From assembly GCF_009711095.1 (NCBI RefSeq), contig NZ_WMJZ01000012.1, forward strand, positions 1 to 64,000: DNA of 64,000 bases, read 5' to 3'. Both the position numbers and the translations under genes were made by a program. Shown here piece by piece: positions 1 to 64,000 of the stretch (positions are counted from its first letter, which is position 1; each line of letters opens with the position of its first letter). The DNA comes from Intestinirhabdus alba (GTDB taxonomy: Bacteria > Pseudomonadota > Gammaproteobacteria > Enterobacterales > Enterobacteriaceae). Below the pieces are notes generated by a model. That model saw only the letters and a list, made by a program, of their open reading frames with translations. It made no database searches and was not told the DNA's origin.

Positions 1-19
1 AAACCAAGGTTTAAGAAAA
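1..19. other. Partial Din-family inversion crossover site
   Basis: Bases 1-12 form AAACC-AA-GGTTT, the centre of hix/gix/pix-type sites: two inverted half-sites around a 2-bp core. The right half-site (8-19) matches the hix half-site consensus TTATCAAAAACC at 9 of 12 positions when reversed. The left half would begin 7 bases before the window. It lies about 55 bp upstream of an invertase gene, as expected. GGTTTAAG recurs at 24-31. The partner site is not in view. Confidence 0.6.
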
Positions 20-73
20 TGCAGGTTTAAGCCTCAACTGGCATCATTTCGGCTTTTGCATGAGGGAAAAAGG

Positions 74-652
74 ATGCAGGTTGGTTATGTGCGCGTATCA
101 ACAAATGAACAAAACACCGCGCTACAGCGTGACGCGCTGGAGCGGTCGGGATGTGAGCTAATATTCGAGGATAAAATCAGCGGTAAATCGACAAACAGAC
201 CAGGATTAAATCGCGCTCTCAGGCAACTAAATGCCGGTGATACTCTCGTTGTCTGGAAGCTCGACCGGCTCGGGCGTAGTATGCGTCATCTTGTCTCGAT
301 GACTGAAGAGCTTCGCCAGCGCGGGGTTAATTTCCGAAGCCTGACCGACAGTATTGACACCTCAACGCCAATGGGGCGTTTTTTCTTCCATATCATGGGG
401 GCTCTTGCGGAAATGGAGCGCGAGTTAATTGTCGAACGAACTCGTGCCGGTCTGGATGCTGCCAGAGCACAAGGCAGAATCGGAGGACGTCGGCCAAAGC
501 TGACGCCAGACGAATGGGCTCAGGCTGGCCGGTTGATTGCGGCAGGGGAGTCACGACAGCGTGTCGCACTGATTTTTGATGTGGGCATATCGACGCTGTA
601 TAAAAAATTCCCGGCGACAAATCCCGTTGTGTCAGACACCGGCGAACCCTGA
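74..652 (+). CDS. pin: Site-specific DNA invertase (Gin/Hin/Pin serine recombinase)
   Basis: A 192-residue small serine recombinase, very like Pin of the e14 element and Gin of Mu. The N-terminal resolvase domain starts MQVGYVRVS with the catalytic serine at residue 9; later blocks include VVWKLDRLGRS and MGRFFFHIMGALAEMERE. The C-terminal Hin-type helix-turn-helix (about 145-185) contains ISTLYKKF. An ATG at 56 is in frame, but the ATG at 74 has a GAGGG ribosome-binding sequence and gives the family N-terminus. Such enzymes invert a segment, usually tail-fibre genes, to switch host range, and need a Fis-bound enhancer. The position just before the sheath gene fits a fibre-switch cassette to the left. 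Confidence 0.93.
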   Translation: MQVGYVRVSTNEQNTALQRDALERSGCELIFEDKISGKSTNRPGLNRALRQLNAGDTLVVWKLDRLGRSMRHLVSMTEELRQRGVNFRSLTDSIDTSTPMGRFFFHIMGALAEMERELIVERTRAGLDAARAQGRIGGRRPKLTPDEWAQAGRLIAAGESRQRVALIFDVGISTLYKKFPATNPVVSDTGEP

Positions 653-716
653 CAAATAGCCCCCTGTAAACGTACACCCGACAATATCACTCACCCCAAC
701 TAACGGAGTTAAACGG

Positions 717-1904
717 ATGAGTGATTTTCATCACGGTGTCGAGGTCGTCGAAATTAACGACGGCACCCGCACAATCTCGACGGTATCAACAGCGGTCGTT
801 GGTATGGTCTGCACGGCCAGCGATGCTGACGCCGGGGCATTTCCGCTCAATGAGCCTGTGCTGATTACCAACCCACAAAGCGCCATCGCAAAAGCCGGTA
901 CTAAAGGTACCCTGGCAAAATCCTTACAGCTCATCGCTAACCAGTCAAAACCGGTTGTTGTTGTCGTGCGTGTCGCCGAGGGTACCGGTGATGACGAAGA
1001 GGCTCAGAAGCAAACCATTTCGAACATCATCGGCACCACGGATGAGAACGGCAAATACACCGGGCTGAAAGCGCTGTTGACGGCGAAAGCGGTCACTGGT
1101 GTGAAGCCCCGCATTCTCGGTGTGCCGGGTCTCGATACTCAGGAGGTGGCGACCGCGCTTGTCTCCGTGGCTCAGAAACTGCGCGCTTTCGCCTATGTCA
1201 GCGCGTGGGGCTGTAAAACCATTTCTGACGTCATTGCCTATCGTGAGAATTTCAGCGCGCGTGAACTCATGATTATCTGGCCTGAATTCCTCGGATGGGA
1301 TACCACGGCCAGCGCCACAACGACCAGCTACGCGACCGCCATCGCGCTGGGTCTGCGTGCCAAAATTGACAATGACACCGGCTGGCACAAAACCCTGTCA
1401 AACGTCGGCGTCAATGAGGTCACCGGTATCAGCGCGTCCGTCTTCTGGGATTTGCAGGAAAAAGGCACCGATGCTGACCTGCTGAATGAGGCCGGTGTTA
1501 CCACGCTGATTCGTGCCGATGGTTTCCGTTTCTGGGGTAACCGTAATTGCTCCGATGACCCGCTGTTTCAGTTTGAGAACTACACCCGCACGGCACAGGT
1601 CATCGCCGACACAATGGCCGAGGGGCATATGTGGGCGAACGATAAGCCCATCACCGCGACGCTTATTCGCGACATTATCGACGGCATCAACGCGAAATTC
1701 CGCGAGCTGAAAAGCGGCGGTTACATCATCGATGCGACGTGCTGGTTTGACGAAGAGGCGAACAGCAAAGAAACCCTGAAGGCCGGGAAACTGTTTATCG
1801 ATTATGACTATACGCCAGTGCCACCACTCGAACACCTGACCTTACGCCAGCGCATCACCGATAAATATCTGGCGAATCTTATCTCGTCCGTCAACAGCAA
1901 ATAA
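717..1904 (+). CDS. FI: Phage contractile tail sheath protein (P2 gpFI)
   Basis: 395 residues against 396 in P2 gpFI, with the family N-terminus MSDFHHGVEVVEI. It polymerises around the tail tube and contracts on infection. A good ribosome-binding site (GGAG, 9 bases before ATG) precedes it. It is the first gene of the FI-FII-E-T-U-D-ogr run. The 64 bases before it are the expected place for an Ogr-activated late promoter; a TGT and an ACA are present there, but 13 bases apart rather than 12, so I do not call the site. Confidence 0.95.
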   Translation: MSDFHHGVEVVEINDGTRTISTVSTAVVGMVCTASDADAGAFPLNEPVLITNPQSAIAKAGTKGTLAKSLQLIANQSKPVVVVVRVAEGTGDDEEAQKQTISNIIGTTDENGKYTGLKALLTAKAVTGVKPRILGVPGLDTQEVATALVSVAQKLRAFAYVSAWGCKTISDVIAYRENFSARELMIIWPEFLGWDTTASATTTSYATAIALGLRAKIDNDTGWHKTLSNVGVNEVTGISASVFWDLQEKGTDADLLNEAGVTTLIRADGFRFWGNRNCSDDPLFQFENYTRTAQVIADTMAEGHMWANDKPITATLIRDIIDGINAKFRELKSGGYIIDATCWFDEEANSKETLKAGKLFIDYDYTPVPPLEHLTLRQRITDKYLANLISSVNSK

Positions 1905-1916
1905 GGAGCCTGACAA

Positions 1917-2435
1917 ATGGCATTACCGCGCAAGCTCAAACTCATGAACCTGTTTATCGACGGGGTGAGTTATCTCGGCGTCGTGCAGTCCGTCACGTTG
2001 CCAAAATTAACCCGCAAGCTCGAGAAGTATCGCGGCGGCGGGATGAATGGCTCAGCCTCGGTTGACCTTGGCCTCGATGACGATGCGCTGTCGGCTGAAA
2101 TCTCGCTCGGCGGTTTTCCTGATGATGCTGTCTGGTCGTTATATGCCGCCACCGGTACGGCCTCCGTGCCGCTACGTTTTGCCGGGTCTTACCAGCGTGA
2201 TGACACCGGCGAGACCGTGCCGGTTGAGGTCGTTCTCCGTGGCCGTCAGAAAGAAATCGACCTCGGCGAAGCCAAGCAGGGCGAAGACACTGAGTCGAAA
2301 ATCTCGCTCGAGTGCTCGTACTACAAGCTGACCCTCAACGGTAAAGATATGGTCGAAATTGACTCCGTGAACCTCGTCGAAATGGTGAACGGTACCGACA
2401 TGCTTGAGGCACACCGACAGAATATCGGTCTGTAA
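1917..2435 (+). CDS. FII: Phage tail tube protein (P2 gpFII)
   Basis: 172 residues, the same length as P2 gpFII, starting MALPRKLKLMNLF. It forms the inner tail tube inside the FI sheath. It follows FI by 12 bases with an AAGGAG ribosome-binding site overlapping the end of FI, so the two are translated from one message. Nothing in it is truncated or odd. Confidence 0.94.
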   Translation: MALPRKLKLMNLFIDGVSYLGVVQSVTLPKLTRKLEKYRGGGMNGSASVDLGLDDDALSAEISLGGFPDDAVWSLYAATGTASVPLRFAGSYQRDDTGETVPVEVVLRGRQKEIDLGEAKQGEDTESKISLECSYYKLTLNGKDMVEIDSVNLVEMVNGTDMLEAHRQNIGL

Positions 2436-2497
2436 TTATTGTCCCGGTCAGCATGGCTGGCCGGGGATCCTGAAACCTGAATTTAACGAGAAATATC

Positions 2498-2779
2498 ATG
2501 GAAAAAACTAACGAAAATATCGTCACTCTGATTAAACCCATCAAGCGCGGTGAGCAGGTTATTTCCGATGTCACCCTGTTAAAACCGTGTGCCGGAACCC
2601 TTCGCGGCGTCAGCCTGGCATCTGTCGCAAATTCTGACGTCGATGCGCTGATTAAAGTGCTGCCGCGCATGACCATGCCGTCGCTGACCGAGCAGGAAGC
2701 CGCCGCGCTGGAGCTGCCCGACCTGTTGTCGTTTGCCGGTAAGGTGGTCGGTTTTTTGTCACCGAGTTCGGCGGCGTAA
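2498..2779 (+). CDS. E: Phage tail assembly protein gpE, unshifted product
   Basis: A 93-residue product equivalent to P2 gpE (91 residues), a tail assembly chaperone made before the tape measure is packaged. It lies between the tube gene and the tape measure gene, the standard place for the frameshifting chaperone pair of long-tailed phages. Near its end is a T_TTT_TTG slippery heptamer; ribosomes that do not slip stop at 2779. Confidence 0.92.
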   Translation: MEKTNENIVTLIKPIKRGEQVISDVTLLKPCAGTLRGVSLASVANSDVDALIKVLPRMTMPSLTEQEAAALELPDLLSFAGKVVGFLSPSSAA

Positions 2780-2931
2780 CCTTCCCGAAAAAACTCTCGG
2801 TCGATGACCTGATGGCTGACATAGCGGTAATTTTCCACTGGTCGCCATCAGACCTTTATCCCATGAGCCTGACCGAGCTCGTCAACTGGCGCGAAAAAGC
2901 GCTACAGCGAAGCGGAAACACGAATGAGTAA
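2498..2931 (+). CDS. E': Tail assembly chaperone gpE+E' (programmed -1 frameshift)
   Basis: After a -1 slip at 2752-2758 the reading frame continues for 57 codons from GTC at 2758 to a TAA at 2929-2931. The fused product has about 144 residues (P2 gpE+E' has 142). The extension holds DDLMADIAVIFHWSPSDLYP and NWREKAL, which looks like genuine protein. E' has no start of its own. Its stop overlaps the ATG of the tape measure gene by 8 bases, so translation is probably coupled. Frame and heptamer are seen directly; frameshifting itself is inferred from P2. Confidence 0.88.
2752..2758 (+). promoter_or_regulatory. -1 ribosomal frameshift slippery heptamer
   Basis: T TTT TTG in the zero frame of gene E fits the X_XXY_YYZ rule, and P2 uses a T-run heptamer at the same place. 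Slippage leads into the open E' frame. Confidence 0.88.
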
Positions 2932-5353
2932 TAACCTCAAACTCGAAGTGCTGCTGAAAGCTGTCGACCAGGCGACCCGACCCTTTAAAGCGATCCAGAC
3001 GGCGAGTAAATCGCTGTCTGGTGATATCCGCACGACTCAGCAATCCCTGCGTGATTTGAATGGTCAGGCATCGAAAATCGACGGTTTTCGTAAAACCAGC
3101 GGGCAACTGGCGGTAACCGGTCAGTCGCTGGAAAAAGCAAAACAGGAAGCTGAAGCGCTGGCGGTACAGTTTAAAAACACGGAGCGGCCAACGGCGGCAC
3201 AGGCCAGAGTGCTGGAGTCCGCGAAACGCGCGGCTGATGGGTTACAGACGAAATATAACAGCCTCACGCAGTCAGTTAAGCGGCAACAGGCCGAGCTCGG
3301 TAAAGCGGGGATAAATACCCGCAACCTGACGAATGATGAAAATCGCCTGAAAAATAATATCAGCGAAACGACCGCGCAGCTTAACCGACAGCGTGAAGCA
3401 CTGGCGCGCGTCAGCGCGCAACAGGCGAAACTGAGTGCAGTACAAAAACGCTACCAGGCAGGGAAGGCTCTGGCAGGGAATGCCGCCTCGATGGGCGCTG
3501 CCGGGGTAGGTATGGCAACAACAGGTACTCTCGCCAGTGTTGCACTAATGAAACCCGGTTATGATTTTGCTCAGAAAAACTCTGAGCTTCAGGCTGTTCT
3601 CGGCGTCGAAAAAGATTCAGCTGATATGGTGGCTCTTCGCAAACAGGCGCGTCAGCTCGGTGATAACACTGCCGCGTCGGCTGATGATGCTGCCGGTGCT
3701 CAGATTATTATTGCAAAAGCCGGTGGTGATACCGCTGCTATTCAGGCGGCTACGCCAGTGACGCTTGATATGGCGCTCGCAAACCGTCGAACGATGGAAG
3801 AGAACGCTGGGTTATTGATGGGGATGCGATCTGCATTCCAGCTCTCAAACGATAAGGTCGCTCATATCGGTGATGTTCTGTCGATGACGATGAACAAAAC
3901 CGCCGCCGACTTTGACGGCCTGAGTGATGCGCTGACCTACGCCGCGCCGGTGGCGAAAAATGCCGGGGTCAGTATCGAAGAAACAGCCGCAATGGTCGGC
4001 GCACTGCATGACGCCAAAATTACAGGCTCGATGGCGGGTACGGGGAGCCGCGCCGTGTTAAGTCGCCTACAGGCTCCTACGGGAAAAGCGTATGACGCTA
4101 TTAAAGAGCTCGGCGTAAAAACGGCTGATGGTAAGGGGAACACGCGCCCAATATTTACAATCCTGAAAGAAATGCAGCGGAGCTTTGAGAAAAACAATCT
4201 CGGTACCGGTCAGCGCGCTGAATATATGAAAACCATATTCGGTGAAGAGGCAAGCTCAGCTGCTGCTGTATTAATGACTGCCGCCTCAAGCGGAAAGCTG
4301 GACCAGCTTACCGCCACGCTTAAAGCATCTGACGGTAAAACGGCTGAGCTCGTCAAGGTCATGCAAGACAACCTCGGCGGCGACTTTAAAGAGTTCCAGT
4401 CAGCTTATGAGGCGGTCGGAACAGACCTGTTTGACCAGCAAGAGTCATCCTTGCGTAAGCTGGTACAAACGGCGACTGGGTATGTTTTAAAACTTGATGG
4501 CTGGATACAAAAAAATAAATCACTGGCGACGACGCTTGGGGTTATTTCAGCGGCGGCTATCGGTGTTGTGGGGGTTATAGGGGCAATCGGCCTTGTTGCG
4601 TGGCCGGTTATTATCGGTATTAACGCCATCATCGCTGCTGCTGGCGCACTTGGTGCTGTCTTTACGACAATCAGTGGTGGGGTTATCGCCGCTATCGGTG
4701 CGATTACATGGCCGGTCGTGGCCGTTGCTGCGGCGGTTGTCGCTGGCGCGCTGCTTATTCGCAAATACTGGGAGCCGGTCAGCGCCTTTTTCGGTGGTGT
4801 TATCGAGGGGCTGATGAGCGCCTTTGCGCCGGTCGGGGAAATGTTCGCGCCGCTGGCACCCGTCTTTGACGGCCTTGGGGAGAAACTTCGCGGTGTCTGG
4901 CAGTGGTTTAAAGACCTGATAGCGCCGGTAAAAGCGACTCAGGACACATTAAACAGTTGCCGTAATGTTGGTGTCATGTTCGGTCAGGCGCTGGCTGATG
5001 CTTTGTTGATGCCGCTTAACGCCTTTAACAAGCTGCGAAGCGGGATTGACTGGGTGCTCGAAAAGCTCGGGGTTATCAACAAAGAATCCAGCTCGCTTGA
5101 CCAGACCGCGGCGAAAGCCAGTGCGGCGACGCAGAACGGTTACAGCCCGGCTATCAGCTCTTACAACAGCTATCAGCCGGTCACGGCACCTGCCGGTAAA
5201 ACCTACATCGACCAGAGTCGGCCAACCTATCAAATCAACGTGCCGGGAAACGGTATGCCGGGCGGTCGGTTAGGTAATGATTTACAGGATGCCTTAGAAA
5301 AATATGAGCGTGAGAAACGCGCCAAGGCCCGCGCAAGCATGATGCATGACTAA
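2924..5353 (+). CDS. T: Phage tail tape measure protein (P2 gpT)
   Basis: 809 residues (P2 gpT 815). It sets tail length and is threaded through the tube. Residues about 25-175 are a polar, Gln/Ala-rich coiled-coil stretch. The phage_tail TMP domain begins near residue 190. Residues about 530-615 are a long Gly/Ala/Ile/Val hydrophobic region, probably used for membrane passage during DNA delivery. The C-terminus is highly charged. The ATG overlaps the end of E', as usual for this gene pair. Confidence 0.94.
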   Translation: MSNNLKLEVLLKAVDQATRPFKAIQTASKSLSGDIRTTQQSLRDLNGQASKIDGFRKTSGQLAVTGQSLEKAKQEAEALAVQFKNTERPTAAQARVLESAKRAADGLQTKYNSLTQSVKRQQAELGKAGINTRNLTNDENRLKNNISETTAQLNRQREALARVSAQQAKLSAVQKRYQAGKALAGNAASMGAAGVGMATTGTLASVALMKPGYDFAQKNSELQAVLGVEKDSADMVALRKQARQLGDNTAASADDAAGAQIIIAKAGGDTAAIQAATPVTLDMALANRRTMEENAGLLMGMRSAFQLSNDKVAHIGDVLSMTMNKTAADFDGLSDALTYAAPVAKNAGVSIEETAAMVGALHDAKITGSMAGTGSRAVLSRLQAPTGKAYDAIKELGVKTADGKGNTRPIFTILKEMQRSFEKNNLGTGQRAEYMKTIFGEEASSAAAVLMTAASSGKLDQLTATLKASDGKTAELVKVMQDNLGGDFKEFQSAYEAVGTDLFDQQESSLRKLVQTATGYVLKLDGWIQKNKSLATTLGVISAAAIGVVGVIGAIGLVAWPVIIGINAIIAAAGALGAVFTTISGGVIAAIGAITWPVVAVAAAVVAGALLIRKYWEPVSAFFGGVIEGLMSAFAPVGEMFAPLAPVFDGLGEKLRGVWQWFKDLIAPVKATQDTLNSCRNVGVMFGQALADALLMPLNAFNKLRSGIDWVLEKLGVINKESSSLDQTAAKASAATQNGYSPAISSYNSYQPVTAPAGKTYIDQSRPTYQINVPGNGMPGGRLGNDLQDALEKYEREKRAKARASMMHD

Positions 5354-5364
5354 GGAGACCGATT

Positions 5365-5829
5365 ATGATGCTGGCACTAGGTATGTTTGTTTTTATGCGT
5401 CAGACGTTGCCCTATCAGAGTATGCAGCGCAGCGCGGATTATAGCTGGACGTCAAACTCCCGCGTCGGGAAGCGTGACGCATTTCAGTATCTCGGTGAAG
5501 GGGAGGACAAAATTACCCTGAGCGGTGACCTGTATCCTGAGCTGACCGGCGGCAAGTTTTCGATGCTGACGCTTTATGCGATGGCCGAGCAGGGGCGAGC
5601 ATGGCCGCTTATTTCTGGCTCAGGCTGGATTTACGGGATGTTTATTGTCAGCAATGTCTCGGAGACTGGCACGGTATTTTTTGAGGACGGGTCCCCCCGA
5701 AAAATCAGCTTCACTCTGTCACTGACCCGTGTCGATGAATCGCTCGCGGCGGTCTATGGCGATATCGGAAAACAGGCCGAAAGTCTGGTCGGTAAAGCTG
5801 GCGATCTGCTGTCTAAGGTGGGGGCTTAA
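5365..5829 (+). CDS. U: Phage tail completion protein (P2 gpU)
   Basis: 154 residues; the N-terminus MMLALGMFVFMRQTLPYQ matches P2 gpU (159 residues). gpU caps or completes the tail before head joining. It starts 11 bases after the tape measure gene behind an AAGGAG ribosome-binding site and ends 2 bases before D. Confidence 0.92.
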   Translation: MMLALGMFVFMRQTLPYQSMQRSADYSWTSNSRVGKRDAFQYLGEGEDKITLSGDLYPELTGGKFSMLTLYAMAEQGRAWPLISGSGWIYGMFIVSNVSETGTVFFEDGSPRKISFTLSLTRVDESLAAVYGDIGKQAESLVGKAGDLLSKVGA

Positions 5830-5831
5830 TC

Positions 5832-7025
5832 ATGCTGGATATTATCACCGGCGCGGGGGCCACACTGACGCCCGATTTTATGCTGACACTGGAAAGCAAA
5901 GATATTACCGGCAATATCAGCGACCGGCTGATTAATCTCTCGATGACGGATAACCGGGGCTTTGAAGCTGACCAGCTCGACATTGAACTCGATGATTCTG
6001 ACGGACTTGTCGCGCTGCCGATTCGTGGCGCGGTGTTGTCGCTGTACCTCGGCTGGAAAGGTTTCGCGCTCGTTGGTAAGGGACGATTTACCGTCGATGA
6101 GGTGGAGCACCGGGGGGCACCGGATACGGTGACCATTCGCGCCCGTAGCGCTGATTTTCGCGGAACGCTCAATTCACGCCGCGAGGAATCATGGCACGAC
6201 ACCACACTCGGCGCTATCGTCAGCGCGATAGCCGCCCGTAATAAATTAACGGCCAGCGTCGCGGATTCTCTTGCCGGGATAAAAATTCCGCATATCGACC
6301 AGTCGCAGGAATCCGACGCTGTTTTCCTGACTCGCCTAGCGGAACGCAACGGCGGCGCGGTATCGGTCAAAGCGGGTAAATTGCTGATGCTTAAAGCGGG
6401 AAGTGGTACGACGGCCAGTGGAAAAGCTATCCCTCAGATTACTATCCAGCGCAGTGACGGCGACCGGCATCAGTTTGCTATTGCTGACCGTGGTGCTTAC
6501 ACCGGCGTAACGGCTAAATGGCTGCACACCAAAGACCCAAAACCGGCGAAGCAAAAGCAATCGCTGAAGCTGAAGCGCAAGCCCAAAGAGCAACACCTCC
6601 GGGCGCTACAGCACCCGAAAGCAAAAGTCGTGGGCAGTAAAACCGCAGCGAAAAAGAAGAAAGAGCAGGAAGCCCGCGAGGGTGAATATATGGCCGGTGA
6701 GGCTGACAACGTTTTCGCACTGACGACCATTTACGCGACAAAGGCGCAAGCGATGCGAGCGGCTCAGGCGAAGTGGGATAAATTGCAGCGTGGCGTTGCG
6801 GAGTTCTCAATCATGCTGGCAACCGGTCGGGAAGATATTTATCCCGAAATGCCGGTCAGGGTCTCGGGCTTTAAGAGCGTCATCGATGACCAGTCGTGGA
6901 TAATCAGTAAGGTTACCCATAATCTAGGCGGGAATGGCTTCACGACGGCTGTAGAGCTCGAGGTTATGCTTTCTGGCATAGAATATGAGTCGGAAGAAAA
7001 TGGTTCTCAAATGGTGAATAACTGA
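5832..7025 (+). CDS. D: Phage tail hub / late control protein (P2 gpD)
   Basis: 397 residues against 387 in P2 gpD, the baseplate hub protein of the gp27-like family. The C-terminal part has the conserved stretch ATKAQAMRAAQAKWDKLQRG. Residues about 230-282 are Lys-rich, with KRKPKEQ and AAKKKKEQEARE, probably a flexible insert that accounts for the extra length. It follows U almost directly, so the two are co-translated. Confidence 0.92.
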   Translation: MLDIITGAGATLTPDFMLTLESKDITGNISDRLINLSMTDNRGFEADQLDIELDDSDGLVALPIRGAVLSLYLGWKGFALVGKGRFTVDEVEHRGAPDTVTIRARSADFRGTLNSRREESWHDTTLGAIVSAIAARNKLTASVADSLAGIKIPHIDQSQESDAVFLTRLAERNGGAVSVKAGKLLMLKAGSGTTASGKAIPQITIQRSDGDRHQFAIADRGAYTGVTAKWLHTKDPKPAKQKQSLKLKRKPKEQHLRALQHPKAKVVGSKTAAKKKKEQEAREGEYMAGEADNVFALTTIYATKAQAMRAAQAKWDKLQRGVAEFSIMLATGREDIYPEMPVRVSGFKSVIDDQSWIISKVTHNLGGNGFTTAVELEVMLSGIEYESEENGSQMVNN

Positions 7026-7063
7026 GTATTATTAATTCACTTTTTGTGAATGTGTGGGGTGGC

Positions 7064-7282
7064 ATGTTCCATTGTCCAAAATGCCAGCATGCAGCGCATG
7101 CTCGTACCAGTCGCTATCTTAGCGAGAATACTAAAGAGCGTTACCATCAATGTACGAATATTAATTGCAGTTGCACATTCGTAACGATGGAGTCTGTAGA
7201 ACGTTTTATCGTTACACCGGGAACAATAATTCCGGCGCCACCTCACCCGTCGGTGAGTGGTCAGCGGCCATTGTGGCTCTGA
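7064..7282 (+). CDS. ogr: Ogr/Delta-type zinc-finger activator of phage late genes
   Basis: 72 residues starting MFHCPKCQHAAHARTSRY, close to P2 Ogr. The zinc ligands Cys4, Cys7, Cys30 and Cys35 are all present. Ogr binds upstream of late promoters and recruits RNA polymerase through the alpha subunit. An in-frame ATG at 7046 would add six residues (MNVWGG) not found in the family; the ATG at 7064 has a GGGG ribosome-binding sequence. It is the last phage gene and is followed by an intrinsic terminator. Confidence 0.94.
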   Translation: MFHCPKCQHAAHARTSRYLSENTKERYHQCTNINCSCTFVTMESVERFIVTPGTIIPAPPHPSVSGQRPLWL

Positions 7283-7298
7283 TAAATTTTCTCTAAAG

Positions 7299-7321
7299 AC
7301 CCGCCGCGTGCGGGTTTTTTT
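7299..7321 (+). terminator. Intrinsic terminator after ogr
   Basis: Perfect 6-bp stem ACCCGC/GCGGGT with a 5-base loop (CGCGT), running straight into seven T. It closes the phage late transcript before it reaches ileX. Confidence 0.88.
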
Positions 7322-7385
7322 ATGCGTTCAGGAAAGTGGCGGTAAAAAATCAATCGCCATTTCATCGCCACTCAAAAATGAGATA

Positions 7386-7413
7386 ACAAAAAAGCCACTC
7401 GCTAGAGTGGCTT
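7386..7413 (-). terminator. Intrinsic terminator for ileX
   Basis: On the minus strand a perfect 9-bp stem (AAGCCACTC/GAGTGGCTT, loop of 4) is followed by a T run. It lies 26 bases past the CCA end of tRNA-Ile2. If the att core lies within the tRNA, this terminator was supplied by the prophage. Confidence 0.8.
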
Positions 7414-7439
7414 AATTATATGATTCTAAAGCTAAAATT

Positions 7440-7515
7440 TGGTGGCCCCTGCTGGACTTGAACCAGCGACCAAGCGATTATGAGTCGCCTGCTCTGACCA
7501 CTGAGCTAAGGGGCC
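7440..7515 (-). tRNA. ileX: tRNA-Ile2 (anticodon CAU, reads AUA)
   Basis: A 76-base cloverleaf with encoded CCA end: acceptor GGCCCC/GGGGCC, T-loop GGTTCAAGTCC, anticodon loop CTCATAA with CAU. The sequence is essentially that of E. coli ileX, found in the same place between rpoD and mug. CAU would read as methionine, but this tRNA has its C34 changed to lysidine by TilS and decodes AUA. The gene is whole although a prophage ends at its 3' side, the usual outcome of tRNA-directed integration. Confidence 0.96.
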
Positions 7516-7525
7516 GTGGCGGTGA

Positions 7526-7554
7526 ATTATAAAGTAACTCCGCGGTGCAATCCA
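7526..7554 (-). promoter_or_regulatory. Probable ileX promoter
   Basis: Minus-strand TATAAT at 7526-7531 lies 11 bases before the tRNA 5' end. The -35 hexamer 17 bases upstream (TGGATT) is weak. The bases after the -10 are GC-rich, as in stable-RNA promoters. Confidence 0.5.
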
Positions 7555-7640
7555 GCGATAAGCGTACGGATGTTGTTTTTATAATCAATGTCTTTTCAAT
7601 CCGTTATACTTTCTGAACGTGCTATTGACCAGGAGAAATC

Positions 7641-8147
7641 ATGGTAAAGGATATATTGGCTCCGGGGCTGCGAGTGGTGTTCTGCGGCATCAACCCGGGG
7701 CTTTCTTCGGCGGGCAGCGGCTTTCCGTTTGCTCACCCCGCTAACCGTTTCTGGAAAGTGATCCACCAGGCCGGATTTACCGACCGCCAGCTGAAGCCTG
7801 AGGAGGCGGAACAGCTGCTCGATTTTCGCTGCGGCGTTACCAAACTGGTGGACAGGCCAACGGTACAGGCGAATGAGCTGACGCGAAAAGAGCTGCACGA
7901 CGGCGGACGGATGCTGATTGAGAAAATTGAAGATTATCAGCCGCAGGCGTTAGCGGTACTTGGCAAACAGGCTTTTGAACAGGGATTCAGCCAGCGGGGC
8001 GTTCAGTGGGGGAAACAGCGGATCGGCATTGGCCGCACCCAGATTTGGGTACTGCCGAATACCAGCGGCCTGAGCCGGATTAAGCTGGAGAAGCTGGTAG
8101 AGGCGTTTCGCGAACTCGATCAGGCGCTGATGGTGCGCGGCCAGTAG
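7641..8147 (+). CDS. mug: G/U mismatch-specific uracil-DNA glycosylase
   Basis: 168 residues, the length of E. coli Mug. It removes uracil (paired with G) and ethenocytosine in base excision repair. The active-site motif GINPGLSS starts at residue 16, with the general base Asn18, and the second motif LPNTSGLSR is near residue 140. AGGAG lies 9 bases before ATG. The gene is divergent from ileX, as in E. coli. A TTATACT hexamer at about 7602 may be the -10, but its -35 is poor. Confidence 0.95.
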
Positions 8148-8170
8148 CGGCGCTTATTGCGCCGGGAGCA

Positions 8171-8734
8171 TCAGGCCGTTGCCAGGCGATCCCTGACCGC
8201 CATCAGCGCGAAGCCCAACAGGTTTTCCCCCCGCCAGCGTGATGGTGTACCGGCGTCAGGATGATGCTTCGCCAGTCCGATGCCCCAGATTTTATCAACC
8301 GGGCTGGCTTCCACCGGTACGCGGGGCGCGGTGCTGAGCAGAAAGGCTTTCAGCGCCGGATGCTGACTAAATTTATAGATATTGCCTTCGCAAACCAGCT
8401 CAAAACGGTGCGCCCGCCAGCGCTGCTTGTCAAAGCCTTTCACCGTACGGCCCGGCTTTTTCGCCTCGCCGGGGGTGGAAGCGGCAAGGATCCTGCTTAG
8501 CGTCACGCTGTCGCCGAACAGGCGCGCTTTTCCCGCCATCATCCAGTGCTCCGCGGTTGCATAGATCGCTCCGTTATGGCTGAAAGGCGCGCCCTGCCAC
8601 CACTGGCTGAAACAGGCCGCGGTCACGGTGCCATCAGCAGCGGGCCTGTGGCCCCAGAACCAGAGATATTTTACTTTTTGCCCGCCCTCAAGAGCCTCAA
8701 GCAGGGCTGGAAGGGAATAACATCCTTGTTGCAT
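8171..8734 (-). CDS. NADAR (YbiA-like) family protein
   Basis: 187 residues with the NADAR/DUF1768 pattern: the early aromatic stretch YLWFWGHR, the core FSQWWQGAPFSHNGAIYATAEHWMMAGKARLF, and the late block DKIWGIGL followed by GENLLGFALMAVRDRL. In E. coli YbiA cleaves the N-glycosidic bond of early riboflavin-pathway intermediates; other NADARs remove ADP-ribose from nucleic acids. Which applies here cannot be told. It lies downstream of rpoD on the same strand, beyond rpoD's terminator, with its own AGGA ribosome-binding site. E. coli K-12 keeps its single ybiA far from rpoD. Confidence 0.85.
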   Translation of the reverse strand: MQQGCYSLPALLEALEGGQKVKYLWFWGHRPAADGTVTAACFSQWWQGAPFSHNGAIYATAEHWMMAGKARLFGDSVTLSRILAASTPGEAKKPGRTVKGFDKQRWRAHRFELVCEGNIYKFSQHPALKAFLLSTAPRVPVEASPVDKIWGIGLAKHHPDAGTPSRWRGENLLGFALMAVRDRLATA

Positions 8735-8749
8735 GGTAACGATTCCTGT

Positions 8750-8774
8750 AAAAAGGCCCTCGCGAGGAGGGCCC
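8750..8774 (-). terminator. rpoD intrinsic terminator
   Basis: On the minus strand GGCCCTC/GAGGGCC (7 bp, loop of 5) is followed by five T. It lies just after the rpoD stop and ends the rpsU-dnaG-rpoD operon before the NADAR gene. Confidence 0.85.
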
Positions 8775-8791
8775 TGTTTTATTGCGCTTGT

Positions 8792-10627
8792 TTAATCGTC
8801 GAGGAAGCTGCGCAGCACCTCAGAGCGGCTCGGATGGCGCAGCTTGCGCAGCGCCTTCGCTTCGATCTGACGGATACGTTCGCGGGTAACGTCGAACTGT
8901 TTACCTACCTCTTCCAGCGTGTGGTCGGTGTTCATATCGATACCAAAACGCATACGCAGCACCTTCGCCTCGCGGGCGGTAAGACCGGCCAGCACGTCGT
9001 GGGTAGCGGCGCGCAGGCTCTCGGTGGTGGCAGAGTCCAGCGGCAGCTCGAGGGTGGTATCCTCGATAAAATCCCCCAGATGCGAATCTTCATCGTCGCC
9101 GATCGGCGTTTCCATGGAGATCGGCTCTTTGGCGATTTTCAGCACCTTGCGGATCTTATCTTCCGGCATCAGCATACGCTCCGCCAGCTCTTCTGGCGTC
9201 GGCTCACGGCCCATCTCCTGTAGCATCTGGCGGGAAATACGATTGAGCTTGTTGATGGTCTCAATCATATGCACCGGAATACGGATAGTGCGCGCCTGAT
9301 CCGCGATAGAGCGGGTGATCGCCTGGCGAATCCACCAGGTGGCATAGGTGGAGAACTTGTAGCCGCGACGATATTCGAACTTATCTACCGCCTTCATCAG
9401 GCCAATGTTGCCCTCCTGAATCAGGTCGAGGAACTGCAGGCCGCGGTTGGTGTACTTCTTGGCGATAGAGATAACCAGACGCAGGTTTGCTTCTACCATC
9501 TCTTTCTTGGCGCGGCGCGCCTTCGCCTCGCCGATGGACATCCGGCGGTTAATATCTTTTACCTGCTCGATGGTCAGGCCGGTCTCTTCTTCGATCTGCT
9601 GCAGCTTTTGCAGGCCGCGCTGCACGTCATCCGCCACGTCGTGCAGCCTGGCGGACCACGGCTTGTTCATTGCGATAGCGGCGTTGAACCAGGTTTCACT
9701 GGTTTCATTGCCGGTGAACAGCGTGATGAAGTTCTTCTTCGGCATTTTGCAGTGCTCAACGCAGAGCTTCATGATCAGACGTTCCTGGGTGCGCACGCGA
9801 TCCATCATGACGCGCATGCTGTTGACCAGATAGTCGAACTGCTTCGGCACCAGGCGGAACTGCTTAAACACTTCCGACAGCTTCAGGATCTCTTCCTGCG
9901 CGGCGGCGTGGCTGCGGCCCTTCGCTTTGATGGTGTCGCGAGTCACCTCATATTGCGTGCGCAGCTCGGCAAACTTTTCACGTGCCAGCTCGGGGTCGAT
10001 GCTGTTGTCGTCATCGGCGCTGTCGTCGTCTTCTTCTTCATCTTCCTCGTCGTCGTCCAGCTCTTCCTGAGAGAGTTCGGAACCGACGTGAGTGGCGGTC
10101 GGTGCCAGATCTTCTTCCGCGTTCGGATCGACGAATCCGGTGATCAGATCGGACAGGCGCGCTTCTTCAGCTTCCACGCGATCGTACTGCTCAAGCAGAT
10201 AGGTAATGGCTTCAGGGTATTCGGCAACGGAGCACTGAACCTGATTGATCCCGTCTTCGATGCGCTTAGCGATGTCAATTTCACCTTCGCGGGTCAACAG
10301 TTCAACGGTGCCCATTTCACGCATGTACATGCGTACCGGGTCGGTTGTACGCCCGATTTCCGATTCAACGCTGGAAAGCACCTGCGCAGCGGCTTCGGCA
10401 GCATCTTCATCCGCGGTGTTTTCAGCCAGCATCAGATCGTCGGCATCCGGCGCTTCTTCCATCACCTGAATGCCCATATCGTTGATCATTTGGATGATGT
10501 CTTCGATCTGATCTGAATCGACGATATCTTCCGGCAGATGGTCATTGACCTCGGCATAGGTCAGATAGCCTTGCTCCTTACCACGGGTAACAAGAAGCTT
10601 CAGCTGTGACTGCGGGTTTTGCTCCAT
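8792..10627 (-). CDS. rpoD: RNA polymerase sigma-70 (primary sigma factor)
   Basis: 611 residues (E. coli 613). Region 1.1 begins [13 protein letters not shown]. The acidic loop in the non-conserved region is present (many Asp/Glu near residues 190-205). Regions 2.1-2.4 include [17 protein letters not shown] and [14 protein letters not shown], which bind and melt the -10. Region 4.2 has [18 protein letters not shown] for the -35. An upstream in-frame extension of 18 codons is not family sequence; the ATG at 10627 is the accepted start. Last gene of the rpsU-dnaG-rpoD operon, 150 bases after dnaG. Confidence 0.98.
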
Positions 10628-10777
10628 AAGACGGTATCCACACTTATTTCGTTTGATTGGTGTTGGCGGTGCTGCTGCCAACCTTTAAAGCGAGGGCGTA
10701 CTTATATTCGTGCCGCTGCCTCTCTGTGCGGCTGTCGGGGGCTTCCCGATAGATAATCGGCACCTAAGCCGTTAAGT

Positions 10778-12523
10778 TTACTTTTTTGCCAGCGCCTGAT
10801 TCAGTGTCCAAAGCTCCCGGCGTTCTTCGCTGCTTAAGCCATGCGTGCGCTCACGAGCGATTAACTCCTCCTGGCGCAGTTCCAGCAACGAATCAAACAT
10901 ATGGTTGAGTGAGTCGGTGAAGGTTTTTTCAGCAATGTCTTTATCTGCTATATCGTCCCACATCGACAGTTTTTCAAGGGTTATCGCACTCTTTGTGTCG
11001 CGATAATGCTCTAAAAGTTGCCCGGTGGTCAGCCCCGGCTGGGATAAACAAGTGTTGACCAGTTCTACAAATAAGCCAAGCCCGGGCAGCTTTTTCTGAT
11101 CCAGACCGTCTAACGGCGGCACCAGCGGTGCCAGATCCGGGTTCTGCACCAGCAGTCCTATCAGTATACGCATGGTCGTGCGTTTTAGCTGCGGAGCGGA
11201 GCGGGAAGCACCGTTTTCAGATAATTTCGGCATTAAACGTTCAAGCTGTCCATCGTCCAGAATACCCAGCTTGTTCCCCAACTCCTGGCGCAGATAAATG
11301 CGCAGCGTTTCACCCGGCACCTGGCCTATCAGCGGCAGCGCCAGGGTGCTGAGCCGGGCGCGTCCGTCCGGCGTGCTCAGATCGACCTGCGGCAGCAGGC
11401 TATTAAACAGGAATGCAGAAAGCGGCATCGCCTGTTCCATTCGCGCTTCAAACGCCTCTTTGCCCTCTTTACGCACCAGCGTATCGGGATCTTCTCCGTC
11501 GGGCAGGAACATAAAGCGCAGTTGACGCCCGTCGGTCATGTAGGGCAGCGCGGTTTCCAGCGCCCGCCACGCGGCGTCGCGGCCCGCGCGATCGCCGTCG
11601 TAACAGCAGATCACATTATTCGTCGCGCGAAACAGCAGCTGGATGTGATCGGCGGTGGTCGAGGTCCCGAGGGACGCAACGGCGTAATTAATGCCGTACT
11701 GCGCCAGCGCCACCACGTCCATATAGCCTTCCACGACCAGCAGACGCTGCGGATCGGCGTTATCCTGCTGAGCTTCATAAAGACCGTAAAGCTGGCGGCC
11801 CTTATGAAAAATATCGGTTTCCGGCGAGTTCAGATATTTCGGCGTATCGTTGCCCAGCACTCGCCCGCCAAACCCCATCACTCTGCCGCGCTTATCGCGG
11901 ATAGGGAACATAACCCGCTCGCGAAAGCGATCGTAACTGCGACCCCGATCGTTAGTAACCAGCATACCCGCATTGACCAGCGACTGGCGGTTCTCGCTAT
12001 TGCCGCCGAACCGCTTCAGGACGTTGTCCCAGCCGGGGGGAGCAAAACCAATCGCAAATCGCGCAATAACGTCGCTGCTGAGTCCTCGCCTTTCCAGATA
12101 CTGGCGCGCAGGGGCGGCGGCGGGCTGCATCAGAGACTGCTGATAAAACGTGTTCAGACCGTCCATCAATTGATAAAGGTTTTGCCGCTGATGGCGCTCT
12201 ATCTGACTGGGGCCACTGCCCGCTTCGAACGGCACGTCGAGGTTGTGCATTGCCGCCAGCTCTTCGACGGTTTCCACGAACTCAAGCTTGTCGTAGTTCA
12301 TCAGAAAGTCGATAGCGTTGCCGTGTGCGCCGCAGCCGAAGCAGTGATAAAACTGTTTCTCACCGTTGACGGTGAAAGAGGGGGTTTTTTCGTTATGGAA
12401 CGGACAGCACGCATGGTAATTCTTGCCCTGCTTTTTTAGCTTCACCCGCGCGTCGATCAGGTCGACGATGTCGGTGCGCGCCAGCAGGTCATTAATAAAT
12501 ACACGTGGGATTCGTCCAGCCAT
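10778..12523 (-). CDS. dnaG: DNA primase
   Basis: 581 residues, as in E. coli. It makes RNA primers at the replication fork with DnaB helicase. The N-terminal zinc domain has Cys40, His43, Cys61 and Cys64 (CCPFHNEKTPSF, HCFGCGAHG). The central TOPRIM core has VVEGYMDVVAL and CYDGDRAGRDAA. The C-terminal helicase-binding domain covers about residues 430-581. It lies 270 bases after rpsU, behind the T1-type terminator that lowers primase output. Confidence 0.98.
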   Translation of the reverse strand: MAGRIPRVFINDLLARTDIVDLIDARVKLKKQGKNYHACCPFHNEKTPSFTVNGEKQFYHCFGCGAHGNAIDFLMNYDKLEFVETVEELAAMHNLDVPFEAGSGPSQIERHQRQNLYQLMDGLNTFYQQSLMQPAAAPARQYLERRGLSSDVIARFAIGFAPPGWDNVLKRFGGNSENRQSLVNAGMLVTNDRGRSYDRFRERVMFPIRDKRGRVMGFGGRVLGNDTPKYLNSPETDIFHKGRQLYGLYEAQQDNADPQRLLVVEGYMDVVALAQYGINYAVASLGTSTTADHIQLLFRATNNVICCYDGDRAGRDAAWRALETALPYMTDGRQLRFMFLPDGEDPDTLVRKEGKEAFEARMEQAMPLSAFLFNSLLPQVDLSTPDGRARLSTLALPLIGQVPGETLRIYLRQELGNKLGILDDGQLERLMPKLSENGASRSAPQLKRTTMRILIGLLVQNPDLAPLVPPLDGLDQKKLPGLGLFVELVNTCLSQPGLTTGQLLEHYRDTKSAITLEKLSMWDDIADKDIAEKTFTDSLNHMFDSLLELRQEELIARERTHGLSSEERRELWTLNQALAKK

Positions 12524-12710
12524 ATGCCCCGTAAATTAAACGCTCGTCCTTCAACCTGCTTCCATCGCGGCCCGGTAGCCGCTGCCCTGAAGCAACCTGA
12601 ATAAGGTGGTGTATCCCCTCGTCTTCCAGGCTGTATCACCGATGGCTGCGCTCTGCTGCCATCCTGATGCCGCGTGAAAATTGCCGGGCATACATGCTAT
12701 ATGCATAAAC

Positions 12711-12745
12711 GAAAACAAGCCGCGCATTCCTTTCGGAAGCACGGC
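12711..12745 (-). terminator. Attenuating terminator between rpsU and dnaG (T1)
   Basis: Minus-strand stem GCCGTGC/GCGCGGC, extended inside by TTCC/GGAA around the loop, followed by TTGTTTT. The E. coli operon has the partly read-through terminator T1 at this point, which keeps DnaG scarce relative to S21. The 12524-12793 gap holds no other gene that I can see. Confidence 0.75.
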
Positions 12746-12793
12746 CTTACAACGATAACTCGGTCTGAAGAGAGGACCTGGTCCTCAGAATAC

Positions 12794-13234
<441 letters not shown>

Positions 13235-13236
13235 TC

Positions 13237-14250
13237 ATGCGTGTACTGGGTATTGAAACTTCCTGCGATGAAACCGGCATTGCCATTTACGACGACGAAA
13301 AGGGTCTGTTAGCCAACCAGCTGTACAGCCAGGTGAAGCTGCACGCCGACTACGGCGGCGTGGTGCCCGAACTGGCCTCCCGCGATCACGTGCGCAAGAC
13401 CGTGCCGCTGATCCAGGCGGCGCTGAAGGAGGCGAACGTAACGGCGAAGGAGATCGATGCGGTGGCCTATACCGCCGGGCCGGGTCTGGTCGGCGCGCTG
13501 CTGGTCGGGGCCACCGTCGGGCGCGCGCTGGCGTTTGCCTGGGAGGTGCCGGCTATCCCCGTACACCATATGGAAGGGCATCTGCTGGCACCAATGCTGG
13601 AGGAGAACCCGCCGGCATTCCCGTTTGTGGCGCTGCTGGTTTCCGGCGGCCACACCCAGCTTATCAGCGTGACCGGCGTTGGCCGGTACGCGCTGCTGGG
13701 GGAGTCCATCGATGACGCTGCGGGGGAGGCGTTTGATAAAACGGCCAAGCTGCTGGGTCTGGATTACCCCGGCGGCCCGCTGCTGTCAAAAATGGCCGCT
13801 CAGGGTACGGCGGGGCGCTTCGTCTTTCCGCGACCGATGACCGATCGTCCGGGGCTGGACTTTAGCTTCTCCGGGCTGAAAACCTTCGCCGCCAACACCA
13901 TTCGCAGTCATGCTAATGATGAACAGACCCGCGCGGATATCGCCCGCGCCTTTGAGGATGCGGTGGTGGATACCCTGCTGATTAAGTGCAGGCGCGCCCT
14001 GGAGCAGACCGGCTTTCAGCGGCTGGTAATGGCGGGCGGCGTCAGCGCCAACCGCACCCTGCGGGCGAAGCTTGGCGAGATGATGCAAAAGCGGCGCGGC
14101 GAGGTGTTTTACGCCCGTCCGGAGTTTTGTACCGACAACGGGGCAATGATCGCCTACGCCGGGATGGTGCGCTTTAAGGCAGGGGCCACGGCGGATCTGG
14201 GGGTGAGCGTGCGTCCGCGCTGGCCGCTGGCGGAGCTGCCCGCCGCCTGA
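13237..14250 (+). CDS. tsaD: tRNA threonylcarbamoyl transferase subunit TsaD
   Basis: 337 residues, as in E. coli TsaD (YgjD/Gcp). With TsaB and TsaE it moves the threonylcarbamoyl group from TC-AMP to A37 of ANN-decoding tRNAs. The ASKHA-fold N-terminus reads [14 protein letters not shown]. The metal-binding block HHMEGHL near residue 110 and the ATP-site glycines ([21 protein letters not shown]) are in place. Divergent from rpsU, as in other enterobacteria. Confidence 0.97.
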
Positions 14251-14257
14251 ACGGACG

Positions 14258-14288
14258 GGCCGGACAGTCGACGTCGCGCTATCCGGCC
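14258..14288. repeat. REP-like palindrome after tsaD
   Basis: GGCCGGA and TCCGGCC arms (7 bp) flank a GC-rich loop, in the style of enterobacterial REP/PU units. It lies between the convergent ends of tsaD and ttdT. Confidence 0.6.
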
Positions 14289-14308
14289 TGGCAGAAGCGA
14301 TTTCGGGC

Positions 14309-15772
14309 CTAAAGCAGCACCAGCGGCATCCACAGCAGCCCGGTGACGATCAGCAGCAGCAGAAAAATCAGGCCGAAGATCGCTCCCAGCCGCCAGTAAT
14401 CTGCCGTTGGCAAATAGCCGCTGCCGTAATAGATCGGGCTGGGACCGGTGGCGTACGGCGTGAGAATACTGCCCAGGCCAATGGCCGCGCCGACCATCAG
14501 GCAGAAGACCGGCAGCGGGATTGCCGGCATCGCCAGGGCCGCGGCGATCATCATCGGTGCCAGCGCGGAGGTGTAGGCGGTGGCGCTGGCAAAAAAGTAG
14601 CGCAGCAGATAAAACACCACGATCAGGGCGATGAACACCACCGTCGGCGAATAGCCGCTCAGCCCGTCGGCCAGCAGTTCGCCAAACCAGGTGATAAAGC
14701 CGGTGTTGTTCAGCCCGGTGGCGAGCGTAATCAGCGACGCCAGCCAGAAGAAGACGTTCCACGCGGCCTTATTACTGACGATATCGTCCCAGGAGATGAT
14801 ACGCAGCACCAGCATCAGCGCCACCACGCTGTAGCCGACCATTGCGGCGTTAATATAGTCGCCGCCGAAGATCCACAGCACCAGCGCGCCGACCATCAGC
14901 ACCAGCATCTTTTTCTCCCGCGCGCAGAGCGGCCCCATCGCCTTCAGCTCCGCCTCCGCCCAGCGCGGTACCTGATTGCCCGACTTCAGCACCGGCGGAT
15001 AGAGTACATACGCCAGCCACGGCACCAGCAGAACCAGCAGAATGCTCAGCGGCAGCATGCCGAGGAACCAGTCGCCCCAGCTCAGGGCGGTGTGGGACGC
15101 CCCCTTCATCAGGCCAATCAGCAGCAGGTTAGGGGCCATCGCCGTCAGAAAGATGGCGCTGGTCACGCAGTCGGCAACGATTCCCATCCACATGATGTAG
15201 GAGCCGATGGCGCGAGCGCTGGCACCGTTGGGCTGCGAATCGTAGAGCGGCGGCAGGTTGCGGATAATCGGATAGACGATCCCCGCGCCGCGCGCGGAGT
15301 TGGAGGGGGTGACGGGGGCGAGGATCAGTTCGGAGAACATTACCGCGTAGCCGAGAAACAGCGTGCGATGCCCCATCTTTTTAACCAACATCAGCGCAAT
15401 GCGCCGGCCGAGGCCGGTCTTCTCATAGCCGGTGCCGAACATAAAGGCGGCGAAGATTAACCAGATAACTGAATTAGAAAAGCCGCTGACCGCCCAGGAG
15501 AGCGACCTGGCGGTAAATTTAAAGCCCTCCTGGGCCAGCTGTTCAGAACTGAACAGCAGCCAGGGCGAGAGCACGGCGATGACCGAGATGCCCACCATCG
15601 CCACCACCGCACCCGGCAGAGGTTCCAGAATCAGCCCCACGATTACCCCGGCAAAAACCGCAAAGTAGAGCCAGGTATGGCTCTCAAGACCGGCGGGGAC
15701 AGGCAGTACGGCAATAATGGCGATAACCACCAGCGGAGCCAGGTATCGCCACCCATTAGCTAAAAATGCCAT
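14309..15772 (-). CDS. ttdT: L-tartrate/succinate antiporter
   Basis: 487 residues with about a dozen hydrophobic segments. It is near-identical in layout to E. coli TtdT, of the DASS/CitT family; LAPVTPSNSARGAG and ILTPYATGPSPIYYGSGY are the two conserved substrate/sodium-loop motifs. It imports L-tartrate in exchange for succinate, the end product of anaerobic tartrate fermentation. It is third in the ttdA-ttdB-ttdT operon, 48 bases after ttdB, with a hairpin between. Confidence 0.95.
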   Translation of the reverse strand: MAFLANGWRYLAPLVVIAIIAVLPVPAGLESHTWLYFAVFAGVIVGLILEPLPGAVVAMVGISVIAVLSPWLLFSSEQLAQEGFKFTARSLSWAVSGFSNSVIWLIFAAFMFGTGYEKTGLGRRIALMLVKKMGHRTLFLGYAVMFSELILAPVTPSNSARGAGIVYPIIRNLPPLYDSQPNGASARAIGSYIMWMGIVADCVTSAIFLTAMAPNLLLIGLMKGASHTALSWGDWFLGMLPLSILLVLLVPWLAYVLYPPVLKSGNQVPRWAEAELKAMGPLCAREKKMLVLMVGALVLWIFGGDYINAAMVGYSVVALMLVLRIISWDDIVSNKAAWNVFFWLASLITLATGLNNTGFITWFGELLADGLSGYSPTVVFIALIVVFYLLRYFFASATAYTSALAPMMIAAALAMPAIPLPVFCLMVGAAIGLGSILTPYATGPSPIYYGSGYLPTADYWRLGAIFGLIFLLLLIVTGLLWMPLVLL

Positions 15773-15792
15773 GGTCGTTTCCCTGCGAAAGG

Positions 15793-15813
15793 GGAGAGGC
15801 GTAGCGCCTCTCC
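15793..15813 (-). other. Intercistronic hairpin between ttdB and ttdT
   Basis: Perfect 9-bp stem GGAGAGGCG/CGCCTCTCC with a 3-base loop and no T run. It may act as an mRNA processing or stability element that tunes ttdT relative to ttdAB. The role is inferred. Confidence 0.55.
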
Positions 15814-15820
15814 GGAAGGG

Positions 15821-16426
15821 TTATTTGATGTAGTGAACGTGCTCGCAGATCTCGTCGACGATAGGGCCGCGACGTTCGGCGAACTGCTTTTTGTTTTCGG
15901 CGATCAGGTTGTTGCCGTGGGTGTCGATGGAGACGATCAGCGGGCCGAACTCTTTCACCCGGCAGACCCACAGCGACTCCGGCATACCCAGCTCCGTCCA
16001 GTGCACCTCTTCGATCTCTTCGACCTGGGTGGCCGCCAGCACAGCGCAGCCCGCCGGGAAGATAACGTGCAGCGCCTTGTGCTGTCGGCAGCCCTCTTCG
16101 GTAAGCGGCCCCATGCCGCCTTTACCGACCACCAGCTTCACGCCGGTCTGCTCAATAAACTCTTTTTCGAAGGCCTCCATACGCATACTGGTGGTAGGGC
16201 CAACGGAGACCATTTCCCATTTTTCGCCGTTTTTACGCACAATAGGCCCGGCGTGAAAAATCGCCTTGCCGTTCAGGTCGTAGGGGATTGGACGCTTAAG
16301 CTCAATCAGGCGACGGTGGCAGACGTCGCGGCAGGTGACCAGCGTGCCGGTCAGATAGATCACATCGCCAACGCGGATATCTTCCAGGTCTTCAGCCTTG
16401 ATCGGGGTGGTCAGGATCTTTTTCAT
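15821..16426 (-). CDS. ttdB: L(+)-tartrate dehydratase beta subunit
   Basis: 201 residues, the E. coli TtdB length, starting [17 protein letters not shown]. It is the C-terminal-domain homologue of class I fumarase and, with TtdA, converts L-tartrate to oxaloacetate. Motifs [16 protein letters not shown] and [14 protein letters not shown] are family hallmarks. Its ATG overlaps the ttdA stop by 4 bases, so the two subunits are translationally coupled. Confidence 0.96.
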
Positions 16427-17334
16427 AAGGCGCTCCGGGTATGAGACAGGTTTTCGAAGGAGAGGTCGGGATGAACCAGCAGCGTGCCGCGGCGGTGCGC
16501 CCAGCAGCCGGTGGAGACGGCGACGCCGATGGTTGAAGGATGGCGCGCGGCGGACTCGATATGCACGCCCATCACCGAGCTGTTGCCGGTCAGCCCCTGC
16601 GGGCCGATGCCCAGACGGTTCAGCCCCTCCTCCAGGCGCAGCTCCAGTTCGGCGGCCTTTGGATTCGGATGGCGGGTGCCGATCGGGCGCAGCACCGCCT
16701 TGCGCGACAGTACGGCGGCGGTTTCAACGGAGGTGGCGATCCCCACGCCCACCAGCACCGGCGGGCAGGCGTTAACCGCCAGGGTGGAGATATTTTCGAA
16801 AACGAACTTCACAACGCCTTCGTAGCCTTCTGAAGGCATTAATACCTTTGAGCGTCCCGGCAGCGTGCAGCCGCCGCCCGCCATATAGACTTCAATCTCT
16901 GCGTCTTCGCCGTCGGGGATGATGTCCCAGGTCACCCAGGGCACGCCGCTGCCGGTATTTTTGCCGGTGTTGACTTCATCAAAGATCTCCACCGCGTTGT
17001 GGCGCAGCGGCGCTTTGACGGTGGCGTCTTCAACGGCCTGCTTCAGAATAGCCTGCAGCTCGCCCAGCAGCGGGAAGCGGGAGCCGACCTTCACAAAGAA
17101 CATGATCTCGCCGGTGTCCTGGCAGGCCGGGCGGTTCAGATCGATCGCCTTCTGCATATTGTCGAACATCGTATGGTAAATGATTTTACCCATTGTTGAT
17201 GTTTCTGCTTCCCGCAGCTGTTTTAATTTATCCACCACGTCGTCGGGCATTCGGGTGGAGATCATCGCGGTAAAATTTGCGACAATTTCCGTCAGCGTAG
17301 TTATTGCGCTTTGCTTATTTTGCTTGCTCATCAT
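16423..17334 (-). CDS. ttdA: L(+)-tartrate dehydratase alpha subunit (Fe-S)
   Basis: 303 residues from the ATG at 17334, which has a GGAG site 6 bases upstream; an in-frame extension of 16 codons is not family sequence. The [4Fe-4S] cysteines expected for class I hydro-lyases appear in [25 protein letters not shown] and [11 protein letters not shown]. The oxygen-labile cluster fits anaerobic tartrate use. First gene of ttdABT, divergent from its regulator ttdR across a 209-bp AT-rich gap. Confidence 0.96.
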
Positions 17335-17543
17335 ATTAACTCCAGTCTTATATTTTTTCTGGAAATAAATTCTGTATAACAAACTACCACTAAAGGTGTG
17401 GTTTTATATTTTTTGCCGCTGTGTATATGCAATTAACAGATCGTGAATCATGAGATAAATAGCGCGTAAATTTGAGCGAAAGCAGGGTTTAAAGGCCCCG
17501 GGAGAATTACACTGCGGCTCTCCAACACCGGGATATTCTGACC

Positions 17544-18482
17544 ATGCTGAACAGCTACCCCTTAGCCAAAGACCTGCAGGTGCTGGTCGAGATAGTTCAT
17601 GCCGGAAGCTTTAGCGCTGCGGCGGCGGCGCTGGGACAGACGCCGGCCTTCGTGACCAAGCGGATTCAGATCCTTGAAACCACGCTATCCACCACGCTGC
17701 TCAGCCGCTCGGCAAGAGGCGTATCGCTGACCGAAAGCGGGCGGCGCTGCTATGAACAGGCGCTGACTATTCTCACCCAGTACCAGCGGCTGGTGGATGA
17801 AGTGACGCTGATCAAAACGCGGCCGGAAGGGATGATCCGCATTGGCTGCAGCTTCGGCTTTGGCCGCAGCTATATTGCGCCGGCTATTACGGAGCTTATG
17901 CGTAATTACCCTGAATTACAGGTGCACTTTGAACTCTTCGATCGGCAAATTGATCTGGTGCAGGATAATATCGATCTGGATATTCGTATCAATGACGATA
18001 TTCCCGATTATTATATCGCGCATTTGTTAACGAAGAATAAAAGAATATTGTGCGCGGCACCGGCGTATTTACAAAAATATCCTGAGCCAAAAACGTTGCA
18101 GGAATTAAGCCGCCACGATTGCCTGGTGACAAAAGAGCGCGATATGACCCACGGCGTCTGGGAGCTGGGCAACGGCCAGGAGAAGAAATCGGTGAAGGTG
18201 AGCGGGCACCTCTCCTCCAACAGTGGCGAAATCGTGCTGCAGTGGGCGCTGGAAGGTAAGGGAATTATGCTGCGCTCCGAGTGGGACGTACAGCCGTTTC
18301 TCGACGACGGCAGGCTGGCGCGGGTGCTGCCGGAATACGCGCAGAGCGCCAATATCTGGGCGGTATACCGTGAACCGCTGTATCGCAGCGTGAAGCTGCG
18401 GGTGTGCGTGGAGTTTCTGGCGGCGTGGTGCCAGCAGCGGCTAGGCAAACCGCAGGAGGGGTATCAGCCGGCGCGGGCGTAA
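17544..18482 (+). CDS. ttdR: LysR-type activator of tartrate genes
   Basis: 312 residues (E. coli TtdR 310). Winged helix-turn-helix at residues 1-62 ([20 protein letters not shown]), then a LysR substrate-binding domain to about 300. In E. coli TtdR activates ttdABT with tartrate under anaerobic conditions. It is divergent from ttdA. The shared gap holds an imperfect ACCAC/GTGGT inverted repeat at 17386-17402, a possible but unproven LysR box. Confidence 0.94.
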
Positions 18483-18521
18483 CGGCGGCGAGCCGCAGCG
18501 CCGCATCAGGCGCTACGTGAA

Positions 18522-19139
18522 TTACTCCGGATCGCGCTCGCGCTTCTTCTTCAGCTTGTGCCAGATTTTCGTCTCCTGGCGACGCCACAGGCGCTGGATG
18601 TTATCGTGATGGCGCAGCAGGATCAGGCAGGAAAGCATAGAGACCGGGAAGGTGAACTGCGGTTTAAACCACCAGACGTAAAACGGCGCAATCAGGGCGC
18701 TGACGATGGCTCCCAGCGAGGAGTAGCCGCTCAGCAGTACGGTGAGTAGCCAGGTGCCCGCCATAACGCCGGTTAAATCCCAGCCGATGGGGGCGATGGC
18801 ACCAAACGCGGTGGCGACGCCCTTACCGCCCCGGAAGCCGAAAAAGACCGGCCAGATATGCCCCAGGCAGGCGGCGATGGCGATCAGGCCCAGCCAGAAA
18901 GGCGTGACGCCCAGCGCGTACGCGCCCCATACCGGCAGCATCCCCTTAAGAACGTCAAAAATCAGTACCGCGACGGCCGCTCCCTTGCCGCCGATTCGTA
19001 GCACGTTAGTTGCGCCGGGATTGCCGGAACCGCTCTGGCGCGGATCGGGCAAACCGGCAATGCGGCAGACCAGAATAGCACTGGAAATGGAGCCGCAGAG
19101 ATACGCGAAAAGGATCATTCCAGGCGCGATTGCACTCAT
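18522..19139 (-). CDS. plsY: Glycerol-3-phosphate acyltransferase PlsY
   Basis: 205 residues, as E. coli PlsY (YgiH). It is an inner membrane enzyme that uses acyl-phosphate to make lysophosphatidic acid. The conserved loops are [12 protein letters not shown] (near residue 36), [15 protein letters not shown] (near 100) and a positively charged C-terminal tail. Divergent from folB. The convergent gap with ttdR has a short REP-like GCGCCGCATCAGGCGC stretch. Confidence 0.96.
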
Positions 19140-19245
19140 AAGCTGTTCCGTTTTGAAAATGTCGTTTTAAACGCTACTTCTGTGGATAATACGCATATTT
19201 AGCCGGAAGTGGTATCCGGGTTAGCCAAAAAGCAGGCAGGGCGTG

Positions 19246-19611
19246 ATGGATATTGTATTTATAGAGCAACTTTCGGTCATTACCACCATCGGGGTTTATG
19301 ACTGGGAACAGACCATCGAGCAGAAGCTGGTGTTCGATATAGAAATGGCATGGGACAACCGTAAACCGGCCGCCAGCGACGACGTCGCCGACTGCCTGAG
19401 CTATGCGGACGTGGCCGGAGCGGTGATCGAGCACGTGGAGGGCGGGCGTTTTGCGCTGGTGGAGCGGGTTGCCGAAGAGGTGGCGGACCTGCTGCTCGGC
19501 CGCTTCGGCTCGCCGTGGGTGCGCATTAAGCTCAGTAAGCCCGGCGCGGTGGCGCGGGCGGCGAACGTCGGCGTTATCATTGAACGTGGCGAGAATCACA
19601 AAGAGAAATAA
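19246..19611 (+). CDS. folB: Dihydroneopterin aldolase
   Basis: 121 residues starting MDIVFIEQLSVITTIGVYDWEQ. It makes 6-hydroxymethyl-dihydropterin in folate synthesis. The active-site Glu of GVYDWE and the lysine in VRIKLSKPGA are present. A GTG three bases upstream is in frame, but the ATG at 19246 gives the family N-terminus and better spacing to AGGG. Confidence 0.96.
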   Translation: MDIVFIEQLSVITTIGVYDWEQTIEQKLVFDIEMAWDNRKPAASDDVADCLSYADVAGAVIEHVEGGRFALVERVAEEVADLLLGRFGSPWVRIKLSKPGAVARAANVGVIIERGENHKEK

Positions 19612-19643
19612 TTAATTTCATCATCATTAAACTGAACGTATTT

Positions 19644-19692
19644 ATCACGGTCTTAGAGCCGGTGTTATCAGGCGGCTTAAGCAGACCGTGAT
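19644..19692 (+). other. Strong stem-loop in the folB-uppP gap
   Basis: Perfect 10-bp arms ATCACGGTCT (19644-19653) and AGACCGTGAT (19683-19692), with a nested AGCCG/CGGCT stem and an 11-base apical loop. It ends 39 bases before the uppP ATG. The sequence after it is T-rich but interrupted, so it is not a clean terminator. It could be a 5' leader element of uppP or a 3' stabiliser of folB. Confidence 0.75.
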
Positions 19693-19731
19693 GCTTTACT
19701 GATTTATTTCTGACTTTTTAGGGGTTTATTG

Positions 19732-20550
19732 ATGAGCGATATGCACTCGCTGCTGGTTGCAGCGCTGTTGGGCGTGGTCGAAGGATTGACGGAGTTTATG
19801 CCGGTGTCCAGCACGGGACACATGATCATTGTTGGTCATCTGCTGGGTTTTGAGGGCGAGACGGCAAAGACCTTTGAAGTGGTGATCCAACTGGGATCGA
19901 TTCTGGCGGTGGTGGTGATGTTCTGGCGGCGTCTGTTCGGGCTTATCGGCATTCGCTTTGGCCGGGTGCCCCATGAGGGCGTCGGCAAAGGGCGGCTGAC
20001 GCTGGGCCATATTCTGCTGGGGATGATACCGGCGGTGGCGCTGGGGCTGATTTTTCATAGCGCCATTAAATCGCTGTTTAACCCGATTAACGTGGTGTAT
20101 GCCCTGGTGGCGGGCGGCCTGCTGCTGATTGTCGCCGAATGGCTGAAGCCGAAGACGCCCCGGGCGGCGGGGCTGGATGATATGAGCTATGGCCAGGCGT
20201 TTACCATCGGCTGCTTCCAGTGCCTGGCGCTGTGGCCCGGTTTCTCCCGCTCCGGCGCGACCATCTCCGGCGGGATGCTGATGGGGGTGAGCCGCTATGC
20301 CGCGTCGGAGTTCTCCTTTCTGCTGGCGGTGCCGATGATGATGGGGGCCACGGCGCTTGACCTCTACAAGAGCTGGGCGTTTCTGAGCGCCGCCGACCTG
20401 CCGATGTTCGCCGTTGGTTTTGTTACCGCCTTCATCGTGGCGCTGATCGCCATTAAAACCTTCCTGCAGCTGATTAAGCGTATCTCGTTTATCCCCTTTG
20501 CCATTTATCGCTTTATCGTGGCGGCCGCCGTTTACCTCGTTTTCCTCTGA
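19732..20550 (+). CDS. uppP: Undecaprenyl-diphosphatase
   Basis: 272 residues from the ATG at 19732 (E. coli BacA/UppP 273); a TTG three bases upstream is not needed. It recycles the lipid carrier for peptidoglycan and O-antigen and gives bacitracin resistance. The family motifs are [14 protein letters not shown] (near 17) and [15 protein letters not shown] (near 165), with about eight membrane segments. AGGGG precedes the ATG by 7 bases. Confidence 0.96.
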
Positions 20551-20609
20551 GCAAAGCCCCGGGCGGCGTCCGCAGCCCATCGCGGGCACCGTCCGGAGCG
20601 TTCGGACGG

Positions 20610-21857
20610 TCAGGCCCCTGGATTGGGCTTCGGGCAGCGCAGCGCTTTCCAGTCGGCCAGCGCCGCGATGCGGCGGCGCGTCAGCTCTTCGCGAACGGCC
20701 GCGCCCTGAAACCCGGCCTCGATAACCGCCTTTGTCGGCACCGCCTGCGCCACCTGCCAGGCTTCGCGCAGCCAGCGTCCCTGAGGATAATCCGCCGTTT
20801 CAAAGCCGGTGCGGCCGCGCATGTCGGCCTCGCTGGTCAGCGCTATCTGTCCGACGCGCTGCGGCTTGCGCCAGGCGTCAATGGAATCAAAAATCTTAAC
20901 GATGGTTTTGGGCTGCAGGCCCGGGAAGGTATGGATGAGATCGTGAAACTCCGCCACCAGCCTCGCCAGGTCGCGAATCTCATTGGGCACCCGCAGGCGC
21001 TGGCACAGCTGCTCCACCAGCCTGACGCCGGCCGGGCCGTGTCCGTGGTGGCGGGGCCAAAGTTCCGGAGGCGTTAAGCCTTTGCCCAGATCGTGGCACA
21101 GCGTGGCAAAGCGCACGTCCACCTCCGGGCTGAGCATGGCGGCCATCGACAGCGTCATCAGCGTATGCACGCCGGTGTCGATTTCCGGATGCCACTTTGG
21201 CGGAGCCGGGACGCCAAACAGTGCGTCTATCTCCGGGAACAGAACGCCCAGCGCGTCGCAGTCGCGTAAAGCCTGAAAATAGACCTGCGGGTTGCGGGTA
21301 GTCAGGGCGCTTTCCGTCTCTTTCCAGACCCGCTCGGGCGTCAGGTGTTCAAGCTCGCCGGCGTGGGACATCTCGCGCATTAGCGCCAGCGTCTCGTCGG
21401 CGATGCGGAATCCGAGGTGGGCGTAGCGGGCGGCAAAGCGCGCCACCCGCAGCACCCGCAGCGGATCTTCGCTAAAGGCGCAGGAGACATGACGCAGCAG
21501 GCGCGCCTGTAAATCGCCACGCCCGCCGTAAGGGTCGACGATCTCGCCGCGATCGTCCTGCGCCAGAGCGTTAATGGTCAGGTCGCGGCGCTGCAGATCC
21601 TCTTCCAGGGTGACGTCCGGCGCGGCATAGCAGGTAAACCCGGTATACCCGGAGCCGGATTTGCGCTCGGTACGCGCCAGCGCGTACTCCTCGTGAGTTT
21701 GCGGATGAAGGAATACGGGGAAATCGCGGCCTACCTGCTGGTAGCCCGCGTCGAGCAGCTGCTGCGGTGTTGCACCAACCACCACCCAGTCCTTATCTTT
21801 GATCGGTAACCCTAATAACGCATCCCGAACCGCACCGCCGACCAGATAAACCTTCAC
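20610..21857 (-). CDS. cca: Multifunctional CCA-adding enzyme
   Basis: 415 residues (E. coli 412). It adds or repairs the tRNA CCA end. The class II nucleotidyltransferase head has GGAVRD at residues 7-12 and catalytic Asp21/Asp23 (KDKD); the [10 protein letters not shown] motif is near 110. A C-terminal HD domain (LCHDLGKG near 255) gives phosphohydrolase activity, as in E. coli-type enzymes. Convergent with uppP. Confidence 0.97.
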
Positions 21858-21984
21858 TCACATCACCTCTACTGAAAAATACACGTTCTCTCTCCGTCCT
21901 GGTTCAGGCCGCATACGCATTAGCGACATGTTTACCTGGCTCATCCATGACTCTCGCCCCGAGGGGCCAGCGCTGCGGCTGTCG

Positions 21985-22140
21985 CTCATTAAACCCCAGT
22001 GCTTACTGGAGTAAGTGACCGGGGTGAGCGAGGACAAATCGGCTTAGCCGATTTGAACGCCGCTGGCGGCGGCTCTTCAGGGTGAGGCCCCCGGGCCGAA
22101 TAAAGCCAGCGCACATGCGACCTGAAGTATGACGGGTATA
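21985..22140. repeat. ERIC-type repeat in the cca-ygiM gap
   Basis: The core at about 21998-22034 carries the inverted pair CCCCAGTGCTTACT / AGTAAGTGACCGGGG typical of ERIC, followed by GTGAGCGAGG. The right end CTGAAGTATGACGGGTATA is the standard ERIC terminus. Between core and end an extra segment (about 22038-22110) contains the palindrome AATCGGCTTAGCCGATT. The left boundary is unclear and may reach 21910. Nothing else is seen in 21858-22170. Confidence 0.8.
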
Positions 22141-22170
22141 AGCATATGTCAGCATGGTGGAGAAGGCGAT

Positions 22171-22791
22171 TTAGTTCATCCAGCGATCCTTGCGCTTGCG
22201 GCTGGGGAGCATGTGCGGCAGCACCAGACCGAGCAGCAGGCCCAGTCCGAGCACCCCACCGCCATACATAAACCACTGCATAATGATGGTGCGCTGCTTG
22301 TCGTCAAGCTGCAGGTTGGCGGCGCTGACCTTTTTCTGGGCCACGATCAGCTCGTTTTTCAGCTTCTGGTTCTCTTCCTTCAGCCCGCCGATCACGCTGT
22401 CGCTCTGGGCCACCTTCTGCTGCATATCGGCGGTGCGCTGGTTCCAGGTGGTGTCGATGTTGTTAAGCTTGTCGGTCAGGCTCCGGACCTGCTTTTCGAG
22501 GTCCGGCACGCGAATACGCAGGCTTGGCGTGGTGTTCAGCTCTTTCAGCGGGATCCAGGCGGTGCGGCCGGAGGCATCTTTTATCTGCGCGTAGTTGCTG
22601 CCGGAATCGGTCTGCAGCAGAGTGACCTCCTCGCCGGCCCTGACCGTCCCCATAAGGCGATAATTATCACCCGGGCCGCTGCGGACCCAGGTGTTCAGTT
22701 CGTCAGTGACATAGCGCTTTTCTTCGGCGTGAGCGACGGCGGTAGCGCTAAGCGCAAGTAAAGTTAATCCAATGAGGCGTAATTTTGGCAT
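22171..22791 (-). CDS. ygiM: SH3-domain membrane protein YgiM
   Basis: 206 residues, as in E. coli. Signal peptide (MPKLRLIGLTLLALSATAVA), then a bacterial SH3 domain (about 25-90), a coiled coil rich in Lys/Gln/Glu (about 95-165) and a C-terminal membrane segment (GGGVLGLGLLLGLVLPHML) with a basic tail. It is periplasmic and anchored at its C-terminus. Exact function unknown; SH3b domains often bind cell-wall peptides. Confidence 0.92.
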   Translation of the reverse strand: MPKLRLIGLTLLALSATAVAHAEEKRYVTDELNTWVRSGPGDNYRLMGTVRAGEEVTLLQTDSGSNYAQIKDASGRTAWIPLKELNTTPSLRIRVPDLEKQVRSLTDKLNNIDTTWNQRTADMQQKVAQSDSVIGGLKEENQKLKNELIVAQKKVSAANLQLDDKQRTIIMQWFMYGGGVLGLGLLLGLVLPHMLPSRKRKDRWMN

Positions 22792-22966
22792 CAGGCTGTC
22801 GTTATTGTCTTAAAAAGTGGAACGATAGTAGTGGTATCAGTGTCTCCAGGCAAAGCTTTCGACAGCAATCGGAATCCTCTGTGTCAGTTCCGCCACTCCT
22901 GGGAACTTTTACGCCCGTCAAATAGCCGGTTTCATGGCAATTTGGCGCAAAATACGGTACACCAGA

Positions 22967-23052
22967 CCCTTCGGGGCGTCGGGGAGCGCATCTCCCGGCG
23001 CGTACGTCCGGTACGCCGCCGACGCTGGCAACTAAAGAGGCAGCCCGAAGGA
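22967..23052. other. Branched inverted-repeat structure before ygiF
   Basis: An outer pair (CCTTCGGG at 22968-22975 with CCCGAAGG at 23044-23051) and GCGTCGG/CCGACGC (22976-22982 / 23019-23025) enclose two further hairpins: GGAG/CTCC (22983-22995) and GCGTAC/GTACGC (23000-23016). The pattern folds as a three-way junction on either strand. It lies in the 347-bp gap between divergent ygiM and ygiF, where I see no gene. Confidence 0.65.
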
Positions 23053-23138
23053 TAGCGTGCTTATTTACTGACAAAAAAGATCGGATTAAGTTCGTCGACA
23101 ATCTTCCCGAATGTGACACAACCACTAAGTACAAGGCC

Positions 23139-24440
23139 ATGGCTCAGGAAATCGAATTAAAGTTTATTGTCAGTCACGACGCCATAGAGGCGCTGCGCGA
23201 CTATCTGCAGACTCTCGGCGGCGAGCACCACGCGCCGGTTCAGCTGCGCAATATTTATTATGAAACCGCGGACGGCTGGCTGCGCGCTCACGATATGGGG
23301 CTGCGTATTCGCGGTGAGGATGGGCGCTATGAGATGACCATGAAGACCGCCGGGCGGACCATCGGCGGGCTGCATCAGCGCCCGGAATATAACGTTCCCC
23401 TGAGCGGGCCGGCGCTGGAGCTGGACCGTTTTCCGGCGGAGGTCTGGCCGGGCGGCGAGCTGCCGGCGGATCTTGCCGGGCGGACGCAGCCGCTGTTCAG
23501 CACCGACTTTTGCCGTGAAAAATGGCAGCTCGATATGGACGACAGCCGGATTGAAATTGCTCTCGACCTCGGCGAGATTGCGGCGGGCGCGCTTGCCGAG
23601 CCGCTCTGCGAGCTGGAGCTTGAGCTGCTGAGCGGCGAAACCCGGGCGGTACTGGCGCTGGCAAACCAGCTGGTTTCGCAGGCGGGGCTGCGTCTGGGCA
23701 GCCTGAGCAAGGCGGCGCGCGGTTATCATCTGGCCCAGGGCAATGCGCCGCGAAGCATCGTGCCGACGACGGTGTTGAAAATGCCGCCTAAAGCCAGCGT
23801 TGAACAGGGGCTGGAAGCGGCCCTGGCGCTGGGACTGGCGCAGTGGCAGCGTCATGAGGAACTATGGGTTCGCGGCGACGAGGCGGCGAAGGCAGCGGTG
23901 CTGGAGGCCACAGGGCTGATACGTCACGCGCTGGGGCTGTTTGGCGGCATTATTCCGCGTAAAGCGAGCGCTTACTTACGCGAGTGCCTGACCCTGGCGG
24001 AAGCGGAGATCGCCTCCGGAACCTCAGCGGTAACGGCGGTTTACAGCCCGCACACGGTCCGGGCGCAGCTGGCGCTGACCGAATGGCTGGCCACCTGCGG
24101 CTGGCGGCCGTTCCTGGATGCCAAAGGGCAGGATAAAATCGCCCATTCCTTTAAGCGTTTCGCCGATATTCACCTTTCGCGCACCGCCGCCGGGCTAAAA
24201 AGTGATTTTGGCCGGCCGCTGGGCGATAAATATCGCGATCGGCTGCCGCGGCTGAGCCGCGACATCGACTGCCTGCTGCTGCTGGCGGGCTATTACGAGT
24301 CTCCGGTGGTTGAGGCGTGGCTGGAAAACTGGCGCGGGCTGCGTCACGCTATCGTCACCGGCCAGCCCATTGAAATTGAACATTTCCGTAATGAGGCAAT
24401 CTGCCTCCAGCCCTTCTGGCTGCACAGCGGAAAACGATAA
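23139..24440 (+). CDS. ygiF: Inorganic triphosphatase (CYTH-CHAD protein)
   Basis: 433 residues, as in E. coli YgiF. The N-terminal CYTH domain begins with the ExExK signature (EIELK, residues 4-8) and has the tunnel Arg/Lys blocks LRIRGEDGRYEMTMK. The C-terminal CHAD helical domain (about 215-420) is rich in His and Arg and may bind polyphosphate. It hydrolyses tripolyphosphate. glnE follows 18 bases later, so the two probably share a message. Confidence 0.95.
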   Translation: MAQEIELKFIVSHDAIEALRDYLQTLGGEHHAPVQLRNIYYETADGWLRAHDMGLRIRGEDGRYEMTMKTAGRTIGGLHQRPEYNVPLSGPALELDRFPAEVWPGGELPADLAGRTQPLFSTDFCREKWQLDMDDSRIEIALDLGEIAAGALAEPLCELELELLSGETRAVLALANQLVSQAGLRLGSLSKAARGYHLAQGNAPRSIVPTTVLKMPPKASVEQGLEAALALGLAQWQRHEELWVRGDEAAKAAVLEATGLIRHALGLFGGIIPRKASAYLRECLTLAEAEIASGTSAVTAVYSPHTVRAQLALTEWLATCGWRPFLDAKGQDKIAHSFKRFADIHLSRTAAGLKSDFGRPLGDKYRDRLPRLSRDIDCLLLLAGYYESPVVEAWLENWRGLRHAIVTGQPIEIEHFRNEAICLQPFWLHSGKR

Positions 24441-24458
24441 GACAAGGACGGATCTTTT

Positions 24459-27299
24459 ATGAAGCCGCTTTCTCCACCGCTACAGCAGCACTGGCAGAGT
24501 ATTTCCGGAGGCCTGCCGGGGGCTCTGGCCGGGACGAGCATTAGCGCTGAGGCGAAGTCAGTGCTTACTTTTAGTGATTTTGCGCGGGACAGCGCGACGG
24601 CCCATCCCGACTGGCTGACGGCGCTGGAGAGCGCGTCACCGGAGGCCGATGAATGGCGGCACTATGCCGGCTGGCTGCAGGAGGCGCTGGCTGCGGTCGC
24701 TGATGAAGCCGCGCTGATGCGCGAGCTGCGGCTGTTCCGTCGACGGATAATGCTGCGCATCGCCTGGGCGCAGGCGCTGTCGCGGGTGCCTGACGAGGTG
24801 ATATTACAGCAGCTCAGCCAACTGGCGGAGACGCTGATCGTCGCCGCCCGCGACTGGCTGTATGCCGCCTGCTGCCGTGAATGGGGGACGCCCTGTAGCC
24901 GGGAGGGCGTGGCCCAGCCGCTGCTGATCCTCGGGATGGGCAAGCTGGGCGGCAGCGAGCTGAACTTCTCTTCGGACATCGACCTGATCTTCGCTTGGCC
25001 GGAGCACGGTGCCACCCGGGGCGGGCGTCGTGAACTGGATAATGCTCAGTTCTTTACGCGCATGGGCCAGCGGCTGATCAAGGTGCTGGATCAGCCCACA
25101 ATGGACGGCTTTGTCTATCGCGTCGATATGCGCCTGCGCCCGTTTGGCGACAGCGGCCCGCTGGTGCTGAGCTTTGCCGCGCTGGAGGATTATTACCAGG
25201 AGCAGGGGCGCGACTGGGAGCGCTACGCCATGGTTAAGGCGCGCATTATGGGCGACGACGGCGGCCGCTACGCCGACGAGCTGCGCGCCATGCTGCGCCC
25301 CTTTGTTTTCCGCCGCTATATCGACTTCAGCGTTATCCAGTCCCTGCGCAGCATGAAGGGAATGATTGCCCGCGAGGTGCGGCGGCGCGGCCTGAAGGAC
25401 AATATTAAGCTCGGCGCGGGCGGCATCCGCGAGATTGAATTTATCGTGCAGGTGTTCCAGCTGATTCGCGGCGGGCGCGAGCCGACGCTGCAGTCCCGCT
25501 CGCTGCTGCCGACCCTGAGCGCCATCGCCGCGCTGCACCTGCTGCCGGAGCGCGACGTGGCGCAGCTGCGTGCGGCTTATCTGTTTTTGCGCCGTCTGGA
25601 AAATCTGCTGCAGAGCATTAATGACGAGCAGACCCAGACGCTGCCCGGCGACGCGCTGAACCGGGCGCGCCTGGCGTGGGGAATGAGCGTCGAGGGCTGG
25701 GAACGGCTGGCCGACCAGCTGACCGCACATATGGCGAACGTGCGCCGGGTCTTCAACGAGCTGATTGGCGACGACGAGGCCGACGCCCAGGAGTCCTCGC
25801 TGTCGGAGCAGTGGCGCGAGCTGTGGCAGGATGCGCTGCAGGAGGAGGACTCGCCCCCGACGCTGGCGCATCTTGCCGACGACGATCGCAGGCGGGTGCT
25901 GGCGCTGATCGCCGATTTCCGTAAGGAGCTGGACAAGCGTCCCGTCGGCCCGCGCGGTCGCCAGGTGCTTGACTCCCTGATGCCGCACCTGTTGAGCGAT
26001 GTCTGCACCCGCGACGACGCCACCGTGCCGCTGTCGCGCATTACGCCGCTGCTGGTCGGCATCGTCACCCGCACCACTTATCTTGAGCTGCTCAGCGAGT
26101 TCCCCGGAGCCCTGAAGCACCTGATTTCGCTGTGTGCCGCCTCGCCGATGGTGGCCAGCCAGCTGGCCCGCTATCCGCTGCTGCTTGACGAACTGCTCGA
26201 TCCCAACACCCTGTATCAACCCACCGCCACCGACGCCTACCGCGACGAGCTGCGGCAGTATCTGCTGCGGGTTGCGGAAGATGACGAGGAGCAGCGGCTG
26301 GAGGCGCTGCGCCAGTTTAAGCAGGCCCAGCAGCTGCGCATCGCCGCAGCGGATATCGCCGGTACGCTGCCGGTGATGAAGGTCAGCGATCATCTCACCT
26401 GGCTGGCGGAGGCGATAATTGACGCCGTGGTGCAGCAGGCCTGGACGCAGATGGTGGCGCGCTACGGCCTGCCGGGGCATCTCAGCGAGCGGGAAGGGCG
26501 CGGATTCGCAGTGGTTGGCTACGGCAAGCTGGGGGGCTGGGAGCTGGGCTACAGTTCCGATCTCGATCTGATCTTCCTGCACGACTGCCCGCTGGACGCG
26601 ATGACCAACGGCGAACGCCAGATCGACGGACGGCAGTTCTATCTGCGCCTCGCCCAGCGCATTATGCATTTGTTCAGTACCCGCACCTCCTCCGGCATTC
26701 TTTATGAGGTGGACGCGCGGCTGCGCCCGTCCGGCGCGGCGGGAATGCTGGTCACGTCAGCGGAGGCCTTCGCCGATTACCAGAGAAACGAAGCCTGGAC
26801 ATGGGAGCATCAGGCTCTGGTACGCGCCCGGGTGGTCTACGGCGATTCGTCGCTTACCGCGCAGTTTGACGCGGTGCGTCGCGATATCCTGGCCCTGGCG
26901 CGGGACGGCGCGACGTTACGCACTGAGGTGCGCGAGATGCGCGAAAAGATGCGCGCTCATCTCAGCAACCGTCATCGCGATCGCTTTGATATCAAAGCGG
27001 ATGAGGGGGGGATCACCGACATTGAGTTTATTACCCAATATCTGGTGCTGCGCTATGCCCATCAGAAGCCGAAGCTGACGCGCTGGTCGGATAACGTGCG
27101 CATTCTGCAGCTGCTGGCGCAGAACGGCATTATGGAGGAAGACGAAGCGGCGGCGCTTACCCGCGCCTATACCACGCTGCGCGATGCGCTGCACCGGCAG
27201 GCGCTGCAGGAGTTGCCGGGCCACGTCGCGCAGGAGCGCTTCAGCGCGGAGCGTACGCTGGTGCAGGCAAGCTGGCGGAAGTGGCTGGTAGCCGAATGA
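24459..27299 (+). CDS. glnE: Glutamine synthetase adenylyltransferase/deadenylylase
   Basis: 946 residues, the E. coli length. It switches GlnA activity by adding or removing AMP under control of PII. Two nucleotidyltransferase domains are visible: N-terminal ([20 protein letters not shown] near 160, deadenylylation) and C-terminal ([20 protein letters not shown] near 690, adenylylation), with helical linkers. A 621-residue open frame on the opposite strand is a GC-rich shadow. Confidence 0.98.
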
Positions 27300-27346
27300 A
27301 ATATGCTATTATCGCGCGCAAATTTTGAATCTCTCAGGAGACGGGA

Positions 27347-28780
27347 ATGAAAGTAACGCTGCCAGAGTTTGAACGTGCTGGAGTCATGGTTGTTGGTGAT
27401 GTGATGCTGGATCGCTACTGGTACGGGCCGACCAGCCGTATTTCGCCAGAAGCGCCGGTGCCCGTCGTCAAGGTGGATACCATTGAGGAACGCCCTGGCG
27501 GTGCGGCTAACGTGGCGATGAATATCGCCTCCCTGGGGGCCAGCTCCCGCCTTGTGGGGCTGACGGGCATCGATGATGCCGCCAGGGCGCTGAGCAAGAC
27601 CCTGGCGGCGGTTAACGTCAAGTGCGACTTTGTATCGGTGCCGACGCACCCGACCATTACCAAGCTGCGCGTGCTCTCCCGTAACCAGCAGCTGATCCGC
27701 CTGGACTTCGAAGAGGGCTTTGAAGGGGTCGATCCGCAGCCGCTGCACGAGCGCATCAGCCAGGCGCTGGGTTCAATTGGCGCGCTGGTGCTTTCCGACT
27801 ACGCCAAAGGCGCGCTGACCAGCATCCGCCAGATGATCCAGCTGGCGCGTCAGGCCGGGGTGCCGGTGCTGATTGACCCGAAAGGCACGGACTTTGAGCG
27901 CTATCGCGGTGCGACGCTGCTGACGCCGAACCTCTCCGAATTTGAAGCGGTGGCGGGGAAGTGCAAAAGCGAAGAGGAGATCGTGGCGCGCGGCATGAAG
28001 CTGATTGCCGATTTTGAGCTTTCCGCGCTGCTGGTGACCCGCTCCGAGCAGGGAATGACCCTGCTGCAGCCGGGGAAAGCGCCGCTGCATATGCCGACCC
28101 AGGCGCAGGAGGTGTATGACGTCACCGGCGCGGGCGATACGGTGATCGGCGTGTTGGCGGCGACGCTGGCGGCGGGCAACTCGCTTGAGGAGGCCTGCTT
28201 TTTCGCCAACGCGGCGGCGGGGGTGGTGGTCGGCAAGCTGGGCACCTCCACCGTTTCGCCCATCGAACTGGAAAATGCGGTGCGCGGTCGCGCTGAAACC
28301 GGCTTTGGCGTCATGACCGAGGAGGCGCTGCAGCAGGCCGTTGCCAGCGCCCGCAGGCGCGGCGAGAAGGTGGTGATGACCAACGGCGTGTTTGACATTC
28401 TGCATGCCGGCCATGTCTCCTACCTGGCTAACGCCCGCAGGCTGGGCGACCGCCTGATCGTCGCGGTGAACAGCGATGCCTCGACCCGGCGGCTGAAGGG
28501 CGAAACCCGTCCGGTGAATCCGCTGGAACAACGTATGATCGTGTTGAGCGCGCTGGAGGCGGTGGACTGGGTCGTTTCGTTTGAAGAGGATACGCCGCAG
28601 CGTCTGATTGCCGGAGTTCTGCCGGATCTGCTGGTCAAAGGCGGTGACTATAAGCCAGAAGAGATTGCGGGCAGTAAAGAGGTCTGGGCCAACGGCGGTG
28701 ACGTGCTGGTGCTCAACTTTGAGGACGGCTGCTCCACCACCAACATTATCCGGAAAATTCAGAAAGAGGGCGACAGATAG
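27347..28780 (+). CDS. hldE: Bifunctional heptose-7-phosphate kinase / heptose-1-phosphate adenylyltransferase
   Basis: 477 residues, as E. coli HldE (RfaE). The N-terminal PfkB-type kinase (1-318) has [11 protein letters not shown] and [11 protein letters not shown]; the C-terminal nucleotidyltransferase (about 340-477) has the HxGH motif in [12 protein letters not shown]. It makes ADP-heptose for the LPS inner core. It starts 47 bases after glnE, with a TGCTATTAT extended -10 in the gap. A terminator follows. Confidence 0.97.
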
Positions 28781-28820
28781 CTGCCCGCAGGGCAGGTTCC
28801 GGCACATTAAAAAAGAACGC

Positions 28821-28851
28821 AGGCCGGGCGGTATACCCCTCCGGCCTTTTT
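28821..28851 (+). terminator. Terminator after hldE
   Basis: AGGCCGG/CCGGCCT stem followed by TTTTT, 41 bases past the hldE stop. The rest of 28852-29017 shows no gene. E. coli K-12 has sib antisense RNA genes in the hldE-yqiK gap; I see none here. Confidence 0.85.
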
Positions 28852-29017
28852 AATGGAAACGGCGTATCAGACGTGTTCGTAATAGGGCGTGGCGCTGCCG
28901 GAGCATAGCCAGGGCTGAGAACGCTGAATGCCGTTCGGACCACGCCGTTCGCCGCTAAGAGGGCGTCACTACCTTGTTACGCGCCTTGCCACGGATCTGA
29001 CCGCCCTTCGGCGACAT

Positions 29018-30715
29018 TCACGCCCGGTCATTCGACGCCGCCTCTTCCAGGGGCGGGGCGACAGGCTGGTCGCTGCTCTCTCCCGACTTCAGCGGCCCGG
29101 TCAGCGCCGACAGCGAACCGCCGGAAAGTCCAATTTCATTCAGCAACGAGTCGATCAGCGGTGCCTGAGTGCGGTAAGAGAGCGCCGCAGAGAGCGCCTG
29201 CTCCGCGAGATTACCGCCGCTCGCGCCGGCGGCGGCAACGTCACCACCTGCGCCACTGCGGTTCAGGCCGTCAACCTGAAAGATTTTGATGCCGTCGATA
29301 GACTTCATCGGCTCAACGGATTTTTCTATCACCGCAGGCAGGGTCTGCAGCAGCGCCAGCTTGAATTTGAGGCTGGTCTGCCGATCGGAGAGTACGTTAA
29401 TCGCATCGTTAAGCGCGCGCTGCGCTTCGGCTTCCGCCAGCCCTTTTTTACGTGTGGCCTCCGCCAGTTCGACGATAGCGGCCGCCTGCATCTCCGCCGC
29501 CTCCTTTTCGGCTTTCGCCCGCACGGTCAGCTCTACCGCCTGCGTTTCTGCATCCTGAGCGGCGGCGATCAGCGCAACCTGTTTGGCGCGATCCGCTTCC
29601 GCCGTCTGGCGGGTCGTTTCGACGTTCTGCTGAGCGCGAACCGCTTCGGCCAGCGCATCGTTAGCGCGCGCTTCCGCCTGGGACTGCTGTTCGGACTTGG
29701 CGGCAATGGCAATGGACTTGGTCTGGTTGGCGATTTCCGTCACCTGCTGCTGTTCGATCTCTTTAATCCGTACTTCGCGCTCGGCTTCGACCTTACGGGT
29801 ACGAACCGCCTGCTCACGTTCAATTTCACTCTCCTGAATCTGCCGCTCTGCGAGAATACGGGTTTGCTCTGCCTCACGGTGGCGCTCGGCCTCAAAGGCG
29901 GCGATTTTCGCGTTCTGCTCGGCGGTGCGGGTTTTCACCTGCTGCTCCTGCTCAAGCGACATAAAGGCTTCCTGCTGCTCGATTTCCAGCTTGCGCGACA
30001 GGGCGTCGCGGTTCTTCTCACGTACCGCAACCTCCACGTCCTGCTCAACTTCGTTACGCTCGCGGCGACGGCGCTCCGTCTCCTGGGTCAGCTTGGTGAG
30101 ACCTTCGGCGTCAAAGGCGTTGTTGGGGTTAAAATGCTCTTTGGAGGTCTGGTTAAAGTTGGTTAACGAGACGCTTTCCAGCTCCAGGCCGTTCTTGGAG
30201 AGGTCTTCTGCTACGGTATTCTGCACGCCCTGAACGAAGTTTTCGCGGGTGTCCTGCAGTTCGTGCATGGTCATTTGAGCGGCGGTGGCGCGCAGGGCAT
30301 CAACAAACTTATCTTCCACCAGCATGCGTAAATCTTCCGGCGACAGCGTACGCTGCCCCAGCGTCTGGGCGGCGGTGGCGATCCCCTCGACGGACGGTTT
30401 TACCCGCACGAAGAAGGCGACAACCACGTCAACGCGCATACGATCTTTGGTGATCAGGCTGTCGGCAGTGGAGCGGCTGACCTCCAGCTTAAGGGTATTC
30501 ATATTAATAGGAATAATTTCGTGGAAGATGGGCATCACGATTGCGCCGCCGCTCATTACCACTTTTAGCCCACCGAGGCCGGTACGCACGAATGCCTGTT
30601 CTGCGGAGGCCCGACGATAAAGCCGGGCGAAAATAATGCCGACGATAAATATAACGATGACCGCAACCAGCGCGGTAAACATCCATGAGGGTAAAAAACC
30701 AAAAACATCATCCAT
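29018..30715 (-). CDS. yqiK: Flotillin-like inner membrane protein YqiK
   Basis: 565 residues (E. coli 553). One N-terminal membrane segment (residues about 10-33), an SPFH/band 7 domain (about 45-230), then a long Glu/Ala/Arg/Gln coiled coil (about 230-460) and a flexible Gly/Ser/Pro tail. Flotillin-like proteins scaffold membrane microdomains; the exact role of YqiK is not settled. It follows yqiJ by 30 bases, and the YqiJ-YqiK pair is a typical NfeD-flotillin operon. A 412-residue opposite-strand frame is a shadow of the coiled coil. Confidence 0.93.
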   Translation of the reverse strand: MDDVFGFLPSWMFTALVAVIVIFIVGIIFARLYRRASAEQAFVRTGLGGLKVVMSGGAIVMPIFHEIIPINMNTLKLEVSRSTADSLITKDRMRVDVVVAFFVRVKPSVEGIATAAQTLGQRTLSPEDLRMLVEDKFVDALRATAAQMTMHELQDTRENFVQGVQNTVAEDLSKNGLELESVSLTNFNQTSKEHFNPNNAFDAEGLTKLTQETERRRRERNEVEQDVEVAVREKNRDALSRKLEIEQQEAFMSLEQEQQVKTRTAEQNAKIAAFEAERHREAEQTRILAERQIQESEIEREQAVRTRKVEAEREVRIKEIEQQQVTEIANQTKSIAIAAKSEQQSQAEARANDALAEAVRAQQNVETTRQTAEADRAKQVALIAAAQDAETQAVELTVRAKAEKEAAEMQAAAIVELAEATRKKGLAEAEAQRALNDAINVLSDRQTSLKFKLALLQTLPAVIEKSVEPMKSIDGIKIFQVDGLNRSGAGGDVAAAGASGGNLAEQALSAALSYRTQAPLIDSLLNEIGLSGGSLSALTGPLKSGESSDQPVAPPLEEAASNDRA

Positions 30716-30745
30716 TGTATGGGTCCCTATTGCGTAATAATAAAT

Positions 30746-31375
30746 TTATAAAATATTCGGCCACGGGTTGAGTTCGGCTAAATAGCGCGTTGCGGAGAGC
30801 CGGCAGATAATCAGCACTTTGTCATCCTTTTTAAATGCCTTACCGGCCTCAGGTTCCAGCAGCAAATAGTGGATCTGGCCAAATTTATCGGTAAATTTCC
30901 CTTCACAGGGCGTGCCGGAAACCGCCGAGTGCCCGGTGACGATCGCCATCCGGCCAATAAACTCATCCTCGCCGATGGCGGTGGAGCTATCTACCGGCAG
31001 CCAGGGCGCAATGGCTTTACCGGTGTAATGCACCGCGAAAACAGAAAGAATAACGCTGACCGGCGCGAGCAGCAGATTACTGAGCGGGGCCTGCCAGAAC
31101 GTGACCCAGACGTGCTGCGCCAGGATGCCGAACAGGCCGAACCAGCCGGCCAGCAGGCAGAGGACGATCAGGGCCGGTATGCGCCCGATGTGCAAATAGT
31201 GCAGCGCCTGGCCAATATTGCCAGAGTGCAGAGCGTCGTAGCCTTCAAGATGGGCATCCAGAGCGCCGGAAAGTAAGTGCCCGCAGACCAGTGAAATAAT
31301 CTCCACTATACCGATAAGCAGGACAAAGGAAAGGGCGAACAGATAGGGGTTATTATAATCTGCAAACAGAACCAT
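30746..31375 (-). CDS. yqiJ: Inner membrane NfeD/OB-fold partner of YqiK
   Basis: 209 residues from the ATG at 31375, which has a GGAGG site 7 bases upstream and gives the E. coli N-terminus ([13 protein letters not shown]). An upstream in-frame extension of 31 codons is rejected. Three or so membrane segments (about 12-35, 70-90, 100-125) precede a C-terminal OB-fold (about 145-209) ending [13 protein letters not shown]. First gene of yqiJ-yqiK. The 288-bp gap upstream is AT-rich in its first half, presumably the promoter, and has no gene. Confidence 0.93.
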
Positions 31376-31663
31376 GCATACTTCCTCCGAAATCGGTATC
31401 TCTGTGAATAACGAAAGAATGTGAAACGGCGTTGACACAAAAGCCACAATAACATGTGTTGTCGCCATCGTTAAAACGAAAAAAATATTTTTGCTGTGAT
31501 ATTTGCGAGGTATATGTATTTGTGGTTCTTATTTGGTGTTTTTATTAATAAGCGCGGGATATCCGGGGGGAAAGGATAATCAGGCCGGACTGTTTCCAGG
31601 GCGCGGCAGGCGAAGGCCGACCCTGGGCAATATGCAATAGCGGGCCTTACGGCCCGTTATCTT

Positions 31664-31960
31664 TTACTCCTGCGGATCGACCGGCGGAATGGCGGGGGCG
31701 GGTTTGACTTCGGCAGGCGTTTCACGCGCCTCCAGTTCGCTGAGGCGCTGTTCGAGCAGCGCCAGCTTTTCGCGGGTGCGGAGCAGAACCTGGGTCTGGA
31801 CATCGAATTCCTCACGGCTCACCAGGTCGAGACGTGTCAGCTGTGACTGCAGCGTCTGACGGATCTTCTTCTCGACGTCTTCCCCGAACTCCCGGATCCC
31901 TTTCGGCATCGACTCGTGAATCTGACGAGCGATCTGCTCAATTTTTTTCGGGTCAATCAT
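31664..31960 (-). CDS. ubiK: Ubiquinone biosynthesis accessory factor UbiK
   Basis: 98 residues from ATG 31960 (E. coli YqiC/UbiK 96), starting [13 protein letters not shown]. It is a BMFP-family amphipathic N-terminal helix plus a C-terminal coiled coil (about 50-78) that trimerises; it interacts with UbiJ and helps aerobic ubiquinone synthesis. The Pro-rich tail ([12 protein letters not shown]) differs from E. coli, as is usual. Divergent from ribB. Confidence 0.95.
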
Positions 31961-32096
31961 AGTAGTTTCCCTGAACTGGTAAGTATTAGCTCTACATTGT
32001 AGTGCCATATCCGGGAGTCATAAACCAGAATAGTGTGAACTTCATCCGGGTAAAGGCGTTGATGGGGGCGATCAATAGCGTTATAGTTACCACGCT

Positions 32097-32243
32097 TATT
32101 CTCAGGGCGGGGCGAAATTCCCCACCGGCGGTAAATCAACTCAGGTTGAAAGCCCGCGAGCGCTTTGGGCACCTGCCCAAAGGACAGCAGATCCGGTGTA
32201 ATTCCGGGGCCGACGGTTAGAGTCCGGATGGGAGAGAGTAACG
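32097..32243 (+). promoter_or_regulatory. FMN (RFN) riboswitch in the ribB leader
   Basis: The leader carries the RFN-element blocks in order: TTCTCAGGGCGGGG, CCCCACCGGCGGTAAAT, AGCCCGCGAGCGC, the hairpin TTTGGGC/GCCCAAA, CAGATCCGGTG, and CCGACGGTTAGAGTCCGGATG followed by GAGAGTAACG. It is the sroG-type element of E. coli; FMN binding lowers ribB expression. A 105-base expression platform separates it from the ATG. Confidence 0.95.
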
Positions 32244-32348
32244 ATCCAGCCGGGCACGGACCCGCTCACGTTATTTTTTTGCCGCTTGTCGGCACTCCTA
32301 AGACTGCCCTGATTCTGGTAACCATAAATTTAGTGAGGTTTTTTTACC

Positions 32349-33002
32349 ATGAATCAGACGCTACTTACCGCTTTTGGTGCGCCTTTTGAACGTGTTGAAC
32401 ATGCCCTGACCGCGCTGCGCGAAGGTCGTGGCGTAATGGTGCTGGACGATGAAGATCGCGAGAACGAAGGCGATATGATTTTTCCGGCGGAAACCATGAC
32501 CGTTGAACAGATGGCCTTAACTATCCGCCACGGCAGCGGCATTGTTTGCCTGTGCCTTACCGAAGATCGCCGCCAGCAGCTCGACCTGCCGATGATGGTG
32601 GAAAATAATACCAGCGCCTACGGCACCGGTTTTACCGTGACCATCGAAGCGGCGGAAGGCGTGACGACCGGCGTATCCGCCGCTGACCGTCTTACCACCG
32701 TTCGTGCGGCGATCGCCGACGGCGCGAAGCCCTCCGATCTTAACCGCCCCGGACACGTTTTCCCGCTGCGGGCGCAGCCGGGCGGCGTTCTGACCCGCGG
32801 CGGCCATACCGAAGCCACTATCGACCTGATGACGCTGGCCGGGTTCAAACCCGCAGGCGTACTGTGCGAACTGACCAACGATGACGGCTCCATGGCCCGC
32901 ACGGCGGAGTGCATCGAGTTTGCCCGCCAGCACAATATGGCGGTCGTCACCATTGAAGATCTGGTGACTTATCGGCAGGCGCACGAGCGTAAGGCAGGCT
33001 AA
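32349..33002 (+). CDS. ribB: 3,4-dihydroxy-2-butanone-4-phosphate synthase
   Basis: 217 residues, as in E. coli. It converts ribulose 5-phosphate to the four-carbon unit of riboflavin. The acidic metal loop [16 protein letters not shown] lies near residue 33, with [24 protein letters not shown] near 135-158. It is stand-alone (no GTP cyclohydrolase II domain). Controlled by the FMN riboswitch upstream; a strong terminator follows. Confidence 0.97.
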
Positions 33003-33012
33003 CGGCGCGACG

Positions 33013-33049
33013 AAAAAAACCGAAGCCGGAATTCCGGCTTCGGTTTTTT
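33013..33049. terminator. Bidirectional terminator between ribB and dsbI
   Basis: A perfect palindrome centred on GGAATTCC, AACCGAAGCCGG on the left and its complement on the right, flanked by A and T runs on both sides, so it ends both convergent transcripts. Confidence 0.93.
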
Positions 33050-33061
33050 GTCACGTGCGGA

Positions 33062-33739
33062 TTATCCGGCTCTGGTGAGTTTAAGGAGCCAGGCTGCGCT
33101 CATTACGATCAGCAGGATAAAGCACAGGCCAAAGGCCAACAGACACGCCTGCGCCATATTCATAACGTGCCATGGCGGGATCAGATACCAGCCTTCAGAC
33201 TGCTGGTAGAGATCCACGAACCACTGCTGTACGCTGCTGAGATTCACGCCGGCAGGCACGACGGGGGCGTCGTAGCCGCAGTCTCCCGTCGGTTTAAACC
33301 ACTCTGGTGCCCACTCCGCCAGCGGCAGGCCGAACGGAAAGGTTGGGTCGGTGGAGCACCCCTGCACGCCAAAAAGCGCCTCCGGGTCCGGATTATGCAC
33401 TGCAAAATGAATACTATTTAACTTTACCGAGTACATTATGCCGGTAATGCTGCCATAAAAAGCTGCAATGCAGCCAATCAGCTTCAATATGACATTTTTA
33501 GGGTTGATGGCCGCAATCACGCCTCCAGCTACCATTACAAACATGGCAAAGCGAATGTAAACGCACTGTTCACAGGGTGCCATATAGAGGTAGATCTGGA
33601 AAAAAGAGTGCGCCAGGATGATAAGTCCCCCCATCGCTATCGCCATCAGAAGCCACAGGAAACGCCGCTCCTGCCACCTCACCAGCGTATCTACCGGCGA
33701 CGTGCGTAAATCTCTCCATAATCCTTTTAGCAAAGCCAT
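33062..33739 (-). CDS. dsbI: DsbB-like quinone-linked oxidoreductase DsbI
   Basis: 225 residues from ATG 33739; the upstream extension overlaps dsbL and is not family sequence. Four membrane segments. The first periplasmic loop has CEQC (Cys56/Cys59) and the second has the pair in [10 protein letters not shown] and TGDCGYD, the two redox pairs of DsbB-type proteins. DsbI re-oxidises DsbL and passes electrons to quinone. It lies 13 bases after dsbL. Confidence 0.94.
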
Positions 33740-33752
33740 ACGCTTTTCCCGT

Positions 33753-34421
33753 TTATTTGGCCGCCAGTTCTCTGACAAGCTCGGCCATGGAGTCGATAGA
33801 TTTAATGTTTTTGGTGTAGATCAGGTATTTGCCGTTGACCACGTAGGCCGGAACGCCCTGGATTTTGGCCACCTCGTAGGCCGCCTTCCATTTTTCCAGC
33901 GTTTCCTGAACGGCGGGATCGTTCAGGGCCGCTTCAAAGTCGGCCTGGCTTACACCGGCAGCATCCAGCCCCGTTTTGATAAAGGACGCAGGATCTTTGC
34001 CGTCAGACCAGCGTTCTTTCTTATCGTGATAAGCAGTGTAGTAAGCAAACTTAGCCTTTTTGAACTGAGAATTATCATCGAACAGGGAAATACCCGCCGC
34101 CCTGTCTCTGGCGAGCATGACGGCAAATACTTCGCTGCCCTGCTTGCCATATTTACCTTTTGTTTCCAGATGGAAAGGCGTGAAAGCAACCACGTCTTTT
34201 ACCTTTTCGGAAACCGGCCCGGTGACGGCCTTATCATATTTGTAGCAGAACGGGCAGTCATAGCTGAATATTTTAATCAGGGTCTTATCCGCATCAGGAA
34301 TGGGTTTTTCCAGCTCCATATAGTCCGTTCCTTCGGTAAATGCTGAGGCCGAAAAGGAAAAGGCAAGCGCCGCGGTTAATATGAGGCTTCTGGGAAGTGA
34401 AGCAAGCCATTTAACAGACAT
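33753..34421 (-). CDS. dsbL: Thiol:disulfide oxidoreductase DsbL
   Basis: 222 residues, a DsbA-like thioredoxin fold with a cleaved signal peptide (about residues 1-27) and CPFC at 56-59. DsbA usually has CPHC; CPFC is the DsbL signature and goes with a very oxidising potential. Its main client is AssT, encoded just upstream (31-base gap). Confidence 0.95.
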
Positions 34422-34452
34422 AGTTTTTCCTTAGCATAAAAATGCAAACGTA

Positions 34453-36249
34453 TTATTTAAACATCTGCTGCGGCTGAAGTAGCAGAGCGCGATAGTGGGG
34501 CTGATTCGGTTTATCGGACAAGACGTCGATTTCAACTTTGACTTCTTTGGTTTTATAATCAATTTCATTGATTTTGCCGACGGTGGACTCACCAACATTG
34601 AACAAATTAATGGAACCGCTAAAGCCAAACATGGTGTTGCGATCTTTTTGATATTCGATAACTGACGTAATCGGGCTATAAAAGTCGTAGCCGCGCTCTT
34701 TGCCATACTCCCACAGCTGCTGGACCGTGCCTTTCTTCTCATCAATTTTATATTCAACAAAGCGTGAATATTTCATTGTGGGAAGGGCAGGTTGTTCAAG
34801 GCCGCGACCATCGCCGTTGTCAAAGACGGTCAGTGTCCCCTTGCTGGAGAGCCAGGCGGTATGTTGGGTCCAGGGGAAATCGAAATCCGTGCTCTCGCAG
34901 CGGCCGTTTTCATCGCAGTTCAGCGGCTTGCCCTTACCGTCTACCGGCTTAAGCACCTTGCCCGCCAGCCGCTCGTTCCAGCCTTTGGATGGGGAAAGAA
35001 TCCATTTTACCTGCTTGTCGCGGCCAATCTTCATAATTCCCTGATGGCGTAAAGAGACGATGATTGAATCATCCGAGGCGTCATAGTCAATGGCATTGAC
35101 GTGCGCCCAGTTGCGTCCGGCACCCACGCCCAGCGCATCGCCATAGGGCGTATCCGGCTCCAGCTTAGCCTGCTGCCCGGCGTGTTCAAGATCAACGTTT
35201 ACGCATACCGCTCCCGCATCAAGCGCGCCGAGCAGCGCGTCGCGCATCGGGTCGAGGATCTTTGTCAGATCCCAGACGTCAATCACGCGACCAGACTTAT
35301 CAACCTCAATGATCTGATCGCGAATGGTATGCACATGCAGGCCGTCCTCTTTGCGATAGTTACGTTTGCCGACGCGGAGCAGCACCGTGCCGTTAACGGT
35401 TTCAAGCGATTCGTGAGAGGCGTCCATAAAGCCGCGCGGTAGTTTATGATCGGCCAGAATCTGCCCCATCAGGTCGAATTCATACCAGTGTTGCCCCTGA
35501 ACGGCGGTAAAGGTTCCGCGAGGCGTTTCGCGGATGCCCATCAGGTAACCACGCTTATTGATGTCGATATCATGGCCGTCGTAAAAGGCTTTTTGATCCA
35601 GCCACCAGCGGTATTCGCCTTCGGTATCCACCACAAAGGTGAAGGGAGCAATGTCAAAGGGCAACGCACCTCCGGCAGGACCGGCGTCGAGGATAGCGGC
35701 ATTTTTATCTTTTTCACCGTGCCAGTGAAATTGTGCGCCCTGAGGAATAAAAGTATGGGTATTAACGAGATAAAGCCGATCTTCAAAACCGGGAGCCACT
35801 TTTATCACCCGGGTTTTTTGAAGGTCGGAGAAGGAGCGGTTATCAATATAACGATTAACAATGGCGGAGGTTTGCACCACGTAATCGTCTTTCATTGCGT
35901 TACCGTTTTCTTTATATTCAATCGTAACTTTATTGGCAAACTTTTGATAAAGACCGAATATAGGGACACCGTCGTGATTTTTTAACGTCTGCTCGCCAAC
36001 GGAATATGTTACAGGAACGCCTTTTTTGCCTTTACCATGTACGGTAACCTTTACGTCAGTAATCGTATGGCTGTCCAGCTCCACAAGCGCCGTCAGCGGG
36101 GCATTGCCGTAAGGGTCAACCACCACGGCACCTAATTTTCCTGCGGGCGGGGCGGGCTGGTAGCCGGCCGCTGACAGGTTTGTTGCAGTGAGACCCCACG
36201 CCAGCGCGATCGCACCGGTAAGAAACGTTTTTCGGTATTGATTAAACAT
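34453..36249 (-). CDS. assT: Periplasmic arylsulfate sulfotransferase
   Basis: 598 residues, as in uropathogenic E. coli. Signal peptide about 1-27 (cut after NLSA). It transfers sulfate between phenolic compounds without PAPS, through a sulfohistidine intermediate. The His/Arg blocks RNWAHVNAIDYD, SLRHQGIMKIG and PWTQHTAWLSS agree with the catalytic sites. The disulfide formed by DsbL is visible as C-X5-C (NCDENGRC). First gene of assT-dsbL-dsbI, with an AAGGAG site. Confidence 0.95.
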   Translation of the reverse strand: MFNQYRKTFLTGAIALAWGLTATNLSAAGYQPAPPAGKLGAVVVDPYGNAPLTALVELDSHTITDVKVTVHGKGKKGVPVTYSVGEQTLKNHDGVPIFGLYQKFANKVTIEYKENGNAMKDDYVVQTSAIVNRYIDNRSFSDLQKTRVIKVAPGFEDRLYLVNTHTFIPQGAQFHWHGEKDKNAAILDAGPAGGALPFDIAPFTFVVDTEGEYRWWLDQKAFYDGHDIDINKRGYLMGIRETPRGTFTAVQGQHWYEFDLMGQILADHKLPRGFMDASHESLETVNGTVLLRVGKRNYRKEDGLHVHTIRDQIIEVDKSGRVIDVWDLTKILDPMRDALLGALDAGAVCVNVDLEHAGQQAKLEPDTPYGDALGVGAGRNWAHVNAIDYDASDDSIIVSLRHQGIMKIGRDKQVKWILSPSKGWNERLAGKVLKPVDGKGKPLNCDENGRCESTDFDFPWTQHTAWLSSKGTLTVFDNGDGRGLEQPALPTMKYSRFVEYKIDEKKGTVQQLWEYGKERGYDFYSPITSVIEYQKDRNTMFGFSGSINLFNVGESTVGKINEIDYKTKEVKVEIDVLSDKPNQPHYRALLLQPQQMFK

Positions 36250-36278
36250 AGATATATCTCCTTATATAATACGTTGTA

Positions 36279-36412
36279 TATACCCGTCATACTTCAGGTT
36301 GCATGTGCGTTGGCTTTATTCGGCTCAGGGCCTCACCCCTTCGGGGCCAGCCCTGGGGCTGTTCAAAGCGCACTGCGTTTTGTCCTGCAACTCGAATTAT
36401 TTAGGGTGTATA
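36279..36412. repeat. ERIC-type repeat upstream of assT
   Basis: 134 bp. The left end TATACCCGTCATACTTCAGG and the right end CAACTCGAATTATTTAGGG are typical ERIC termini; the inside has CCTCACCCC/GGGG and CAGCCCTGGGGCTG palindromes. It begins 29 bp upstream of the assT ATG, so the assT promoter lies inside or beyond it. The rest of the 36250-36782 gap is AT-rich, with no gene seen. Confidence 0.8.
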
Positions 36413-36782
36413 ATAATGATCAATATATTATGCTGAACGATTTAGCGCGCGATAATTAGAAGTGCGAGTAAATCTTTCCTGGAGAAGAGTTATTATTGTT
36501 ATGGCTTAAATATACTTTTTATGAATGTTTTTTTACCCTTTTTGTGTGTTGATAGTAGGGGCCTGTATTATCGCGGTAAATAATAAAAGACTGGTAATGT
36601 GATCTTATCGACAATGTTTTATTGTTGCTAATGAAATGCTATTTAGCCGCTGGGTCGTCATTTTATATGATCAAAATCATACTCTTGTTTCTGTATTATG
36701 CGAATATATGCCAATACCTAAAAATGGGTATGTGAATTTTTAACACTGTATGTTCGGAGTTGTTAAATATTAAGGGTAAATA

Positions 36783-36959
36783 ATGTTTATTGCCTGGTAC
36801 TGGATTGTATTAGTGGCGCTTGTCGTCGTGGGGTATATTGGCCATATGAAACGTTATTGCCGGGCGTTCCGGCAGGACCGGGATGCGCTGATGGAGGCGC
36901 GTAAGAAGCTGTTTAACCACGACGACGGTAATGACGATGCGGTCCGGGAGGGGAAATAA
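36783..36959 (+). CDS. Small membrane protein, 58 residues
   Basis: ATG at 36783 behind AAGGG (7-base gap), TAA at 36957. Residues 1-20 form one hydrophobic helix (FIAWYWIVLVALVVVGYIG); the rest is charged, with HMKRYCRAFRQDRDALMEAR. Similar short proteins with an RYCRAFRQDRDAL-like motif occur in enterobacteria as unnamed small membrane proteins, from memory. No function is known. It is convergent with zupT (15-bp gap). The ribosome-binding site and the coding-like C-terminal part support a real gene. Confidence 0.75.
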   Translation: MFIAWYWIVLVALVVVGYIGHMKRYCRAFRQDRDALMEARKKLFNHDDGNDDAVREGK

Positions 36960-36974
36960 CCTCTGCGGTGACGT

Positions 36975-37748
36975 TTAGCCAATCCCCGTAGACTGTAGCG
37001 CCACAAGGCTTAATCCCATTACCGACATGCCGCACAGTACGCCGTAGCTGGGGTTGTTGTTGGGATCGATCTCTTTTGCCAGCGGCATCAGTTCATCGAC
37101 GGAAAGTGCTACCATAACGCCGGCAACCGCAGCCATAATAGCCGCCATCATTATCGGTGAAATCAGGCTGCCAAGAATAAGCCACGCCAGCACGCCGCCG
37201 AGGATTTCCGCCAGGCCCGAGAGACCAGCCCAGAAGATTGCCGTTCGTTTTGAACCCGTCGCCGCATATACCGGCCCGGCGACAGCTAACCCTTCCGGAA
37301 TGTTGTGCAGGGCTACCGCCAGGGCGATACCGAAGCCCAGTTCAAGGTTACCGCTGGCGGTGACGTAGGTGGCGATCCCTTCCGGGAAGTTGTGCAGGCT
37401 GATGCCAAGAGCCAGTAATATCGCGGTACGCTTGATGGATCCGGGAAGCGGGTGCGCTGTTTTTTGCATCAGATCCTGCGGGTGGGCGTGAGGCAGCATG
37501 CGGTCCAGGCCAAAATAGCCCAACAGACCAATAATAAACATTCCGTAGCCCAGCATCGGCGACATGCCTTTCGTCGCCAGGGCTGCGGGCAGCATCTCCA
37601 TCAGGGAGATCAGCAGCATAATACCGGCAGCAAATCCCAGTGAGAACGCCAGCAGGCGGTTAGAGGGCTTTTGCCCCAGCACGCCCAGAAAGGCACCAAT
37701 AAACGTGGCGGCACCCGCCAGCAAGGTCAGAATCAACGGTACTGACAT
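36975..37748 (-). CDS. zupT: ZIP-family divalent metal importer ZupT
   Basis: 257 residues from ATG 37748 (AAGGAG 7 bases upstream), the E. coli length. Eight membrane segments. The metal motifs HNFPEG and HNIPEG in the fourth and fifth core helices are present, as is a His-containing loop ([10 protein letters not shown]). It takes up zinc and other divalent metals. Confidence 0.96.
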
Positions 37749-37862
37749 CAACGACTCCTTATAGCGACTGCCCGGACCTGACATCAAAATAACTGACGAT
37801 CTTCGTCACGATTATCTGAGTTCTTCCGTCACTGAAAGCGCGTATTGTGGGGGTAATAAACC

Positions 37863-37902
37863 AGGCTGTGTCCTTTAACCGGGCGTGGCGTCGACACAGC
37901 CT
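37863..37902. repeat. Short inverted-repeat element, deleted copy
   Basis: 40 bp with terminal arms AGGCTGTGTC/GACACAGCCT. It aligns with the reverse complement of 53930-53990 over 33 bases at one end and 7 at the other, lacking exactly 21 bp between two GAC repeats. It ends 23 bp before the ygiD ATG. Confidence 0.75.
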
Positions 37903-37925
37903 ATTACCTCAGTAAGGATATCATC

Positions 37926-38714
37926 ATGTCTTCAATGCGTATGCCAGCACTGTTTTTAGGACACGGCAGCCCGATGAACGCTCTGGAAGATAACCGTTAC
38001 ACCCGCGCCTGGCGAGGGCTGGCGGAATCGCTGCCGCGGCCACGGGCGATAGTGGTGATTTCAGCCCACTGGTACATTCGCGGAACGGGAGTAACCGCCA
38101 TGGCGGCACCGAAAACGCTTCACGACTTTAGCGGCTTCCCCCAGGCTTTGTATGATATGCACTATCCGGCACCCGGTTCGCCTGAGCTGGCGCAGCGGTT
38201 AGTCGAGCTGCTCTCGCCGGTTCCGGTCACGCAGGATAAAGAGGCCTGGGGCTTTGACCACGGAACGTGGGGCGTGCTGAGCAAGATGTATCCCGATGCC
38301 GATATTCCGGTGGTTCAGCTCAGCATCGACAGCACCCGCCCGGCCGCCTGGCATTTTGATATTGGGCGCAGGCTGGCGGCGCTGCGCGATGAGGGCATTA
38401 TGCTGCTGGCCAGCGGCAACGCGGTGCATAACCTGCGTACGGTGCGCTGGCAGGGCGACGCTGCGCCCTGGCCGTGGGCCGTATCGTTTAATGATTTTGT
38501 GAAGTCTAACCTGATCTGGCGGGGGCCGACCGCGCAACATCCGCTGGTGAATTACCTTAGCCATGAGAGCGGCTCTCTGTCGCATCCGACGCCGGAACAC
38601 TTCTTGCCGCTGCTCTATATTATCGGCGCGTGGGATGGCGAGGAGCCGGTGACCGTTCCGCTGGACGGAATAGTATTAGGTAGCCTGAGCATGCTGTCGG
38701 TGCAGGTAGGGTAA
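37926..38714 (+). CDS. ygiD: Extradiol 4,5-DOPA dioxygenase-like protein
   Basis: 262 residues starting MSSMRMPALFLGHGSP. It is a class III ring-opening dioxygenase of the LigB fold. Conserved metal-site blocks: LGHGSPMNAL (His13), ISAHWY (near 46), FDHGTWG (near 118) and NAVHNLR (near 172). E. coli YgiD cleaves L-DOPA to betalamic acid in vitro; the natural substrate is unknown. An AAGGA site precedes the ATG. Convergent with ygiC. Confidence 0.93.
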   Translation: MSSMRMPALFLGHGSPMNALEDNRYTRAWRGLAESLPRPRAIVVISAHWYIRGTGVTAMAAPKTLHDFSGFPQALYDMHYPAPGSPELAQRLVELLSPVPVTQDKEAWGFDHGTWGVLSKMYPDADIPVVQLSIDSTRPAAWHFDIGRRLAALRDEGIMLLASGNAVHNLRTVRWQGDAAPWPWAVSFNDFVKSNLIWRGPTAQHPLVNYLSHESGSLSHPTPEHFLPLLYIIGAWDGEEPVTVPLDGIVLGSLSMLSVQVG

Positions 38715-38748
38715 CCGCGCCCTGTGGATATCGCCTGGCGTTTTATCG

Positions 38749-38774
38749 GCCCGACAGGCGGAGCGCCGTCGGGC
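38749..38774. repeat. REP-like palindrome between ygiD and ygiC
   Basis: GCCCGAC/GTCGGGC arms with an inner GGCG/CGCC pair, between two convergent stop codons. Confidence 0.6.
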
Positions 38775-38782
38775 ATGATGCT

Positions 38783-39943
38783 TTATTCGATAAAAATATG
38801 CGGGTAGAAACGAGAAAGATCCTGGGTGATGAGCGCCCTGTCTTCGCGAATGCCGATCCCGGCAGGCTTATCGTCGATCAGCCAACTGCCGATCAGCATA
38901 TAGCTGTCGCCGAACTTCGGCAGCGGGTGGAACTGCTGGACGATCGATCCCTCCTCACCGTACGGGCCGTCCACCGCTTCGATCGTTTTGCCATCCTCAA
39001 TGATGGAGACGTTGGCACCTTCGCGGGAAAAGATGGGTTTCACCACGTACTTTTCCATCGGCGGGTGGTCGTCTTCGGCGAAATATGCCGGCAGCAGGTT
39101 TGGATGGTTTGGAAACATTTCCCACAGCAGGGGCAGCAGCGCCTTATTAGAGATAATGCTTTTCCAGGCCGGCTCCAGCCAGCGAACGCCGGCGTCTTCC
39201 AGCTTGGTGGAGAACATCTCGCGCAGCATAAACTCCCACGGATAGAGCTTGAACAGGTTCGAGATAACCTGATCCTGCAGGTCCGTAAACTGACCTTTTT
39301 CCCCCAGCCCGATATCTTCGATATACAGGAAATCGGTCGCCAGTTCGGCTTCGGCGGCGCAGTCCTGTAAATACTGAACGGTTCCGCGATCCTCAACCGT
39401 GTCGCGACAACAGGCGAGGTGCAGCAGCTGGAATCCGTGCTGCTCGCGTAGCTCTGTGAAACGTTCAATCAGCTTCTCCTGCAGGCTGTTGAACTGATCG
39501 CTGCTCTCCGGCAGGTTGCCGGCGTTAAGCTGATCTTCCAGCCAGATCCACTGAAAAAATGCCGCTTCGTACAGCGAAGTGGGGGTATCGGCGTTGTTCT
39601 CCAGCAGCTTCGGTTCGCCAGCGCCGTCCCACGCCAGATCGAGACGCGAGTAGAGCGACGGCTGGTGCGTCAGCCATGACTGGCGGACAAAGCCCCAGGT
39701 ATGCTTCGGAATGCGGAATTTGGCCATCAGCTCATCGCTGGCGATGACCCTCTCTACCACCTTCAGGCACATCTGATGCAGCTCGGCGGTGACGTCTTCC
39801 AGCTTTTCGACCTGAGCGAGGGTAAGCTTATAGTAAGCGTCTTCACACCAGTACGGTTCACCATACATGGTGTGAAAATTAAAGCCGTATTCCTCGGCTT
39901 TTTCACGCCAGTCCGGACGCTCGGTAATGCTGACTCTTTCCAT
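38783..39943 (-). CDS. ygiC: Glutathionylspermidine-synthase-like ATP-grasp protein YgiC
   Basis: 386 residues, as in E. coli. It resembles the synthetase half of Gss: ATP-grasp motifs include [29 protein letters not shown] and [16 protein letters not shown]. The E. coli protein has an amide-ligase fold but no confirmed substrate. ygiB ends 5 bases upstream, so the two form one unit. Confidence 0.92.
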
Positions 39944-39948
39944 GAAAA

Positions 39949-40617
39949 TTAACCGCCCATTGAACGATTAGAGGTGCCGCTGGCGCGACGCTGCATGGTG
40001 TTCTGCCTGGCAACGGATTCACCGAAACCGCCGCGGGTGACGGTTGAGGTCGTGGCTGGTTTCGGTGCCAACGCCGTTTTCGGAACGGTCATGGTGCGGC
40101 CCGGCTGGGCTGCGCCGTAGTTCTTACCCGTCGCATCCGCGTATTTGCCGTAGGCCGGGCTGGCGGGGTTCTTCGAACTGAATAGCGGCTGCTGAGCAAA
40201 GCCCGCGCCGCCGCCCATCATGCGGCCCATCATGTAGCCCGCCATCAGCGGCATCCAGAAGCTGCCGCTGGATTGTGCCTGAGCCTGGCTTTCCGGTGCC
40301 ATACCCGCCTGAGCCGGTGCCTGCTGGCACTGGCCTTCGCCGAATTCAGCGACGCAGTCTTCGCGCGTGGCGTATTTTGGCGCGGTGCGCTCCGCTTCCT
40401 TCAGGGCGTTATTGTATGCGGTAGTACACTCTGCGGCTTTGCCCGGATTCGCCGTCGAACAGTCATCGGCGTTTTGATAAAGAGAGACCGTTTCGTCGCT
40501 CTGTTCGCAGCCGGCCAGCATAAATACGGCGGTGACGGCCAGCGCAACGGGGGTCAGATGGCGTGCGCTCCAGCGCTTGCGGAACGCGGCGTGATGTATG
40601 GATCGTGTCCGTTTCAT
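39949..40617 (-). CDS. ygiB: Putative lipoprotein YgiB (DUF1190)
   Basis: 222 residues (E. coli 223). A long basic N-terminus leads to a hydrophobic stretch ending in the lipobox LAGC (Cys37). Later parts are Gly/Met-rich ([13 protein letters not shown]) and Thr/Ser/Arg-rich. Function unknown. It is downstream of tolC on the same strand; E. coli has tolC-ygiABC as one marA/soxS/rob-responsive operon, so co-regulation with tolC is likely. The 204-bp tolC-ygiB gap has no convincing gene. Confidence 0.92.
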
Positions 40618-40821
40618 AGTTGTCTTCCTGGACCAGTGGTAGTGAAAGAAATAATGCTCAGGATAGAGGAAGGCTGGTCGAAATTGAAGCTAAAAAAGGA
40701 TGAGGGCTGGCTGAAACAGAGGATCTTTACGTTGCCTTACGTTTACCGCCTGCATCAGCGCCGCGCTGACCGGAACCCTAAACGTTGGTCCGGCCAGCGT
40801 GGCGCTGTCAGGCATACCGTT

Positions 40822-42282
40822 TTACTGCTTAAACGGATTATTGCTGCGGGCTGAGACGGGCTGCGCTACCGGAGCGCCGCCGCTGGCGGCGTAGCCGTCA
40901 GCGGCGGCATCCTGTTCCGGCGTTTGCGGTGCCACGCTTTCCGGCGAGGTAGGAATCGGCTTGCCCAGGGTATTGTTCAGCGCCACCAGATCCTGCTCGT
41001 TCAGCGTGCCGAGAGCAGATTTAATATTTAACTGATTAATCAGATAGGTATAACGCGCGTTGGCCAACTGCTGCTTGGCATTATACAGCGTCGTGGTGGC
41101 GTCCAGTACGTCAACGATGGTGCGGGTGCCGACGGAATAGCCCGCCTCCATCGCATCCAACGAACTTTGCGCAGAGACAACCGCCTGCTTATAGGCGTTG
41201 ATACTGCTGATGGAGGCGTTGATGTTGTTGAACGAGGAGCGTACGGTCTGCACCACGCTGCGGTGCGCGCTTTCCAGCTGTTCGCTGGCACCAACAAAAT
41301 TATATTGCGCCTGCTTCACCCGGGAATTGACCATTCCTCCCTGATAGATAGGCAAGGAAAAGTTAATGCCGACCTTGTTCTGACCCGTGGTGCTGTCGCT
41401 ATAGCCCTGGGAATTGTTGGTCCTGGAGCCGCTATAGCTGTTGTCGGAAAGGCTGCTGGATGCGGTCAGGTTCAGCGTCGGCAGATGCCCATCCTGCGCC
41501 AGGCGGATCTGCTCACGGGCCAGGTCCTGGCTCAGCCGCGCCTGCAGCAGCGACAGGTTGCGGCTTTCCGCTTCCTTCAATAGCGCGTTAACCGGCTGCG
41601 GCTTGCTGGTTTTAAAACTTTCAACGTTCAGCGACGCCAGCGCCGGATAGTAGTTACCGGTGACCTGACGCAGCGTTTCTACCGCGTTGTCGAGATTATT
41701 GCGCGCAGTGACTTCATTCGCCAGAACGGTGTCATACTGTGAGCGGGCGTTCTGCACGTCGGTAATGGCGACCAGGCCGACGTTAAAGCGCTGGGTAGTC
41801 TGATCTAACTGACGATAGATCGCCTCTTTCTGCGCCTGGGTATAGGAGAGAATATCGATGGCGTTCAGCACGCTAAAGTAGGCGTTAGCGGTGTTAAGGA
41901 TCAGGGTTTGTTGATCCGTCTGAAAGGTGACGTCCTGAATACCGGCTGACTTCTCCTGCAGCGTCAGGTTGCGCCACTTTGACATATCGAAAATGGTCTG
42001 GGTTAGCTGCAGGGAGCCGCTGGTGGTGGTGGTGTTAACGCCGTTAGCGTCGCGATAGCCGTTGCTGTAGGTGTAATCAGCGCCTAATCCCAGCTGCGGC
42101 AGTAATGGGCTACGTGCTTCGTTGATTTTTTCGAATGCGGCATCACGATCGGCGGCAGACTTACGCAGTTCCGGATTGCTCAGGCGTGCTTGCTGATAAA
42201 CTTGCAGCAGGTTTTCTGCCAGACTTAGTGTGCTGAACCCCGACAGGCTCAGGCCGATAAGGATGGGGAGCAATTTCTTCAT
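40822..42282 (-). CDS. tolC: Outer membrane efflux channel TolC
   Basis: 486 residues from ATG 42282. Signal peptide of 22 residues (cut before ENLLQVYQQA). Two repeated halves, each with beta strands and long helices, form the trimeric channel-tunnel used by AcrAB, MacAB and type I secretion. The helix blocks LLPQLGLGADYTYSNGYRD and YQGGMVNSRVKQAQYNFVGA are present. The ATG two codons upstream is too close to the AAGGA site. Divergent from nudF across about 200 bp. The C-terminal tail (after residue 430) is variable, as in other genera. Confidence 0.97.
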   Translation of the reverse strand: MKKLLPILIGLSLSGFSTLSLAENLLQVYQQARLSNPELRKSAADRDAAFEKINEARSPLLPQLGLGADYTYSNGYRDANGVNTTTTSGSLQLTQTIFDMSKWRNLTLQEKSAGIQDVTFQTDQQTLILNTANAYFSVLNAIDILSYTQAQKEAIYRQLDQTTQRFNVGLVAITDVQNARSQYDTVLANEVTARNNLDNAVETLRQVTGNYYPALASLNVESFKTSKPQPVNALLKEAESRNLSLLQARLSQDLAREQIRLAQDGHLPTLNLTASSSLSDNSYSGSRTNNSQGYSDSTTGQNKVGINFSLPIYQGGMVNSRVKQAQYNFVGASEQLESAHRSVVQTVRSSFNNINASISSINAYKQAVVSAQSSLDAMEAGYSVGTRTIVDVLDATTTLYNAKQQLANARYTYLINQLNIKSALGTLNEQDLVALNNTLGKPIPTSPESVAPQTPEQDAAADGYAASGGAPVAQPVSARSNNPFKQ

Positions 42283-42486
42283 TTGCATTCCTTGTTGTGA
42301 AGCAGTATTTAGCGCTGATCGAATTGTAAAAATAATTGCCGATTCTAGCAGAATCCGCCACTGCAAAAAGTTGGCGTTCTGTGCCATCTGGCGTTAATTT
42401 GCACCAATTTATCACAAGGTTGCTAAAACAGCAGTCAATCACCCTTGAAATTCATATTTAAATCACTATTGGTACAGGACGCCACA

Positions 42487-43119
42487 ATGCGTAAAACAGA
42501 CAATTCACCGGTCACTTTCTCTAAAAACGATGTAGAAATTATTGCACGAGAAACGTGCTATCGCGGTTTTTTTTCGCTGGAGGTTTATCGGTTCCGCCAT
42601 CGCTTATTTAATGGTGAAATGAGCCAGGAGGTGCGCCGTGAAATCTTTGAGCGTGGCCACGCTGCGGTCTTGCTGCCCTTTGACCCTGAGCGGGACGAGG
42701 TGGTGCTGATCGAGCAGGTGCGGATTGCGGCCTGGGACACCAGCGAAACGCCGTGGCTGCTGGAGGTGGTGGCCGGGATGATCGAAGAGGGCGAAAGCGT
42801 GGAGGAGGTTGTCCGCCGCGAGGCTATGGAGGAGGCCGGGCTGGTCGTTAAACGGACTAAGCCGGTGTTGAGCTATCTGGCGAGTCCGGGCGGCACCAGC
42901 GAGCGCTCGTCCATTATGGTGGGCGAAGTGGACGCCACGACCGCGGGCGGTATTCACGGTCTGGCTGATGAAAACGAAGACATTCGGGTTCATGTGGTAA
43001 GTCGGGAACAGGCTTACCGGTGGGTTAATGAGGGGATAATCGATAACGCGGCTTCCGTCATCGCTCTGCAATGGCTGCAGCTGCACTATAAAGAGTTAAT
43101 TAACGAGTGGAAAAAATGA
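42487..43119 (+). CDS. nudF: ADP-ribose pyrophosphatase
   Basis: 210 residues from ATG 42487 with an AGGA site. The Nudix box [22 protein letters not shown] sits near residues 97-118 with all catalytic Glu. It splits ADP-ribose to AMP and ribose 5-phosphate. First of a tight run nudF-yqiB-cpdA-yqiA-parE. A 14-codon upstream extension is not family sequence. Confidence 0.95.
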
Positions 43120-43538
43120 AGCGTTACACACCTGACTTTCCTGAAATGATGCGCCTTTGCGAAACCAATTTTTCGCAATTGCGCCGGCTGCTGCCGCGCT
43201 GCGATGAACCCGGCGAAACGGTCAGCTATCAGGTGGCCAACGCGCAATATCGGTTAACGATTGTGGAATCGACCCGATACACTACGCTTGTTACGATCGA
43301 ACAGACCGCGCCCGCTATCACGTACTGGAGTCTGCCGTCAATGACGGTGCGCCTGTATCATGATGCGACGGTCGCTGAAGTGTGTTCAAGCCAGCAGATC
43401 TTTCGTTTCAAAGCGCGGTATGATTACCCTAATAAAAAGTTGCATCAACGCGACGAAAAGCATCAAATTAATCAGTTTTTAGCGGACTGGTTAAGGTATT
43501 GTTTAGCACATGGAGCGATGGCGATTCCGGTTTACTAG
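43116..43538 (+). CDS. yqiB: Conserved protein YqiB (DUF1249)
   Basis: 140 residues, as in E. coli, and very conserved ([16 protein letters not shown] to HGAMAIPVY). The ATG overlaps the nudF stop by 4 bases, so it is translationally coupled. No known catalytic motif; function unknown. Its fixed place between nudF and cpdA suggests a link to nucleotide signalling, but this is only context. Confidence 0.93.
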
Positions 43539-43562
43539 CGTCGTGAAACCTAAGGACACCAT

Positions 43563-44390
43563 TTGGAAAGCCTGTTAAACCTACCTCTGGCTGGTGAGGC
43601 CAGGGTCAGGATCTTACAAATAACCGACACTCACCTGTTTGCCGAAAAGCACGAGACGCTGCTGGGTGTGAATACCTGGGAAAGCTATCGGGCCGTGTTA
43701 GACGCCATAGGGGCACGGCGAAACGACTACGATCTGATCGTAGCAACGGGCGACCTGGCGCAGGATCAGAGCGCGGCGGCCTATAAGCATTTTGCGGAGG
43801 GCATCGCAAGCTTTCGCGCACCCTGCGTCTGGCTGCCGGGCAACCATGATTTCCAGCCTGCGATGTACAGCGCGCTGCGGGAGGCGGGGATCTCTCCGGC
43901 CAAGCAGGTGCTGCTGGGCGAGAAATGGCAAATTCTGCTGTTGGACAGCCAGGTCTACGGCGTTCCCCACGGCGAACTGAGCGACTATCAGCTTGAGTGG
44001 CTGGAGCAGAAGCTGGCCGGCGCGCCGGAGCGCTATACGCTGCTGCTGTTGCATCATCATCCGCTACCATCGGGCTGCAGCTGGCTCGATCAGCACAGCC
44101 TGCGCAACGCCGCCGGGCTGGGCGACGTGCTGGTGAAGTATCCGCGCGTGAAGTGCCTGCTGTGCGGCCATATTCATCAGGAGCTGGATCTTGACTGGAA
44201 CGGCCGCCGTCTGCTGGCGACGCCGTCAACCTGCGTTCAGTTTAAACCCCACTGCGCCAACTTCACCCTCGATATGATTGGGCCGGGCTGGCGTACGCTG
44301 GAGCTGGCCGCCGACGGCACGCTGGAAACGGAGGTGTGCCGCCTGACGGGCAACGGCTTCCGGCCAGACACCGCCTCAGAAGGTTACTAA
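43563..44390 (+). CDS. cpdA: 3',5'-cyclic AMP phosphodiesterase
   Basis: 275 residues from a TTG start (43563) with AGGA 6 bases upstream; E. coli cpdA also starts with TTG. Calcineurin-like fold with metal ligands Asp22/His24 (ITDTHLF), GDLAQDQ (Asp64), GNHDFQP (Asn94), HHHPLP and CGHIHQE. It lowers cAMP and so tunes catabolite repression. Ends one base into the yqiA ATG. Confidence 0.95.
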
Positions 44391-44971
44391 TGTCCGCGCT
44401 TCTTTATTTGCACGGTTTTAACAGCTCGCCCCGCTCGGCGAAGGCCTGTCTGTTGAAAAAGTGGCTGGCGGAGCACTATCCGCGGGTGGAAACCATCGTC
44501 CCGCAGCTGCCGCCCTATCCGGCCGATGCGGCGGAGATGCTGGAGTCGATCGTGCTCGGTCGCGGCGGCGAGCCGCTGGGCGTAATCGGCTCCTCGCTGG
44601 GCGGCTATTACGCCACCTGGCTGTCACAATGTTTTATGCTGCCTACGGTAGTGGTGAACCCGGCCGTCAGGCCGTTCGAGCTGCTGGCCGATTATCTGGG
44701 GCAAAACCAGAACCCGTACACGGGGCAGCAATATGTGCTAGAGTCTCGCCATATTTACGATCTCAAAGTCATGCAGATTGACCCGCTGGAAGCGCCCGAT
44801 TTGATCTGGCTGCTGCAGCAGACGGGGGATGAAGTGCTGGACTACCGCCAGGCGGTGGCGTATTACGCCTCCTGCCGTCAAACCGTTATTGAGGGCGGAA
44901 ACCACGCATTCACTGGCTTCGAAGATTATTTCAACCAGATTGTCGATTTTCTTGGTCTGCAAAGCTGCTGA
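44390..44971 (+). CDS. yqiA: Esterase YqiA (alpha/beta hydrolase)
   Basis: 193 residues from ATG 44390, overlapping the cpdA TAA by one base (TAATG). UPF0227-type serine hydrolase: oxyanion block [10 protein letters not shown] near residue 5, GSSLG nucleophile motif with Ser69, and a C-terminal GGNHAFTGF carrying the catalytic His. E. coli YqiA hydrolyses short acyl esters and acyl-CoA. parE starts 26 bases later. Confidence 0.94.
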
Positions 44972-44997
44972 CAATCATTTCAAATTCTAATTAAACC

Positions 44998-46890
44998 ATG
45001 ACGCAAACTTACAACGCTGACGCCATTGAAGTCCTTACCGGGCTTGAGCCGGTGCGCCGCCGCCCGGGGATGTATACCGATACCACCCGGCCTAACCATC
45101 TTGGGCAGGAAGTTATTGATAACAGTGTCGATGAGGCACTGGCGGGCCACGCAAAGCGCGTGGAGGTTATTTTACACGCCGATCAGTCGCTGGAAGTCAT
45201 TGATGACGGTCGCGGTATGCCGGTGGATATTCACCCGGAAGAGGGCGTGCCGGCGGTAGAGCTGATCCTCTGTCGGCTGCACGCCGGGGGCAAATTTTCG
45301 AATAAAAACTACCAGTTTTCCGGCGGCCTGCACGGCGTGGGGATCTCGGTAGTCAACGCCCTGTCAAAGCGCGTGGAGGTAACCGTCCGCCGCGACGGTC
45401 AGATCTACAATATCGCCTTTGAAAACGGTGATAAGGTGCAGGACCTGCAGGTCATCGGCACCTGCGGCAAACGCAATACCGGCACCAGCGTACACTTCTG
45501 GCCGGATGAAAGTTTCTTCGACAGCCCACGGTTTTCCGTCTCCCGCCTGACCCACATTCTGAAAGCAAAGGCGGTGCTCTGCCCCGGCGTGGAGATCGCC
45601 TTTAAGGATGAGATTAACCATAGCGAGCAGCGCTGGTGCTATCAGGACGGCCTGAACGACTACCTTGCCGAAGCGGTCAACGGCCTGCCTCTGCTGCCGG
45701 AAAAGCCGTTTGTCGGTAATTTTACCGGCGATACCGAAGCCGTAGACTGGGCGCTGCTCTGGCTGCCGGAGGGCGGCGAGCTGCTGACCGAAAGCTACGT
45801 CAACCTGATCCCGACCATGCAGGGGGGGACGCACGTCAACGGCCTGCGGCAGGGGCTGCTCGACGCAATGCGCGAATTTTGTGAATATCGCAATATTCTG
45901 CCGCGTGGCGTTAAGCTCTCTGCGGAGGATATCTGGGATCGCTGCGCCTGGGTACTTTCCGTGAAGATGCAGGACCCGCAGTTTGCCGGCCAGACGAAAG
46001 AGCGCCTCTCCTCGCGGCAGTGCGCGGCCTTTGTTTCTGGCGTAGTGAAGGACGCTTTCAGCCTGTGGTTGAACCAGAACGTGCAGGATGCTGAACTGCT
46101 GGCGGAGATGGCGATCTCCAGCGCCCAGCGCCGGCTACGCGCGGCGAAGAAGGTGGTGCGTAAAAAGCTGACCAGCGGGCCGGCGCTGCCGGGCAAGCTG
46201 GCGGACTGCACCGCTCAGGATCTGAACCGTACCGAACTGTTTCTGGTGGAAGGTGACTCGGCGGGCGGTTCCGCCAAGCAGGCGCGCGATCGCGAATACC
46301 AGGCGATCATGCCGCTTAAAGGAAAGATCCTCAATACCTGGGAGATCTCCTCCGATGAAGTGCTGGCCTCCCAGGAGGTGCATGACATCTCCGTGGCGAT
46401 CGGTATCGATCCGGACAGCGAGGATCTCAGCCAGTTGCGCTACGGCAAAATTTGTATTCTTGCCGATGCGGACTCCGATGGTCTGCACATTGCCACGCTG
46501 CTTTGCGCGCTGTTTGTGAAGCATTTCCGCAGCCTGGTGAAGCAGGGCCACGTCTACGTCGCGCTGCCGCCGCTGTACCGCATCGACCTTGGCAAAGAGG
46601 TTTATTACGCGCTGACGGAAGAAGAAAAGGCGGGCGTGCTGGAACAGCTGAAGCGCAAAAAGGGCAAGCCGAACGTGCAGCGCTTTAAAGGGCTGGGCGA
46701 AATGAACCCGATGCAGCTGCGCGAAACCACCCTCGATCCCAATACCCGTCGCCTGGTACAGCTGACCATCAGCGACGAGGACGACCAGCGCACCAACGCG
46801 GTAATGGATATGCTGCTGGCTAAAAAGCGCTCCGAAGATCGGCGTAACTGGCTGCAGGAGAAGGGCGACCTCGCCGAGCTGGAGGGGTAA
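44998..46890 (+). CDS. parE: DNA topoisomerase IV subunit B
   Basis: 630 residues, as in E. coli. GHKL ATPase domain (VIDNSVDEALAG, DDGRGMPVDIH, QFSGGLHGVGISVVNALS), transducer domain, and TOPRIM core (LVEGDSAGGSAKQARDR and DADSDGLHIATL). With ParC it unlinks replicated chromosomes. Closes the nudF-to-parE run and is followed by a terminator. Confidence 0.98.
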   Translation: MTQTYNADAIEVLTGLEPVRRRPGMYTDTTRPNHLGQEVIDNSVDEALAGHAKRVEVILHADQSLEVIDDGRGMPVDIHPEEGVPAVELILCRLHAGGKFSNKNYQFSGGLHGVGISVVNALSKRVEVTVRRDGQIYNIAFENGDKVQDLQVIGTCGKRNTGTSVHFWPDESFFDSPRFSVSRLTHILKAKAVLCPGVEIAFKDEINHSEQRWCYQDGLNDYLAEAVNGLPLLPEKPFVGNFTGDTEAVDWALLWLPEGGELLTESYVNLIPTMQGGTHVNGLRQGLLDAMREFCEYRNILPRGVKLSAEDIWDRCAWVLSVKMQDPQFAGQTKERLSSRQCAAFVSGVVKDAFSLWLNQNVQDAELLAEMAISSAQRRLRAAKKVVRKKLTSGPALPGKLADCTAQDLNRTELFLVEGDSAGGSAKQARDREYQAIMPLKGKILNTWEISSDEVLASQEVHDISVAIGIDPDSEDLSQLRYGKICILADADSDGLHIATLLCALFVKHFRSLVKQGHVYVALPPLYRIDLGKEVYYALTEEEKAGVLEQLKRKKGKPNVQRFKGLGEMNPMQLRETTLDPNTRRLVQLTISDEDDQRTNAVMDMLLAKKRSEDRRNWLQEKGDLAELEG

Positions 46891-46920
46891 CGGCTGTAAC
46901 AGGTCCGGAGCCGTACAAAT

Positions 46921-46958
46921 AAAAACGCCCCGCTTCTTATCGACGCGGGGCATTTCTT
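46921..46958 (+). terminator. Terminator after parE
   Basis: GCCCCGC/GCGGGGC stem with an 11-base loop, then ATTTCTTT. The remaining sequence to 47132 holds no gene that I can recognise. Confidence 0.75.
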
Positions 46959-47132
46959 TAACGGTTAACTACCCCTTCAGGACCTGCGCAATAGCCCGTC
47001 GGTGGGGTGTATCAATCTGCGCCCTGAAATAGGCCGTCGTTGTTCCGGTCGCCCTTCACGGGGAGCGGGCCGCGTTTTCAGATCAATGAACCCCAGCCCA
47101 GACAGACTTCCCGCTTACGGGTTCAGATGCGA

Positions 47133-47573
47133 TCAGGCCTTCGGAATACGCAGGGTCTGACCAGGATAGATTTTATCAGGACTGGAGAGCATCGGGCGGT
47201 TCGCCTCGAAGATCTTGTTGTACTGGTTGGCGTCACCGTAGACGGTTTTTGAAATGGCGCTCAGGGTATCCCCTGATTTCACCGTGTAATAGGTCGCTTC
47301 ATCGTTGGCGTCAGTGGCGGTAATGTTGTTTTCCACCTCGCTGACCCCGGCGATATTGCCTACCGCAACCTGGATTTTTTCTTTCTGCTCCTGGGTCAGG
47401 CCTTCACCGGTAACGCTGGCCTTTCCGTCGGTAATGTTGACCTGCACTTTGTCTGCGCCAGGGATATTGAGCTTTTTAAGGTGGTCTGACACCTTATCGC
47501 CCTGTCCTTTATGGTCCGTCAGATTATCCCAGAGTTTTTCACCCGCTTCTTTCACAAAGTTAAAAATACCCAT
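47133..47573 (-). CDS. BON-LysM protein, Kbp (YgaU) homologue
   Basis: 146 residues from ATG 47573 with a strong AGGAGG site (E. coli Kbp is 149). BON domain about 25-90, LysM domain about 97-144 ([33 protein letters not shown]). Kbp binds potassium and is cytoplasmic; no signal peptide is seen here either. In E. coli ygaU lies in another part of the chromosome, so this may be a second copy or a moved one. Confidence 0.9.
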
Positions 47574-47679
47574 TCTATTCCTCCTGTTGAATATAAAGAC
47601 AAAATAAAGCATAGCAGGTGGAGGAGAGAACGGATACTAGCCCCTCTCTGAAAAAGAGGGGCAGGAAAGGGAAGGGAAA

Positions 47680-47994
47680 TTAAACGCCCGGCTGCAGAAT
47701 ACGAATATTCATCTCCAGCACGTCGCTTTTGACCGCTTCGCTCCAGGTTTTCATATGCGGAGTTTGCAGATGCGCCTCAAGGTGCGCAATGCTATCCCAC
47801 TGCTCGACCATGACGATAGAGTCCGGGGCGGTCGTCTGAAAGCTGACGCCGGCGGCATGATCCACCATCGGCGCATAGCCGTGGCAGCCCTCTTCCTTCA
47901 GCACGGTCGGAATGATTTTGGCAAACTGATCCAGAACCGCCTGGCGGTGGTGCTGGCCAGGGCGGGTGCGGATCTCAGCAATAACGGTAAGCAT
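47680..47994 (-). CDS. ygiN: Quinol monooxygenase YgiN
   Basis: 104 residues, as in E. coli. ABM-domain dimeric ferredoxin-like fold (MLTVIAEIRTRPGQHHRQAVLDQ). It is proposed to work with MdaB in a quinone redox cycle; mdaB ends 31 bases upstream on the same strand, so they are co-transcribed. A perfect 8-bp hairpin (47640-47662) separates it from the LysM gene. Confidence 0.94.
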   Translation of the reverse strand: MLTVIAEIRTRPGQHHRQAVLDQFAKIIPTVLKEEGCHGYAPMVDHAAGVSFQTTAPDSIVMVEQWDSIAHLEAHLQTPHMKTWSEAVKSDVLEMNIRILQPGV

Positions 47995-48025
47995 GGTTAA
48001 CTCCTTCTGATTGCAGTCCGCTTAG

Positions 48026-48607
48026 TTAACCAAAAATTTCGCTCAAATGCTTGCGATATTCCGCCACATAGCGCGGGACGTCGGGCATTTTGATGACGTC
48101 GTTGGCGATAAAGGTCGGCAGCGCGTCCATCCCGAGGAACTGATTGGCTTTATGGAACGGCAGGTATACGCCGTCCACGCCGACGCCGTGGAAAAACTGC
48201 TCTTTATCGGTAAAGGCTTCCATCGGCGCGTTCCAGGTCAGCGAGAGCATATATTTTTTGCCCTGGATCAGGCCGCCGGAGCCATATTTTTTAGCGGCGT
48301 CGGAGCGGGTGCGGCCGTCGCTGGCGTACAGCGTGCCGTGCCCTTCGGTAAAGACGTCATCGATATATTTTTTTACCGTCCACGGCGCGCCCATCCACCA
48401 GCCCGGCATTTGCCAGATCACCACGTCGGCCCAGACGAAGTTCTGTACCTGCTCTTTGCTGTCATATTCGCCGTCGGCGCGGACGATCTTCACCGCGTGG
48501 CCGAGATCGCGCAGCTGCCCTTCGGCAACCTCTGTCAGAGTGTCGTTAAGCTGGCCGTTAGAGTGGGCGAATTTTTTCGCACCGTTAACAATCAGAATGT
48601 TGCTCAT
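48026..48607 (-). CDS. mdaB: NADPH:quinone reductase MdaB
   Basis: 193 residues, as E. coli MdaB. Flavodoxin-like fold binding FAD: MSNILIVNGAKKFAHSNGQ, WQMPGWWMGAPWTVKKYID and LSLTWNAPMEAF. It reduces quinones by two electrons and protects against redox cyclers. Lies directly downstream of qseC on the same strand; E. coli's intervening ygiZ is absent here. Confidence 0.95.
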   Translation of the reverse strand: MSNILIVNGAKKFAHSNGQLNDTLTEVAEGQLRDLGHAVKIVRADGEYDSKEQVQNFVWADVVIWQMPGWWMGAPWTVKKYIDDVFTEGHGTLYASDGRTRSDAAKKYGSGGLIQGKKYMLSLTWNAPMEAFTDKEQFFHGVGVDGVYLPFHKANQFLGMDALPTFIANDVIKMPDVPRYVAEYRKHLSEIFG

Positions 48608-48716
48608 TTTTTATCCTCTCAGAAATGCGTATGTGGGCTATGTTACGCCAGCGGTCAGCGGGGGGAAATGAGCAGAATGTGCAAAGTCTTTTGCTTCTGG
48701 AGCAATAATCGTGCCG

Positions 48717-50060
48717 TTACCACCGCACGGCAACGGTGAATCCCCCTTCCGGCGCATTGTCAAAAGTGACGGTCATGCCGTGGAGCAGGGCGATGCGCCG
48801 GACGATGGACAGCCCCAGCCCGCTGCCGGTAACGGCCTGCCCCGGCGGGCGGTAGAAACGTTCGCCAATGCGGCCCAGCACCGCCGGCGCGACTCCCGGA
48901 CCGTTATCTTTAACCGTGAAGCCGTCGGCGTTGAGAGTCACCTCGATCACGCTGCCCCGGGGGCTGTAGCGCACGGCGTTATCCAGCAGATTACGCGCCA
49001 GCAGGCTGAGCAGCAGCGGCTGTCCGGTGCGCGTGACGTCCGGTGCGTTAACGTGCAGGCGCACGTCGATTTCCGCCTCGCGGGCCGGATGGTAGATATC
49101 CATTACCGCCGACTGTAATACCTCTTCCAGCGACAGCCTGGAGACGTCCTGCAGATTATCCAGCGAGTCGAGGCGCGAGAGGGTCAGCAGCTGCTCGACC
49201 AGCCGCGTGGCGCGGTCGATGCCGGTATCCAGCTGAATAAGCGCTTTCTTTCGCGCCAGGGGATCGTCATTGGAAAGCTGTGCCACTTCGGTTTGCACCT
49301 TCAGCGCGGCCAGCGGACTGCGCAGCTCGTGGGCCGCGTCGGAGGTAAAGCGCCGTTCGCGCACCATCATAGCGTGGGTGCGGCTAAAGAGCTGGTTCAA
49401 GGCTTCGACGAGGGGGCGCACTTCGCTCGGCACCCCCTTCGGGCTGAGGGGCTCTGCCGATTCCGGCGCGCGCACGCGCAGGGCCTGAGTTAACTTCTTC
49501 AGCGGCTTCAGCTCCCGGTGGAGCATGACGATCAGCAGCAGAAACATCAGCGGCAGGGCGATAAGCCAGGGGGCCAACTGCCCGGCCACGATGGCCAGCG
49601 CCATATCTTCGCGATACTCCCACTCCTGGCCGACCACGACACGGTACCGGCCGTCCGGCGAGGTCAGCCAGACAAAGCGCCACAGATCGTCGTCGCCGTT
49701 GAGATGGCCGTTATCGAAGCCTTCCCGCCGGTAGCTGTAGGGGATGTCCTGGCCGTTGTCGCCGTCGTGCAGCACCATTTTGCCGTCGGTGGTGTAGACG
49801 GCAAAGGTCAGCACATCGTCGTCGATATGGCCGTGCTTGAGTTTCTTCGGCGTGCGCGCCATCCGCTCCGGGGCGGTAAGCTCATTGATATCCAGAGCGA
49901 TAAGGCGCTTGGCAAACAGCATCTGCTGGGTATCAAACAGCTCATCGACGTTGTCGGTGGTCTGCTTCCACGCCACAAAGCTGGAGGCACCCCAGGCGAC
50001 GATCGCCAGGAACAGGAAGATAAGCGTTAGCCGCAGACGCAGGCTGAGCCGCCGGGTCAA
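48717..50060 (-). CDS. qseC: Sensor histidine kinase QseC
   Basis: 447 residues (E. coli 449). Two membrane segments (about 12-32 and 160-182) flank the periplasmic sensor. HAMP is followed by the H-box [19 protein letters not shown], then the N-box ([11 protein letters not shown]) and G-boxes ([17 protein letters not shown]). It controls QseB and cross-talks with PmrAB. Its start overlaps qseB's stop by 4 bases. Confidence 0.96.
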
Positions 50061-50722
50061 CTTGCCGCCTCGCCCAGGGTGTAGCCGATGCCGTGAACGG
50101 TGCGGATCGCCTCGCTGCCGAGCTTGCGGCGCAGGTGGTGCACATGCACTTCGACGGCGTTGCTGGAGACCTCTTCATCCCAGCCGTAGAGCTTCTCTTC
50201 GATCAGCTTGCGCGGCAGCACCCGACCGGCATTGCGCATCAGCAGCTCCAGCAGGGCAAGCTCTTTCGGCTTAAGCGGTAAAGGCTCTCCGCCGAGGCTG
50301 GCGATCCGGCTGCCGGGATCGAGCGCCAGCCGTCCGTGACGCAGCTCGCTGCTGGCCTGGCCGCTGGCGCGACGCACCAGCGCCTCCAGGCGGGCGGCGA
50401 CTTCAATGAGCGCGAAGGGCTTACAAAGATAGTCATCCGCCCCAAGGCGCAGCCCCTCGACCCGTTCCGCCAGCGCGTCCCGCGCCGTCAGGATCAGCAC
50501 CGGTTCGCGTTTTCCCCGCCCGCGCCAGTCGCGCAGAATGTCGCGGCCGTCCATGCCGGGCAGCGTCAGGTCGAGAATCGCCGCATCGTAAGGCGCGCTG
50601 TAGAGCGCCTCTTTGCCTTCGCGGCCTTCGGTAAACCAGTCGACGTTGAAGCCCATCTTACTGAGTCCCGTTTTTATGCCGTCGCCAATCAGTACATCAT
50701 CTTCTACCAGTAAAATTCGCAT
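50057..50722 (-). CDS. qseB: Response regulator QseB (PreA)
   Basis: 221 residues from ATG 50722 (E. coli 219). OmpR family: receiver with acidic pocket EDD (7-9), phospho-acceptor Asp51 and Lys near 102; C-terminal winged helix with [17 protein letters not shown]. Partner kinase QseC is encoded next, overlapping by 4 bases. A QseB-type box lies 86 bases upstream of the start, fitting autoregulation. Confidence 0.96.
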
Positions 50723-50807
50723 TTTTTCTTCCCTGTGCCTGCCCGCTAACCGCAAGTAAACCTCGCCGCCATCGGGGATGTACAGTAAAAAAATTTCTTT
50801 GTTCTGC

Positions 50808-50823
50808 TTAAGAAGTGGTTAAG
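50808..50823 (-). promoter_or_regulatory. QseB/PmrA-type direct-repeat box
   Basis: The minus strand reads CTTAA-N6-CTTAA, the arrangement reported for QseB (PreA) and related PmrA boxes. It is in the divergent qseB-ygiW gap and could serve both genes. PmrA prefers a 5-base spacer, so the 6-base spacing points to QseB. Binding is inferred. Confidence 0.6.
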
Positions 50824-50962
50824 CATTATTCTATTAAATAATGGTTATCGACTCTAAATAATTTGCGTTGCATATCAAACCCTGGCGGGGGAGTCATCAG
50901 GAATGAGACGACCAGGCTGTGTCCGGGAATGACGAGTATCAGAAGCGAAAGGGAGATATAAC

Positions 50963-51358
50963 ATGAAGACAATAGCAGCAATAGCGGCCGCCTTTGCGCT
51001 GTGCGCGACGCCGGTTCTGGCCGCCGGGCCGCAGGGCGGATTTTCCGACCCGGCGGCAGCGCAGGCGCAGAGCGGCGGCTTTATTGGTCCTGACGGCAGC
51101 AGCACGACGGCCGAGAACGCCAAATCGCTGCGTGACGACACCTGGGTTACGCTGCGTGGCAATATCGTGGAGCGTATCGCTGACGATCTCTACCTGTTTA
51201 AAGACGCCAGCGGCACCATTAACGTCGATATCGATAGCAAACGCTGGAACGGCATAACCGTGACTCCGCAGGATAGTGTCGAAATCCGGGGGGAAGTGGA
51301 TAAAGACTGGAACTCCGTCGAAATCGACGTAAAGCAAATCAGGAAAGTTACCAAATAA
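50963..51358 (+). CDS. ygiW: Periplasmic OB-fold stress protein YgiW (VisP)
   Basis: 131 residues (E. coli 130). Signal peptide of about 20 (MKTIAAIAAAFALCATPVLA), then a BOF/DUF388 OB-fold (LRDDTWVTLRGNIVERIADD to EIRGEVDKDWNSVEIDVKQI). In Salmonella VisP binds peptidoglycan and LpxO; it responds to QseBC and to peroxide or cadmium stress. Divergent from qseB; a terminator follows. Confidence 0.94.
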   Translation: MKTIAAIAAAFALCATPVLAAGPQGGFSDPAAAQAQSGGFIGPDGSSTTAENAKSLRDDTWVTLRGNIVERIADDLYLFKDASGTINVDIDSKRWNGITVTPQDSVEIRGEVDKDWNSVEIDVKQIRKVTK

Positions 51359-51367
51359 TCGCCATCC

Positions 51368-51393
51368 GGGCCGCCTTCGCGGCCCTTTTTCTT
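51368..51393 (+). terminator. Terminator after ygiW
   Basis: Perfect 7-bp stem GGGCCGC/GCGGCCC, CTTC tetraloop, then TTTTTCTTT. Confidence 0.9.
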
Positions 51394-51490
51394 TGTGACT
51401 CAACGCGCCAGATAAGGTAGTATCTGCGGCAATATTGCCTGATGGCAGGCCGGCTATAAATTCGGGCTAACAGTTGAGGAATTACGATTA

Positions 51491-53740
51491 ATGAGCGAAA
51501 TGGCAGAGCGCCTTGCGCTGCATGAATTTACGGAAAACGCCTATCTGAACTACTCCATGTACGTCATCATGGACCGGGCGCTGCCGTTTATTGGCGATGG
51601 GCTGAAACCCGTTCAACGCCGTATCGTATACGCGATGTCGGAGCTGGGGCTTGACGCCCGCGCCAAGTTTAAAAAGTCTGCCCGCACCGTCGGTGACGTG
51701 CTGGGTAAATACCATCCGCACGGCGACAGCGCCTGCTATGAGGCGATGGTGCTGATGGCGCAGCCGTTTTCCTATCGCTATCCGCTGGTCGACGGTCAGG
51801 GGAACTGGGGGGCACCGGACGATCCTAAGTCCTTTGCGGCGATGCGCTACACCGAATCCCGCCTGTCGAAATATGCCGAACTGCTGCTGAGCGAGCTGGG
51901 CCAGGGCACCGTGGACTGGGTGCCTAACTTCGACGGCACCCTGCAGGAGCCGTCAAGGCTGCCCGCGCGTCTGCCGAATATCCTGCTGAACGGTACGACC
52001 GGCATCGCGGTCGGGATGGCAACGGATATCCCGCCGCACAACCTGCGCGAAGTGGCGAAGGCCGCGATTACCCTTATCGAACAGCCGAAGACCTCCCTCG
52101 ACGCGCTGCTGGATATCGTTCAGGGGCCGGACTACCCGACCGAAGCGGAAATTATCACTCCCCGCGCTGAAATCCGTAAGATTTATGAGAACGGGCGCGG
52201 CTCCGTGCGTATGCGCGCGGTGTGGAATAAAGAAGATGGCGCGGTGGTAATTACCGCGCTGCCGCATCAGGTCTCCGGGGCGCGGGTGCTGGAGCAGATC
52301 GCCGCCCAGATGCGCAATAAAAAGCTGCCGATGGTGGACGATCTGCGCGATGAGTCGGATCATGAGAACCCGACCCGACTGGTGGTGGTGCCGCGCTCTA
52401 ACCGCGTGGATATGGATCAGGTGATGAACCACCTGTTCGCCACGACCGATCTGGAAAAAAGCTACCGCATTAACCTGAACATGATCGGCCTTGACGGGCG
52501 TCCGGCGGTGAAAAACCTGCTGGAGATCCTCACCGAGTGGCTGGCGTTCCGCCGGGATACCGTGCGTCGTCGTTTGAGCCACCGCCTGGAGAAAGTGCTC
52601 AGACGCCTGCATATCCTTGAAGGCCTGCTGGTGGCGTTCCTGAATATCGACGAGGTGATTGAGATCATCCGCAGTGAGGATGAGCCAAAGCCGGCGCTGA
52701 TGTCGCGGTTTGGTATTAGCGAAACCCAGGCCGAGGCGATTCTCGAACTGAAGCTGCGCCACCTGGCGAAGCTGGAAGAGATGAAGATCCGCGGCGAGCA
52801 GGACGAGCTGGCGAAAGAGCGCGATCGGCTGCAGAGCGTTCTTGGCTCTGAGCGTAAGATGAACTCCCTGCTGAAGAAAGAGCTGCAGGCGGACGCCGAC
52901 GCCTTTGGTGACGATCGCCGCTCCCCGCTGCGCGAGCGGGAAGAGGCCAAAGCGATGAACGAACACGACATGCTGCCGTCCGAGCCGGTGACTATCGTCC
53001 TGTCGCAGATGGGCTGGGTGCGCAGCGCCAAGGGCCATGACATTGACGCGCAGGGGCTGAGCTATAAGGCGGGCGACAGCTGGAAGGCGTCGGTGAAGGG
53101 CAAGAGCAACCAGCCGGTGGTGTTTGTCGACTCGGCCGGGCGCAGTTACGCCGTCGATCCGATTACGCTGCCGTCGGCGCGGGGCCAGGGCGAGCCGCTG
53201 ACCGGTAAACTGACGCTGCCGCCGGGCGCGACCGTCGAGCATATGCTGATGGAAAGCGATGAGCAGAAGCTGCTGATGGCGTCGAACGCCGGCTACGGAT
53301 TCGTCTGCACCTTTAACGACCTGGTCGCGCGCAACCGCGCGGGCAAGGCGCTGATTACGCTGCCGGAGAACGCGCGCGTAATGCCGCCGGTGGTGATCGA
53401 AGACGAAAACGACATGCTGCTGGCGATAACCCAGGCCGGTCGGATGCTGATGTTCCCGGTGGGCTCCCTGCCGCAGCTGTCGAAAGGCAAAGGGAACAAG
53501 ATTATCAACATTCCGTCCGCAGAGGCGGCGAAGGGCGATGACGCGCTGGCGCTGCTCTACGTGCTGCCGCCGCAGAGTACGCTGACCATCCACGTCGGGA
53601 AGCGCAAAATCAAGCTGCGTCCCGAAGAGTTGCAGAAAGTGGTCGGTGAGCGGGGACGTCGTGGCACGCTGATGCGCGGCCTGCAGCGTATCGATCGCGT
53701 TGAGGTGGATTCCCCCCGCCGCGCCGCTCGCGAAGAGTGA
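51491..53740 (+). CDS. parC: DNA topoisomerase IV subunit A
   Basis: 749 residues (E. coli 752). Winged-helix/tower breakage-reunion domain with catalytic Tyr120 (AAMRYTE) and a C-terminal beta-pinwheel from about 500. The quinolone-determining residues Ser80 and Glu84 are wild type. GAGGAA precedes the ATG. Unlike in E. coli, no ygiS or ygiV neighbours are seen between ygiW and parC. A 597-residue reverse frame is a shadow. Confidence 0.98.
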
Positions 53741-53929
53741 ACTCAATAGCGTACCGGAGGGTGCCCGCCTGCGCGGGCGCTATCCGGCAACGTTGTAACG
53801 CCGGCTGGCGGTTCATGCCAGGCTGCCTGGTCGCCCTGGGCGGGTCGAAAATTTCCCGTAAAGTCGTTGTCTAATCCCGCGTTGCGATTAACAATACGTT
53901 TTTCCAGTGAGTCGTTTTAACAAGGCTCC

Positions 53930-53990
53930 AGGCTGTGTCCCTTAACCGTTCGTGAGCGTCGACGCCACGCCCGATTAAGGGACACAGCCT
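53930..53990. repeat. Short inverted-repeat element, full copy
   Basis: 61 bp with perfect 16-bp terminal arms AGGCTGTGTCCCTTAA/TTAAGGGACACAGCCT and a 29-bp centre. A deleted copy lies at 37863-37902 in the opposite orientation, and the outer 13 bases with the flanking CC (CCAGGCTGTGTCC) recur at 50912-50924. It has no coding capacity. Confidence 0.8.
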
Positions 53991-54009
53991 AATCTGATAT
54001 CAGGTGAAG

Positions 54010-54102
54010 TATACTCGTCATGCTTCGGCTGCCGGTTCGCTGGCCTCAGCAACGGGGTAAACGCGCCGCCTGGCCCCGTAACCCGAACTATTCAGCGTGT
54101 AG
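54010..54102. repeat. Degenerate ERIC-type repeat before plsC
   Basis: The left end TATACTCGTCATGCTTCGGCTG and the right end CCGAACTATTCAGCGTGTAG resemble the termini of the copy at 36279-36412, with a shortened, diverged centre. With the 53930-53990 element it fills most of the 394-bp parC-plsC gap, in which no gene is seen. Confidence 0.6.
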
Positions 54103-54134
54103 AACACCATGTTCTCAGGCTTTCAGAGGATGTC

Positions 54135-54872
54135 ATGCTATATATTTTTCGCCTTATTATTACCTTAATTTACAGTATTCTGGTCTGTATTTTTGGCTCC
54201 ATTTACTGCCTGTTCAGCCCGCGTAATCCAAAGCATGTTGCCACGTTTGGTCATCTGTTTGGCCGCCTGGCACCGCTGTTCGGTCTGAAGGTTGAGTGCC
54301 GTAAACCCGATGATGCTGAAAGCTACGGCAACGCCATCTATATCGCTAATCATCAAAATAACTACGATATGGTGACGGCGGCGAATATCGTGCAGCCGCC
54401 GACGGTGACGGTGGGTAAAAAAAGTCTGCTGTGGATCCCGTTCTTCGGCCAGCTGTACTGGCTCACCGGCAACCTGCTGATCGACAGAAACAACCGGACC
54501 AGGGCGCACGGCACCATTGCGGAAGTGGTGAACCAATTTAAAAAGCGCCGCATCTCCATCTGGATGTTTCCGGAAGGCACGCGCAGCCGAGGCCGCGGCC
54601 TGCTGCCGTTCAAGACCGGCGCGTTTCATGCGGCGATTGCCGCCGGCGTGCCGATTGTCCCCGTATGCATTTCCCGCACCTCGAATAAAATTAATCTCAA
54701 TCGACTCAACAATGGCCTGGTGATTGTGGAGATGCTGCCGCCGATCGACGTCAGCCAGTACGGAAAAGAGCGGGTTCGCGAGCTGGCGGCCCACTGTCGC
54801 GAGATAATGGCGCAAAAAATCGCCGAGCTTGATAAAGAAGTTGCAGAACGGGAAGCAGCTGGCAAAGTGTGA
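54135..54872 (+). CDS. plsC: 1-acyl-glycerol-3-phosphate acyltransferase
   Basis: 245 residues, as in E. coli. It makes phosphatidic acid from lysophosphatidic acid at the inner membrane. An N-terminal membrane segment (1-28) is followed by the HX4D catalytic motif His73/Asp78 (NHQNNYD) and the FPEGTRSRG glycerophosphate site. A GAGG site precedes the ATG. ftsP follows 72 bases later. Confidence 0.97.
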   Translation: MLYIFRLIITLIYSILVCIFGSIYCLFSPRNPKHVATFGHLFGRLAPLFGLKVECRKPDDAESYGNAIYIANHQNNYDMVTAANIVQPPTVTVGKKSLLWIPFFGQLYWLTGNLLIDRNNRTRAHGTIAEVVNQFKKRRISIWMFPEGTRSRGRGLLPFKTGAFHAAIAAGVPIVPVCISRTSNKINLNRLNNGLVIVEMLPPIDVSQYGKERVRELAAHCREIMAQKIAELDKEVAEREAAGKV

Positions 54873-54944
54873 GCCGGGAAGGCCGCGCCGCTGCGGGAAA
54901 TGACTTCCTGTTTTTTTATTTAGCCAGTTTCACATGGAGCAAAT

Positions 54945-56357
54945 ATGTCACTCAGTCGGCGTCAGTTCATACAGGCATCGGGGCTTGCGCTTTGCGCCGG
55001 TGCCGCTCCGCTGAGGGCGAATGCCGCCGGCCAACAGCCGCCGCTGCCCGTTCCCCCTCTGCTGGAGTCCCGCCGCGGGCAGCCGCTGTTTATGACCCTG
55101 CAGCGCGCCCACTGGGCCTTCGCCCAGGGCTCCCGCGCTTCGGTCTGGGGAGTTAACGGTCTTTACCTGGGGCCGACGATCCGCGTGCAGAAAGGGGATG
55201 ACGTTAAGCTGATTTACAGCAATCGTCTTGGCGAGAGTGTTTCTATGACCGTCGCTGGCCTGCAGGTTCCGGGGCCGCTGATGGGCGGCCCGGCGCGGAT
55301 GATGTCGCCCAACGCCGACTGGGCACCGGTACTGCCGATCCGCCAGAATGCCGCCACGCTCTGGTATCACGCCAACACGCCGAACCGCACCGCGCAGCAG
55401 GTCTATAACGGCCTCGCCGGCATGTGGCTGGTAGAGGATGAGGTCAGCCGGGCTTTACCCATACCCAACCACTACGGGGTGGATGATTTTCCCGTGATTA
55501 TTCAGGATAAACGGCTGGATAATTTCGGCACGCCGGAGTACAGCGAGCCGGGCAGCGGCGGCTTCGTCGGTGATACGCTGCTGGTCAACGGGGCGCAAAG
55601 CCCCTACGTTGAGGTTTCGCGCGGCTGGGTGCGTCTGCGGCTGCTGAATGCCTCCAACTCCCGGCGCTATCAGCTACAGATGAGCGACGGCCGTGCGCTG
55701 CACGTTATCGCCGGCGATCAGGGGCTTCTGTCGGCCCCGGCTTCAGTGAAGCAGCTGTCGCTGGCACCGGGGGAACGTCGGGAGATCCTGGTGGATATGA
55801 CCAACGGCGACGAGGTATCGCTGACCTGCGGCGAAGCGGCGAGCATCGTTGAGCGCATCCGCGGGTTCTTCGAGCCCTCCAGCGTGCTGGTTTCGACGCT
55901 GGTGCTGACGCTGCGCCCAACCGGGCTGCTGCCGCTGGTGACCGACAGCCTGCCGATGCGCCTGCTGCCAACGGAAATTCTGAGCGGCGTGCCGATCCGC
56001 AGCCGCGACGTCAGCCTCGGCGACGAGCCGGGCATCAACGGCCAGCTGTGGGATATCAACCGCATTGACATCACCGCACAGCAGGGGAGCTGGGAACGCT
56101 GGACCGTGCGGGCAGACAGCCCGCAGCCGTTTCATATTGAAGGGGGCGCTTTCCTTATTAGCAACGTTAACGGCGCGATGCCGTTCCCGGAGGATCGCGG
56201 CTGGAAGGACACCGTCTGGGTGGACGGGCAGGTGGAGCTGCTGGTTTATTATGGGCAGCCCTCCTGGGCCCACTTCCCGTTCTATTTCAGCAGCCAGACG
56301 CTGGAAATGGCCGACCGCGGCTCGATCGGGCAGATTCTGGTGAACGCGGCACCTTAA
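54945..56357 (+). CDS. ftsP: Cell division protein FtsP (SufI)
   Basis: 470 residues, as in E. coli. Twin-arginine signal peptide (SRRQFIQ, then a hydrophobic stretch to about residue 27). Three cupredoxin domains of multicopper-oxidase type; the copper-ligand HXH pairs are missing, as in E. coli SufI. It stabilises the divisome under stress. Exported folded by TatABC. Confidence 0.96.
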   Translation: MSLSRRQFIQASGLALCAGAAPLRANAAGQQPPLPVPPLLESRRGQPLFMTLQRAHWAFAQGSRASVWGVNGLYLGPTIRVQKGDDVKLIYSNRLGESVSMTVAGLQVPGPLMGGPARMMSPNADWAPVLPIRQNAATLWYHANTPNRTAQQVYNGLAGMWLVEDEVSRALPIPNHYGVDDFPVIIQDKRLDNFGTPEYSEPGSGGFVGDTLLVNGAQSPYVEVSRGWVRLRLLNASNSRRYQLQMSDGRALHVIAGDQGLLSAPASVKQLSLAPGERREILVDMTNGDEVSLTCGEAASIVERIRGFFEPSSVLVSTLVLTLRPTGLLPLVTDSLPMRLLPTEILSGVPIRSRDVSLGDEPGINGQLWDINRIDITAQQGSWERWTVRADSPQPFHIEGGAFLISNVNGAMPFPEDRGWKDTVWVDGQVELLVYYGQPSWAHFPFYFSSQTLEMADRGSIGQILVNAAP

Positions 56358-56459
56358 CGCCCGCCCGCCTGGCGGGCGGCGAATAACCTTTCGATTTCTG
56401 TTAGTTTCCGGCATATAATCGCCGATCTTTGACTATTCTTCACCGTTTCTGGAAGCACT

Positions 56460-58646
56460 ATGAGCGCAATATCCCCGATTCAGCCAGACCGCGATCTCTT
56501 CTCCTGGCCTCAGTACTGGGCGGCCTGCTTTGGCCCCGCGCCTTTTTTGCCGATGTCACGCGATGAAATGGATGAGCTTGGCTGGGATAGCTGCGACATT
56601 ATTCTGGTGACCGGCGATGCGTACGTCGATCACCCCAGCTTTGGCATGGCGATTTGCGGCCGCGTACTGGAGGCGCAGGGCTTCCGCGTGGGCATCATCG
56701 CCCAGCCGGACTGGAACAGCAAACAGGACTTTATGCGGCTGGGTAAGCCGAATCTGTTCTTCGGCGTAACCGCCGGCAATATGGATTCGATGATCAACCG
56801 CTACACCGCCGATCGCCGCCTGCGCCATGACGACGCCTATACTCCCGACAACGTGGCGGGTAAGCGCCCGGATCGCGCCACGCTGGTTTATACCCAGCGC
56901 TGTAAGGAGGCGTGGAAGGATGTGCCGGTGATCCTCGGCGGCATAGAGGCCAGCCTGCGCCGTACCGCGCACTATGACTACTGGTCGGATACCGTACGCC
57001 GCTCGGTGCTGGTGGACTCGAAGGCCGATATGCTGATGTTCGGCAACGGCGAGCGGCCGCTGGTGGAGGTGGCCCATCGCCTGGCAATGGGCGAGAGCAT
57101 CGATCGCATTCGCGACGTGCGTAATACGGCGATTATGGTAAAAGAGGCCCTGCCGGGCTGGAGCGGCGTGGACTCAACGCGGCTGGATACGCCTGGTAAA
57201 ATCGATCCGATTCCGCATCCGTACGGCGACGATTTGGCGTGTGCCGACGGCGGGCCGGCGGCGTCGAACAGGCGCGAGGCCAGGGCAATTACCGTCCAGC
57301 CGCCGCGCCCGAAGCCATGGGAAAAGACCTATGTGCTGCTGCCCTCCTTTGAGAAGGTGAAGGCCGACAAGGTGCTCTATGCCCACGCTTCGCGAATTCT
57401 GCATCATGAGACCAACCCCGGCTGCGCCAGGGCGCTGATGCAAAAGCACGGCGACCGCTACGTCTGGATTAATCCGCCGGCTATTCCGCTCTCCACGGAA
57501 GAGATGGACAGCGTCTTCGCGCTGCCCTACAGGCGCGTGCCGCATCCGGCCTATGGCAACAGCCGTATTCCGGCCTGGGAGATGATCCGCTTCTCCGTTA
57601 ATATCATGCGCGGATGCTTTGGCGGCTGCGCCTTCTGCTCGATCACCGAACACGAAGGACGCATTATTCAAAGCCGCTCGGAAGATTCAATCATCAACGA
57701 GATCGAGGCGATCCGCGATACGGTGCCGGGCTTTACCGGGGTGATCTCCGATCTCGGCGGCCCGACGGCGAATATGTATATGCTGCGCTGCCGCTCGCCG
57801 CGGGCGGAGCAGACCTGCCGCCGTCTGTCGTGCGTCTATCCGGATATCTGTTCGCACATGAACACCAACCATGAGCCGACGATCAACCTCTATCGTCGCG
57901 CCCGGGAGCTGAAGGGCATTAAAAAGATCCTGATCGCCTCCGGGGTACGCTACGACCTGGCGGTGGAAGATCCGCGCTATATCAAAGAGCTGGCCACCTG
58001 GCACGTGGGCGGCTATCTGAAGATTGCGCCGGAGCACACCGAAGCGGGGCCGCTGTCAAAGATGATGAAGCCGGGCATGGGCAGCTACGATCGTTTCAAA
58101 ACCCTGTTTGACACCTACTCTAAGCAGGCGGGCAAAGAGCAGTATTTGATCCCGTACTTTATCTCCGCTCACCCCGGAACCCGGGACGAAGATATGGTTA
58201 ACCTGGCGCTGTGGCTGAAGCGTCACCGCTTCCGTCTGGATCAGGTGCAGAATTTCTACCCTTCGCCGCTGGCCCACTCGACCACCATGTATTACACCGG
58301 CAAAAATCCGCTGGGTAAGGTTGATTATAAGAGCGAAGAGGTGGTGGTGCCGCGGGGCGACAAACAGCGCCGCCTGCATAAGGCGCTGCTGCGCTATCAC
58401 GATCCGGCCAACTGGCCGCTGATCCGCCAGGCGCTGGAAGAGATGGGGAAAAAACATCTGATCGGCGGCCGTCGCGAGTGCCTGGTTCCCGCCCCGACGC
58501 CGGAAGAGATGCTGGCCGCCCGCCGACAGAACCGTCATAGCCGCCCGGCGCTAACGAAGCACAGCCCGGCGGCGCACCAGCGGCAGACGCCGGTCGCTAA
58601 TAAAAAACGCGGCAGGGCGCTGACGAAGTCCGGCGCGGGAAGATAA
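56460..58646 (+). CDS. ygiQ: Radical SAM protein YgiQ (UPF0313)
   Basis: 728 residues (E. coli 739). N-terminal vitamin-B12-binding-like region (about 40-180), then a radical SAM core with the [4Fe-4S] motif CX3CX2C in [19 protein letters not shown] near residue 384. The Lys/Arg-rich tail after about 690 looks disordered. Substrate unknown. Follows ftsP by about 100 bases on the same strand, as in E. coli. Confidence 0.94.
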
Positions 58647-58688
58647 ATAGTCGGCGGGCGGACCGCTACGTCATCATACCGGCCGTTG

Positions 58689-58722
58689 AACGCCCTCTTC
58701 GGATCGTGCGGCAGAGGGCGTT
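58689..58722. terminator. Hairpin between convergent ygiQ and transporter genes
   Basis: Perfect 10-bp stem AACGCCCTCT/AGAGGGCGTT with a 14-base loop; no T run follows, so it may be a weak or bidirectional transcription end or only a stabilising hairpin. Confidence 0.5.
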
Positions 58723-58773
58723 CCCCGGCGTGATTTAGCAGCAGTCAGCGGTCATTTCACGATATGTGACCGG

Positions 58774-60228
58774 TTAGTACAGCCCCAATACCTTCCACCA
58801 TGCCAGGCCTATCGTCAAAAAGATGGCCTGGTTAACCAGGCTAATGATAAAGCCCGTCCGCCACCAGACGCCGGTAGGCACGTAGCCGGCACCGAACAGA
58901 ATAGGGCCGCGCGCGTGGGTGTACTGTGTCAGAGAACAATACAGGCTGCTGGTGAACGCCAGCATTAACGCCATTGGCGCGGCGGGAATATGCAGCTGCA
59001 GGCCGACGCCCAGGAACACCGCGTACAGGGCGGCGATTTGCGCGTTGCCGCTGGCGAAAAAGTAGTGGGTATAAAAATAGGCGGCGTTGAGCAACAGCAG
59101 AACGATAATCCAGCTTGTGCCGTGCATGGTGCTGCCGATGCTGTCACCGATGACGTTGCCAAACCAGGAGGTAAAGCCCAGTTTTTTCAGCTGGTTCGCC
59201 ATCATCAGCAGGGCGGCAAACCAAATCAGGGTATCCCAGGCTCCTTTCTCGCTTTTAACATCTTCCCAGTTGAGAACGCCGCTCAGCAGTAGAATCGACA
59301 GGCCGACGAAAGACGCGGTCGTCGCATCGACGCCAAGCGCATCGCCAAAAATCCACAGCACCAGCAGAACGCCGACGGTCAGCAGCATCAGCCACTCGCC
59401 GCGCGTCATCTTGCCCATCCCGGCCAGCTCTTTTCGCGCCAGAGCCGGGGCGTCCGGCGTTCGTTTGATTGTCGGGCGGGTCAGCCAGTATACCAGCACC
59501 GGGACGAGCAGCAGTGACACCAGGCAGGGGAGCAGGGCGGCCAGAAACCAGCTGCCCCAGTTGAGTGTGACCCCGGCGTTAGCCGCCAGCTTCACCGCCA
59601 GCAGGTTGCCGGTATAGCCTGTCATAAAGAGCGCCGCCGTCACGTCATTGACGTTACCGATGCAGGTAATCAGAAATGTACCGATTTTGCTGCGCGACTC
59701 ATCTTCCGGACGTGAGTCAAAGCTACGCGCCAGCGAGTCGGCAATCGGATAGATGACGCCGCCGCAGCGTGCGGTATTGCTGGGCATGGCGGGGGAGAGG
59801 ATCAGGTCGGCGAACGCCAGACCATAGGCCAGACCCAGCGTGCGTTTACCTAACAGGCGGATCATCTGTAGCGCAATACGCCGCCCAAGACCGGTTTTGA
59901 TAAAACCGCGGGCAATCATAAACGCCACGACGATCAGCCAAATCAACGAGCTATTGAGTTCGCTCAGCGCGGTGGTGATGGCCCCGGTGGCGGTTTTGTC
60001 TCCTGCCGCATACGTCAGAGCAAAAACGGTGATGCCTATCAGCCCCACTGCGCCGATAGGCAATACTTTCGCGACAATCGACGCGATGGTTGCAACAAAA
60101 ATAATCGCTGAATGCCAGGCGGGTACGCTTAGCCCCGACGGCGGGGCTAAGTGCCACAAACCAACGGCAATCAAAACAATAACAATTAGCGGGAGCCATT
60201 TGACGCCTGGTGTTTTTTTCTCTGCCAC
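58774..60228 (-). CDS. DASS/CitT-family dicarboxylate transporter
   Basis: 484 residues with about 12 membrane segments from a GTG start with an AGGCGAG site. Family motifs: LSPAMPSNTARCGGVIYP (near 150) and a C-terminal TQYTHARGPILFGAGY, the two substrate/sodium sites. It is a paralogue of TtdT in this window but clearly different in sequence; likely substrates are citrate, tartrate, malate or similar dicarboxylates. No enzyme gene stands beside it, so the substrate cannot be told. E. coli K-12 has yqhG-yqhH around here instead. Confidence 0.88.
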   Translation of the reverse strand: MAEKKTPGVKWLPLIVIVLIAVGLWHLAPPSGLSVPAWHSAIIFVATIASIVAKVLPIGAVGLIGITVFALTYAAGDKTATGAITTALSELNSSLIWLIVVAFMIARGFIKTGLGRRIALQMIRLLGKRTLGLAYGLAFADLILSPAMPSNTARCGGVIYPIADSLARSFDSRPEDESRSKIGTFLITCIGNVNDVTAALFMTGYTGNLLAVKLAANAGVTLNWGSWFLAALLPCLVSLLLVPVLVYWLTRPTIKRTPDAPALARKELAGMGKMTRGEWLMLLTVGVLLVLWIFGDALGVDATTASFVGLSILLLSGVLNWEDVKSEKGAWDTLIWFAALLMMANQLKKLGFTSWFGNVIGDSIGSTMHGTSWIIVLLLLNAAYFYTHYFFASGNAQIAALYAVFLGVGLQLHIPAAPMALMLAFTSSLYCSLTQYTHARGPILFGAGYVPTGVWWRTGFIISLVNQAIFLTIGLAWWKVLGLY

Positions 60229-60377
60229 AGTTACTCGCCTATAAAGTTATGAACATATTTTTAACTAATTATTTGCATGAATAATCATACATTTATAGGG
60301 GTTAATGCTGCGCTCATGGACACGGGAAATATACATTTAATTAGTTACTTAATTTTTCTTAAAGTTTCCAGATAGCC

Positions 60378-60563
60378 AAGCTCAACCGGAAAGTTGGGCT
60401 GAGACTGATGACAAACCCCAGGCCGAACTCGTTCGGCCATAATCACCACAAAAATAAACAAGGAAAATCAATTCATTGATTTTCGGCTGCTCACCACAAA
60501 GAGGGAAAAACCACGTTTTTCCCTCTTTACCATCAACCTGAGCCCAACCGGAAAGTGGGGCTG
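60378..60563. repeat. Cluster of five hairpins with flanking direct repeats
   Basis: Five stems in 186 bp: 60379-60400 (AGCTCAAC/GTTGGGCT), 60421-60438 (GGCCGAAC/GTTCGGCC), 60463-60484 (10-bp GAAAATCAAT and complement), 60498-60528 (13-bp perfect AAAGAGGGAAAAA and complement) and 60541-60562 (AGCCCAAC/GTGGGGCT). First and last are direct repeats matching at 22 of 24 bases. TCACCACAAA occurs twice (about 60443 and 60491). It lies at the 3' end of dkgA on the minus strand. No gene is seen in 60229-60571. Confidence 0.75.
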
Positions 60564-60571
60564 AAGGAGAA

Positions 60572-61399
60572 TCAGCCGCCAAACCGATCCGGATCGGGGC
60601 CGAGGCGCATCCCCCGATCGAGCTTAGCGATTTCGCCCAGCTCCTCTTTATCAAGGCGAAAATCCCAGACGTTAAAGTTCTCTTCGATGCGCGACGGGGT
60701 GACGGATTTGGGGATTGTGACCAGGCCGCAGTCCAGGTGCCAGCGAATAACGACCTGCGCCGGGGATTTACCGTATTTATCCGCCAGCTGGCGAATGATT
60801 TTCTGGTCGAACACACCTTCTCCGCCCTGGGCCAGCGGGCTCCAGGATTCGGTCTGGATCTTGTGCGTCGCGTTCCAGGCGTGCAGCTGACGCTGCTGCA
60901 TCAGCGGGTGAAGCTCAATCTGGTTGATGGTCGGCATCACGCCGGTTTCATCAGCCAGGCGCTGGAGATGATCGATCTGGAAGTTGCACACCCCGATGCT
61001 CTTAATCAGCCCCGCTTGCTGCAGATCGATCATGCCCTGCCAGGCTTCGACATAGCGATCGCCAGCCGGGACGGGCCAGTGCATCAGATAAAGGTCAAGG
61101 TAATCGAGCTGCAGTTTTTCAAGACTCTCCAGCAGCGCTTCGCGCGGGCGCTTCTGGTCGTCGTTCCACAGCTTGGTGGTAACAAACAGCTCCTCCCTGG
61201 GAAGGCCCGCGCTTTTTAACGCCCTGCCGACCCCTTCCTCATTCTTATAGGCGGTTGCGGTATCAATAGAGCGGTAGCCCACCTCCAGCGCTTTATGAAC
61301 GGCGGCGGCGGCCTCTTCGTTGCTTGCCTTCCAGACGCCCAGCCCCAGCTGCGGCATCAGATTGCCGTCGGCAAGCTTGATGATGGTTGGATTCGTCAT
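60572..61399 (-). CDS. dkgA: 2,5-diketo-D-gluconate / methylglyoxal reductase A
   Basis: 275 residues from ATG 61399, as in E. coli DkgA (YqhE). Aldo-keto reductase barrel with the catalytic tetrad regions RSIDTATAYKNEEGVG (Asp/Tyr), TTKLWNDD (Lys) and LMHWPVP (His), and the NADPH-site IPKSVTPSRIEENFNVWDF. It reduces methylglyoxal and other aldehydes. It is co-transcribed with yqhD (105-bp gap) under YqhC. Confidence 0.95.
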   Translation of the reverse strand: MTNPTIIKLADGNLMPQLGLGVWKASNEEAAAAVHKALEVGYRSIDTATAYKNEEGVGRALKSAGLPREELFVTTKLWNDDQKRPREALLESLEKLQLDYLDLYLMHWPVPAGDRYVEAWQGMIDLQQAGLIKSIGVCNFQIDHLQRLADETGVMPTINQIELHPLMQQRQLHAWNATHKIQTESWSPLAQGGEGVFDQKIIRQLADKYGKSPAQVVIRWHLDCGLVTIPKSVTPSRIEENFNVWDFRLDKEELGEIAKLDRGMRLGPDPDRFGG

Positions 61400-61504
61400 C
61401 AGATTTTCCCCCTGGATGGATTTCACCGGAGCGGGCTCCGGCGAAGTGGTGTGAATTAAGTCTGGCCGAAATGGCTGAAAACGAAAGCGAGAGGTGAAAA
61501 AAGC

Positions 61505-62668
61505 TTAGCGCGCCGCCTCGTAGATCCGGCGGCTGGTCTCCAGCGTAATGTCCTGGCGTTCACCCAGCTGCGTTAAGCCGTGCTCCTTCAGCTTTTCCAG
61601 CAGCGCCGGGATGCTGCTGCCGTCCAGCCCGTAGTCGGACAGGCGGGTCGGGACGCCCATCTGCTCGAAGAAGCGGCGGGTGGTCGCAATCGCCGCGTCG
61701 ATGCGCGCGTCGTCGGAACCCTCGGTGATGTTCCATACGCGCTCTGCGTACTGCAGTAGCTTGTCGCGCTTAACGTCGCGTTTTTCATTCCACAGCGCCG
61801 GCAGCACCACGGCCAGCGTCTGAGCGTGATCCAGCCCGTGCATTGCCGTCAGCTCGTGGCCCAGCATATGGGTCGCCCAGTCCTGCGGGACGCCAGCGCC
61901 GATCAGGCCGTTCAGCGCCTGGGTCGCAGCCCACATAACGTTGGCGCGCACGTCATAGTTTTCCGGCTCCTGCAGCGCTTTCGGACCCTCTTCAATCAGA
62001 GTCAGCAGAATGCCTTCGGCAAAGCGGTCCTGAATTTTACCGTTCACCGGATAGGTGACGTACTGCTCAACGGTATGCACAAAGGCGTCGACCACGCCGT
62101 TAGCCACCTGGCGTGGCGGCAGCGTGTAGGTGTAAACCGGGTCCAGCACCGCGAATACCGGCTGCACGTGCTCAGAGTGGAACGGCTGTTTGTCGCCGGT
62201 CGTTTTACGGGAGATGACCGCGCCCTTGTTGGATTCCGAACCGGTTGCCGGCAGGGTCAGCACCGAGCCCATCGGGATCGCGCTGCTAATATCGCTGCCG
62301 CCGGTTTGCAGGATATGCCACGGATCGACGCCGTCCGCGTAGCGGGCCGCGGCGGCGATAAATTTGGTGCCGTCGAGCACTGAGCCGCCGCCTACCGCCA
62401 GCAGGAAGGTGATGCGCTCGTCGCGGGCGATTTTTACCGCCTTCATCAGCGTTTCATAGGAGGGGTTTGGCTCAATGCCGCCGAATTCACGCACGTCCAT
62501 CCCTTCCAGGGCGCGGTAGACCTGGTCCAGTACGCCGGTTTTTTTCACGCTGCCGCCGCCCCAGGTAATGAGCACCCGGGCGTCCTGCGGGAGCTGTTGG
62601 CGCAGGTCGGCGATAGCGCCTTTGCCAAAGAGAATACGGGTGGGGGTATGCAGATTAAAATTGTTCAT
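61505..62668 (-). CDS. yqhD: NADPH-dependent aldehyde reductase YqhD
   Basis: 387 residues from ATG 62668, as in E. coli. Group III (iron-type fold, zinc-using) alcohol dehydrogenase: NADPH-binding GGGSVLDGTKF near 95, metal ligands in NGVVDAFVHTVEQY (near 190) and LGHELTAMHGLDHAQ (near 265-281). It detoxifies short aldehydes from lipid peroxidation. First gene of yqhD-dkgA, divergent from its activator gene yqhC. Confidence 0.96.
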   Translation of the reverse strand: MNNFNLHTPTRILFGKGAIADLRQQLPQDARVLITWGGGSVKKTGVLDQVYRALEGMDVREFGGIEPNPSYETLMKAVKIARDERITFLLAVGGGSVLDGTKFIAAAARYADGVDPWHILQTGGSDISSAIPMGSVLTLPATGSESNKGAVISRKTTGDKQPFHSEHVQPVFAVLDPVYTYTLPPRQVANGVVDAFVHTVEQYVTYPVNGKIQDRFAEGILLTLIEEGPKALQEPENYDVRANVMWAATQALNGLIGAGVPQDWATHMLGHELTAMHGLDHAQTLAVVLPALWNEKRDVKRDKLLQYAERVWNITEGSDDARIDAAIATTRRFFEQMGVPTRLSDYGLDGSSIPALLEKLKEHGLTQLGERQDITLETSRRIYEAAR

Positions 62669-62787
62669 TGCTCGTTCCCTTATGTGGGTCATAGAAGAGG
62701 GCTGGCCTGAGGCTGCCGCCTGATGGTCAATATTGTGGGCGTCTGTCGTTCATCGCTCAATGCTCATTTCTGCCAATGCCTTGCCCA

Positions 62788-62810
62788 TTTCTCCAGAGCG
62801 CTGGAGAAAA
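62788..62810. promoter_or_regulatory. Palindrome in the yqhD-yqhC gap, candidate YqhC site
   Basis: TTTCTCCAG/CTGGAGAAA arms (9 bp) around AGCG, within the 197-bp divergent promoter region, about 60 bases before yqhC and 120 before yqhD. Function is inferred from position. Confidence 0.4.
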
Positions 62811-62865
62811 TGGACAAACTTGCGCACAATCAGCAGGACATAAACTGAGGGTGAATTAGCGTGCA

Positions 62866-63765
62866 ATGAATCGTGACGAGACCTGCCTGCTGCTGGCGGA
62901 GAAAATTAACCAGCTGAAAAATAGCGTAAATCATAGCGGTGAATCCCTGCCTGGCGTGCGCCTGCTGTACGGCGTAGAGCCAGGGCCACGCACGCCGGTA
63001 ATGTACCAGCCTGGCATCATATTTCTCTTTTCCGGGCATAAGATCGGTTATATCAACGAGCGCGTTTTCCGCTATGACGCCAGCGAGTACCTGCTGTTGA
63101 CGGTGCCGCTGCCCTTCGAATGTGAAACCTTCGCCACGCCGGAGGTGCCGCTGGCCGGGCTGCGTCTGAACGTCGATCTGCTGCAGCTGCAGGAGCTGCT
63201 GATGGAGATTGGCGAAGACGATCGTTTTCAGCCTTCGGTGGCGGCCAGCGGCATCAATTCCGCCACCCTGTCGGATGAGATCCTCTGCGCGGCGGAGCGC
63301 CTGCTGGACGTTATGGCGCGGCCGCTGGACGCGCGAATTCTGGGGAAACAGATTATCCGTGAAATCCTCTATTACGTGCTGATCGGGCCGCGGGGCGGGG
63401 CGCTGCTGGCGCTGGTGAGCCGCCAGTCCCACTTCAGCCTGATCGGCCGGGTGCTAAAGCGGATCGAGAACAAGTACACGGAAAATCTCAACGTTGAGCA
63501 GCTGGCGGCGGAGGCCAATATGAGCGTCTCGGCGTTTCATCATAACTTTAAGGCGGTGACCAGCACCTCGCCGCTGCAGTACCTGAAGCGCTACCGGCTG
63601 CACAAGGCGCGGATGCTGATGGTTCATGACGGAATGAAGGCCAGCGCGGCGGCGATGCGGGTGGGCTATGAGAGCGCCTCACAGTTCAGCCGCGAGTTCA
63701 AGCGCTATTTTGGCGTTACGCCGGGCGAAGATGCGGCACGAATACGCACCCTGCCGGGAAGTTAA
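62866..63765 (+). CDS. yqhC: AraC-type activator YqhC
   Basis: 299 residues. N-terminal AraC_N ligand/sensor domain (about 15-170) and two C-terminal helix-turn-helix units (about 200-295), the second with [19 protein letters not shown]. In E. coli YqhC senses aldehydes such as glyoxal and activates yqhD-dkgA. Divergent from yqhD and convergent with yghB. Confidence 0.93.
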
Positions 63766-63779
63766 CCCGCGACGCCCGG

Positions 63780-64000
63780 TCAGGCGCTGCAGCACTTCTT
63801 TTTAATAACCACGAACAGCGTACCCAGCAGCCCGGCGGCGAGCAGGGCAATCGGCAGGATCATCAGAAAGGTCATCACCTGATCTTCATGGCGCTTCACG
63901 AAGGGGATCATGCTCAGGGCGTAGCCAAAGCTGGTCACCACGCCAACCCACAGCAGGCCGCTCAGCCAGTTGAATAACTGAAAGCGGCGGCCTGAGAGGC
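63780..64000 (-). CDS. yghB: DedA-family inner membrane protein YghB, 3' part
   Basis: The last 72 codons and stop of a gene that runs off the window. Translation gives [36 protein letters not shown] and a final membrane segment with tail [10 protein letters not shown], which matches E. coli YghB. DedA proteins act in membrane lipid carrier flipping and proton-motive-force upkeep. The order yghB-yqhC-yqhD-dkgA is as in E. coli. Confidence 0.93.

Follow-up and report, generated by a model that had tools for sequence, protein, structure and literature searches.

Positions 60378-60563 of the window, a 64,000-nucleotide stretch of the Intestinirhabdus alba genome, hold one copy of a 142-bp repeat that is very likely a MITE, set between two copies of a target hairpin. 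In all probability it is a non-autonomous element of the YPAL/RU-2 kind that would be mobilised in trans by hairpin-targeting IS1182-family transposases.

A repeat unit between duplicated hairpins

The sequence-only reading described the block as an array of five hairpins. All the features that it listed are present in the sequence, but these are not five independent hairpins: the three inner ones belong to one repeated unit (60400-60541), whereas the two outer ones lie outside the repeat and vary between its copies. The features are as follows.

60400..60541, plus strand (the orientation used, TGAGACTGATGACAAA end first): very likely a MITE, 142 bp; boundary set from 30 genome copies
60400..60415, plus strand: left terminal inverted repeat, TGAGACTGATGACAAA; matches the IS1182 end AGATTGATGACAAACCCC and the YPAL end
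60526..60541, minus strand: right terminal inverted repeat, reverse complement TCAGGTTGATGGTAAA; other copies mostly TCAGGTTGATGACAAA
60380..60399, no strand: left copy of the duplicated target hairpin, GCTCAACCGGAAAGTTGGGC; 20 nt, 18/20 identical to the right copy
60542..60561, no strand: right copy of the duplicated target hairpin, GCCCAACCGGAAAGTGGGGC; 20 nt, directly 3' of dkgA
60421..60438, no strand: internal hairpin 1, perfect 8-bp stem (60421-60428/60431-60438)
60463..60484, no strand: internal hairpin 2, perfect 10-bp stem (60463-60472/60475-60484); nearly invariant across genera
60498..60528, no strand: internal hairpin 3, perfect 14-bp stem (60498-60511/60515-60528); compensatory changes across genera
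60572..61426, minus strand: aldo/keto reductase gene (PF00248), presumably dkgA-like (a name taken from the earlier reading); the element lies just past its 3' end
58774..60228, minus strand: sodium:sulfate symporter family gene (PF00939), 5' end towards the element

The stem that had been given as 13 bp is indeed perfect but measures 14 bp, and the 3' arm of this hairpin extends into the right end of the element. The 10-bp and 8-bp stems were correctly described, as was the repeated TCACCACAAA, found at 60443 and 60491, and the two near-identical outer hairpins correspond to a 24-nt direct repeat of 92% identity (60379-60402 and 60541-60564). The element contains no transposase gene, its sole ORF being one chance frame that enters from dkgA.

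That the block might have no second copy had been named as grounds for dismissing it, yet the genome has about 30 occurrences of its middle part. A search found 30 places at 87-100% identity, 29 near-complete and one truncated at the 3' end, besides two more diverged ones at 77-78%, a single short piece of 82% identity and some short self-matches. When the copies were compared together with their flanks, the common sequence ran from TGAGACTGATGACAAA to TTTGTCATCAACCTGA, and the sequence outside was specific to each place and mostly formed a stem-loop on both sides. A length of 142 bp (below about 300 bp), the lack of a transposase gene, 16-nt imperfect terminal inverted repeats and 30 copies are the features of a MITE, so that among the three suggestions made from the sequence alone the MITE-like element with flanking repeats was the right one. 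At one locus (L009; contig C89, about 70800-70983) two left ends lie 42 bp apart with N between them, which reflects a nested copy, a tandem copy or an assembly fault. Two other copies (L004 on C150 and L022 on C105) have the left flank in common and not the right; this may be an assembly join, as C150 ends beside the element.

A target site duplication, likewise a mark of a MITE, is present too: the flank was duplicated in 25 of the 29 near-complete copies, compared to 12 of 812 mismatched pairs made from the left flank of one copy and the right flank of another (duplication called at a local alignment score of at least 20). The duplications span 15-23 bp and each takes in an entire stem-loop, which in most cases resembles a terminator. 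Flanks of 22 nt folded at an MFE of -6 kcal/mol or lower in 29/29 cases on the right and 26/29 on the left, against a background of 140/1160 for 22-mers and 289/1160 for mononucleotide shuffles. Duplication was absent from four copies: L004 lies at a contig end and has an unrelated right flank, L009 has N and the second left end in its flank, and L024 and L027 have a hairpin on one side alone or none that is clear. By a crude ORF call, the 3' end of a gene faces the element in 26 of the 29 copies, 12 of these being convergent pairs, and no copy (0/29) lies inside an ORF. Among the 25 duplicated targets, an outward A-tract precedes the left copy at 16, an outward T-tract follows the right copy at 8, and 19 have one or both. 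The target in the window has neither tract, and a consensus scan detected no terminator there; it may be a decayed or weak terminator.

Matches to the element were found in 8 of 60 relatives (the own genome included), where the right half is common and the left half variable, and in 12 records of the plasmid collection (Klebsiella, Proteus and Providencia); there were no copies among 5426 E. coli genomes. Several genera have the right half (window 60443-60541, with two hairpins) in conserved form, with compensatory changes in one stem, but not the left half. The end motif AGACTGMTGACAAA occurred 77 times in 12 of the 60 genomes, compared to a single occurrence of the reversed control motif, and in the surroundings of its matches there are several further miniature elements, 68-312 bp long, which have the same ends but unrelated interiors. 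Such elements were seen at L069, L070, L074 and L085-L102 (relatives G003 and G022), and some appear to be nested (L084). For MITE-sized end pairs outside the own genome, duplication was present in 25 of 40, against 19 of 1560 mismatched pairs, and absent from the other 15; 22 of the 25 duplications are hairpins at -4 kcal/mol or lower, and 3 are weak hairpins.

IS1182-family elements with the same ends

A scan of viral contigs for AGACTGMTGACAAACC returned 43 stretches. In one of them (L137) the ends lie 1574 bp apart between duplicated hairpin flanks. The transposase between them is broken into two open pieces, and each piece was assigned to the IS1182 family (NF033551, E 1.8e-59 and 9.7e-64). 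Among the 43 stretches, IS1182 was the only gene-bearing element whose ends border its own transposase. Another stretch (L146), with 1534 bp between YPAL-like ends, was rejected as an autonomous mover because its gene is of the IS110 family. Here, at L146:370-1904, an IS110-family element sits within a YPAL-like element, between duplicated CACTCACTGAGTGAGT.

A search with one of the L137 pieces matched 1370 plasmid records, 21 genome loci, 3 viral records and, once, E. coli. The genome loci belong to Xenorhabdus, Photorhabdus, Serratia, Yersinia, Providencia, Gallibacterium, Edaphovirga and Cricetibacter, and IS1182-family ISs of about 1.5-1.6 kb with MITE-like ends are present in records of Xenorhabdus, Photorhabdus, Serratia, Providencia, Klebsiella and Vibrio. 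Ten IS regions were taken among the plasmid, viral, genome and E. coli matches, and five intact transposases that were tested scored 487-514 bits against a cut-off of 270. The 33 IS loci (L178-L211 without L209) yielded 26 end pairs whose distance fits an IS (1.4-1.7 kb), 7 of them from one species, X. szentirmaii. The flank was duplicated in 19 of the 26 and not in the other 7, compared to 7 of 650 mismatched pairs; every one of the 19 duplications is a hairpin, with a length of 15-33 bp.

The element and the ISs also agree in the asymmetry of their ends. One end reads AGACTGATGACAAACCCC in the MITE and AGATTGATGACAAACCCC in the IS, the opposite end AGGTTGATGACAAAG in the MITE and AGACTGCTGACAAAG in the IS; in both, ...TGACAAACCCC or a close variant stands at one end and ...TGACAAAG at the other, and the stretch in common is about 16-18 bp long. 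Ends in common with an IS1182 element are what is expected of an IS1182-derived MITE. Together with the target habit, they suggest that an IS1182 transposase is the likely mover.

As a distant control, ten IS1182 elements were taken from lower plasmid ranks, and five of them had duplicated a whole hairpin. These five (two from Enterococcus and one each from Aminobacter, Rhizobium and Alkalihalophilus) have 41% identity or more to the query, whereas the five at 32% identity or less showed no whole-hairpin duplication, although in two of them (L229 and L230) the ends were not recognisable and a duplication would have escaped notice; one control row (L232) is an annotated frame whose length is no multiple of three. 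A tree of 18 transposases placed all 13 members of the hairpin clade in one group, at 98/98. Two members of this clade (L203 and L210) have no duplication; by eye, the terminator-like hairpins on their two sides differ from each other, a pattern that would follow from recombination between two IS copies. A Salmonella plasmid (L202) carries two IS1182 copies in head-to-tail orientation.

An intact IS1182 of this kind is missing from the own genome, where a C-terminal fragment lacking these ends is all that was found; the copies of the element there may therefore be fixed today. The NCBIfam IS1182 model exceeded its cut-off in 2 of 60 relatives, in neither case adjoining the ends. An IS30-type mover was rejected: the only HTH_38 match above cut-off in the own genome is an IS21-like transposase, and the ends were unmatched. 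The lack of an intact IS1182, along with the shortness of a 16-nt end match, would fit a transposase of unrelated origin that moves the MITE and has arrived at the same ends and target habit by convergence. We regard this as improbable, since IS1182 agrees with the element both in the asymmetry of its end pair and in duplicating whole hairpins, the reversed end motif matched once against 77 times, and the other kilobase-sized candidate from the viral stretches, where IS1182 alone borders its own transposase, proved to be IS110 in a YPAL-like element.

Interior structure, empty sites and a model of insertion

On each strand, the single-strand fold of 60372-60572 was better than those of all 200 dinucleotide shuffles (z scores of -4.9 and -6.7). 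In an alignment of 56 distinct right halves, drawn from several genera, pairing held for 1098 of 1117 cells, and 43 cells, mostly in two neighbouring pairs, had changed on both sides, against 2-7 when partners were slid by 1-3; this count leans towards structure, as the interior structure was derived from the same alignment. One of the covarying pairs occurs as AU, GC and CG, and its neighbour as GC and AU. The folding on both strands and the compensatory changes in internal hairpin 3 are what a structured RNA (an sRNA or a 3'-UTR element) that happens to be repeated would show, and a small structured RNA was among the suggestions of the sequence-only reading. Although the interior hairpin covaries, Rfam returned no family at threshold, its 4 matches (E 3.8-9.5) all being far below gathering scores. 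Copies lie at unrelated loci, nearly all with their own duplicated target hairpin, and MITEs with the same ends differ widely in interior, so that a primarily RNA identity is very improbable. Within a mobile element, the interior may serve for protection from read-through, as a transposase-related feature or through RNA action.

Empty sites were sought for the ISs by joining the flanks of four plasmid copies with one hairpin and searching for them in plasmids. All four joins matched full length at 100% in other plasmids, with one hairpin present; records with any match, and those at 99% or more, numbered 945 and 886 for L211, 986 and 743 for L206, 725 and 399 for L205, and 55 and 11 for L204. 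What insertion adds is therefore the IS together with one more hairpin. For the MITE, the joined flanks of the copy L015, which adjoins what we take to be an argS-like 3' end with a convergent gene opposite, were searched in 295 family genomes, 168 of which matched. Twenty loci were fetched; of these, 13 were examined because their match crosses the join, and in every one the gap, 44-103 nt long, contains a predicted hairpin but lacks the element. The hairpins differ between genera, making this an empty orthologous terminator region and not a base-exact site. The window copy yielded no exact empty site, as its joined flanks matched relatives on the dkgA side only; beyond dkgA, the 11 relatives examined had other hairpins or none, and no element. 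The alternative in which the flanking hairpins belong to a compound repeat, or stem from a local duplication, instead of being a duplicated target site draws on the two near-identical hairpins in the window, but the hairpins agree within a locus and differ between loci, and the single-hairpin joins intact in plasmids already contradict it for the related ISs, making it the least credible of the alternatives and the compound repeat of the earlier reading a mistaken one.

In the mechanism that we propose for IS1182-driven mobilisation, the transposase would bind ends of the form AG-Pu-PyTG-N-TGACAAA and join them to a stem-loop at its two feet; in many cases this stem-loop would be a transcription terminator. 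Filling of the gap on each side would then copy the whole stem-loop to both sides. The left hairpin copy would retain the A-tract and the right copy the T-tract, and the terminator structure should accordingly survive insertion in both directions. More broadly, we put at about even the chances that this IS1182 clade reads DNA structure and not sequence, joining at terminator feet so that the hairpin is copied and termination kept on both strands; that such a terminator-sparing style let gene-less elements (YPAL, this MITE and several with unrelated interiors) colonise the terminators of Enterobacterales; and that the stem-loop interior is under selection.

If correct, the model proposes a mover for YPAL/RU-2, described from Yersinia in 2006. 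The elements provide natural cases of whole-stem-loop duplication, which in Wan et al. 2017 appears only as a possible, drawn pathway (PMC5678879). A terminator regenerated on both sides would explain the harmless build-up of such elements between genes, and structure-guided target choice by a DDE transposase becomes directly testable with the plasmid-borne elements.

Comparison with known systems

YPAL/RU-2 elements of Yersinia were reportedly described by De Gregorio et al. in 2006. Their ends, ttcagactgctgacaaacccc ... ctttgtcaataacctca in Table 1b of PMC2759123, are by eye like those of our element (as are those of a YPAL-type copy, L122), and the size class is the same. The interior, in YPAL about 168 bp, appears by eye unrelated to that of the 142-bp element, which is therefore filed beside YPAL and not as YPAL. 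Both have targets at or beside dyad symmetry and duplications of variable length, given as 3-26 bp for YPAL/RU-2 in the text of PMC2229807; in our element the 15-23 bp duplicated are hairpins. The YPAL-type copy L122 also duplicates a whole hairpin. The searchable texts on YPAL/RU-2 name no mover.

The IS1182-family ISs with CAGACTG-N-TGACAAA-like ends (ISEfa7-like and ISBspe1-like copies and elements of Klebsiella, Providencia, Vibrio and Xenorhabdus) have the same or similar ends as the MITE and the same whole-hairpin duplication, and differ in carrying a transposase gene within about 1.5-1.6 kb. IS1630 of Mycoplasma fermentans, an IS30-family element, is said to target and duplicate inverted repeats; its transposase family is a different one, and the IS30 kind needed was not found in the own genome.

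IS1182 elements are already known to target hairpins. IS1272 is reported to take the place of the stem-loop, which is not duplicated (PMC5678879). For TnSha1 a partial deletion of the hairpin is described, in many cases at terminators, and Siguier 2015 is cited for palindrome-targeting IS1182 members (PMC4923244). Like our element, IS1272 and TnSha1 are described there as using stem-loops, often terminators, without sequence specificity (PMC5678879, PMC4923244). The hairpin deletion reported for IS1272 is not seen here; we found duplication instead, with one hairpin in the empty sites of the related ISs and two in the filled ones. This is the outcome of pathway b, drawn as a possibility by Wan et al. 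2017, in which the whole stem-loop would be duplicated if joining took place at its 5' foot (PMC5678879). A link between IS1182 and YPAL-type MITEs, or whole-hairpin duplication by this clade, was not found in the literature searched, to which subscription papers and ISfinder are external; ISfinder may list such duplications. MITEs related to ISMac2 in Methanosarcina acetivorans have been assigned to an IS1182 element, and the duplications listed for them are of 4 or 0 bp (PMC3852290), not hairpins as in our element.

The sequence-only reading held that the block is neither ERIC nor a single REP. The support for this is indirect and comes from differences in end sequences and insertion style: ERIC/IRU (the 127-bp ERIC sequence) has TA termini and a TA target duplication, whereas our element has TGAG...CTGA and hairpin duplications of 15-23 bp, and it is by these features, not by consensus alignment, that the two are set apart. 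REP/BIME, which consist of palindromic units of 20-40 bp and have a REP-associated transposase, differ from the element in size and organisation.
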